36,659 bases of DNA from the NCBI GenBank assembly GCA_944321755.1, contig CALUMM010000023.1, positions 1 through 36,659 of the forward strand. Direction: 5' to 3'. Positions 1 to 36,659 of this stretch are shown in pieces. Source of the DNA: an uncultured Alistipes sp. (GTDB lineage: Bacteria > Bacteroidota > Bacteroidia > Bacteroidales > Rikenellaceae). A program made the translations under genes and the position numbers. The notes under the pieces are model-generated. The model was not told the DNA's origin. It saw only the letters and a program-made list of their open reading frames with translations, and made no database searches. Within the stretch, counting starts at the first letter, position 1. Every line of letters starts with the position of its first letter.

Positions 1-698
1 AGGTTGGCCTTGCCGCTGTCCGGGGTGTAGAGCGTGGCGTTCGAGAGGGTGATCGGGCGCGTCATGCGCGTCATGCCGCCCCGCATTCCGGCGATGCTCA
101 GCCCCGCGGCCATGGCCAGAATCACGCTCCCGCCGACGTAGTAGGGCCAGCCGTTGCGCAGCAGGCTCTCTTCGCGCACCCGGCGGCGGTAGCCCCAGGC
201 CAGCAGGCCCGTGAGGACGATCCACAGGAGAACCAGGTACCAGTTCTCGGCCATGAACTTCCCGACGAGCTGCAGCGAGTTGTCGTTGTCGGCGAAGAAG
301 ATCTCGTCGGCCGTAAAGCGTTTCTGCGTATAGCGGAAGTAGACCGTATCGGCGATGTTCGTGGCCACGACGAGCAGGGAGTTGATCGCCACGTAGTAAC
401 CGTAGAGGAGGTTGCGGTACCAGCGGCGTTCGCGCACGTGCAGCGGCAGCAGCGAGAGCAGGATGAACAGCCCGTCGGCATAAACCACCGAGGCGGTGTC
501 GAATTTCAGCGCTCCGGCCAGCAGTGGACCGATTTCGGCGAAGGTCAGCGTGCCCAGCTGGGCGGCGTTGTAGAGGTAGAAGGCGATGCGGCAGAGCATC
601 AGCACCGCATAGAGCAGAACGAGCCGCCACACCAGCATCCCCAGCGGGGTGCGGAGCAGGCGTGACGGCAGGCTTTGATTCCGGATCGTTCGTTCCAT
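1..698 (-). CDS. LTA synthase-like membrane sulfatase, N-terminal part (cut by window edge)
   Basis: The 232 residues visible begin MERTIRNQ at the ATG at 698 and run off the window. They hold a chain of hydrophobic segments (about residues 21-42, 70-83, 95-118, 150-168 and 186-201) with the loop motifs TVYFRYTQKRF and ADEIFFADND. This layout is typical of the membrane half of Bacteroidetes LTA-synthase-family sulfatases, which carry an extracytoplasmic alkaline-phosphatase-fold domain and transfer or cleave phospho-alcohol groups. The catalytic domain lies outside the window, so the activity cannot be checked. Bacteroidetes do not make Gram-positive lipoteichoic acid; a role in modifying envelope glycolipid or polysaccharide is likelier, but that is inference. 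The start lies downstream of a 260-base purine-rich spacer that follows nadC on the same strand. No promoter is evident, so read-through from nadC is possible. Confidence 0.72.
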   Translation of the reverse strand, partial: MERTIRNQSLPSRLLRTPLGMLVWRLVLLYAVLMLCRIAFYLYNAAQLGTLTFAEIGPLLAGALKFDTASVVYADGLFILLSLLPLHVRERRWYRNLLYGYYVAINSLLVVATNIADTVYFRYTQKRFTADEIFFADNDNSLQLVGKFMAENWYLVLLWIVLTGLLAWGYRRRVREESLLRNGWPYYVGGSVILAMAAGLSIAGMRGGMTRMTRPITLSNATLYTPDSGKAN

Positions 699-714
699 CG
701 TGTATTTTTCCCGA

Positions 715-950
715 TTCCTGTTGTTCTTCCTCATTCTCTCTCCCTTCTTCTCTCGACTCCTCATCCTCTCTGGGCCCTCCCCGGCTCTTTCCTCTCTTTG
801 GCCTCTCTCTTCTTTCCGGTCCTTCTCTGGTCCTTCTCTGGACCCTCTCCGGCCCTTCCCCTCTCTTTGGCTCCTCTCTGGTCTCCCCCGGCCCCCTCTC
901 TTTGGTTCCTCTCTGGTTCCTCTCTTCTCTGGTCTCCCCCCCCCTCTCTG
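715..950 (-). repeat. Purine-rich degenerate tandem repeat after nadC (site A) with G9 tract
   Basis: This fills most of the gap 699-958. Read on the minus strand it is almost purely A and G, interrupted mainly by CC pairs, with units of about 11 bases such as ACCAGAGAAGG. A perfect 11-base tandem copy lies at 820-830 and 831-841. A run of exactly nine G (C9 on plus, 936-944) sits 14 bases beyond the nadC stop. The tract is open on the plus strand but encodes only low-complexity Ser/Leu/Pro, so I do not call a gene. Compare 5902-5954 and 15480-15676. Confidence 0.85.
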
Positions 951-958
951 GCCCCTTC

Positions 959-1813
959 TTATTCGCAGGCCTTGAGCGACATGTCGAGCGAGCGGATCTG
1001 GTGGGTCAGCGCCCCGACGGAGATGAAGTCCACACCGCAGGCGGCATATTCGCGCAACGTGTCGAGCGTGATGCCGCCGCTGGATTCGGTTTCACAGCGT
1101 CCGGCCACCTTCTCGACGGCCTGGCGCGTCATTTCGGGCGTAAAGTTGTCGAACATGATGCGGTCGACACCCCCCGCGGCAAATACCTCGTCGATGTCCT
1201 CCAGCGTGCGGACCTCGCACTCGATCGGCAGATCCTTGCCCTTGGCCTTGAGGTATTCCCGGGCTCCGGTAATGGCCTGGCGGATACCTCCGGCGAAATC
1301 GATGTGGTTGTCTTTCAGCAGGATCATGTCGAAGAGGCCCATGCGGTGGTTCTCGCCGCCGCCGAGTTTCACGGCCATCTTGTCCAGTACGCGCATTCCG
1401 GGCGTGGTCTTGCGCGTGTCGAGGACCTTGGTGTGGAGGCCTTCGAGTTGCTGGACGTAGACGGCGGTCTGCGTCGCCACGCCGCTCATGCGCTGCATGA
1501 TGTTCAGGAGGATGCGCTCGGCCTGCAGCAGCGAGCGCAGACGCCCCGAAACGTAGAAGGCCACGTCGCCGGGCTTCACGCGGTCGCCGTCGTTGAGCAC
1601 CTGCTCGAAACGCATTTCGGGATCCAGCCGGTGCAGGACGAGTTGTGCAATTTCAATGCCGGCGATCACGCCCTCCTGCTTGCACAGCAGGCGCATGCGT
1701 CCGTGTTCGTCGGCCGGGATGCAGCAGAGCGACGTGTGGTCGCCGTCGCCGATATCCTCCTTGATGCAGAGTTCGATCAGTTCGTCCACAAAGGGCTTGT
1801 ATTCGGGTTTCAT
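959..1813 (-). CDS. nadC: Nicotinate-nucleotide pyrophosphorylase (carboxylating)
   Basis: A 284-residue protein of full family length. NadC condenses quinolinate with phosphoribosyl pyrophosphate to give nicotinate mononucleotide, CO2 and pyrophosphate, the entry of de novo NAD synthesis into the pyridine nucleotide pool. It is cytosolic and works as a dimer. Visible signatures are the N-terminal EDIGDGDHTS, the substrate-binding LDTRKTTPGMR, and the block KLGGGENHRMGLFDMILLKD with the following NHI. The C-terminal barrel motifs IMFDNF and ISVGALTH also fit. The ATG at 1813 lies about 28 bases from a TAAATTTG -7 element. A glutamine-dependent NAD synthase, the last enzyme of the same pathway, is encoded separately at 13538-15463. 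The stop is followed by the unusual G9 and polypurine tract. Confidence 0.97.
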   Translation of the reverse strand: MKPEYKPFVDELIELCIKEDIGDGDHTSLCCIPADEHGRMRLLCKQEGVIAGIEIAQLVLHRLDPEMRFEQVLNDGDRVKPGDVAFYVSGRLRSLLQAERILLNIMQRMSGVATQTAVYVQQLEGLHTKVLDTRKTTPGMRVLDKMAVKLGGGENHRMGLFDMILLKDNHIDFAGGIRQAITGAREYLKAKGKDLPIECEVRTLEDIDEVFAAGGVDRIMFDNFTPEMTRQAVEKVAGRCETESSGGITLDTLREYAACGVDFISVGALTHQIRSLDMSLKACE

Positions 1814-1840
1814 AGCGTTGCTTGTTTAGGGTTATCGGTG

Positions 1841-1848
1841 CAAATTTA
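1841..1848 (-). promoter_or_regulatory. -7 element upstream of nadC
   Basis: The minus strand reads TAAATTTG, an exact match to the Bacteroidetes TAnnTTTG -7 consensus, 27 bases upstream of the nadC ATG. I see no good TTTG -33 element at the usual spacing. Confidence 0.5.
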
Positions 1849-1881
1849 ACACTTCGCGGGCTTAACTCCGCGTCCGGAGGC

Positions 1882-2424
1882 CTATTTTTTTACCAGCAGC
1901 CGTCCTTCGTACTCCATGCGGTAGGTTCCCAGCTTCGGGACGTCGCACGTAAAGCTCATCCGGCAGACAATCTCGTCGATCGCCCCCTCGACCTCGGTCA
2001 GCGTGTACGAAGGCATGTCCTGATAGCTGTACCCGCCGCCCGTTTCGTTCGGAAGCCGGACCTGCGGAACGGAGCTTTCGGCCGTGAAGGAGAGCGAGGC
2101 CCCTGCGCCCGGCGTATAGGGCATCCGGTAGATGCGCATCTCCAGGGCGGGCATCTGGGCGGCGAAGCGCGTCTGGTGCATGTAGATGACCAGTCCCTTG
2201 TCTCCTCCTGCAAATTCGAACCACGCTTCGGGGTCGGTGTAGATCGAGCCGTCGGACGTATTGGTCACTGTGGCCGTTCCGTAGAAGTGCATGTTCCGTC
2301 CGGAGTAGACGCCGTCGACGATCTCGGGATTGCTCGACGCATACTGGATGCCTTCGTCGGCTTCGTCGTTGCAGGCGGCCAACGCAAAGGCCGCCAAGCT
2401 CATCATCAACAGTTTTTTCAGCAT
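1882..2424 (-). CDS. Small surface or periplasmic lipoprotein paired with a TonB-dependent receptor
   Basis: A protein of 180 residues from the ATG at 2424. A TTG two codons upstream is open but would overlap the receptor stop; the ATG sits 2 bases after that stop and is preferred. The N-terminus MLKKLLMMSLAAFALAAC is a lipoprotein signal peptide with lipobox LAAC. The mature part is rich in alternating beta-type sequence (GVYSGRNMHFYGTATV, IYMHQTRFA, LEMRIYRMPY) and ends YRMEYEGRLLVKK. It resembles the calycin-like barrel lipoproteins of Bacteroidales, but I am not certain of the family. Being second in a two-gene unit with the receptor, it may bind or deliver the same ligand. Confidence 0.75.
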   Translation of the reverse strand: MLKKLLMMSLAAFALAACNDEADEGIQYASSNPEIVDGVYSGRNMHFYGTATVTNTSDGSIYTDPEAWFEFAGGDKGLVIYMHQTRFAAQMPALEMRIYRMPYTPGAGASLSFTAESSVPQVRLPNETGGGYSYQDMPSYTLTEVEGAIDEIVCRMSFTCDVPKLGTYRMEYEGRLLVKK

Positions 2425-2426
2425 GT

Positions 2427-4700
2427 TCAATCGATATTAAGGGTTAGAGTGATGCCGAAGGTCCGGGGCCGTCCGCGCTGGACGAACTCGTTGCCGATCG
2501 ACTTGAAATAGAATACGTTGTAGATTGCGCCCGTGAGGTTGCGGCCCCAGAGGCCGAGCGACCAGCGGCGGTGTTCGAGCCGGATGGTGGCATTCACGAG
2601 GGCGTAGAAGGGTTCCGTGAGGGAGTTCTCCTCGTTCCAGGCAATCGTCCCGGCGCCCTGCACCCCGGCCTGCAGGACCACGTCGCCCAGCCAGTCGACA
2701 CCCGTCGGGCGGCTCCAGGTCGCCGCGGCTGCAAAGGTGTGCTCCGGGGCGTAGGGGACCCGCTTTCCGGCGTAATCCTCCTGCCCGCTGCGGTAACGCA
2801 GGAACCGGGCATCGGTGTAGCCGTAGTTGAGGTTGAGGTCCAGGTCGCGCCAGGGCGTGAACTGCAGCGAGAGCTCGGCGCCGCGGCTGCGCGTGCGGCC
2901 CGCATTGGCCATCATGCGTCCGGTGGTTTGACCCTCGGGGAAGACGGTCAGTTGCTGGTCGCGGACCTCGATCCAGAAGAGCGCGAAATCGCCCCGCACG
3001 GCCCCCTCCATGCACGAGAAGTGGCCTCCGAATTCGAAATTCCAGCTGTATTCCGGGCGGTAGGACATCCGGTCGGGATCCTCCTCGGCGACGCCCGAAA
3101 TCATCATCGCCTGCAGCTTCTCCTGAAGCAGGTCCGAGAACATTTGCGTGTTGAATCCCCCGGCCTTGTAGCCCCGCGAGACGGAGAGGTAGAGGTTGCG
3201 CGTCGGGTCGAAGGCGTACATCACCGAGACCTTGGGCAGCAGCTCCAGATAGGAGTGTGCCAGATGGCCCGTGTCGTCGATCGAGATGCTTTGGGGGGTC
3301 GGGGTGCCGCTGTTGACGCTGAGCGTGTATTCCAGGTCGGTGCGGCTGCGGTAGCGGAGCTGCGTGCGTTCGAAGTCGGCACGCAGTCCGGCGGTCAGGT
3401 GCCAGCGCCCCAGCCGCAGACGCGATTCGTGGTAGAGCGCCGCACCCCAGGCCGGCATCCGGAACCGCGACGAAAGCGGCAGTTCCTCGGCATCGATCGC
3501 GTAGCGGAGCAGGTCGGGCATCCGGTTGGCGTTGTCGAGGATCAGCCGCTCGATGCCCGTGCGCTTGAAGTTCACCGGGGCGTCCATCCGCTGGTGGCGG
3601 TAGAAGGCGAAGGCCCCGAAGAGCCATCCGTAACGCTCCGTGCCCCGCGAACGGAAGACCAGATCCTCGGTCAGGGCGTGTTCGCGCACGGCCTGCCGCA
3701 GCGTGAAGTAGGAGAGCGGCGTGAAGTCCTGGTCGAGCGTCATCGCATCGTCGGTGTACTGGTAGCTGGTGATTGACGAGACGCTGTACCGCGCGGCGTC
3801 GTAGCGCACGGTGAGCCCGTCGCTGACCGACGTGCGGAGATAGGAGCAGGGGTCGTTGTAGGCGATCTGCCCGGGACGGAGAATCGTTTCGCCGCCCTCG
3901 ACGATCGCCTCGCCCGCATAGGCGTAGGGATAGCCGCCCTGTTCGAGCCGCGTGAGCGCGAGCGTGTTGTCGAGGCGCAGCCCCCGGCGGTTGTCCCACT
4001 GTATCTTCCAGCGACCTCCGGCCTGCCACTCCCAATCGCAGCTCTTGTGGGTGTATTCGTTCTCGAAAAAACCGTCCGAACGGGTGTAGAAACCCGTTAC
4101 GGAGCACCCTACGTCGGGCAGTGGACGGTAGTAGGTCGAGGCCCTGAGACGCAGCGTGTTGCCGCTGCCGTATTCGGCCAGTGCGCGCACCCCTTCGTAG
4201 GTGAGCGGCGAAAGGGTGTAGACATTCACCACGCCGCCCATCGTGTTGCGCCCGTAGAGAGTCGACTGCGGGCCGCGCAGCACCTCGATGCGTTCGATGT
4301 CGGCCAGTTCGGTGTCGAAGGCGTTCTTGTTCAGCAGCGGCACGTTGTCGACGTTCAGTCCGATGACCGGCTGGTCGATGCGTGCCCCGAGTCCCCGCAC
4401 GTAGATCGACGAGGTCATGCGCGAACCGTAGTCCGGGGCGTGGAAGTTGGGAACCGCGAGCGAGATCTCCTTCAGGGCCGTGATGCCGCGGCGTTCGACC
4501 GCCCGGCTGCCGAGGATCGTCGACGCCACGGCCGTCGACCGCAGCACGGGGCCCTGCTTGATGGCCGTCACCTGCACGCGGTCGACCGTGATCGTCGTGT
4601 CGGCCCGTTCCGCGTCCGGTTCGTCGGCAGCGACGGCCCGGAACGACGGCTGGAGGCCCGCCGTGAGGATCAGAACGTTTGTGAGGAGTCTTCGAAACAT
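2427..4700 (-). CDS. TonB-dependent outer-membrane receptor
   Basis: A 757-residue protein with a signal peptide (about residues 1-24, ending AVAADEP), a plug domain (about 40-165) with IYVRGLGARIDQPVIGLNVD and IERIEVLRGPQSTLYGRNTM, and a long C-terminal beta-barrel containing YLSVSRGYKAGGFN and ending in RPRTFGITLTLNID. The VQVTAIK segment near residue 42 lies where a TonB box is expected. It lacks the N-terminal carboxypeptidase-like domain of SusC proteins and has no SusD neighbour, so uptake of a metal chelate, haem or vitamin is more likely than glycan import. The substrate cannot be told from sequence. It is followed directly by a small lipoprotein gene. Confidence 0.93.
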   Translation of the reverse strand: MFRRLLTNVLILTAGLQPSFRAVAADEPDAERADTTITVDRVQVTAIKQGPVLRSTAVASTILGSRAVERRGITALKEISLAVPNFHAPDYGSRMTSSIYVRGLGARIDQPVIGLNVDNVPLLNKNAFDTELADIERIEVLRGPQSTLYGRNTMGGVVNVYTLSPLTYEGVRALAEYGSGNTLRLRASTYYRPLPDVGCSVTGFYTRSDGFFENEYTHKSCDWEWQAGGRWKIQWDNRRGLRLDNTLALTRLEQGGYPYAYAGEAIVEGGETILRPGQIAYNDPCSYLRTSVSDGLTVRYDAARYSVSSITSYQYTDDAMTLDQDFTPLSYFTLRQAVREHALTEDLVFRSRGTERYGWLFGAFAFYRHQRMDAPVNFKRTGIERLILDNANRMPDLLRYAIDAEELPLSSRFRMPAWGAALYHESRLRLGRWHLTAGLRADFERTQLRYRSRTDLEYTLSVNSGTPTPQSISIDDTGHLAHSYLELLPKVSVMYAFDPTRNLYLSVSRGYKAGGFNTQMFSDLLQEKLQAMMISGVAEEDPDRMSYRPEYSWNFEFGGHFSCMEGAVRGDFALFWIEVRDQQLTVFPEGQTTGRMMANAGRTRSRGAELSLQFTPWRDLDLNLNYGYTDARFLRYRSGQEDYAGKRVPYAPEHTFAAAATWSRPTGVDWLGDVVLQAGVQGAGTIAWNEENSLTEPFYALVNATIRLEHRRWSLGLWGRNLTGAIYNVFYFKSIGNEFVQRGRPRTFGITLTLNID

Positions 4701-4729
4701 GGTAAGTCCGGAATCTCGTTTTCCGCCTG

Positions 4730-4761
4730 CAAAGTAACGTTTTTATTCCGAAAGCTGCAAT
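4730..4761 (-). promoter_or_regulatory. Probable promoter of the TonB receptor gene
   Basis: On the minus strand ATTG (4758-4761) and TTACTTTG (4730-4737) are separated by 20 bases. Each has one mismatch to the Bacteroidetes TTTG / TAnnTTTG consensus. The -7 element ends 29 bases before the ATG. I see no clear operator such as a Fur-type palindrome. Confidence 0.5.
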
Positions 4762-4830
4762 CCTAATTTATGAGGAGCATGTGGCGCGTTTCGGGTTGCG
4801 TTCCGGGTTGCGGGGCTTTGCGATGCGGAC

Positions 4831-5409
4831 TTACAGCTCGTCCGGATCGACCAGTCCCGTCCGCAGGGCATAGACCGCCAGCCCCGCTACGGAGCGGATG
4901 CCGAGTTTTTCGGCGATGTTGCGGCGGTGGGAGATGACCGTCGTCAACCCGATGCCGAGGCGGTCGGCAATCTCCTTGTTGATGAGTCCCCGGGCCACAA
5001 GGGCCAGGACCTCCGTTTCGCGTTCCGAGAGCGGTTGTTCGGGGTCCGCAGGGCCGGGGAGCGTATGTTCGGGGCGTCGCACGCGCTGCTGCATCTGGAC
5101 AAGAGCATGGACAAACTCCTCCTCGCCCGCGAGGACATCCAGGCAGTGCATTCCCGCACAAGGACGGCCGTTGGTCAGGACGATGGTGCGGTGGCAGCGT
5201 TCGCGGAAGAAGGAGGCGTGTGCCGTGAAGAGCTGTGCGGCGACGAAGCAGTGGATGAAACGGTCGGGATCTGCCGCGAGGTATTCGGAAAAACTTCGGA
5301 ACAACTCCACCGCGGCCTGCGGGACCACCTTCTCGAAGATCGACCGCAGCCCCGTTCCCGCGAGGATGTTGGGCGTCAGGATGGCTATGGCAGGCGTCGG
5401 GTGCATCAT
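4831..5409 (-). CDS. LuxR-type helix-turn-helix regulator with a receiver-like N-terminus lacking the phospho-acceptor
   Basis: 192 residues from the ATG at 5409, which overlaps the rlmH stop in an ATGA arrangement, so translational coupling is likely. The C-terminal 65 residues are a clear LuxR/FixJ DNA-binding domain: LSERETEVLALVARGL, NKEIADRLGIGLTTVISH, RRNIAEKLGIRS. The N-terminal 110 residues begin like a CheY fold (AIAILTPNILAGTGLRSIF), but where the acceptor aspartate should stand the sequence is FIHCFVAAQL, with no Asp. The domain may therefore work without phosphorylation, perhaps through a ligand or partner. The upstream frame stays open a long way into rlmH, but that part is antisense-like and compositionally biased, so the short form is chosen. 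Targets are unknown. Confidence 0.85.
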   Translation of the reverse strand: MMHPTPAIAILTPNILAGTGLRSIFEKVVPQAAVELFRSFSEYLAADPDRFIHCFVAAQLFTAHASFFRERCHRTIVLTNGRPCAGMHCLDVLAGEEEFVHALVQMQQRVRRPEHTLPGPADPEQPLSERETEVLALVARGLINKEIADRLGIGLTTVISHRRNIAEKLGIRSVAGLAVYALRTGLVDPDEL

Positions 5410-5879
5410 TCGTGGTGGTAGGGTTCGTTGTTGAGAATCGTGAAGGCCCGGTAGATCTGTTCGGCGAAGATTGCCCGCACGATCTGGTGCGAGAAGGTCA
5501 TGCGCGAAAGCGACAATTTGGCATCGGCTCGGGCGTAGACCTCGTCGGAGAATCCGTAGGGGCCGCCGATCACCAGCACGAGGCGCTTCACGCCGCTGTT
5601 CATCCGTTTCTGCAGCCACAGCGCAAACTCCACCGAGCGGTACTCCGTGCCCCGTTCGTCGAGCAGCGTCACGTAGTCGCCTTCCGTGAGCTGGTGCAGG
5701 ATGGCGTCGCCTTCGGCCGTGCGCTGCTGCTTGATGCTCAGGCTCTTCGTGTTGCGGACGTCGGGCAGGGTCGTCACGGCGAAGCGGCAGTAGCGGTTCA
5801 CCCGCCGGGCGTAGAGCTCGACCAGCGAGGCGATCTCCTGCGAGTCGGTTTTGCCGATGACGATCAGTTCGATGTTCAT
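5406..5879 (-). CDS. rlmH: 23S rRNA (pseudouridine-1915-N3)-methyltransferase
   Basis: A 157-residue SPOUT-class methyltransferase of normal length. RlmH methylates pseudouridine 1915 in helix 69 of 23S rRNA on assembled 70S ribosomes, using S-adenosylmethionine. Family signatures are VTLLDERGTEYRSVEFA, the knot motif LVLVIGGPYGFSDEVY, LSLSRMTFSHQIVR and the C-terminal EQIYRAFTILNNEPYHHE. It starts at 5879, directly after the repeat tract that follows the GH2-like gene, and overlaps the next gene by 4 bases. Confidence 0.97.
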   Translation of the reverse strand: MNIELIVIGKTDSQEIASLVELYARRVNRYCRFAVTTLPDVRNTKSLSIKQQRTAEGDAILHQLTEGDYVTLLDERGTEYRSVEFALWLQKRMNSGVKRLVLVIGGPYGFSDEVYARADAKLSLSRMTFSHQIVRAIFAEQIYRAFTILNNEPYHHE

Positions 5880-5901
5880 GCGTATGCGCTGTTCGTGAAT
5901 A

Positions 5902-5954
5902 TCTGTCCGCCAGTCTGTCCGCCAGCCAACCAGCTAGCCTGTCTGCCCCCCCCC
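5902..5954 (-). repeat. Short tandem repeat and G9 tract after the GH2-like gene (site C)
   Basis: A perfect 12-base tandem pair (TCTGTCCGCCAG on plus, 5902-5913 and 5914-5925) is followed by degenerate copies and then by C9 at 5946-5954. On the minus strand the tract reads G9-CAGACAGGC, starting 6 bases after the stop codon of the GH2-like gene, and ends just before rlmH. The same core, with one change, follows pepT at 15659-15676. Confidence 0.85.
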
Positions 5955-5960
5955 TGGCCG

Positions 5961-7310
5961 TCAGAGGTCGCTGTTCCACTCCCCGGCGGCATCGCCGTAG
6001 ATCACCGGACGCGACTTCTCCACCGATTTGAGCCACTCGTAGGCCTTGTACATGTTGTATCCGTTGCCTGAGGGCGAGCCCAGTTCGTAGGCGATGACGC
6101 AGGTGAAGTTCCGCGAACGGTAGTACATCGACTTCACCCGTTCGAGGTATTCGTCGGCCAGGGCCGGGTCGTTCGAGGGGGTGCCGCCCACGCGGCGGTC
6201 GTCGCGACGCTCTGGGGCCGAAATCGCCGCACGGTCGATGACGTAAAGACCCAGTTCGTCGCACAGCTCATAGAACCAGGCCGGTTGCGGACAGCTCGGG
6301 CAGATCGTATTTTTGCCCTTGGACTTCAGAGACTTGAGCTCCGAAAGGGTGGTTTTGCGGTCTGCGGCGGCGTTGTACTCCGCCCGGACGAACTGCAGCT
6401 CCCTGCCCAGCCGCATGAGCCGCCCGTCGACGAGTTCCGTCTTCCCGAATCCGATTTTCAGCGGCATGTACTCCTTGTAGACACCGTTGCGGCGCGTGAA
6501 GAGCATCACGCGGTAGAGCGGCGGGTTTTTGGCACCGGCCTCCCATTTGTTCGCATAGGTGCCGTAGATGAAGGGCGAATAGCGCACCGTATCGGTCGAA
6601 CGCCCCGGGAGGGTGATCTCCGTCATGTTGAAATCCAGCAGTTTGCCCTGCGGCGAGTAGATGTCGTAGCCCACGGTGACGGGTTCGTCGTAGTTGTAGG
6701 CGTTGCAGGCGACGATCTTCAGGTCGAGCATCCCGAAATCGCGGCCCAGCGAGTCGGGCACGAGGGCGATTTCGAAATCGGCGATCGAACGCTTGTCCTG
6801 ATAATAGAGGTAGCTGTTTTCGAAGCGCGGGCGTGCGGTTCCCGTTGCGTCGATCGGCAGTCGGCGGGCGTGCATCAGCACCCGGAACGTATTGACTCCC
6901 TGGCGGATGTAGGGTGTGAGGTCGAATTCCGAGGGGGTCAGCGCATCGTTCACCTCGCCTACGGGCCGGTCGTTGAGCCAGAGCGAGTAGCCCGCCCCCG
7001 GATTTTCGAGGTGCAGGAAGACCCGTCCGTCGGTCCACTCGAAGGGGATTTCGACCTTTGCGCCGTAAAATGCCGAGATGTCGCCCGACGATTGGGTGAT
7101 CAGCTCCGGGCGGAAGGCCATCCAGTAGCCTCCGGCTTCGCGGTTGCGGGCATCGGCGTCGTGGCGGGCGTTGTAGGGGACCACTTCCGTGCGGTAGATG
7201 CGGCCGCCTTCGGCCAGCGGAACGGGCGTGGATTCCTCCGCTCCCGGGATTTGGGCCGCAGCCGTCAGGGTGCAGGCTGCCAGGGCAGCCGTCCATATCG
7301 TTCGTTTCAT
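5961..7310 (-). CDS. Secreted GH2-family (beta-galactosidase-like) protein without catalytic residues
   Basis: 449 residues from the ATG at 7310. A signal peptide (residues 1-19, ending TAAAQ) leads into a GH2 jelly-roll sugar-binding domain (about 60-185; FEWTDGRVFLHLENPGAGYS, then SEFDLTPYIRQGVNTFRV), an immunoglobulin-like domain (about 195-290) and a TIM-barrel start (about 300-449). Compared with LacZ, FYELCDELGLYVIDRA and VIAYELGSPSGNGYN align with the LCDRYGLYVVDEA and IIWSLGNESGHG blocks. The acid/base Asn-Glu pair is replaced by Ser-Pro (residues 412-413). The protein stops after SRPVIYGDAAGEW, before the strand that carries the nucleophile Glu. Hydrolysis is therefore not expected; a glycan-binding or structural periplasmic role is more likely. 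It is transcribed from an exact promoter at 7336-7366. Confidence 0.83.
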   Translation of the reverse strand: MKRTIWTAALAACTLTAAAQIPGAEESTPVPLAEGGRIYRTEVVPYNARHDADARNREAGGYWMAFRPELITQSSGDISAFYGAKVEIPFEWTDGRVFLHLENPGAGYSLWLNDRPVGEVNDALTPSEFDLTPYIRQGVNTFRVLMHARRLPIDATGTARPRFENSYLYYQDKRSIADFEIALVPDSLGRDFGMLDLKIVACNAYNYDEPVTVGYDIYSPQGKLLDFNMTEITLPGRSTDTVRYSPFIYGTYANKWEAGAKNPPLYRVMLFTRRNGVYKEYMPLKIGFGKTELVDGRLMRLGRELQFVRAEYNAAADRKTTLSELKSLKSKGKNTICPSCPQPAWFYELCDELGLYVIDRAAISAPERRDDRRVGGTPSNDPALADEYLERVKSMYYRSRNFTCVIAYELGSPSGNGYNMYKAYEWLKSVEKSRPVIYGDAAGEWNSDL

Positions 7311-7335
7311 CGTGTGCTGGGTTGTATAACTCGGA

Positions 7336-7366
7336 CAAAGGTACTTTTTTTTTGCCAAATCGCAAA
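7336..7366 (-). promoter_or_regulatory. Promoter of the GH2-like gene, with T9 in its spacer
   Basis: On the minus strand TTTG (7363-7366), a 19-base spacer and TACCTTTG (7336-7343) give an exact Bacteroidetes promoter. The -7 element ends 25 bases before the ATG at 7310. The spacer contains a homopolymer of nine A on the minus strand (T9 on plus, 7345-7353). It overlaps the asnS promoter on the other strand. Confidence 0.82.
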
Positions 7367-7381
7367 TTATGGCTAACTTTG
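7351..7381 (+). promoter_or_regulatory. Promoter of asnS
   Basis: TTTG (7351-7354), a 19-base spacer and TAACTTTG (7374-7381) match the Bacteroidetes consensus exactly. Transcription would start near 7388. That leaves only about 7 bases before an ATG at 7395 but about 25 before the ATG at 7413, so the latter is the likelier asnS start. Confidence 0.85.
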
Positions 7382-7412
7382 TCAATTCAGAAAAATGTGT
7401 GAACTGAAATCT

Positions 7413-8801
7413 ATGAAAACGCAGAGAATCGCTGAAATCCTGAAGTCGGGATCCGTGGATACCGACATCGTCGTCAAAGGCTGGGTGCGCACCAAGCGCG
7501 GAAACAAGAATGTGGCGTTCATCGCCCTGAACGACGGGTCGTGCGTGAACAACATACAGGTCGTGGTCGACCTGGCCAAAATCGCCGAAGAGCAACTCAA
7601 ACCCATCACCACGGGAGCCTGCATCCGCGTCGACGGACGGCTGGTAGCCTCCCCGGGCGCCGGACAGGGCGTCGAGGTTCAGGCCGAACGGATCGAGATC
7701 TACGGCACGGCCGATCCCGATACCTACCCCCTGCAGAAGAAGGGACACTCGCTGGAGTTCCTGCGCGACATCGCCTATCTGCGTCCCCGGACCAACACGT
7801 TCGGGGCCGTGCTGCGTATCCGTCACGCCATGGCCTACGCCATCCACGAGTATTTCAACAACCACGGGTTCTACTACTTCCATACGCCGATCATCACCGC
7901 TTCGGACTGCGAAGGCGCCGGTGCGATGTTCCAGGTCACGACCCTCGACCTGAACAACCTCCCGAAGACCGAGGAGGGCAAGGTCGACTATTCGCAGGAC
8001 TTCTTCGGCAAGTCGTGCAACCTGACCGTCTCGGGGCAACTCGAAGGCGAGCTGGGCGCCCTCTCGCTGGGCCGCATCTACACCTTCGGCCCGACGTTCC
8101 GCGCCGAGAATTCCAACACCCCGCGCCATGCGTCGGAGTTCTGGATGATCGAACCCGAGGCCGCGTTCTACGACCTGGAGGACAACATGGAGCTGGCCGA
8201 GGATTTCCTGAAATACCTCATCCAATACGCTTTGGACCACTGCATGGAGGACCTCGAATTCATGAACAAGATGTGGGACAAGGGCCTGCTCGACCGACTC
8301 AAATTCGTGCTGCACAACGACTTCAAACGCCTCGACTACACCGAGGGCATCGAGATCCTCAAGGCTTCGGGCCGCAAATTCGAATTCCCCTGCGACTGGG
8401 GCTGCGACCTGCAGTCGGAGCACGAACGCTACCTCGTGGAGGAGCACTTCAAGCGCCCGGTGATCCTGATCAACTACCCGAAGGAGATCAAGGCTTTCTA
8501 CATGAAACAGAACGACGACGGCAAGACCGTGCGTGCCATGGACGTCCTCTTCCCGGGCATCGGCGAGATCATCGGCGGCTCGGAGCGTGAGGCCGACTAC
8601 GAGAAGCTGAACCGCCGCGTCAAGGAGCTCGGCATGAACGAACGCGAACTGTGGTGGTATCTCGATACGCGCCGCTGGGGATCGGCACCCCATTCGGGCT
8701 TCGGCCTGGGCTTCGACCGCCTGCTGCTCTTCGTGACCGGTCTGACGAACATCCGCGACGTCCAGCCCTTCCCGCGCACGCCGCAGCACGCCGATTTCTA
8801 A
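7413..8801 (+). CDS. asnS: Asparagine-tRNA ligase
   Basis: 462 residues from the ATG at 7413 ([10 protein letters not shown]). An in-frame ATG at 7395 would add six residues but lies almost at the predicted transcription start. AsnRS charges tRNA-Asn with asparagine using ATP. An N-terminal OB-fold anticodon-binding domain ([20 protein letters not shown]) is followed by the class II catalytic core. Motif 2 is [20 protein letters not shown]. Motif 3 is [16 protein letters not shown], followed by [25 protein letters not shown] points to AsnRS rather than AspRS. The stop is followed by a 219-base repeat-containing spacer before rpoN. Confidence 0.97.
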
Positions 8802-9020
8802 CCGTTTGCGAGCCAGGATGCCGGATGGCGGAATCCCCGCCGCCCGGCGTCGCGACTTCCGGGGTGCCGGTCCGGACGTGAGCGGACTGGTTCCTCCCGG
8901 AATGCCGGGCGGGATGGTGAGCCCCGAACGTGTGATGAATCGTGCGACCCGAACTTGTGCGACCCGAACCCGAACATGAAGGAACCCAAGTAAGAAGCTG
9001 ATTCTTAATTTGGATTCAAT
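8802..9020 (+). repeat. GC-rich spacer with short direct repeats between asnS and rpoN (site D)
   Basis: The spacer is GC-rich and repetitive in its first part (several GCCGG and CCCGG words). Near its end it holds a 15-base-period direct repeat: GTGCGACCCGAAC at 8942-8954 and 8957-8969, with a further CCGAAC at 8970-8975. I find no convincing promoter for rpoN here; a TTAATTTG at 9005-9012 lies too near the ATG. No protein-like frame is seen. Confidence 0.7.
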
Positions 9021-10445
9021 ATGGCAATCAACCAGAAACAGGTACTTTCGCTTCAACAGAAGCTCTCTCCGCAGCAGATTCAGATGATCAAGCTGCTGGA
9101 GTTGCCCACCGTGCAGCTCGAACAGCGCATCAAGCAGGAGATCGAGAACAACATCGTCCTGGAGGAAGAGGAACGCTCCTCCGAGGATGAGGAGGAGCAG
9201 CCTCAGGAGATCTCCGTGGACGAATATCTGCGTGAGGACGATACCCCCTCGTACAAAAGCCACATCAATAACTTCTCGAAGGATGACAAGCAGCGTCCGG
9301 TCTACCTGACCGAAGGTCGTTCGCTGCAGGAGTACCTCGTGGAGCAGTTGGGCTACCGCAACCTCTCGGAGCGCGACATGCGCCTGGCCGTCTACCTCAT
9401 CGGGAGCATCGACGAGGACGGTTACCTGCGCCGCGACCTGGAGTCCGTGGCCGACGACATCGCCTTTACGGTCGGGATCGAGACCTCGGCCGAGGAACTG
9501 GAACGCATTCTGGGCATCATCCACGAACTCGAACCCGCGGGGATCGGGGCCCGCGACCTGCGGGAGTGCCTGCTGCTGCAGATGGCCCAGATGCCCGTCA
9601 ACACCCGTGCGCGGCGTCTGGCCCGCAAGATCCTCACCTCCTATTTCGACGAGTTCGTCAAGAAGCACTACGAGAAACTCATGGCGCGCCTGCAGGTCTC
9701 GGAGGAGGATTTCCGCGAGGCGATTGCCGAGATCCGGCGCCTGTCGCCCAAACCCGGCAACCTCTACGCCGAAGGGGGCACCGACACCACGCCCTACATC
9801 ATTCCGGACTTTATCCTCGACTATCAGGACGGCCATTTCAACCTTTCGATGAACTCCTACAACGTCCCCGAAGTGCGGGTGAACCGCCGTTATGTGGAGA
9901 TGATCCGCGACATGGTGGGGGCCGACGGCAAGGTCAAGGAGCAGGACCGGGAGGCGCTGCAGTTCGTGAAGAGCAAGATCGACTCCGCGAAGTGGTTCAT
10001 CTCGGCCATCAAGCAGCGCCACGACACGCTGATGCGCACGATGCAGACCATCCTGGACTACCAGCAGGAGTATTTCAAGGACGGCGACCGTTCGAAACTC
10101 CGCCCGATGATCCTCAAGGACATCGCCGACCGCACGGGACTCGACGTCTCGACGATTTCGCGCGTGGTCAACAGCAAGTACGTGCAGACGCAGTTCGGGA
10201 TCATCCTCCTCAAGTCGCTCTTCTCGGAGGCCATGCAGACCGATTCGGGCGAGGAGGTGTCGAGCTACGAGATCAAGAACATTCTCCAGCAGTGCATCGA
10301 CGACGAGGACAAGCGCCACCCGCTGACCGACGAGACGCTGATGGATATCCTCAATTCGAAGGGCTACCGCATCGCCCGGCGCACGGTGGCCAAATACCGC
10401 GAGATGCTCGGCATTCCGGTGGCGCGTCTGCGCAAGCAGATCTGA
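9021..10445 (+). CDS. rpoN: RNA polymerase sigma-54 factor
   Basis: 474 residues. Sigma-54 directs core RNA polymerase to -24/-12 promoters that need an ATP-using enhancer-binding activator. Region I is the glutamine- and leucine-rich N-terminus (QVLSLQQKLSPQQIQMIKLL). An acidic linker follows (about residues 50-70, EEEERSSEDEEEQ), then the core-binding domain, a helix-turn-helix (LKDIADRTGLDVSTISRVVN) and the C-terminal RpoN box ARRTVAKYRE, complete. No bacterial enhancer-binding protein gene is visible in this window. The PAP2-like gene follows after 44 bases and is probably co-transcribed. Confidence 0.97.
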   Translation: MAINQKQVLSLQQKLSPQQIQMIKLLELPTVQLEQRIKQEIENNIVLEEEERSSEDEEEQPQEISVDEYLREDDTPSYKSHINNFSKDDKQRPVYLTEGRSLQEYLVEQLGYRNLSERDMRLAVYLIGSIDEDGYLRRDLESVADDIAFTVGIETSAEELERILGIIHELEPAGIGARDLRECLLLQMAQMPVNTRARRLARKILTSYFDEFVKKHYEKLMARLQVSEEDFREAIAEIRRLSPKPGNLYAEGGTDTTPYIIPDFILDYQDGHFNLSMNSYNVPEVRVNRRYVEMIRDMVGADGKVKEQDREALQFVKSKIDSAKWFISAIKQRHDTLMRTMQTILDYQQEYFKDGDRSKLRPMILKDIADRTGLDVSTISRVVNSKYVQTQFGIILLKSLFSEAMQTDSGEEVSSYEIKNILQQCIDDEDKRHPLTDETLMDILNSKGYRIARRTVAKYREMLGIPVARLRKQI

Positions 10446-10489
10446 GGCCCGTACCCGGTTGATGCCCGAATCCCGATAAACCCCTTGAA

Positions 10490-11101
10490 ATGATGAACTT
10501 CCGAAAAATTGCCAATACGCTCTCCTGGGTCCTGCACCCGTTTCTGCTGCCGGTCTATCTGATGGCGGTGCTGCTTACGATGACCACCTTCGCGCACTTC
10601 TCCTCCGGGGCGAAGTTCTATTTCCTGTGGGTCGTGGCGCTCTATGCGATCATCATTCCGTTCCTGACGCTCGGCGTTCTGCGTTCGCTGGGCCGGATCT
10701 CCGATTTCAAGGTCGACAACCGCCGCGAACGCCTGCTGCCCCTGCTGGTGGGGACCGTCTGCTACGTGCTGTGCGCCCTCACCTTCTCGAAGATCCCTTC
10801 GGCGATCTTCCTGCGCAAGTTCATGCTGGCGGCAGCCTGCTGCGAGGCGATGTGCCTCGTGGTGTCGCTCCGCTGGAAGATCAGCCTCCATCTGACCGGC
10901 ATGGGGGCTATTGTGGCGCTGCTCGTGGTGATGAACATCGTCGGGGTGGGGAACATGCTCCTGCCCTTGTCGGTGGCGATCCTCGGAGCCGGCGCCCTTG
11001 CTTCGGCCCGCCTCTATCTGGGCTGTCACAATCCCGCACAGATCTTTGCGGGCTTTTTCGGCGGATTCGGCGTGGCGATGCTCGCCGTGCTCTTCCTGTA
11101 A
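10490..11101 (+). CDS. PAP2-like integral membrane protein with a degenerate phosphatase signature
   Basis: 203 residues with about six hydrophobic segments. It matches the outline of PAP2 phosphatases, which remove phosphate from lipid pyrophosphates or phosphatidates. KVDNRRERL fits K-x6-R of the first motif, although the usual RP is RL. ARLYLGCHNPAQ fits R-x5-H of the third motif, but the partner Asp is Gln. The central PSGH motif is not recognisable; SLHLTGMG stands in its place. Whether the protein is a phosphatase is therefore uncertain. It follows rpoN by 44 bases and ends before a bidirectional terminator. ATG codons at 10490 and 10493 are equally possible starts. Confidence 0.7.
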   Translation: MMNFRKIANTLSWVLHPFLLPVYLMAVLLTMTTFAHFSSGAKFYFLWVVALYAIIIPFLTLGVLRSLGRISDFKVDNRRERLLPLLVGTVCYVLCALTFSKIPSAIFLRKFMLAAACCEAMCLVVSLRWKISLHLTGMGAIVALLVVMNIVGVGNMLLPLSVAILGAGALASARLYLGCHNPAQIFAGFFGGFGVAMLAVLFL

Positions 11102-11190
11102 CGAGGCGAACGGGTGCGGCGGACTTGGGTACTTTGCGCTCCCGGTTTTCGTATTTGTTCTGCCTTTTGCCGCGTATCCTTCCGGAGATA

Positions 11191-11223
11191 AAAAAACGGC
11201 TCTCGTATGGAGAGCCGTTTTTT
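11191..11223. terminator. Bidirectional intrinsic terminator
   Basis: A perfect 14-base inverted repeat (11191-11204 and 11210-11223; core CGGCTCTC / GAGAGCCG) with a 5-base loop is flanked by A and T runs on both sides. It lies between the convergent PAP2-like gene and gdhA and can serve both. Confidence 0.92.
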
Positions 11224-11259
11224 TCGTATGGGCAGGTCCCTTGCTTCGGACCGACCCCG

Positions 11260-12615
11260 TTAGACGCAACCCTGGGCGAGCATGGCGTTGGCCACCTTCA
11301 TGAAGCCGCCGATATTGGCGCCCACCACGTAGTTGACATAGCCATCGGGCTCCGTGCCGTACTGCACGCACACCGCGTGGATGTTCTTCATGATCGACTT
11401 CAGCTTGGCATCCACCTCTTCGGGGGTCCAGGTGATGCGCATCGAGTTCTGGGTCATCTCCAGACCCGACGTGGCCACACCGCCCGCATTCGAGGCCTTG
11501 CCCGGCGAGTAGAGCAGCTTGTGCTGCTGGAAGATCTTGATGGCCTCGGGGGTCGAGGGCATGTTGGCACCCTCGGCCACGCAGATGCAGCCGTTGTTCA
11601 CAAGCATCTGGGCCTCGTCGCCGTTCAGTTCGTTCTGCGTGGCGCACGGCATGGCGATGTCGCACTTCACGCCCCACGGACGCTCGCCCGGATAGTAGGT
11701 GGCCGAAGGATAGTGCTCGGCGTACTCCTTGATGCGGCCGCGGAAGATGTTCTTCAGCTCCATGACGTAATCCAGCTTCTCGGGGCTGATGCCTTCGGGA
11801 TCGTAGATATAGCCCGACGAGTCGGAGAGCGTCACGACCTTGGCGCCGAGTTCGGTGGCCTTCATGCAGGCGTACTGGGCCACGTTGCCCGAGCCGGAGA
11901 TGCAGACGGTCTTGCCCTCGAACGAGTCGCCGCGTGTGGCGAGCATCTCCTGGGCGAAGTAGCACGTTCCGTATCCCGTAGCCTCGGGACGCAGCGGGCT
12001 GCCGCCCCAGTCGCGGCCCTTGCCGGTGAGCGTGCCGGTGAATTCGTCGCGCAGCCGCTTGTACTGGCCGAACATGTAGCCGATTTCGCGGCCGCCGACG
12101 CCGATGTCACCGGCCGGAACGTCGGTATCCTGACCGATATGGCGCTGGAGTTCGGTCATGAACGACTGGCAGAACTTCATCACCTCGTTGTCCGACTTGC
12201 CCTTGGGGTTGAAGTCCGAGCCGCCCTTGCCGCCGCCCATGGGCAGCGTGGTGAGGCTGTTCTTGAAGGTCTGTTCGAAAGCCAGGAACTTCAGGATCGA
12301 GAGGTTCACCGACGGGTGGAAGCGGATACCGCCCTTGTAGGGGCCGATGGCGCTGTTCATCTGGATGCGGTAGCCGCGGTTGATCTCGATCTCGCCCTTG
12401 TCGTTGAGCCACGGCACGCGGAACATGATGACCCGTTCGGGTTCGGCGATGCGGTCGAGTATCTTCATTTTTTGGAGAATCGGGCTGGCAACGATATGGG
12501 GAGCCAGCGATTCGGCCACCTCGCGGACGGCCTGATGGAACTCCGGTTCACCCGGATTGCGGGCGATGAGCCGGGCCATGAAATCTTCGACATACTGTCG
12601 GGCTTGTTCGTTCAT
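11260..12615 (-). CDS. gdhA: NADP-type glutamate dehydrogenase
   Basis: 451 residues, the size of the hexameric bacterial enzymes. It interconverts 2-oxoglutarate plus ammonium and glutamate; this small class usually works in ammonia assimilation with NADPH. The catalytic block is LPMGGGKGGSDFNPKGKSD, with the substrate-binding motif IGPYKGGIRFHPSVN before it, DVPAGDIGVGGREIGYMFG in the middle, and the Rossmann motif ISGSGNVAQYA. The cofactor choice is from family resemblance, not proved here. It is monocistronic: a terminator separates it from the DUF4923 gene upstream, and another lies at its end. Confidence 0.96.
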   Translation of the reverse strand: MNEQARQYVEDFMARLIARNPGEPEFHQAVREVAESLAPHIVASPILQKMKILDRIAEPERVIMFRVPWLNDKGEIEINRGYRIQMNSAIGPYKGGIRFHPSVNLSILKFLAFEQTFKNSLTTLPMGGGKGGSDFNPKGKSDNEVMKFCQSFMTELQRHIGQDTDVPAGDIGVGGREIGYMFGQYKRLRDEFTGTLTGKGRDWGGSPLRPEATGYGTCYFAQEMLATRGDSFEGKTVCISGSGNVAQYACMKATELGAKVVTLSDSSGYIYDPEGISPEKLDYVMELKNIFRGRIKEYAEHYPSATYYPGERPWGVKCDIAMPCATQNELNGDEAQMLVNNGCICVAEGANMPSTPEAIKIFQQHKLLYSPGKASNAGGVATSGLEMTQNSMRITWTPEEVDAKLKSIMKNIHAVCVQYGTEPDGYVNYVVGANIGGFMKVANAMLAQGCV

Positions 12616-12656
12616 AGCGATTCGTTTTTAGAGGTTTTGTGATGGATTTCCGGCTC

Positions 12657-12688
12657 TAAAATTAATAATTTTGCAGTTATTTTGCAAG
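12657..12688 (-). promoter_or_regulatory. Possible gdhA promoter
   Basis: On the minus strand CTTG (12685-12688) and TAATTTTA (12657-12664) are 20 bases apart, each one base off consensus, about 41 bases upstream of the ATG. The surrounding 12650-12720 is strongly AT-rich. Confidence 0.4.
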
Positions 12689-12788
12689 TTCTTTAAGAAT
12701 TTCGTAAAATATTTTACTTTGACCTCCACCCCATTTGCTTACGGTCCGGGTTGCAGCCTGTCCTGCAACTGAAAATCCGTAATGAAAA

Positions 12789-12815
12789 ATGACGGATTCA
12801 CCGCGAATCCGTCAT
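12789..12815 (-). terminator. Hairpin terminator after the DUF4923 gene
   Basis: A perfect 11-base inverted repeat (ATGACGGATTC at 12789-12799 and its complement at 12805-12815) has a 5-base loop. On the minus strand it is followed by TTTTTCATT. It lies downstream of the DUF4923 stop and before gdhA. Confidence 0.75.
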
Positions 12816-12848
12816 GAAAAATTTTTGAAAAATTTTTTGAAAAAAATT
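12816..12848. repeat. Phased A-tract repeat
   Basis: Three consecutive units of GAAAAATTTTT type (12816-12826, 12827-12838, 12839-12848) repeat every 11-12 bases beside the terminator. A-tracts in helical phase bend DNA. Whether this affects the neighbouring gdhA promoter is unknown. Confidence 0.7.
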
Positions 12849-12882
12849 GAGCCGTCCTCTCTTCGGGACTGCAAATTCCCGT

Positions 12883-13479
12883 TTACTTCGTGAAGGCGAA
12901 TCCGAGATAGACGTTTTCGTACTTGCGCAGCAGCGTCGTGACCGTGGCGAGCGACGAGACCTTGCTGCCGAGTTCGGTCACCAGGTTCACGAGTTTCGTG
13001 ACCGGGAAGACCAGCAGCAGGTCCGTACCGCTGACGTAGGCGTGTCCTTCGAAACTTCCGAGGTTGAGTTTTCCCTTGGCGAAGCGGAGTGTCACGACAT
13101 GCGTCGAGGCGTCGTATTCGTAGGTTCCCGAGAGTTCATGCTTGCCCAGGACGGCCGTAAAGGTGCTGTCGGTCTTCTCGAAGGTGAAGCTTCCCGAGCC
13201 GGACTGGATGCCGGCCAGGGCATAGGCCTTTTCGAGTTGCTGCACGACGGTCGATTCGAGGGCTGCGCCGCCGAGTTCCGAGGCGATGTCCTCGCCTTCG
13301 AACTTCACGCCCGGGCCCGAGTAGTTCCACGTTCCCGCGAGGGCATACTGGGTGAGTTTTCCGTCGGTGGCTTCATCGACGGCCGTGGTTGCGATCTTTT
13401 TCAGGGCATCCTTCCAGTCCTGAGCTGCGGCCGGGAGCGCAAGCAGCAGCACGACCGCCGGAATAAGGATTTTTTTCAT
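12883..13479 (-). CDS. DUF4923 family secreted protein
   Basis: 198 residues from the ATG at 13479. The signal peptide MKKILIPAVVLLLALPAAAQ leads into a mature protein of alternating strands with family-typical motifs: GKLTQYALAGTWNYSGPGVKF, ELGGAALESTVVQQLEKAYA, LSGTYEYDASTHVVTLRF, AYVSGTDLLLVFPVTKL and the C-terminal YENVYLGFAFTK. Members are abundant in Bacteroidales and look lipocalin-like, but no function is known. The gene follows nadE by 58 bases on the same strand; an 8-base tandem duplication lies in that gap. A hairpin terminator follows its stop. Confidence 0.88.
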   Translation of the reverse strand: MKKILIPAVVLLLALPAAAQDWKDALKKIATTAVDEATDGKLTQYALAGTWNYSGPGVKFEGEDIASELGGAALESTVVQQLEKAYALAGIQSGSGSFTFEKTDSTFTAVLGKHELSGTYEYDASTHVVTLRFAKGKLNLGSFEGHAYVSGTDLLLVFPVTKLVNLVTELGSKVSSLATVTTLLRKYENVYLGFAFTK

Positions 13480-13483
13480 CTTG

Positions 13484-13499
13484 TAGTCGAATAGTCGAA
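13484..13499. repeat. 8-base tandem duplication before the DUF4923 gene
   Basis: TAGTCGAA occurs twice directly in tandem (13484-13491 and 13492-13499), 5 bases upstream of the DUF4923 start codon. It may be a chance duplication. Confidence 0.8.
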
Positions 13500-13537
13500 G
13501 GTTTGCGGACGCCGCCGGGGGCGTTGCGTCCGGATCG

Positions 13538-15463
13538 TCATAACGTGTCGAGTTCGCGGAGCCAGACTTCGGCTGAGGCATCGGAGGGCATCCGCCAGTC
13601 GCCCCGCGGCGAGAGGGCCACCGACCCGACCTTCGGGCCGTCGGGCAGCGCCGAACGCTTGAACTGCTGGGCAAAGAACCGCCGGAAGAAGATCCGCAGC
13701 CATTTGAGGATGGTTTCGCGGTCGTAGCTTCCGTCGAAGGCCACTTCGGCCAGCAGGAGGATCTTCTCCGGGCCGTATCCCAGGCGGAGGAAGTTGTAGA
13801 GGAAGAAGTCGTGGAGTTCGTAGGGACCCACGAGGTCTTCGGTCTTCTGTGCGATCTTGCCGTCGGCATCGGCCGGGAGCAGTTCGGGGCTGACCGGCGT
13901 GTCGATGATGTCGAGCAGCGTGGCGCGGGTCGTCGGGTCGTTTTCGGTGTCGGCGACCCACTTCACGAGGTGGCGCACCAGCGTCTTCGGCACCGAGGCG
14001 TTGACGCCGTACATCGACATCTGGTCGCCGTTGTAGGTGGCCCAGCCCAGGGCCAGTTCCGAGAGGTCGCCCGTGCCGACCACGAGCCCGCCCTCCATGT
14101 TGGCCACATCCATCAGGATCTGGGTCCGTTCGCGGGCCTGTGCGTTCTCGTAGGCCGCCGAACGGTCCGACGGGTCGAGCCCGATGTCGCGGAAATGCTG
14201 CAGACAGGCGTCGCGGATCGGGATTTCGCGCACCGTGACGCCCAGTCCGCGCATCAGTTCCAGGGCATTGTGATAGGTGCGGTCGGTGGTTCCGAATCCG
14301 GGCATGGTGATGCCGATGATCCCTGCGCGGTCGAGTTCCAGCAGGTCGAACGTGCGCACCGTGACGAGCAGTGCCAGCGTCGAGTCCAACCCGCCCGAGA
14401 TGCCGATTACGGCGCGTTCGCAACGGGTATGGCGCAACCGCTGGGCGAGTCCGTGCGACTGGATGCGGAAGATCTCCTCGCAGCGTTCGCTGCGGTGCCC
14501 CTCGTCCTTCGGGACGAACGGCATGGGGTCGATATCGCGTTCCGGCACCGCGGCCCGCAGCCCTTCGGGGATCTCCATCTCGATGACCGTATTCTCCGAC
14601 GAGCTTTCGCGCTGCCGGAACGAGGTGTTGCGGCGGCGTTCGAACTCCAGGCGCTGGAGGTCGACGTCGGCGACGATAAGCTGTTCTTCGGTCGAGAAGC
14701 GTTCGGCTTCGCGCAGCAGCGTGCCGTTTTCGGCGATCAGGCCGTTTCCGGCAAAGGTCAGGTCCGTGGAGGATTCGCCGCTTCCGGCCGAGACGTAGAC
14801 GTAGGCCGAGAGCGTGCGGGCCGACTGCTGGGCGACGAGCTGCCGCAGGTAGGCGTGTTTCCCGGCCAGTTCGGGCGAGGCCGAGAGGTTGAAGATCACC
14901 TTTGCGCCGTTCAGGGCCAGTTGTGTCGAGGGCGGGATCGGGGCCCAGAGGTCCTCGCAGATCTCCACGCCGAACTCCGCGCCGTTGACCGCGAAGGTGA
15001 GGTCGGCGCCGAAGTCGGCCTGCTGTCCCGCGACGTCGATCCGCTCCTCGGAGATTCCGGCTCCGGAGGCGAACCAGCGATCCTCGTAGAATTCGCCGTA
15101 GTTGGGGATGTAGCTTTTCGGCACGACCCCGAGGACCTTGCCCTGAGCCATGACCACGGCACAGTTGTAGAGTGCCGAACCGTGGCGCAGCGGCGCCCCG
15201 ACGATCAGGGCCAGGGGGAGTTTGCGCGTTGCCTTGGCGAGCCGGGCGAGGGCCTCGTCGGCCGCGTCGAGCAGCGTGGGCTGCAGCACGAGGTCGCCGC
15301 ACGTGTAGGCCGTCATGCCCAGTTCGGGGAATACGGCGATCTCCACGCCGCGGCGTGCGGCCTCCTCGGCCAGAGCCGCCGTGCGTTCCATATTATAGGT
15401 GCAGTCGCCGACCCGCAGGGCGGGGATCGCCGCCGCGACCTTCAGAAATCCGAAATTGTCCAT
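13538..15463 (-). CDS. nadE: Glutamine-dependent NAD(+) synthase
   Basis: 641 residues from the ATG at 15463 ([10 protein letters not shown]). It amidates nicotinate adenine dinucleotide to NAD with ATP and glutamine. The N-terminal nitrilase-like glutaminase domain (about 1-290) has its Glu-Lys-Cys triad in [13 protein letters not shown] (E47), [19 protein letters not shown] (K116) and VEICEDLW (C169). The C-terminal synthetase domain has the ATP-binding SGGLDST loop at 356-362, [16 protein letters not shown] and [19 protein letters not shown]. With both domains fused, free ammonia need not be supplied. The reading frame stays open upstream of the ATG, but that part is antisense-like to the real pepT frame. 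It follows pepT across the repeat tract of site B. Confidence 0.97.
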
Positions 15464-15479
15464 TCTTTTCAAATGTGTT

Positions 15480-15676
15480 TCTGTGTTCCGGGGGCTGGCT
15501 TTCCGGTCTTCTTTTCCCGGTCCCGTTTTTTCTGGTCTCGGTCCCGGTCTCCCGGACTCGCTTTTTTCCGGCAGCGGGAGCCCGTGTCCTTTGCTTCTCT
15601 GTCCTCTGCCCTCTGCCCTCTGCCTCTCTGCTTTCTCCCTCTGGCTTTCGAGCCCTCTGCCTCTCTGCCCCCCCCC
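15480..15676 (-). repeat. Degenerate purine-rich repeat and G9 tract after pepT (site B)
   Basis: Most of the 215-base gap between pepT and nadE is low-complexity. The part near pepT holds units CCTCTGC (plus) three times in tandem at 15603-15623, followed by CTCTCTGC. C9 lies at 15668-15676. On the minus strand the pepT stop is followed after 2 bases by G9-CAGAGAGGC (15659-15676). The octamer CAGAGAGG also recurs several times in site A. The half near nadE is more diverged, with repeated CCGG and CCCGG words. Confidence 0.85.
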
Positions 15677-15678
15677 GC

Positions 15679-16896
15679 CTATTCGGCCCAGAGCTGCGCG
15701 AGGTTCAGAATTACCTGCTGGGCCTTGTGCATGGTGGTGAGCGAGCAGTATTCGAACTTGCCGTGGAAGTTCATGCCGCCGGTGAAGAGGTTCGGACACG
15801 GCAGCCCCATGAACGAGAGCCGCGCGCCGTCCGTACCGCCGCGGATGGGCCGCACGAGGGGCTTCACCCCGGCCATCTCCATGGCCTGCAGGGCCTTGTC
15901 GATCACCTGCGGGTGGGGTTCGACCATCTTGCGCATGTTGAAATACTGGTCCTTGACCGTGAGGGTCAGCACGTCCCCGCCGTATTTCTGTTTCAGCAGG
16001 TCGACGCACGCCCACATGAAGACCTTTTTCTTCTCGAAGCGGTCGGCGTCGTGGTCGCGGATGATGTAACTCAGCGAAGCCTTCTCGACCGTACCGTTCA
16101 CGCCGACGCAGTGGTAGAAACCCTCGTAGCCTTCGGTGAACTGCGGGCGCTCGGCCGCCGGAAGCAGCGTCTGCAACTCGCACGCCACGTCGATGGCGTT
16201 GATCATCTTGCCCTTGGCGTAACCCGGGTGGACGTTGCGGCCCTGGATCTCAATCTTGGCGCTCGCGGCGTTGAAGTTTTCATATTCCAGCTCGCCCTCC
16301 ATGCCGCCGTCGACCGTGTAGGCGAAATCCGCGCCGAAAGCCTTCACGTCGAAGAAGTCGACGCCGCGTCCCACCTCCTCGTCGGGCGTGAAGCCGATGC
16401 GGATCTTGCCGTGTTTCACCTCCGGGTGGGTCATCAGGTATTCGGCGGCGGTCATGATCTCGGCCACGCCTGCCTTGTCATCGGCTCCGAGCAGCGTTGT
16501 GCCGTCGGTGTGGATCAGCGTGTGGCCCTTGAAGAAGGCCAGTTCGGGGAACTCCTCGACGCGCATCGTCAGGTGGCCGTTCAGCACCAGGTCGCCGCCG
16601 TCGTAATCCTCCACCACGCGCGGCTTGACATCCTTGCCGCTCATGTCGGGCGAGGTGTCCACATGGGCGATGAAGCCGATGACCGGGGCCTGTTCATATC
16701 CCTTCGAGGCGGGCACCGTACCCATCACGTAACCATATTGGTCCATCGTGACCTCGGTCATGCCTAACATCTGCATCTCGTCGCGCAGGGCTTCGAGCAG
16801 CACCTTCTGCTTCTCGGTCGAGGGGAACGAGGTGCTCTCCTCCGACGACTGGGTGTCGTAGGAGACATATTTCAGAAAACGTTCTTTGAGATCCAT
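15679..16896 (-). CDS. pepT: Peptidase T (tripeptide aminopeptidase)
   Basis: 405 residues, family M20B. It removes the N-terminal residue from tripeptides in the cytosol using two zinc ions. Metal and catalytic positions are visible in GFIAHVDTSPDMSG (His and Asp), TTLLGADDKAGVAEI (bridging Asp), FTPDEEVGRGVDFFD (catalytic Glu and metal Glu), AYTVDGGMEGELEYENFNAA (Asp) and the C-terminal NLFTGGMNFHGKFEYC (His). The gene lies 28 bases after the OPT transporter on the same strand, so the pair imports and degrades small peptides together. Confidence 0.97.
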   Translation of the reverse strand: MDLKERFLKYVSYDTQSSEESTSFPSTEKQKVLLEALRDEMQMLGMTEVTMDQYGYVMGTVPASKGYEQAPVIGFIAHVDTSPDMSGKDVKPRVVEDYDGGDLVLNGHLTMRVEEFPELAFFKGHTLIHTDGTTLLGADDKAGVAEIMTAAEYLMTHPEVKHGKIRIGFTPDEEVGRGVDFFDVKAFGADFAYTVDGGMEGELEYENFNAASAKIEIQGRNVHPGYAKGKMINAIDVACELQTLLPAAERPQFTEGYEGFYHCVGVNGTVEKASLSYIIRDHDADRFEKKKVFMWACVDLLKQKYGGDVLTLTVKDQYFNMRKMVEPHPQVIDKALQAMEMAGVKPLVRPIRGGTDGARLSFMGLPCPNLFTGGMNFHGKFEYCSLTTMHKAQQVILNLAQLWAE

Positions 16897-16924
16897 GATA
16901 TGTAACTGTTTTTTTCGTTTTTCG

Positions 16925-18928
16925 TTACTCCTCCTTTTTGGCGCGGAGCGTATGCCACGTGAAGTAGCCGATCAGCACCAGATACATCACCAGTCCCAGC
17001 CATTCGGCGGCGTTCGTCGAGGCCCAGTCCGCGAGGAACCAGTCCACTTCGAAGAATTTCAGCATCGCGCTCACCACACCCATCAGGGCGCCTCCGGCGA
17101 TGAATCCCGAGGCAATCAGCGTGCCGCGGTCGAAGCGTGCCTTGTTCAGCGCCTCGTCCTTCGAACGGTTCGAGACGAACCACGCAACCAGTCCGCCGAC
17201 CACCAGCGGGGCGTTCAGCTCCATGGGGATGAACATACCCAGCGCGAAGGCCAGTGCCGGAACACCGATGGCCGTCAGCACCAGGGCCAGGGCCGCACCG
17301 CAGAAGTAGAGCATCCAGGGGGTCTGGCCGCCGGTCATCAGCGGCTGGATCACTGCCGCCATGGCGTTGGCCTGCGGAGCGACGAGCGCCCCTTCGCCGA
17401 CGAACCCGAACGACTTGTTGAGGATGATCATCACCCCGGCGACCGTAGCCGCCGAGACGAACGTTCCGAGGAATTTCCAGGCCTCCTGCTTGCGGGGCGT
17501 GGTGCCGAGCCAGTATCCGATCTTGAGGTCGGTGATGAAGCCTCCGGCCATCGAAAGCGCCGTGCAGACCACGCCGCCGATGATCAGCGCGGCGGTCATG
17601 CCGGTCGTTCCGCTCAGCCCGACGCTCACCAGTACCAGCGAGGCGAGGATCAGCGTCATGAGCGTCATGCCCGAAACGGGGTTCGTGCCCACGATGGCGA
17701 TGGCGTTGGCGGCCACCGTCGTGAAGAGGAAGGCGATGACGAAGACGATCAGGATCGCCGTCACGGACTGTACCCAGCCGTCGAGCAGCCCGAAGTGGAA
17801 GAAGACGAAGACACAGACGAGCGTGGCGATCAGAATCGAGAGAATGCGCTTCATCGGAATGTCCTGCTGCGTGCGTTCGGTTGTTGCCGCGGCGGCTTTC
17901 CCGCCTCCGAATTCCGAGACGGCGAGGCCCACGGCCTGGCGGATGATCTTCGACTGGCGCACGATGCCGATGATGCCGGCCATGGCGATGCCGCCGATGC
18001 CGACGGGCTTGCCGATGTAGGCGAAGAGGTTCTCGGCCGTGAAGAGCGACGAGGGGTCGGCCAGGAGTTTTTCATTCGTGACGCCTAACAGCGAGGCCAT
18101 CGCGGCGGGGTCGATCGCCTCGGCCAGCGATCCCACGACCGGGACGATGACGAACCACACGAGGCACGACCCGGCAGTGATGATCAGGGCGTATTTCAGC
18201 CCTACGATGTAACCCAGACCCAGGACGGCGGCCGAGGTGTTGAGTCCGAAGACGACCTTGAACTTGTCTGCGGCGACCTGTCCCCAGGAGCAGATGCGTG
18301 TCGAAACGGCATCGGTCCACAGCCCGAAGGTCCCGACCACGAAGTCGTACACGCCGCCGATCAGCCCCGCAACGGCCAGCAGCTTGGCCTGGTTGCCGCC
18401 CTTCTCGCCCGAGACGAGCACCTCGGTCGTGGCCGTCGCTTCGGGGAAGGGATATTTGCCGTGCATCTCCTTGACGAAGTATTTGCGGAAGGGGATCAGC
18501 AGCACGATGCCTAACAGTCCGCCGAACAGCGACGAGAGGAAAACCTGCCAGAAGGCGGCGTCCAGCCCCAGGATGTAGAGCGCCGGGAGGGTGAAGATCG
18601 CCCCGGCGACGATCACGCCCGACGAGGCGCCGATCGACTGGATGATGACGTTCTGCCCGAGCATGTTTTTCTTGCCCAGCACGGTGCCCATGCCCACGGC
18701 GATGATGGCGATCGGGATGGCGGCCTCGAAGACCTGTCCGACGCGCAGCCCGAGGTAGGCTGCGGCGGCCGAGAAGATGATGGCCATCACCACGCCCATC
18801 GTCACCGAATAGGGCATAACCTCTTTCGGGTTCGACGCGGCGGGCATGACCGGCGTGTACTCCTCGCCGGGTTTGAGTTCGCGGTAGGCGTTTTCGGGAA
18901 GCGAAGTTCGGGTCTGTTCCTGTTTCAT
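16925..18928 (-). CDS. OPT-family oligopeptide transporter
   Basis: 667 residues with roughly fifteen hydrophobic segments. OPT proteins are inner-membrane, proton-driven importers of short peptides; some relatives carry metal chelates. The N-terminal region has the family pattern PKEVMPYSVTMGVVMAIIF, AAAYLGLRVGQVFEAAIPIA and MLGQNVIIQSIGASSGVIVA. Later segments include KYPFPEATATTEVLVSGEKG and a glycine-rich GVPALAFALGMFIPMELNAP. The neighbour pepT supports peptides as substrate. The upstream gap 18929-19025 holds an AT-rich stretch but no clear promoter. Confidence 0.94.
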   Translation of the reverse strand: MKQEQTRTSLPENAYRELKPGEEYTPVMPAASNPKEVMPYSVTMGVVMAIIFSAAAAYLGLRVGQVFEAAIPIAIIAVGMGTVLGKKNMLGQNVIIQSIGASSGVIVAGAIFTLPALYILGLDAAFWQVFLSSLFGGLLGIVLLIPFRKYFVKEMHGKYPFPEATATTEVLVSGEKGGNQAKLLAVAGLIGGVYDFVVGTFGLWTDAVSTRICSWGQVAADKFKVVFGLNTSAAVLGLGYIVGLKYALIITAGSCLVWFVIVPVVGSLAEAIDPAAMASLLGVTNEKLLADPSSLFTAENLFAYIGKPVGIGGIAMAGIIGIVRQSKIIRQAVGLAVSEFGGGKAAAATTERTQQDIPMKRILSILIATLVCVFVFFHFGLLDGWVQSVTAILIVFVIAFLFTTVAANAIAIVGTNPVSGMTLMTLILASLVLVSVGLSGTTGMTAALIIGGVVCTALSMAGGFITDLKIGYWLGTTPRKQEAWKFLGTFVSAATVAGVMIILNKSFGFVGEGALVAPQANAMAAVIQPLMTGGQTPWMLYFCGAALALVLTAIGVPALAFALGMFIPMELNAPLVVGGLVAWFVSNRSKDEALNKARFDRGTLIASGFIAGGALMGVVSAMLKFFEVDWFLADWASTNAAEWLGLVMYLVLIGYFTWHTLRAKKEE

Positions 18929-19025
18929 GGATCGGTTGTTTTTGAGGGGTGTCGCCCGTTCGGAGTATCCGGCCGGGCTCCGGATCCGGAAATCTTAATA
19001 ATCCTTAAATTTCAATGCTCAATTG

Positions 19026-19352
19026 CTATCGGTTGTCGCCGCTGCCGGAGATCAGGTGCCGCTGCATCCGCGAGCGGAGCTTGTCGACGTTCATCTGCGC
19101 CACCTCTTCGAGGTCGTATCCCAGGTCGCGCGACAGCGTGGCGCAGTACCACAGCACGTCGCCGATCTCCTTGACGATTTCGAGTTTCTTTTCATCCGTG
19201 AACTCCTTGTGGGCGTCGCGGATGACCTTTTTGACCTTGTCGGCCACTTCGCCGGCTTCGCCCGTGAGTCCGAGCGTGGGGTAGACGATGCGGCTGTCTT
19301 CGGGATAGATGGCCGTTTCGAGGGCGTGTTGCTGGTATTCGTTGAGTGTCAT
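19026..19352 (-). CDS. MazG-like nucleotide pyrophosphohydrolase
   Basis: 108 residues in a single MazG-type all-alpha domain. It carries the Mg-binding pattern of this fold: GLTGEAGEVADKVKKVIRD, then KKLEIVKEIGDVLWYCATLS. Such proteins split nucleoside triphosphates to monophosphate and pyrophosphate and are thought to clear non-canonical or excess nucleotides. Half the length of classical MazG, it resembles the short dimeric or tetrameric members. An exact TATTTTTG -7 element lies 30 bases upstream of the ATG, and a hairpin separates it from murF. Confidence 0.9.
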   Translation of the reverse strand: MTLNEYQQHALETAIYPEDSRIVYPTLGLTGEAGEVADKVKKVIRDAHKEFTDEKKLEIVKEIGDVLWYCATLSRDLGYDLEEVAQMNVDKLRSRMQRHLISGSGDNR

Positions 19353-19381
19353 CGGAAAAAATGGTTACGATTTATTGTCTG

Positions 19382-19389
19382 CAAAAATA
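19382..19389 (-). promoter_or_regulatory. -7 element of the MazG-like gene
   Basis: TATTTTTG on the minus strand matches TAnnTTTG exactly, 29 bases upstream of the ATG. The expected -33 region has no good TTTG at 19-21 bases. Confidence 0.5.
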
Positions 19390-19421
19390 CGAAAATAATC
19401 GGAAAAACATACGCAAAAGGC

Positions 19422-19439
19422 CCGGCACCTGCGTGCCGG
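19422..19439 (-). terminator. Probable terminator of murF
   Basis: A 7-base perfect stem (CCGGCAC at 19422-19428 and its complement at 19433-19439) has a 4-base loop. On the minus strand it is followed closely by CCTTTTGCG. The T run is short, so termination may be partial. Confidence 0.6.
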
Positions 19440-19479
19440 ACCCTCATTTCGTTGCGATTTCCGGGGATCTTCCTGCGTC

Positions 19480-20736
19480 TTACAGCAGGTTGAGGACCTT
19501 TTCCAGCCCGATTCCGTGCGAACCCTTGACCAGAATCAGCGCCTCCTGGACGGGATCCGCCTGCAGCAGATGGATCAACTCCTCGCACGAAGGGCAGAGC
19601 GTCACCCGTTCGGGTTTCTCGGGGAGTGCGGCGTAGGCCCGGGCGAACTCCCCGCCGACGAGCAGCAGTTCCGCCCGGGGATTTCGGGCCGCCAGTTCGA
19701 TGACCGTCTCGTGCTCCGCCGTGGACCATTCGCCCAGTTCGAGCATGTCGCCCAGGATCAGCATCCGACGGCGGCGGTCGCCGAGCGGTTCGCCGAGGAA
19801 ATTCTCGATGGCGGCCCGCATACTCGTCGGATTGGCGTTGTAGCAATCCGCAATCAGCGTATTGTGTGCGGTTTCGATGCGTTGCGAACGGAGGTTGTCC
19901 GGCGTGTAGTCGGCTACGGCCCGGCGGATCTCCGGCTCCGGGACCTCGAAATAGCGCCCGACAGCCACCGCCGCGGCGATGTTGAAACGGTTGTATCCCC
20001 CTTCCAGACGGCTTTCGAATCCGTCGGCCAGCGAAGCCGGATAATATTCCGCTGCCAGCGATTCCCGTTCGGCGGCCATGGCGTTGAGCGTCTCGTCGTC
20101 CGCCAGCACGAAGGCCCGGCCTCCGTGCGCCGCCAGGTAGTCGAAGAGTTCTCCCTTGCCGCGCCGCACCCCTTCGGGACCTCCGAACCCTTCGAGATGG
20201 GCCCGTCCGATGTTGGTCAGCAACCCGTAGTCGGGTTCGGCGATCTCGGCCAGCCGTGCGATCTCGCCGCAGGCACTCGCGCCCATCTCCACGATTCCGA
20301 ACTCCGTATCGCGGTCCATGGCGAGCAGCGTCAGCGGCACGCCGATGTGGTTGTTCAGGTTGCCCCGCGTGGCGTAGACCGTAAAGCGGGCCGAGAGGAC
20401 ACGGCTCACCAACTCCTTGGTTGTGGTCTTGCCGCTGCTTCCCGAGATGGCGAGGATCGGGATCCCCAGGGCGCGGCGGTGCTCCCGGGCCAGCTCCTGC
20501 AGGGCCGTCAACGTGTCGCCGACCAGCCGTACCCGCGGATCCTCCAGGGCGGCGGGGTCGTCGCAGACCGCCGCAACGGCCCCTTTTTCGAGGGCTTCGC
20601 CCACGAAACGGTTGCCGTCGAAGTTGGCGCCCCGCAGGGCGAAGAAGATCGAACCCGGCTCGATGCGCCGGGTGTCGGTCGAAACGTGCGGATGCGCACG
20701 GAAGAGTTCGTACAGCTCAGATATGCTTGTCTCCAT
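19480..20736 (-). CDS. murF: UDP-N-acetylmuramoyl-tripeptide--D-alanyl-D-alanine ligase
   Basis: 418 residues, slightly short for the family. MurF adds D-Ala-D-Ala to the UDP-MurNAc tripeptide with ATP, the last cytosolic step of peptidoglycan precursor synthesis. The N-terminal substrate domain has [19 protein letters not shown]. The central ATPase domain has the P-loop [31 protein letters not shown] and [12 protein letters not shown]. The C-terminal domain has [25 protein letters not shown] and [18 protein letters not shown]. It begins inside the end of manC (20-base overlap), away from any division and cell wall gene cluster, and ends at a weak hairpin. Confidence 0.96.
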
Positions 20737-21790
20737 TGTGGAATTTCACTTCGTCGATGAATTTCTTGATGTTCTGCTCTTCGGAGCGGGGGCAGATCAT
20801 CAGCACGTCGTCCGTATCGACGACGATGTACTCCTTCAGGCCGCTGATCACGGCGATCTTGCCCTTGGGCAGCGAGACGATCGACGAGCGCGTGTCGTAG
20901 AGGTAGCACCCCTCCTCGGGGACGGCGTTGGCGTAACGGTCCTTGCGCGAGTGCTGGTAGACGGAGCCCCAGGTCCCGACGTCGCTCCACCCGAACTCCC
21001 CGCAGCGGACGTAGACGTTGTCGGCCTTCTCCATGATGCCGTAATCGATCGAGATGGCGCGGCACTCCGAGAAGGCGATCTCCACGACGTTGCGTTCGGC
21101 TTCGGTGCCCACGGCCTGCATCACGCCGCTGAAGAGCGCATGGTGCTCGGGGAGGTACTTCTCGAAGGCCTCGATGATCGAACGGACCTTCCAGATGAAG
21201 ATGCCCGAATTCCAGAAGAATTCGCCCGACTGGAGGAATACCTGGGCCAGTTCGAGGTTCGGTTTTTCGGTGAAGCACTTCACCTTGCTGATGGGCTTCG
21301 AGTCCGATACCTGGATGTATCCGTACCCCGTATCGGGGCGGGTGGGTTTGATGCCCACGGTCATCAGGGCGTCGTGCTCGGCGGCGAAGTCGAGGCATTC
21401 GGCGATGATGGCGCGGAAATCCTCCTCGTTGAGGATCAGGTGGTCCGAGGGGGTGACGATCATCTCCGCATCGGGATTGGCCTTCATGAGCGTGTAGGCC
21501 GCATAGGCGATGCACGGGGCGGTATTGCGTCCCACGGGTTCGCACAGCACCTGCCGTTCTTCGAGTTCGGGGATATGCTCCAGTACCAGCCGCTTGTATT
21601 TGTCGTTGGTCACCACGAGGAAATTCTCCGCGGGGACGATTTTTGCAAAGCGTTCGTAGGTGTGGCGGATGAAGGATTTGCCTGTTCCGAGGATGTCGAG
21701 GAACTGCTTGGGCTGCGACTGCCGACTCTTGGGCCAGAACCGGGTGCCGATGCCGCCCGCCATGATGACACAATATTTATTGCTTGCCAT
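20717..21790 (-). CDS. manC: Mannose-1-phosphate guanylyltransferase
   Basis: 357 residues. It makes GDP-mannose from mannose 1-phosphate and GTP, for surface polysaccharide, O-glycans and GDP-fucose. The nucleotidyltransferase signature [16 protein letters not shown] is at the N-terminus, with [43 protein letters not shown] and [11 protein letters not shown] following. It has the short form only; the C-terminal cupin isomerase domain of bifunctional AlgA/ManC enzymes is absent. The last 20 bases overlap murF in another frame. A TATCTTTG -7 element lies 27 bases upstream, back to back with the pssA promoter. The symbol is given by family resemblance. Confidence 0.93.
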
Positions 21791-21816
21791 AAGTTATTAT
21801 ATGGAGTTAACTTCGA

Positions 21817-21824
21817 CAAAGATA
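21817..21824 (-). promoter_or_regulatory. -7 element of manC
   Basis: TATCTTTG on the minus strand, an exact TAnnTTTG match, lies 26 bases before the ATG. No matching -33 is seen. Confidence 0.55.
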
Positions 21825-21836
21825 AAAATATTTTAG

Positions 21837-21844
21837 TAACTTTG
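21837..21844 (+). promoter_or_regulatory. -7 element of pssA
   Basis: TAACTTTG is an exact consensus match. A TTCG at 21812-21815, 21 bases upstream, may be the -33 element. It lies 12 bases from the manC -7 element on the other strand. Confidence 0.55.
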
Positions 21845-21913
21845 CCGCCTGTCGGAAGTTAAATTTCATCCGGGCACCGAAAATCCGAAGGGCCGCGCAC
21901 GCACCCCTGCAGG

Positions 21914-22660
21914 ATGCCTGCCGGGATGATGAAAACAACATGGGACATGAAAATCAGATTCTTCACCATCCCCAACCTGCTGACGCTCTCGAACCTGCTG
22001 TGCGGGACCTTTGCGGCGCTCTCGGCACTGGTCTACGGCAATCTCGAATGGGCCTTCTGGTTCGTGGTGCTGGCCGCCGTCTTCGACTTCTTCGACGGGT
22101 TTGCGGCACGCCTGCTCCATCAGAGTTCGCCCATCGGCGTGCAGCTCGATTCGCTGGCCGACATGATCTCCTTCGGGTTCGTTCCCGCGGCGGTGGTCTA
22201 CACGATGACCACTCGGTCGATGGGTGAAGGGGATACCCTCCTGCGATATGCATTCGCCTTCATCTGCTTCGCCATGACGGCCTTCTCGGCACTGCGGCTG
22301 GCGAAATTCAACATCGACGAGACGCAGCACGAGGAGTTCTGCGGACTGCCCACCCCGGCCAATGCGCTCTTTTTCACCTCCCTGGGGCTGATCTCCGCGC
22401 GCACGGGATTCGACTTCGGCGGCCCGGTGCTCATCTGCGTCGTCCCGGCCATGGCCTGGCTGCTGATCTCGCCCGTGCGGATGTTCTCGCTCAAATTCCA
22501 GGGCTTCGGCTGGCGCGGAAATGCCATCCGCTACCTCTTCCTGGCCCTCTGCGTGGTGATGATCGTCGTGCTGCGGCTCTACTCCATCCCGGCCATCGTC
22601 ATCCTCTACATCCTCATTTCGGCGATCCGCTGGGGCCTGCGCCGGAATTCAAACGATTGA
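21914..22660 (+). CDS. pssA: CDP-diacylglycerol--serine O-phosphatidyltransferase
   Basis: 248 residues if started at 21914; in-frame ATGs at 21926, 21929 and 21947 are possible, and homology is expected to begin near MKIRFFTIPNLLTLSNLLCG (21947). The enzyme makes phosphatidylserine, precursor of phosphatidylethanolamine, in the inner membrane. The CDP-alcohol phosphotransferase motif DG-x2-AR-x8-G-x3-D-x3-D is complete in DGFAARLLHQSSPIGVQL and the following DSLAD. About six more hydrophobic segments follow, and the end is WGLRRNSND. It is divergent from manC. The next gene has its own promoter. Confidence 0.95.
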   Translation: MPAGMMKTTWDMKIRFFTIPNLLTLSNLLCGTFAALSALVYGNLEWAFWFVVLAAVFDFFDGFAARLLHQSSPIGVQLDSLADMISFGFVPAAVVYTMTTRSMGEGDTLLRYAFAFICFAMTAFSALRLAKFNIDETQHEEFCGLPTPANALFFTSLGLISARTGFDFGGPVLICVVPAMAWLLISPVRMFSLKFQGFGWRGNAIRYLFLALCVVMIVVLRLYSIPAIVILYILISAIRWGLRRNSND

Positions 22661-22672
22661 AAGAAAGGTCGA

Positions 22673-22704
22673 TTTGCATAATTAAAAAATTTTAATTACC
22701 TTTG
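22673..22704 (+). promoter_or_regulatory. Promoter of the putative porin gene
   Basis: TTTG (22673-22676), a 20-base spacer and TACCTTTG (22697-22704) match the Bacteroidetes consensus exactly. The -7 element ends 23 bases before the ATG at 22728. Confidence 0.85.
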
Positions 22705-22727
22705 CCGCGGTTTTCCGCTCTTTGGCT

Positions 22728-24869
22728 ATGGCGAGACGCTCGAACCGGATATTGCAGACGCTCCTGCTGGGAATGCTCACTGTCGCTCCGCTTGTACTGC
22801 GGGCCCAGAATTTCGACGCAAGCTCCCTGCAGCGGGCCATGCAGAACGGTCAGTCCGGGACGCTCTACGGGTCGAACCCCTACGAGCAGACCGAAGGCGA
22901 GGAGGGTCAGCAGCAGCCTCAGGATACGACCAAAAAGGAACGGAAAATCCGAAAACCGCTGGAGTCCTACTTCTTCAGCGATTCGATCCGCGCGCTGAAC
23001 AACTTCATGTGGCACGTGAAGCGCGATTTCAACCGCGTGGAGATCGGTCCGCTGGACACCATGCTCACCGATTACCGGATCGACTATCCGTTCTATCGGG
23101 AGGATGTGGGCGACATCGCACAGGGAGCCCTCGGGCAAACGTCGCTGCCGCTGAACTATTTCCGGCGACCCCAGTTCTTTGACTTCAGTTTTGCGAGTCC
23201 CTACTACGCATACACCTACAACATGGAGAACGTGCCCTTCTACAACACGAAGCGGCCGATGATCCGGATGAACTATGCGGAGTCGGGGCAGAAGCGTTAC
23301 CGGGAGGAGAATTTCGGTATCATGGTGGCGCAGAACATCTCGCCGACGACGGGTTTCAACGTCGACTACAAGTCGCGCGGCACCCGCGGACAGTACATCT
23401 GGTCGCGGACCAAGAACCACAACCTGTCGCTGGCCGTGAGCCATACGGGCCGCCGCTATTCGATCCATGCGGGTTACTACAACAACCACATCGAACAGCA
23501 GGAGAACGGCGGCGTGGTCGGGAAGTGGGCCATCGCCGACACGACGTTCAGCATGGCATCGGGCGTTCCGATGCGTCTGGCCGATGCCGAGGCCAAGAAC
23601 GTCTACCGCAACAACGCCTTCTTCGTGACCCAGTCCTACGGCATCCCGCTGCAGCGGATGACCGAGAGCGACTTCTCGATGGCGGGGCTGTCGGCCGTCT
23701 ATATCGGCCACTCGTTCGAGTACAGTTCGTGGAGCAAGGTCTATACCGACAAGAACGAACCCTACACGAACGAGCGCGACCACCGCGATGAAAACGGGAA
23801 TTTCGTCTCGGCGGAACACAGTTACTACCAGAACTGGTTCATCAATCCGGTGGAGACGCGCGACTCGATCTACGAACGGGTCATCTCGAACCGTCTCTTC
23901 GTCCAGGCGCAGCCCTGGGACCGCAACGGTGTGGTGGGAACGCTCGATGCCGGTCTGGGCCTCGACCTGCACACCTACTCGCAATTCGAACTGAACGATT
24001 ATCTGACGGGGAAGTACACCCGGGTGAACAAGAGCAGCTGGTTCGCCTACGGCTCCGTCAGCGGAAAGATAAAGAAGTATGTCGACTGGGACGGGAACCT
24101 GAAGTTCTACCCGTCGGGATACAGAGGCGGAGACCTCTCGATCGGTGCGCACCTCGCACTGACGGGCTATCTCCGCGGACACCCCCTGATTCTCGAAGGC
24201 CGCTTCTCGATGGAGCGGCGCTCGCCGAACTACTGGCAGGAGAATCTATTCTCGAACCATTATATATGGAACACTCCTTTGAACAAGGAGAATGAGACTC
24301 GGTTGGAGGTCAGGTTTTCGGTTCCCGACTACGCATTCGAAGCGGGGGCCTGGCAGGGAGTCGTTACCGACAAGATCTATTATGCGTCGGACAGCAACGT
24401 CGCCCAGCACGACGGAAACGTCAGCCTCACGAGCGTGTATGCCCGCAAGGATTTCCGTTTCGGCGGATTTCATTTGGACCACAGGGTATTGTTGCAGTGG
24501 AGCACGGATCAAGAAGTTATACCCGTTCCGCTTTTGAGCGCCTTCCTGTCGTATTACTACGAGTTTTGGGTCGTGCGCGACGTACTGCGCCTGCAGATCG
24601 GTCTGGACGGTCGCTATAATACGCGATATTATGCGCCCGGTTACAATCCGGCACTGTCGGTGTACTACAACCAGCGCGAAGAGGAGGTGGGGAACTATCC
24701 CTACATGGATGCCTTCGTGATGGCGAAGTGGAAGAGAATGCGGATATTCCTGAAATATCAGCATGTGAACAAGGGACTGTTCGGAAACGGAGAGTATTTT
24801 TCGGCAGCCCGCTACCCGCTCAACCCGGGGATGTTCAAGATCGGTATCTCGTGGGGATTCTATGATTAG
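22728..24869 (+). CDS. Putative porin (Porin_10 type outer-membrane barrel)
   Basis: 713 residues from the ATG at 22728. A TTG two codons upstream is open, but the ATG is normally spaced from the promoter. A signal peptide (about 1-28, ending VLRAQ) and a Gln/Glu-rich linker (about 30-70, with QQQPQDTTKKERK) precede a long beta-barrel. Family-type motifs are FFDFSFASPYYAYTYNMENV, PFYNTKRPMIRMNYAE, and the ending YPLNPGMFKIGISWGFYD, with alternating aromatic strands at the C-terminus as in outer-membrane barrels. Cargo is unknown. From about 24240 the codons become less GC-rich than in the first two thirds. Confidence 0.86.
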   Translation: MARRSNRILQTLLLGMLTVAPLVLRAQNFDASSLQRAMQNGQSGTLYGSNPYEQTEGEEGQQQPQDTTKKERKIRKPLESYFFSDSIRALNNFMWHVKRDFNRVEIGPLDTMLTDYRIDYPFYREDVGDIAQGALGQTSLPLNYFRRPQFFDFSFASPYYAYTYNMENVPFYNTKRPMIRMNYAESGQKRYREENFGIMVAQNISPTTGFNVDYKSRGTRGQYIWSRTKNHNLSLAVSHTGRRYSIHAGYYNNHIEQQENGGVVGKWAIADTTFSMASGVPMRLADAEAKNVYRNNAFFVTQSYGIPLQRMTESDFSMAGLSAVYIGHSFEYSSWSKVYTDKNEPYTNERDHRDENGNFVSAEHSYYQNWFINPVETRDSIYERVISNRLFVQAQPWDRNGVVGTLDAGLGLDLHTYSQFELNDYLTGKYTRVNKSSWFAYGSVSGKIKKYVDWDGNLKFYPSGYRGGDLSIGAHLALTGYLRGHPLILEGRFSMERRSPNYWQENLFSNHYIWNTPLNKENETRLEVRFSVPDYAFEAGAWQGVVTDKIYYASDSNVAQHDGNVSLTSVYARKDFRFGGFHLDHRVLLQWSTDQEVIPVPLLSAFLSYYYEFWVVRDVLRLQIGLDGRYNTRYYAPGYNPALSVYYNQREEEVGNYPYMDAFVMAKWKRMRIFLKYQHVNKGLFGNGEYFSAARYPLNPGMFKIGISWGFYD

Positions 24870-24913
24870 CGTGCTGTTCTGCGCGGAGTAAGCTGCCCGC
24901 AAAACAACCTTTT

Positions 24914-25612
24914 ATGCTGAAAAAAACGGTTTTAACGTTTGCGTTCTTAACCATTCTAACGACATTTTACGGCTTTAACGCCCATTTCGGCACACCCGTG
25001 ACGGATGATGTGCTGAACCAGATGGCCGAAACCGACGCCTATGCGCCCCGGAGTGAGGAACCTCGATGTGTCATTTCGGCCTACGACACCCTGATCCGCC
25101 GGGTCAGCGAGCAGGAGGGGCATGACTGGCGCCTGATGAGCGCCATTGCCTACCACGAGTCGCGCTTTACGCCCGACATCACCTCGCGCAGCGGGGCCCG
25201 GGGGCTGATGCAGATCATGCCTTCGGTAGCCCGCCACTTCGAGGTCCCGCTCGACCGGGTTTCGGACCCCGAGACCAACGTTTGGCTGGCCAACAAGCTG
25301 ATGACGGAGATCCAGTCGACGCTGCGGCTTCCGGAGAGCACTCCCGAGAAGGACCGCATGAGTATCGTGCTGGCCTCGTACAACAGCGGGATCGGACATG
25401 TGACCGATGCACGCCGGCTGGCCCGCCTGCACGGAGAGAATCCCAATTCGTGGGAGGTTGTGGCCCGCTACCTGACCCTGAAGGCCCAGCCCGAATACTA
25501 TGAAAATGAAGTCGTCAAGTGCGGACGTTTTACGGGCAGCCGCCAGACGCTCGCCTATGTGGACGACGTGATAGGACGCTACGACAAGTACTGTCGCATT
25601 GCCGGGAGGTAA
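24914..25612 (+). CDS. Lytic transglycosylase (SLT domain)
   Basis: 232 residues. The N-terminal hydrophobic segment (about 5-23) is a signal peptide or anchor. The goose-lysozyme-like SLT domain (about 60-185) has the catalytic glutamate in YHESRFTPDITSRSGARGLM, followed by QIMPSVARHFEVP, SIVLASYNSGIGHV and SWEVVARYL. It cleaves the glycan strand of peptidoglycan, forming 1,6-anhydro-MurNAc ends. It resembles the catalytic half of MltF without the N-terminal solute-binding domain. It lies 44 bases after the porin gene without a visible promoter, so co-transcription is likely. A strong terminator follows. Confidence 0.93.
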   Translation: MLKKTVLTFAFLTILTTFYGFNAHFGTPVTDDVLNQMAETDAYAPRSEEPRCVISAYDTLIRRVSEQEGHDWRLMSAIAYHESRFTPDITSRSGARGLMQIMPSVARHFEVPLDRVSDPETNVWLANKLMTEIQSTLRLPESTPEKDRMSIVLASYNSGIGHVTDARRLARLHGENPNSWEVVARYLTLKAQPEYYENEVVKCGRFTGSRQTLAYVDDVIGRYDKYCRIAGR

Positions 25613-25627
25613 TCCCCGACAGATATG

Positions 25628-25669
25628 AAAAAGCAGCGCTTCGGATTTCTTTCCGAAGCGCTGCTTTTT
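25628..25669. terminator. Bidirectional intrinsic terminator
   Basis: A perfect 18-base inverted repeat (25628-25645 and 25652-25669, core GCAGCGCTTCGGA) with a 6-base loop is flanked by A and T runs. It serves the lytic transglycosylase gene and the convergent seven-gene surface operon. Confidence 0.95.
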
Positions 25670-25715
25670 TTGTATCCGGAGAAGGAGCGGTCTTATTCTC
25701 CGGAGGTTTGCCCGT

Positions 25716-27461
25716 CTATTTCAGGGGAGTGTAGAGGAGCTCGAAGTCGTCGACCCACATGACGCTCTGGGCACTGCCGGTGAAGTAGTCACCCCATCGC
25801 GAGGCCGAGCAGACCACGATGATATGGGTCGGCTTCCTGTCCGTGGCGACATACTCGATCGGGATGGTGATCTGGGTCCATTCGCCGACGCTCTCCTTGA
25901 AGATCCGCTCGCCGTAGCCGATCACATCTTCGGCCTTGGGGTTGAAGAAGGTCTTCACGTCGCGCGTGTCGATGCTCACCGGGCAGTCGTCCGAACCGAA
26001 GGGCTGTCCGTTTGTCATGCCGGCTCCGTCCTTGCCCATGCCGTACTTCTCCTTGGTCCAGGTTCCGAGTGCGATGTAGATCGAACCGTTGTCCGGATCG
26101 CCTTTCTGGAGGTTCTCCCCGGCGGGCTGGCTGGCGCCGACGGAGGAGATCTTCCCGCAGTCGTATTTCATCCAGACGCGCAGGGCCGTGGGGCGCAGCG
26201 TGAAGGGACGTCCGAAATTCACGATTCCGTTCGTGCCTATGGTGGTGGCGAACTCTCCCGTGAAGATGTTTCCGGCGGCCAGTTTGATCCCCAGCACGTT
26301 GGTGCTGGCGAGTTTGGCCGATTTCGTCCCCGTGGAGCCAGGCCGGACGGTCGTCTCATCGGGGGTTGTAACGTTGTCCTTGTCGCTGATGGTCGTCGAG
26401 CCGTTGTTACCCGTGGCCCAGAAGGGGGAGATCGGCTGTCCTGCTTCATCCGAAAGGTAGAGCAGCCACGGTTTGCCCGGTTTCGACCACTCCTCCATGC
26501 CGTTGTTGGGGAGTTGCTGGACCCCTTCGGTGGTGACGGTCGTGGGGTCGCTCTCGTCGCTGCCGCAGTAGGACTTGAACTGGTAGGTCGTCAGGGGTTC
26601 GGCGGTGAAGGCGGCCGAGAAGGTTCCGCCATTGATCTCCACATCGGGGACCTCGGACCATTCGCCCTCGGTGCCGACCCGGTAGCGGAAGCCCATCTCC
26701 TGCCCGGCAATGCCCGAACCGCGGAGCCAGACGACGCCCGACCAGGCGTCACAGGCTTCGGTCGAGACGGTCTTGTCCGTGGGCAGGATGTAGAGCACCC
26801 AGCGTTCGGTGCGTCCGTGGCAGGTGACATCCACGAAGTGGGGGGTTCCGAGCGTGGGGTCCGCCGCATCGGGCGAACTGTAATCCATGGTCGAGAGCTC
26901 CTCCATCGTGGGGGAGTAGGTTGTGGTGACCGTCTCCGTGGAGGCGGGTCCGAGTTTGAGCTCGGAGATCGTCACCCGGCTGCGGTCGGCATCCTTGGCG
27001 ACATAGGCCGTGGCGATGCGGTTGTCGAGGTCGAATTCCGGGGCTCCGATCTGTCCCTCGACCTGGAAACTCAGCGGAATGGTCTGCGAGGCGACGATCT
27101 GCCAGTCGTAATCCTTGTAGAGCGTCAGGGTGACGTAGAGGGGGGTGCGCAGGTCGAACGTCCCGGTCACCTCTCGCGAGGGGCGGATGTTGTCGAGGAA
27201 GATCTGCCGGTCGATGTTCGTATTGTGCGGGGTGACGGAGTAGGTCACCTCTTCGATGTGCACGTTTTGGATGTCGGTGGCTTCGTCGAGTGCGAGGGTC
27301 ACGGTGCGGGTCGTTGCGTCGATGCCCGCGAGCGTGAAGCCTTCGCCCTGCACGTTGTTGATGGCGACCTCCACGGTCGGGTAGGGCAGGTCGTTGTCGA
27401 TGCACGACATCCCCGGGAGCGTCGCTCCCGCGAAGAGCAGATAGGCAAGGAGTCGTTTCAT
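25716..27461 (-). CDS. PCMD-domain lipoprotein, last gene of the surface operon
   Basis: 581 residues. The lipoprotein signal MKRLLAYLLFAGATLPGMSC places the Cys at 20. Residues about 25-330 are beta-sandwich repeats of immunoglobulin type. The C-terminal 260 residues fit the PCMD ('putative carbohydrate metabolism') domain: NNGMEEWSKPGKPWLLYLSD, SPFWATGNNG, GTKSAKLAS, LAAGNIFTGEFA, INFGRPFTLRP-like NFGRPFTLRPTALRVWMKYD, and the ending SVMWVDDFELLYTPLK. The domain name reflects genome context, not proven chemistry; the fold is jelly-roll-like and may bind glycans. The ATG lies 3 bases after the preceding barrel gene. Surface exposure is inferred from the operon. Confidence 0.85.
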   Translation of the reverse strand: MKRLLAYLLFAGATLPGMSCIDNDLPYPTVEVAINNVQGEGFTLAGIDATTRTVTLALDEATDIQNVHIEEVTYSVTPHNTNIDRQIFLDNIRPSREVTGTFDLRTPLYVTLTLYKDYDWQIVASQTIPLSFQVEGQIGAPEFDLDNRIATAYVAKDADRSRVTISELKLGPASTETVTTTYSPTMEELSTMDYSSPDAADPTLGTPHFVDVTCHGRTERWVLYILPTDKTVSTEACDAWSGVVWLRGSGIAGQEMGFRYRVGTEGEWSEVPDVEINGGTFSAAFTAEPLTTYQFKSYCGSDESDPTTVTTEGVQQLPNNGMEEWSKPGKPWLLYLSDEAGQPISPFWATGNNGSTTISDKDNVTTPDETTVRPGSTGTKSAKLASTNVLGIKLAAGNIFTGEFATTIGTNGIVNFGRPFTLRPTALRVWMKYDCGKISSVGASQPAGENLQKGDPDNGSIYIALGTWTKEKYGMGKDGAGMTNGQPFGSDDCPVSIDTRDVKTFFNPKAEDVIGYGERIFKESVGEWTQITIPIEYVATDRKPTHIIVVCSASRWGDYFTGSAQSVMWVDDFELLYTPLK

Positions 27462-27464
27462 GCG

Positions 27465-28490
27465 TTATTGCTTTTTCTTGTCCCACATGTGGATCGTCAT
27501 ACCGATGTTGATAGCCAGGATGTTGAGTTTGAACTTCATGTTCGAGGCCTCACGGGTTCCGATCTTGTTTCCCAGTTCGTCCTTCTGGGTGACGGAGGTG
27601 TACTGTATTCCGCCGAGTCCGAACGAGAGGGTCGCGCAGACATTCGGGAAGATGTAGACCGCCGCTCCCGGATTAAACGCCAATTTGAGCTGCGTATTGT
27701 CACTGTAGGTCTGTTTTACCTTTCCTTCGGACTCGTAGGCGAATCTCGACGAACCTTTCGATACCGAGAGTTCGAACTCGGCGAAGAGTCCGAAACGCCC
27801 TTTGGGATCGAGCCCGGCGTAGGAGCGGTGGAAGATTCCGAACGAGTAGTTGTTGCTGTTGAAGTCGAGGTAGGGGATGTTGAGTGAGACGTCGTTGTTT
27901 TCGCCCAGGTCGAAGATGGCGCCCTTGTCGAGCGTACCGCTCATGTAGTTGTAGCCGAAGCGGGCGCCCAGGCAGCGGTTGTCGCGGTAGAAGTATCCGA
28001 TAAAGGGCTTCACGGTGGCGACCGTACCGTCGGCATTGATGTTGTCGAGGATAAGCAGGACATCCGTGTCGTCGCTCGACAGCGTGCCGTAGGAGGCTGT
28101 CAGGCCCATGATCACCTCACCCTTGTAGGCGAACTTGAGTCTGTTGATTTCGCGGTCGATGCGTCGGCGGGTGGGCAGGAAGCGTTGTTTCGGGGCCTTT
28201 TTGGCCGGTGCGGCGGCAATTGTGGCCGACGGGCTGTTTTTTTGCAGGCTGTCCGCCTTTTCGGAAACGGCCTTGACCGCATCTTGCAGGCTGTCCGTTT
28301 TTTCGGAAACGGTCGGTTGGGGCGTTGTGCGGTTTACGGTCGTTGCCGGGGTTTCGGCTTTCCCGGGTTCGAACTGCGCCGGGGTTTCAGCCGCAGGTGT
28401 TGCCGGTTGGGTCGGGTTCCCGGAGACGTGCTGCGCCGCTGCCGGAAGCGTCAGGCAGAGCGTAATCAGAAGAAGTATGGATCGTTTCAT
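27465..28490 (-). CDS. Outer-membrane beta-barrel protein, paralogue 2 of the surface operon
   Basis: 341 residues. A signal peptide (1-19, TLPAAAQ) and a Pro/Thr/Ala/Glu-rich linker (about 20-95) with repeated EK(A/T)DSLQ precede a barrel of about 235 residues. Alternating strands include VKPFIGYFYRDNRCLGARFG, FGLFAEFELSVSKGSSRF and KFKLNILAINIGMTIHMW. It aligns along the barrel with the preceding gene (RFGLFAEFELS against RFALFNEMSLA; KFKLNILAINIGMTIH against NFKVNIFSIGLGMAFYL). The linker is absent from the paralogue. The function is unknown; it could be an anchor or export partner for the lipoproteins around it. Confidence 0.8.
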   Translation of the reverse strand: MKRSILLLITLCLTLPAAAQHVSGNPTQPATPAAETPAQFEPGKAETPATTVNRTTPQPTVSEKTDSLQDAVKAVSEKADSLQKNSPSATIAAAPAKKAPKQRFLPTRRRIDREINRLKFAYKGEVIMGLTASYGTLSSDDTDVLLILDNINADGTVATVKPFIGYFYRDNRCLGARFGYNYMSGTLDKGAIFDLGENNDVSLNIPYLDFNSNNYSFGIFHRSYAGLDPKGRFGLFAEFELSVSKGSSRFAYESEGKVKQTYSDNTQLKLAFNPGAAVYIFPNVCATLSFGLGGIQYTSVTQKDELGNKIGTREASNMKFKLNILAINIGMTIHMWDKKKQ

Positions 28491-28502
28491 GACGTACCGG
28501 GT

Positions 28503-29321
28503 TTAGAGATAGAAGGCCATGCCGAGGCCGATCGAAAAGATATTGACCTTGAAATTCATCTGGCTGAGGTTGCGTTCGCCCACGGTGACCTGGTTGTGGA
28601 CCTGTTCGGAGTGGTTGAACGTGATACCCATCACGCCGACATTCACCTCGACGGCCATGTTGTTTGTGGCGAAGGCGATGATTCCGGGTGAGATACCCAG
28701 CGAGAGGGTGTATCCCGTTTCGTAGGTTCCCTTCACGGGCGAACCGTTGGCGAAGCGGGCTTCGGTTCCTCCTCCTGCGAGCGACATTTCGTTGAAGAGT
28801 GCGAATCGCTTGCTGCGGCCCAGGGGGATGTACTGCCGCCAGATGGCTGCGACCTGATAGGAATGCTGCAGGGCGTAGTAGTCCTGGGCTGAGAGGCTTA
28901 CGTTGGAGCCTTCATCCCCGAAGTTGATGGCGGCCTTGTCGAGTTTGAGCAGCGAACGCGAGTAGATGAACCGTCCTCCGAGTGCCATGTTGTTGCGGAA
29001 GGCATAGGCGATCATGGGGCTGACCTTGAAGGTATAGCCTTTGGAGTCGATTCCCTCGATAATCAGGAACTGATAGCTTTTGTTCGTGTGGGTCGAATAG
29101 GAGGCCGTACCGCCGAATACCCACTGGCCTTTCGGGACGAAGAGGTTGTGTGTGTCGGTCAGGCCGCGCCGCTTCCGCATCTCGTTGATGGTCAGGGGGC
29201 GGTGAACGGCGGAGCTGTCTGCGGCCTGCGGGGCCGGGGCAGACTCCTGGGCGTGCAGTGAGCCGCAGGCTGCCGTAAGGCTCGCTCCGAGGAGCAGCAG
29301 GCGGATGAGTGTTGTGCGCAT
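28503..29321 (-). CDS. Outer-membrane beta-barrel protein, paralogue 1 of the surface operon
   Basis: 272 residues from the ATG at 29321. The signal peptide could be cut by signal peptidase I at LHAQ; a LTAAC lipobox-like stretch just before it is a less likely alternative for a barrel. The mature protein begins with LTINEMRKRRGLTDTHNLFV, followed by barrel strands: WVFGGTASYSTHTNKSYQFL, VSPMIAYAFRNNMALGGRFI, FALFNEMSLAGGGTEARF and the C-terminal NFKVNIFSIGLGMAFYL. It is clearly related to the next gene (27465-28490) and probably arose with it by duplication. I do not recognise a named family. Confidence 0.8.
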   Translation of the reverse strand: MRTTLIRLLLLGASLTAACGSLHAQESAPAPQAADSSAVHRPLTINEMRKRRGLTDTHNLFVPKGQWVFGGTASYSTHTNKSYQFLIIEGIDSKGYTFKVSPMIAYAFRNNMALGGRFIYSRSLLKLDKAAINFGDEGSNVSLSAQDYYALQHSYQVAAIWRQYIPLGRSKRFALFNEMSLAGGGTEARFANGSPVKGTYETGYTLSLGISPGIIAFATNNMAVEVNVGVMGITFNHSEQVHNQVTVGERNLSQMNFKVNIFSIGLGMAFYL

Positions 29322-29338
29322 CGTTTTGCGTTTTGTCG

Positions 29339-31486
29339 TTAGTAAACCCACTGGAAGTCGTCGACGTAGAGCCGGTTGGTACTGCATCCGTTCATATAGT
29401 CGCCGTACATGTTCGCCGAACAGGAGATCACGATCTTGTAGGATTTTGAAGGTTTGGTCACTTTGTCGTAGTAGTAGATTTCGAGATCCTTATTGACCAT
29501 TTCGTCGCTGGACGTTGATTCGGTGATCACAAAGCGTCCGTAGCCGATGATCGGACCTTCCGGCTGGCTTGTTGCTGTGGAGGGGTCCCACATGCCGCTT
29601 GGAGCACTCAGACCCGAGGAAACATTGTGCGGGGCATCCCAGTCGACGATGGCTACGTAGATGATTGCGCGGTCGGGCTGTCCGGAGGCGATCGGGTCAT
29701 TGCCGTTCTCGTCCTTGTATTTGGTCATGTTGACCGTGCCGATCGTTGCGTGGTATTTCAGCCGCAGGGCCTTGGGGCGAGATTGCCAGTCGTAATCCTT
29801 CCCGAACCCGACGGTTCCCTGCGTCGAGGGTTTGACGAAGGTCCCCGAGAAGAGATTGCCGGCAGCCATCATTCCTCCGGCGGTCTGTGTGGCCAGCAGG
29901 GCGCATTTCGAACCGTCCTTCTCCTGCTGTGTGCACAGACGGGTCAACTGATCGCCGATGATGGCGCTCATGTAGTTGTTGTTGCCGCTGCCCCAAAAGG
30001 CGGTCGTCTGGTTGTTGATCGAGAAACAGCTCATCGAACCGTCCTCCATATCGCCTCCGGGAATGCTCTGGCCTCCGGCCGTCGTGAACGACGCGAGGCT
30101 CTCCTGTTCGCCGATCACCGCACGGCACTCGTACTCGCCTTCGGCCCAGACGCCCGTCCCGGCCTTCGGCGTGTAGATGGTCTGTCCGTTTTCGTTGGTC
30201 GACTCCACCCATTCGGCGCCGAGCGAGGCTGTCCAGTAGCCGTCGCCGGAGTTCGTGCCGACCACTTCCTGCCATTCCCCTGCTTTCGAACGCAGTCCGA
30301 AGGTGACTGCCGAGGCTCCCGCGTCGAATACCCGGGCGCGCAGCGTGACGGTATTCCGCCATAGGTCGTAATCCGCCTCCGAGGGCGTTATGATTCCCTG
30401 CAGCGCGAAGATGCACTCCGCATCGCCGTTTCCGCCGCCGTTGTCCGAAGCCTCGAAACGCAGCGTGTGGTCGCCGCCCGTGCATCCGGCAAAGAAGTCG
30501 TCGGAGAGGGTCACGGTGAGGGCGTTTTCGGCCGTCTGCTCCACGGCAAGGCCTGCTGCGGGAGCCGAAATCGCCGCCAACAGATCATACGGTTTTCCGT
30601 CGAAGGTCAGCGTCGCCGCCGTCATCGGTTTGACGGTCGTGATCAGGAAGCGCTTTTCGCCGCCCTGATACTGTTGCGTCTCGGACATCTCGAAACCGTC
30701 GCCCTCGATCGTCGGGTCGGGGCTCCAGATGATCGTGTCGTCGAAGTCGTCGGTCGAGTCGTCCACGCGGATCGCAACGGCCTCGATGAATCCCGGCAGA
30801 TCGGGCGAGTAGCGGAACGTCAACGTGTATTTCCCCGGGTTCCGGACGTCGGGGATGGAACCCGTTTTCGTCACCGTTCCGAGCGTGTTTTGCGTGCCGC
30901 TGAACTGCCACGAAAGGGCATCGACCCCTTCGTCGAGCGTGAAGTAGCCCGTGGCGGCCTCCGTGTAGCGGAGCGTCGAGGCGTCGTCGGCCCGGCTCTC
31001 GTCATACGTGGCGCCTGGCATCACCCGCACCTCGAAGTTCGTGCCGAAATTTTCGGGAATGGTGCCGTCGAAAACCGCGGCGACAGCCGTATTCTGCAGG
31101 GTGCACTTCACCTCGACGGGTGTATTCACCCCGGGAGTTACGGTGAAGGACTCCTCGCCTTTGTAGAGGCGTTGGGTGAACGAGGCGGCAACCTCTTCGC
31201 CGGCCTCCACCGTCACGCGGTACTCTCCGGCCAGGAGTTCCAGACGCTCCGGAAGGTCCTCCTTTGCGGAGTATTTGCGGATCGGATTCCCGTCGCTGTT
31301 GTAGAGGTAGACGGTCAGGTGCTCCATCGGATCGTAAGCGTCGTCAGCCGCCGCATCCGAACGGGTCGAGACCTTCATCGTGAGGGTTCCCGAGGCGCCT
31401 GCGGCGTCGAGCGGTTGGGAACTCTCCGAGCATCCCGCAACGGCGAGTCCCAGCACCGGGAACAAATATCTGTACAGGCGTTTCAT
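29339..31486 (-). CDS. DUF4493-PCMD fusion lipoprotein
   Basis: 715 residues with lipobox AVAGC (Cys 19). The N-terminal DUF4493-like domain (about 30-170) contains MKVSTRSDAA, LTVYLYNSDGNPIRKYS, LLAGEYRVTVEAGEEVAA and VEVKCTLQNTAVAAVF. The middle has several beta-sandwich repeats. The C-terminal 240 residues form a PCMD domain: SIPGGDMEDGSMSCFSINNQ, AFWGSGNN, MMAAGNLFSGTFVKPSTQG, VGFGKDYDWQSRPKALRLKY, IIYVAIVDWD and RLYVDDFQWVY. The fusion links the two families that otherwise occur separately in this operon. The start lies 2 bases from the preceding stop. A structural surface subunit with a glycan-binding-like end is a reasonable guess. Confidence 0.85.
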   Translation of the reverse strand: MKRLYRYLFPVLGLAVAGCSESSQPLDAAGASGTLTMKVSTRSDAAADDAYDPMEHLTVYLYNSDGNPIRKYSAKEDLPERLELLAGEYRVTVEAGEEVAASFTQRLYKGEESFTVTPGVNTPVEVKCTLQNTAVAAVFDGTIPENFGTNFEVRVMPGATYDESRADDASTLRYTEAATGYFTLDEGVDALSWQFSGTQNTLGTVTKTGSIPDVRNPGKYTLTFRYSPDLPGFIEAVAIRVDDSTDDFDDTIIWSPDPTIEGDGFEMSETQQYQGGEKRFLITTVKPMTAATLTFDGKPYDLLAAISAPAAGLAVEQTAENALTVTLSDDFFAGCTGGDHTLRFEASDNGGGNGDAECIFALQGIITPSEADYDLWRNTVTLRARVFDAGASAVTFGLRSKAGEWQEVVGTNSGDGYWTASLGAEWVESTNENGQTIYTPKAGTGVWAEGEYECRAVIGEQESLASFTTAGGQSIPGGDMEDGSMSCFSINNQTTAFWGSGNNNYMSAIIGDQLTRLCTQQEKDGSKCALLATQTAGGMMAAGNLFSGTFVKPSTQGTVGFGKDYDWQSRPKALRLKYHATIGTVNMTKYKDENGNDPIASGQPDRAIIYVAIVDWDAPHNVSSGLSAPSGMWDPSTATSQPEGPIIGYGRFVITESTSSDEMVNKDLEIYYYDKVTKPSKSYKIVISCSANMYGDYMNGCSTNRLYVDDFQWVY

Positions 31487-31488
31487 GG

Positions 31489-32841
31489 CTACTCTTCAGT
31501 TGGTCTTACAAGGGTCAGCGTGGCCGAAGCCTCCCCGCCCGCGGGATCGATCACTTTAAGATGGAATTGGTGGCTCTCACCCGGATTGCCCATTCCGTTG
31601 AGCAGGCCGATGATCTCGGAGGAGATTTCGAAAAAGGTGCTCGTTTGTCCCTTGACCTCATCGCCGACCGGGAAGCCAACAGCCCCTTTCAGCAGTTGAC
31701 CCTCATCGCTTTCAGCGTCGATCTTACAGAGGTCGAATTCACCCGTCAGAGCTGGCATCGTGGCAAGAATCTCTTCCAAACTGCTGGATTCGATCCGCAC
31801 AAGCAGCGACTGGATGCCACCGTTCGGAGCCGTGATGTCAACATGTACCGGTTTGTCTGTTTCCATGACGTAGGGCTGCGCGATGTCCCAGTCCTGCATG
31901 ACGATCGTCGGGGCTTCACCGGGCTCTTCGCCTCCGCCCTCCTCGAAGACCTCCTCCCAGAGTCCGTCAGTACCGTTGATGGTGATCGTGTCGTCGAGCA
32001 CGAAGTTGTCGACCTGAATGTCGAACTTGATCTCTCCCTGGTCGGCGTAGGCGATTACCAGTTCGATTTTGCGCCACTGTCCGGCCTTGACGCCCGAGAT
32101 TGTCTTGCTGAAGAGCTTCTTCGTTTCACCGCCGTCGGTGAATGCGCCGTAGAGTTCGAAATCGAGCTCGTTCTCCTCGGCCGCAGGCATGAAGAAGGCG
32201 GCCTGCAGCCCATCCCAGTGCTCTTTCGAGAACTCCAGCGAGGCACTTCCGAGCGAAATGGTGGCTTTGGTATCGTCGGTGAGCTGGTCGGCCAGGTCTG
32301 CCGAGCAGAGCAGCGTCACCTTGATGTTCTGCAGCGTGCAGACGATCTCCTCGATCGGGGTGGTGGCCCCTTTCGTAATCGAGAAGGTGTAGGTCGTGCC
32401 GTAGACCGGGGCGTTCCAGGCCGCAGCCTGAATCTCCTCCGTGCGGTGGGAGCAGACCGTCAGCGTATAGTTGCCGACCGGCAACTCCTTGGGACCGGCC
32501 GCGAGTTCTGCCTGCAGCTCCGCATAGGTGCCGTCGAAATGCGACTTCTGATCGTCCGTGTTGACGATCTGGACGAGGTAGTCATCCGTTTCGGTCACCG
32601 CACGGGTCGAAGCTTGCGTGGAGGGCGGAGTTTGGGTCTCGTCCTGCGTATCGTCGGGCTGGGTGTCGGTCTCGGTGTCGTAGATCACGCGCAGACTCAT
32701 CGCTCCGCTCAGGAAGCCTGTCGTTGCGGAATCTGTCGTTCCGTTTCCCGCGTTTTTGTAGGGCGGTTCCTCGTTTACGCAGCCCGTCAGCAGGAGGGCT
32801 CCCAGACTCAAGGTCGTAAATAATCCGGTAAAGGTTTTCAT
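31489..32841 (-). CDS. DUF4493 lipoprotein
   Basis: 450 residues; lipobox LLTGC with Cys 21. A Thr/Gln/Asp-rich spacer (about 55-78) ends in ASTRAVTETDDYLVQIVN. The DUF4493 core is at about 80-200, with LPVGNYTLTVCSHRTEEIQA, VYGTTYTFSITKGATTPIEE and IVCTLQNIKVTLLCSADL. The second half (about 200-450) is beta-rich, with an acidic FEEGGGEEPGE linker near 310 and an ending like an immunoglobulin strand (SATLTLVRPTEE). The gene starts 15 bases after the preceding one and ends 2 bases before the next. Confidence 0.82.
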   Translation of the reverse strand: MKTFTGLFTTLSLGALLLTGCVNEEPPYKNAGNGTTDSATTGFLSGAMSLRVIYDTETDTQPDDTQDETQTPPSTQASTRAVTETDDYLVQIVNTDDQKSHFDGTYAELQAELAAGPKELPVGNYTLTVCSHRTEEIQAAAWNAPVYGTTYTFSITKGATTPIEEIVCTLQNIKVTLLCSADLADQLTDDTKATISLGSASLEFSKEHWDGLQAAFFMPAAEENELDFELYGAFTDGGETKKLFSKTISGVKAGQWRKIELVIAYADQGEIKFDIQVDNFVLDDTITINGTDGLWEEVFEEGGGEEPGEAPTIVMQDWDIAQPYVMETDKPVHVDITAPNGGIQSLLVRIESSSLEEILATMPALTGEFDLCKIDAESDEGQLLKGAVGFPVGDEVKGQTSTFFEISSEIIGLLNGMGNPGESHQFHLKVIDPAGGEASATLTLVRPTEE

Positions 32842-32856
32842 ATCTCGTGTCGTTTT

Positions 32857-33657
32857 TTATGCGTTGGTTTCCTCTTCGGCGTTGTCGTTCAGCTCGATGT
32901 CGAACGTGCGTTCATCGAGGTATTCGTCGTAGAGATTGATCGTCACCGAGGCGCTTCCGCTGTTCTGTGCATCGAAGAGGAACGTATGGCGCGTGCGGGC
33001 GACAGCCTGTTCGAGCGTCTGCTCGGGGAAGGTGTAGTTGCGGTCGAAGGCCGTGCCGGTCTGGCTCTGGAGCTTGGCCGTACCCGTGAGGGTCAACTTC
33101 GAACCGGCCTCGACGAAGACCGCTTCGTCCGCCGTTTCGGCACCGGGCGTGAAGGTAAAGCGGTTCCCGGCGGAGGTGGTGACGGTGAAGGTCGCGTCAT
33201 GGAAATAGTTCAGAAACGCTTCCGTGGCCGTGACGAGCACCTGGGCATTGGCGATCTGTACGGGAATGGTCTCCTCGACGCTTTGGCGGGCGACGATTTC
33301 GATGTTTTTCGTTCCGTAGTAATAGGGTTTGCCGACCCCTTCGGCCTTCGGATCTCCGTAGGAGAGGGTTGCGGTGTAGGTTCCGGCCGGGAGCGTTTCG
33401 CCCGCGTCGTTGAATGCGGCGAGGCTCTCCCAGGTCTGGAAGTAATCCGTTCCGGAGATCGTGAGGGCGAGCTCCCCGGCGGTCGGGACCGGCGTAACGG
33501 CGATTTGGGCCCGTGTGGTGATCAGGGCGTCGGTGCGGCAGTCGATACGGAGGGTTCCGTAGCCTTCGCCGTTTGCGGGGGTCTCATTTTTGGCGCATCC
33601 TCCGGCTGCGACGGCCGCCGCTGCCAGGAGAAGAATCCGAATATTTTTCATGTTCAT
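32857..33657 (-). CDS. DUF4493 lipoprotein, short form
   Basis: 266 residues; lipobox AAGGC with Cys 21. The sequence then follows the DUF4493 plan: YGTLRIDCRTDALITTRAQI, LPAGTYTATLSYGDPKAEGV, PYYYGTKNIEIVARQSVEET and IPVQIANAQVLVTATEAF. The C-terminus (ASVTINLYDEYLDERTFDIE) is a single beta-rich tail without PCMD domain. This is the smallest lipoprotein of the operon and would suit a major repeating subunit; that is speculation. It starts 8 bases after the fimbrillin-like gene. Confidence 0.82.
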   Translation of the reverse strand: MNMKNIRILLLAAAAVAAGGCAKNETPANGEGYGTLRIDCRTDALITTRAQIAVTPVPTAGELALTISGTDYFQTWESLAAFNDAGETLPAGTYTATLSYGDPKAEGVGKPYYYGTKNIEIVARQSVEETIPVQIANAQVLVTATEAFLNYFHDATFTVTTSAGNRFTFTPGAETADEAVFVEAGSKLTLTGTAKLQSQTGTAFDRNYTFPEQTLEQAVARTRHTFLFDAQNSGSASVTINLYDEYLDERTFDIELNDNAEEETNA

Positions 33658-33665
33658 GGCGGTCG

Positions 33666-35483
33666 TTATTGGGCGATGGATACACGGATGTCGTCCAGAT
33701 ACAGATAAAGGGTTTTACGTGTCAATGTAGGAGAGGAACCTGTACTGGATTCCATTTCATAAGTGCACCTCCAACTCAAACGAGTTCCAACTTCAACATT
33801 GTATATTGTATACTGTTTGGGTGGTGTTGGCAGAGATTCAGTCATGCTGCCTCCGATGTCCGGGCGGAATGTTTCAATCAGATTGGTAGGAACATTCTCT
33901 TCTCCGGATATTGGGAAGGAGGCCGGATTGGTTTCCGTTCCGAACTGGCAGACCGAAACCCAATAGGAAGTACCGAGGAATGCTGCTCCACTTACTCGGG
34001 AACCCCCGATGCTGTATGAAACTTCAATGTTGGCGCTTTTTTTGAGTGGTAAAACAGGTGAATCGAGCCTTCCGCAGTGTGAGCCACCGAAAATTCCCTC
34101 TGTACTTGACGCAATCCAGACAGCACAAGCTAGTCTGCCGGGTGCCATTGAATAGCGAGATGCTCCCCAGTCTGCGAGGTTGTAGTCCGTCAAAAGTTCT
34201 GTATTTTCGCTTTCACGAGTTTGTTCGATACCGCTGAAATCCTCCTCGAAGAGATATGGCACGCGGAAGCTGGCGACGCGGTTCACGGCTCCTGCGGTTA
34301 CTGCCGGCAGGGTGAAGGTCTCGGTCAGAAGGGCGTGCTCCGAATCGTACGTCACCTGGAATCCGGGCATCTCCTGTGTCGGGTTCGTGTAGCCCCGGAA
34401 GCGAACCGTATAGTCGCCCGTGCCCGTGACGTCGAACGTACGGCTCTGACTGCCGTCCTCGAAGCTCCAGCCCTCGGGTGCCGTCACCGTAAAGGTGTTG
34501 ATCGCCTCGCCCAGCGTGTTGACGCCCGTCTCCGTGAGGGTGAAGACCAACTGCGTGAGCTGCTCTGCCGCTGCCGGAATGTTGTAGTTGATCGGCGTGG
34601 TGTGACCGGCGGCAAAGGTCCGGTCGGCCGGGGCGAAGGTCCGCTCCTCCGATTCAAGGGCCGAGCTCGACGCCACGATCGAAACCTCCTGCCCCTCTTC
34701 GAGCGTGACGGGGGCAATCAGGGCGTAGACCTCGGCGCCGACATCCTTCGGCTCCGCAAAACGCAGGGTCAGCGTGTTGCTCGACTCGCTCAGTTCGGCC
34801 GCGGCGTCGGGGTTGGCGGCATCCACCGTCAGACGCCCCACGACAGGTGTCGGGAAGGTCAGCACGATCTCCGAGACCGGTTCCCCGAGGTCGTTGTGCG
34901 GAATGGCGATCTTCAGGACATGCATCTTGTGCGCAAACTGCAGGTTGACGATATCCGTGTTGTCGCTGATGCCGCTTGCATCCTTCTTGTCGTGTTCGCG
35001 CAGGGCGTCGGCCCCCTCGATCGGCGTGGCCACCATCACGTCCCACTCGCCGTGGAACGCTCCGTCCTGCACGGCCGGGATGTCGTAGCTGGCCCGCAGG
35101 CCCTCGGTCGAGGCCGGAACGGGCGACACGGCATAATAAGTATAGGTCTCCTCGGCCATCTGCGGGATGCTGCCGCGGAAGCTGGCCGAGTTGTAGGTCG
35201 CATTATAGTGGTAGAGGCTGAAGGCCGCGGCGTCGACTACGGTTTGAGCGGCGGAGTTTACGGCCCAGAGTGCGAGCCGGTCACCTGTCTGCCATTTGAC
35301 GCTCACACCGTCGTCTCCGAGTTCGGTGCGGGTCGTGGATTGGGGCCGGATGTCGAGTCGCGGACCCGAACCGATGGCCACCTCGATGCTTCTTGTTGCC
35401 GGATCGGTCGCCTCGTCCGTGTTTTTCGAACAGGCGGCGCACAGCAGCGGCAGAAGAAGCAGGGTTGTCCAATGTTTCATCAT
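33666..35483 (-). CDS. Fimbrillin-like lipoprotein with an AT-richer C-terminal module, first gene of the surface operon
   Basis: 605 residues from the ATG at 35483 (a second ATG follows at once). The signal peptide ends at LLCAAC (Cys 18). The N-terminal 300 residues match the fimbrillin family of Bacteroidetes: IRPQSTTRTELGDDGVSVKW, QTGDRLALWAVNS, YYAVSPVPAS and LQFAHKMHVLKIAIP. A central sandwich (about 310-405) follows. The C-terminal 195 residues start at about LFEEDFSGIEQTRESENTEL and end in KTLYLYLDDIRVSI, like jelly-roll domains at the ends of Bacteroidetes adhesins. This last part is encoded by distinctly AT-richer DNA (33666 to about 34250). It is the first gene behind the operon promoter and a good candidate for a tip or adhesive subunit. 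Confidence 0.85.
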   Translation of the reverse strand: MMKHWTTLLLLPLLCAACSKNTDEATDPATRSIEVAIGSGPRLDIRPQSTTRTELGDDGVSVKWQTGDRLALWAVNSAAQTVVDAAAFSLYHYNATYNSASFRGSIPQMAEETYTYYAVSPVPASTEGLRASYDIPAVQDGAFHGEWDVMVATPIEGADALREHDKKDASGISDNTDIVNLQFAHKMHVLKIAIPHNDLGEPVSEIVLTFPTPVVGRLTVDAANPDAAAELSESSNTLTLRFAEPKDVGAEVYALIAPVTLEEGQEVSIVASSSALESEERTFAPADRTFAAGHTTPINYNIPAAAEQLTQLVFTLTETGVNTLGEAINTFTVTAPEGWSFEDGSQSRTFDVTGTGDYTVRFRGYTNPTQEMPGFQVTYDSEHALLTETFTLPAVTAGAVNRVASFRVPYLFEEDFSGIEQTRESENTELLTDYNLADWGASRYSMAPGRLACAVWIASSTEGIFGGSHCGRLDSPVLPLKKSANIEVSYSIGGSRVSGAAFLGTSYWVSVCQFGTETNPASFPISGEENVPTNLIETFRPDIGGSMTESLPTPPKQYTIYNVEVGTRLSWRCTYEMESSTGSSPTLTRKTLYLYLDDIRVSIAQ

Positions 35484-35510
35484 GCACGAATTCTTTTATC
35501 TGAATGCCTG

Positions 35511-35541
35511 CAAAAATAGGTTCGGAGTCCGAGATCCCGAA
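35511..35541 (-). promoter_or_regulatory. Promoter of the seven-gene surface operon
   Basis: On the minus strand TTCG (35538-35541, one mismatch), a 19-base spacer and TATTTTTG (35511-35518, exact) lie 27 bases before the ATG at 35483. The gaps between the seven genes are 2-17 bases, so one transcript is expected. Confidence 0.65.
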
Positions 35542-35617
35542 ATAAATTCAACGAACGGCCTGTTTTTCATCACGAACCGGGCGCTTTTTCCTGTCGCGGT
35601 TTCGTCGGATTGCACGC

Positions 35618-35657
35618 AAAAAGCCCCTCCGACACACACTTGTCGGAGGGGCTTTTT
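35618..35657 (-). terminator. Intrinsic terminator between the S9 peptidase gene and the surface operon
   Basis: A perfect 17-base inverted repeat (35618-35634 and 35641-35657, core GCCCCTCCGACA) with a 6-base loop has T runs in both directions. It ends minus-strand transcripts coming from the peptidase gene, about 210 bases beyond its stop. Together with the promoter and the repeats it accounts for the gene-free stretch 35484-35867. Confidence 0.9.
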
Positions 35658-35662
35658 CGGGG

Positions 35663-35855
35663 TTTTCGGGAGATTCCCGGGGCCGAAGATTTTCGGGAGA
35701 GGGTCGGGGCCGGAGGCTCCGAAGTCGAGGGGGTCGGGACAGATTTCCGGACCGGACTCAGGCGGATTCCGAAGCCGTTGCCCGCTTTTCCCGGAGGAAT
35801 GGCTGCATGTCCGACTTTCGGTCCGGCAGGTCCGGCAGGTCCGGTAGGTCCGGCC
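35663..35855 (-). repeat. Degenerate short repeats after the S9 peptidase gene (site E)
   Basis: Four tandem units of 9 bases (GGTCCGGCA on plus; 35820-35855, last two imperfect) lie just behind the peptidase stop. Further on an 11-base direct repeat TTTTCGGGAGA occurs at 35663-35673 and 35690-35700, among many CCGG and GGTCGGG words. There is no G9 tract here. No plausible coding frame is seen. Confidence 0.8.
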
Positions 35856-35867
35856 CCTATTCAGTCC

Positions 35868-36659
35868 CTATTCGGCCCCTTTGACGTAACGGTCGAGCCA
35901 GCCGAAGAATTCGCGGTTCCAGACCATCGAGTTCTGGGGCTTGAAGACCTGGTGCGCCTCGTTCTCGAACTCCACGAGCCGGGCCGGAATGCCCCGCACG
36001 CGGGCGGCGGTGAAGGCTTCGAGCGACTGCGTGTAGGGGATGCGGAAGTCCTTTTCGCCGGTGAAGATCAGGATCGGGGTGTCCCAGCGCGTCACGAACT
36101 TGTGCGGCGAGTTGGCGTAGGAGCGTTGCGCCGTGGCGTTCTCCTTGTCCCAGTAGGGGCCACCGTAGTCGTTGTTGATGAAGAAGAGCTCCTCGGTCTC
36201 GCCGTACATCGACTCGAAGTTGAAGATCCCGCAGTGGGCGATGAAGGCCTTGAAGCGCTTCTCGTGGCATCCGGCCAGGAAGAAGACCGAATAGCCGCCG
36301 TAGGAGGCTCCGACGCATCCCATGCGTGATTCGTCGGCCCACGGTTCCCGGGCCACGTCGTCGATGGCCGAGAGGTAGTCGCGGATGTTCTGCCCGGAGT
36401 AGTCGCCCGAGATCTGGTCGAGCCACTCCTGCCCGAAGGAGGGCAGGCCGCGGCGGTTCGGTGCCACGACGATGTAGCCCTGGGCGGCCATCAACTGATA
36501 GTTCCAGCGGTAGCTCCAGCCGTTCGAGACGACGCTTTGGGGGCCTCCCTGGCAGTAGAGCAGCGTCGGGTACTTCTTCGCGGGGTCGAAGTCGGGCGGG
36601 AGGATCACCCACGTGAGCATCTGCTTGCCGTCGGTGGTCCGCACCCAGCGCTTCTGGAC
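35868..36659 (-). CDS. S9-family serine peptidase, C-terminal catalytic domain (cut by window edge)
   Basis: The visible 263 residues are the alpha/beta-hydrolase domain of a prolyl-oligopeptidase or dipeptidyl-peptidase relative, which cleaves dipeptides or short peptides, usually in the periplasm. Typical blocks are YPTLLYCQGGPQSVVSNGW and YIVVAPNRRGLPSFGQEWLD. The nucleophile is in VGASYGGYSVFF, the aspartate in FTGEKDFRIPYTQ, and the histidine in EFENEAHQVFKPQN. The whole triad is present, so an active enzyme is expected. The N-terminal beta-propeller and any signal peptide lie outside the window. A terminator 210 bases downstream, behind a repeat tract, separates it from the surface operon. 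Confidence 0.94.
   Translation of the reverse strand, partial: VQKRWVRTTDGKQMLTWVILPPDFDPAKKYPTLLYCQGGPQSVVSNGWSYRWNYQLMAAQGYIVVAPNRRGLPSFGQEWLDQISGDYSGQNIRDYLSAIDDVAREPWADESRMGCVGASYGGYSVFFLAGCHEKRFKAFIAHCGIFNFESMYGETEELFFINNDYGGPYWDKENATAQRSYANSPHKFVTRWDTPILIFTGEKDFRIPYTQSLEAFTAARVRGIPARLVEFENEAHQVFKPQNSMVWNREFFGWLDRYVKGAE

What the first reader, a model, noticed from the sequence alone, without database searches (positions are those of the whole stretch)
25716..35483. Seven-gene operon encoding a possible undescribed surface fibre or adhesin system
One promoter, gaps of 2-17 bases and a strong terminator bound the set: fimbrillin-like lipoprotein, DUF4493, DUF4493, DUF4493-PCMD, two related outer-membrane barrels, PCMD lipoprotein. 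Five lipoproteins with two dedicated barrels suggest a structure assembled at the outer membrane: tip, subunits, and anchor or export barrels. Known Bacteroidetes type V pilus loci do not, as far as I recall, include a pair of paralogous barrels.
Basis: partly seen in the sequence, partly recalled or inferred. Interest (0 to 1): 0.75.

Follow-up and report, generated by a model that had tools for sequence, protein, structure and literature searches.

The report
Surface lipoprotein cassette with paired barrels
A conserved seven-gene operon of gut Alistipes bacteria probably displays a lectin-like protein complex on the outer membrane; its core, a sugar-binding-type protein encoded beside its own small membrane barrel, turns out to be a common but apparently undescribed gene pair in related bacteria.

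Summary
The seven-gene operon is real; the genus is Alistipes. In 29 of 29 same-genus loci not cut by a contig end all seven genes are together, 21 collinear and 8 with the barrel pair turned into a divergent operon. The barrels are not mostly apart from the lipoproteins: of 28 genomes in the order sample with a strong barrel match, 27 have it beside a PCMD gene and 22 also have DUF4493 genes there.

PCMD plus barrel is thus a general pair; this cassette is an elaborate version.

Export-signal-like tails and homology to a levan-binding surface lipoprotein point to the cell surface. The catalytic Asp proposed for BT2081 is absent from the cassette's PCMD proteins, favouring binding over hydrolysis.

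The parts
33666..35483 (-). g1: fimbrillin-like lipoprotein, 605 aa; Mfa_like_1 match 62-307; C-terminal region ending YLDDIRVSIAQ (lectin-like jelly roll inferred)
   Evidence: Mfa_like_1 in 6 of 20 homologues
32857..33657 (-). g2: DUF4493 lipoprotein, 266 aa
31489..32841 (-). g3: DUF4493 lipoprotein with C-terminal extension, 450 aa
29339..31486 (-). g4: DUF4493-PCMD lipoprotein, 715 aa
28503..29321 (-). g5 (b1): putative small outer-membrane barrel, 272 aa from the ATG at 29321 (longest ORF to 29387)
27465..28490 (-). g6 (b2): paralogous putative barrel, 341 aa, low-complexity N-terminal segment
25716..27461 (-). g7: PCMD lipoprotein, 581 aa; conserved tail CIxND(I/L)PYP after the lipid Cys, Ig-like region, C-terminal PCMD jelly roll
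35511..35518 (-). TATTTTTG, -7-type promoter element (TAnnTTTG)
25628..25669 (-). intrinsic terminator hairpin after g7
35618..35657 (.). inverted repeat with T run between the upstream peptidase gene and the operon promoter

Best explanation
The operon makes an outer-membrane surface complex. The core is a general Bacteroidales pair: a PCMD protein (here lipoprotein g7) and its dedicated small barrel, here duplicated into b1 and b2. Steps: (1) the five lipoproteins are lipidated and sorted to the outer membrane (lipoboxes shown, sorting inferred); (2) g1-g4 are flipped to the surface by export-signal-like tails (motif shown, flipping inferred); (3) g7, with its conserved CIxND(I/L)PYP tail, docks on the barrel pair, which holds it at the surface (inferred from gene pairing); (4) g4, a DUF4493-PCMD fusion, links the platform to the DUF4493 proteins g2 and g3 and to g1 (inferred); (5) the jelly rolls of g7 and g4, and the C-terminal region of g1, bind a glycan or other ligand without cutting it (inferred; ligand unknown). 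It is an adhesin or glycan-binding display complex; whether g1-g3 polymerise into a fibre is open.
For: All seven genes in 29 of 29 untruncated same-genus loci. In the order sample 27 of 28 genomes with a strong barrel match, the window's own included, have a PCMD gene beside it, among them minimal barrel-plus-PCMD loci L186 and L187; L204 is one in another order. Repetition with another barrel family: the next gene downstream of PCMD is PF13568 in 32 of 40 loci, upstream in at most 1 of 40; 13 of 16 in a first set by inspection, of which 6 were scanned and 6 are PF13568; base rate 5-18 PF13568 matches per genome in 19 genomes. Two or more acidic residues at +2 to +8: g1 42/67, g2 48/76, g3 58/81, g4 55/81, g7 26/78, with S-K-[DE]-[DE] the commonest residues at +2 to +5 of g1, g2 and g4, close to the published C-X-K-(D/E)2 signal (PMC5080379 passages). 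6 of 40 upstream neighbours of PCMD genes carry a T9SS sorting domain. The g7 family profile, positions 3-206, matches the DUF4960 lipoprotein of a levan utilisome entry (8a9y chain T, E 8e-10), which I take to be Bt1761. BT2081 is an Ig-like domain plus Ca-binding jelly roll with a carbohydrate-type pocket (PMC2954218 passages); its Ca-ligand Asp351 is kept in 28 of 30 g7-type and 29 of 29 g4-type proteins, while the proposed nucleophile Asp259 is Asp in 0 of 27 cassette g7-type and 0 of 29 g4-type proteins. b1 and b2 trace to one duplication and stay together.
Against: No physical interaction, localisation or ligand was tested. Barrel fold unproven for g5/g6 (no structure prediction; the amphipathicity test did not separate barrels from other beta-rich proteins). 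The cassette barrels and the PF13568 barrels show no detectable homology (hhalign probability 0.9%), so the two pairings might be different things. G306 (L188) and, outside the order, G448 (L203) have a strong barrel match without a recognisable PCMD neighbour. 8 of 40 PCMD genes have no PF13568 barrel downstream, and 4 of the 31 barrel-bearing PCMD proteins that I marked by eye begin without a lipid Cys, so lipidation is not universal in the pair. The three minimal PCMD proteins L186, L187 and L204 do keep Asp at the Asp259 column, so hydrolysis is not excluded for the wider pair. g7 itself rarely has two acidic tail residues (26 of 78), and no background lipoprotein set was scored.
Confidence: 0.55

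Rival explanations
1. It is a fibre of type V-like logic: g1 (lectin-like tip), g2 and g3 (stalk), g4 (adaptor) are matured by an Arg-specific protease and polymerise by strand exchange, while uncleaved g7 held by the barrels is the anchor.
For: g1 matches fimbrillin-like Mfa_like_1. A T-R-[ASTG] motif 13-60 residues after the lipid Cys is enriched: g1 33/69, g2 64/95, g3 57/108, g4 51/102 against 6-8 expected from shuffles, g7 only 17/99 against 6.9, as expected if g7 stays lipid-anchored. [quoted passage not shown]
Against: DUF4493 has no sequence match to solved pilins, and 20 g2 homologues match no fimbrillin family up to E 0.1 (one PilS match at 0.085 looks like chance); g1 itself reaches Mfa_like_1 in 6 of 20 homologues; the TR motif is absent in a third to about half of members; no donor-strand tail was shown; no Mfa2-type anchor over cut-off in the operon; the barrel-PCMD pair occurs without pilin-like genes.
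Confidence: 0.27
2. It is a nutrient-capture or glycan-uptake complex, the small barrels being diffusion channels and the lipoproteins glycan-binding lids, like a SusCD or utilisome without a TonB receptor.
For: PCMD is a CBM-like domain, and BT2081 paralogues were linked to polysaccharide-utilisation loci (PMC2954218 passages); the g7 family matches the levan utilisome lipoprotein.
Against: No SusC, SusD, TonB receptor or glycoside hydrolase among the nine window proteins scanned; Asp259 of BT2081 not kept in the cassette; a fimbrillin-like gene is unusual for uptake loci (recalled).
Confidence: 0.15
3. The barrels are dedicated export factors that translocate or fold the lipoproteins and are not part of the finished structure.
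For: A dedicated PorP-like barrel is needed for secretion and surface attachment of cognate T9SS type B proteins (PMC9143113 abstract and discussion).
Against: g1-g4 carry tails like the general export signal, which needs no dedicated barrel as far as I know; two conserved paralogous barrels fit a structural role as well.
Confidence: 0.15

Closest known systems
BT2081/PCMD family (PF13201; PDB 3hbz, 4jrl, 3s30, 4het)
   Same: g7 and g4 carry the same C-terminal domain (g7 family profile against 3hbz E 4e-35), with the calcium Asp351 and pocket Asp338 mostly kept.
   Different: The proposed nucleophile Asp259 is not kept in the cassette; long N-terminal part or DUF4493 fusion; barrel genes upstream of g7 instead of downstream.
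PorP/SprF barrels paired with T9SS type B CTD adhesins
   Same: A dedicated outer-membrane barrel encoded with its cognate surface protein and proposed to anchor it.
   Different: Partners here are lipoproteins without a T9SS sorting domain match; no PorP_SprF family among the four Pfam families matched by 30 b1-type proteins up to E 0.1; about 250 aa, whereas PorP-like barrels are 14-stranded FadL type.
Type V pili (FimA/Mfa1 systems)
   Same: Fimbrillin-like lipoprotein and TR motif near the N terminus.
   Different: Barrels present; no Mfa2 anchor match over cut-off; an Mfa2 gene lies elsewhere in the genome.
SusCD utilisomes / surface glycan-binding lipoproteins
   Same: Barrel plus surface lipoproteins; the N-terminal part of the g7 family matches the levan utilisome lipoprotein.
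   Different: No SusC, SusD or hydrolase in the operon.

Membership tests
PCMD (PF13201) | Pfam score over the curated cut-off | tested here: met
   g7 144.7 and g4 88.2 bits, cut-off 28
PCMD as glycoside hydrolase | proposed catalytic Asp259 and Asp338 of BT2081 | tested here: not met
   Asp259 column: Asp in 0 of 27 cassette g7-type, 0 of 29 g4-type, 3 of 3 minimal PCMD proteins; Asp338 column: 27 of 30 and 26 of 29 (mapping)
DUF4493 (PF14900) | Pfam score over the curated cut-off | tested here: met
   g2, g3, g4 at 123-140 bits, cut-off 27
Type V pilus | fimbrillin-fold stalk subunit | tested here: inconclusive
   g1 matches Mfa_like_1; DUF4493 has no link by sequence; fold not predictable here
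Type V pilus | N-terminal protease site in stalk and tip, absent in anchor | tested here: inconclusive
   TR motif enriched in g1-g4, weakly in g7; cleavage itself untested
Type V pilus | donor-strand polymerisation | not testable with these tools
   needs structure or microscopy
Type V pilus | Mfa2/FimB anchor gene in the locus | tested here: not met
   only a sub-threshold Mfa2 match in g4 (16.3 bits, cut-off 21.2)
PorP/SprF with type B CTD substrate | T9SS C-terminal sorting domain on the partner and PorP_SprF barrel family | tested here: not met
   neither among the matches
SusCD/utilisome | SusC-type TonB-dependent barrel and SusD | tested here: not met
   none among the nine window proteins scanned
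Surface-exposed lipoprotein (LES) | acidic export signal after the lipid Cys | tested here: inconclusive
   two or more acidic residues at +2..+8 in 63-72% of g1-g4 homologues and 26 of 78 of g7; no background set scored

The most novel reading that the evidence does not exclude
A distinct Bacteroidota outer-membrane display system: a lectin-like PCMD protein locked to a dedicated small barrel (a counterpart, mostly for lipoproteins, of the PorP/SprF-type B pairing), from which, in Alistipes and relatives, a duplicated barrel platform nucleates a fimbrillin-like/DUF4493 fibre that is neither type V pilus nor SusCD.
Probability: 0.25. Interest if true: 0.8.

Novelty: new variant of a known kind. 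Interest (0 to 1): 0.55.

Why it matters
It gives two orphan domain families (DUF4493, PCMD) a shared context and a testable role, and it predicts a barrel partner for many PCMD proteins of Bacteroidales, a family with four solved structures and no assigned function. If the barrel anchors its partner, it would be a further way, beside SusCD-type and PorP-type pairing, in which these bacteria tie surface proteins to a barrel.

Tried and rejected
Glycoside hydrolase reading of the cassette's PCMD proteins: the proposed Asp259 is not kept. T9SS cargo: no sorting domain match in the operon. Sigma-70 promoter scan: uninformative. Profile link between cassette barrels and PF13568 barrels: none found. 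PDB sequence searches for the barrels, for g1 and for DUF4493: no meaningful hit. Amphipathic-strand count: raised for barrels but also for DUF4493 and g1, so not used as evidence. Weak barrel matches (E about 1e-5 to 1e-15; 16 fetched loci, L191-L201 and L205-L209, two of them under 4 kb): none beside a PCMD gene by my profiles, read as generic barrels. Literature: DUF4493, 0 papers; PCMD domain or PF13201, 0 papers; PCMD with Bacteroides, 5 papers in the listing, one opened and without the word in its main text; BT2081 and like names, 2 papers in the listing, of which the BT2081 paper was seen as outline and passages: these link BT2081 paralogues to SusC-type porins, and the word barrel does not occur in the main text.

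Counts exclude or depend on: 5 of 34 same-genus loci cut by contig ends; proteins without a lipobox by my pattern (14 of 81 g1, 7 of 83 g2, 7 of 88 g3, 14 of 95 g4, 15 of 93 g7; identical sequences dropped, near-identical ones kept); the 16 and 40 PCMD loci were picked by hand from the capped hit list before their neighbours were seen, and are not a strict rank or random sample. The tally counts some contigs twice and is not used for fractions. In the 80 named loci, 66 match all seven profiles, but g4 and g7 profiles match each other's PCMD, so this overstates completeness (L106 and L107 end before g7).
Full report
Anatomy. Seven minus-strand genes run from 35483 down to 25716: g1 fimbrillin-like, g2 DUF4493, g3 DUF4493, g4 DUF4493-PCMD, g5 (b1) and g6 (b2) putative barrels, g7 PCMD (no NCBIfam model over its cut-off). 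Gaps are 2-17 bp with g5 starting at 29321. A hairpin follows g7, an inverted repeat with a T run precedes the promoter region, and TATTTTTG stands 35 bp before g1; 24 of 31 same-genus g1 upstream regions carry TAnnTTTG against 3.5 expected. The -7 motif itself is recalled.

Conservation in the genus. The barrel search finds two copies in 35 of 37 same-genus genomes; the two without are 74% and 85% complete. A scan of named genome contigs shows the group to be Alistipes and other Rikenellaceae (best 80 of 234 relatives kept). I fetched 36 barrel neighbourhoods, 34 of them same-genus. Five of the 34 are cut by contig ends; the other 29 carry all seven families, 21 collinear and 8 with b1-b2 divergent from F-D-D-DP-P. 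So the barrels can leave the operon but not the neighbourhood. In the named set one locus, L181, shows b1-b2-PCMD with no g1 or DUF4493 match in about 10 kb on either side.

Across the order. DUF4493 occurs in 34 of 295 genomes, PCMD in 138 of 295, the barrel profile in 39 of 295, 28 of them with E below 1e-20. Of these 28 (the window's genome is one), 27 have a PCMD gene beside the barrel or barrel pair, and 22 have DUF4493 genes in the same cassette; G314 would be a 23rd, its cassette seeming split over contig ends. Exceptions are instructive: G129 (L186) and G219 (L187) have just a barrel plus a short PCMD lipoprotein; G209 (L189) and G175 (L190) have b1-b2-PCMD, G175 with its D-D-DP set on another contig (L079); G306 (L188) has no recognisable PCMD beside the barrel. 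In the phylum sample (20 of 395 genomes matched) two further matches below 1e-20 lie outside the order: G406 with a PCMD neighbour (L204) and G448 without (L203). Nine of the 34 genomes with DUF4493 have no strong barrel match and only one or two DUF4493 genes.

One duplication. A maximum-likelihood tree of 50 barrels puts all 20 b1 in one group (98/99) and all 20 b2 in another (100/100); the seven single barrels lie outside both. The pair is old and kept together, as for partners in one structure; long branches and open forks leave the place of the single barrels unsure.

The pairing is general. I then looked at PCMD genes outside the cassette, picked by hand from the list before seeing their neighbours. 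In 16 loci, 13 have a small barrel-like gene beside PCMD by inspection; six of these were scanned and all six are PF13568. In 40 further loci (20 mostly high-scoring, 20 lower) the next gene downstream matches PF13568 in 32. Upstream, PF13568 is not among the 25 families listed of 66, which are ordered by count, so it can match at most 1 of 40. PF13568 matches number 6 in the window's own genome and 5-18 in 19 of these genomes, a fraction of a percent of genes. Of 31 PCMD proteins that I marked by eye as barrel-bearing, 27 begin with a lipoprotein-type Cys and 4 (L245, L249, L251, L255) do not; those without a barrel include about 320-340-aa proteins without a clear lipobox and some much longer proteins. 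PF13568 and cassette barrels have no detectable sequence relation, so pairing with a barrel has either been kept through extreme divergence or arisen more than once.

Surface location. After the lipid Cys, the commonest residues of g1, g2 and g4 read S-K-[DE]-[DE], and two or more acidic residues at +2..+8 occur in 42/67, 48/76, 58/81 and 55/81 of g1-g4 homologues, close to the published export signals C-X-K-(D/E)2 and SDDDD (PMC5080379, passages); a 2025 paper uses two or more acidic residues as its sign of such a signal (PMC12578637, figure legend passage). Many barrel-paired PCMD lipoproteins outside the cassette have C-I-x-[DE]-E tails. g7 has a related but fixed tail, C-I-x-N-D-(I/L)-P-Y-P: N at +4 in 89%, D at +5 in 80%, P at +7 in 91% and P at +9 in 89% of 78 proteins. 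Six of 40 upstream neighbours carry a T9SS sorting domain and six a PCMD match (probably the same six, not checked one by one). Positions 3-206 of the g7 family profile match the DUF4960 lipoprotein of the levan utilisome (8a9y chain T, E 8e-10); I take it to be Bt1761, whose lipidated and central domains are Ig-like and which sits on the SusC barrel (PMC7618045 passages). The BT2081 authors already called BT1761 a paralogue of BT2081.

Binding, not cutting, in this cassette. BT2081 (3hbz) is an Ig-like domain plus a calcium-binding jelly roll with a deep pocket; Asp259 and Asp338 were proposed as catalytic (PMC2954218, outline and passages). Mapped by the printed alignment, Asp259 is Asp in 0 of 27 cassette g7-type proteins (one Glu) and 0 of 29 g4-type proteins, but in 3 of 3 minimal PCMD proteins; Asp338 is kept in 27 of 30 and 26 of 29, the calcium ligand Asp351 in 28 of 30 and 29 of 29. 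The numbering rests on my reading of the construct described in that paper. For the wider family hydrolysis is not excluded.

Fibre or not. T-R-[ASTG] near the N terminus is enriched in g1-g4 and less so in g7, which fits type V maturation with g7 as the uncut anchor. Against this, DUF4493 shows no link to pilins by sequence, and the structure tool that could have helped was not available. The genome has a separate Mfa2-type locus on contig C15 whose two neighbours look like lipoproteins, not barrels (inspection only).

Verdict. My searches of open-access PubMed Central gave no description of this pairing in what I saw; subscription papers and preprints were not searched. In working it most resembles the PorP/SprF anchoring of type B proteins, but it is not a member of that family by the tests made.

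Noticed in passing
L036, L041, L043, L044, L047, L048, L052, L054: The barrel pair forms a divergent operon against F-D-D-DP-P in 8 same-genus loci, a rearrangement that keeps linkage.
   Followed up: partly
probably L246, L248, L250, L252, L254, L259: Likely three-gene sets: T9SS-tagged PCMD protein, PCMD lipoprotein, PF13568 barrel (one search counts six sorting domains upstream; which loci was not checked one by one).
   Followed up: partly
25716-27461 (g7) and homologues: Conserved tail CIxND(I/L)PYP right after the lipid Cys, fixed like a docking signal.
   Followed up: partly
L083, L089, L091: Single-barrel cassettes with further DUF4493 genes downstream of g7, so that the barrel-PCMD core is flanked by DUF4493 genes on both sides.
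   Followed up: no
L090:4936-6261: b2 homologue with about 186 extra N-terminal residues before the barrel region.
   Followed up: no
35820-35854: Three overlapping 17-bp copies at 9-bp spacing, rich in GGTCCGGCA, between the upstream peptidase gene and the operon.
   Followed up: no
L203:9753-10454: Cassette-type barrel (E 1e-29) in another order without a PCMD neighbour, beside a TPR protein gene.
   Followed up: no
L181: b1-b2-PCMD locus of an uncultured Bacteroidales bacterium with no g1 or DUF4493 match in the fetched 20.8 kb.
   Followed up: no
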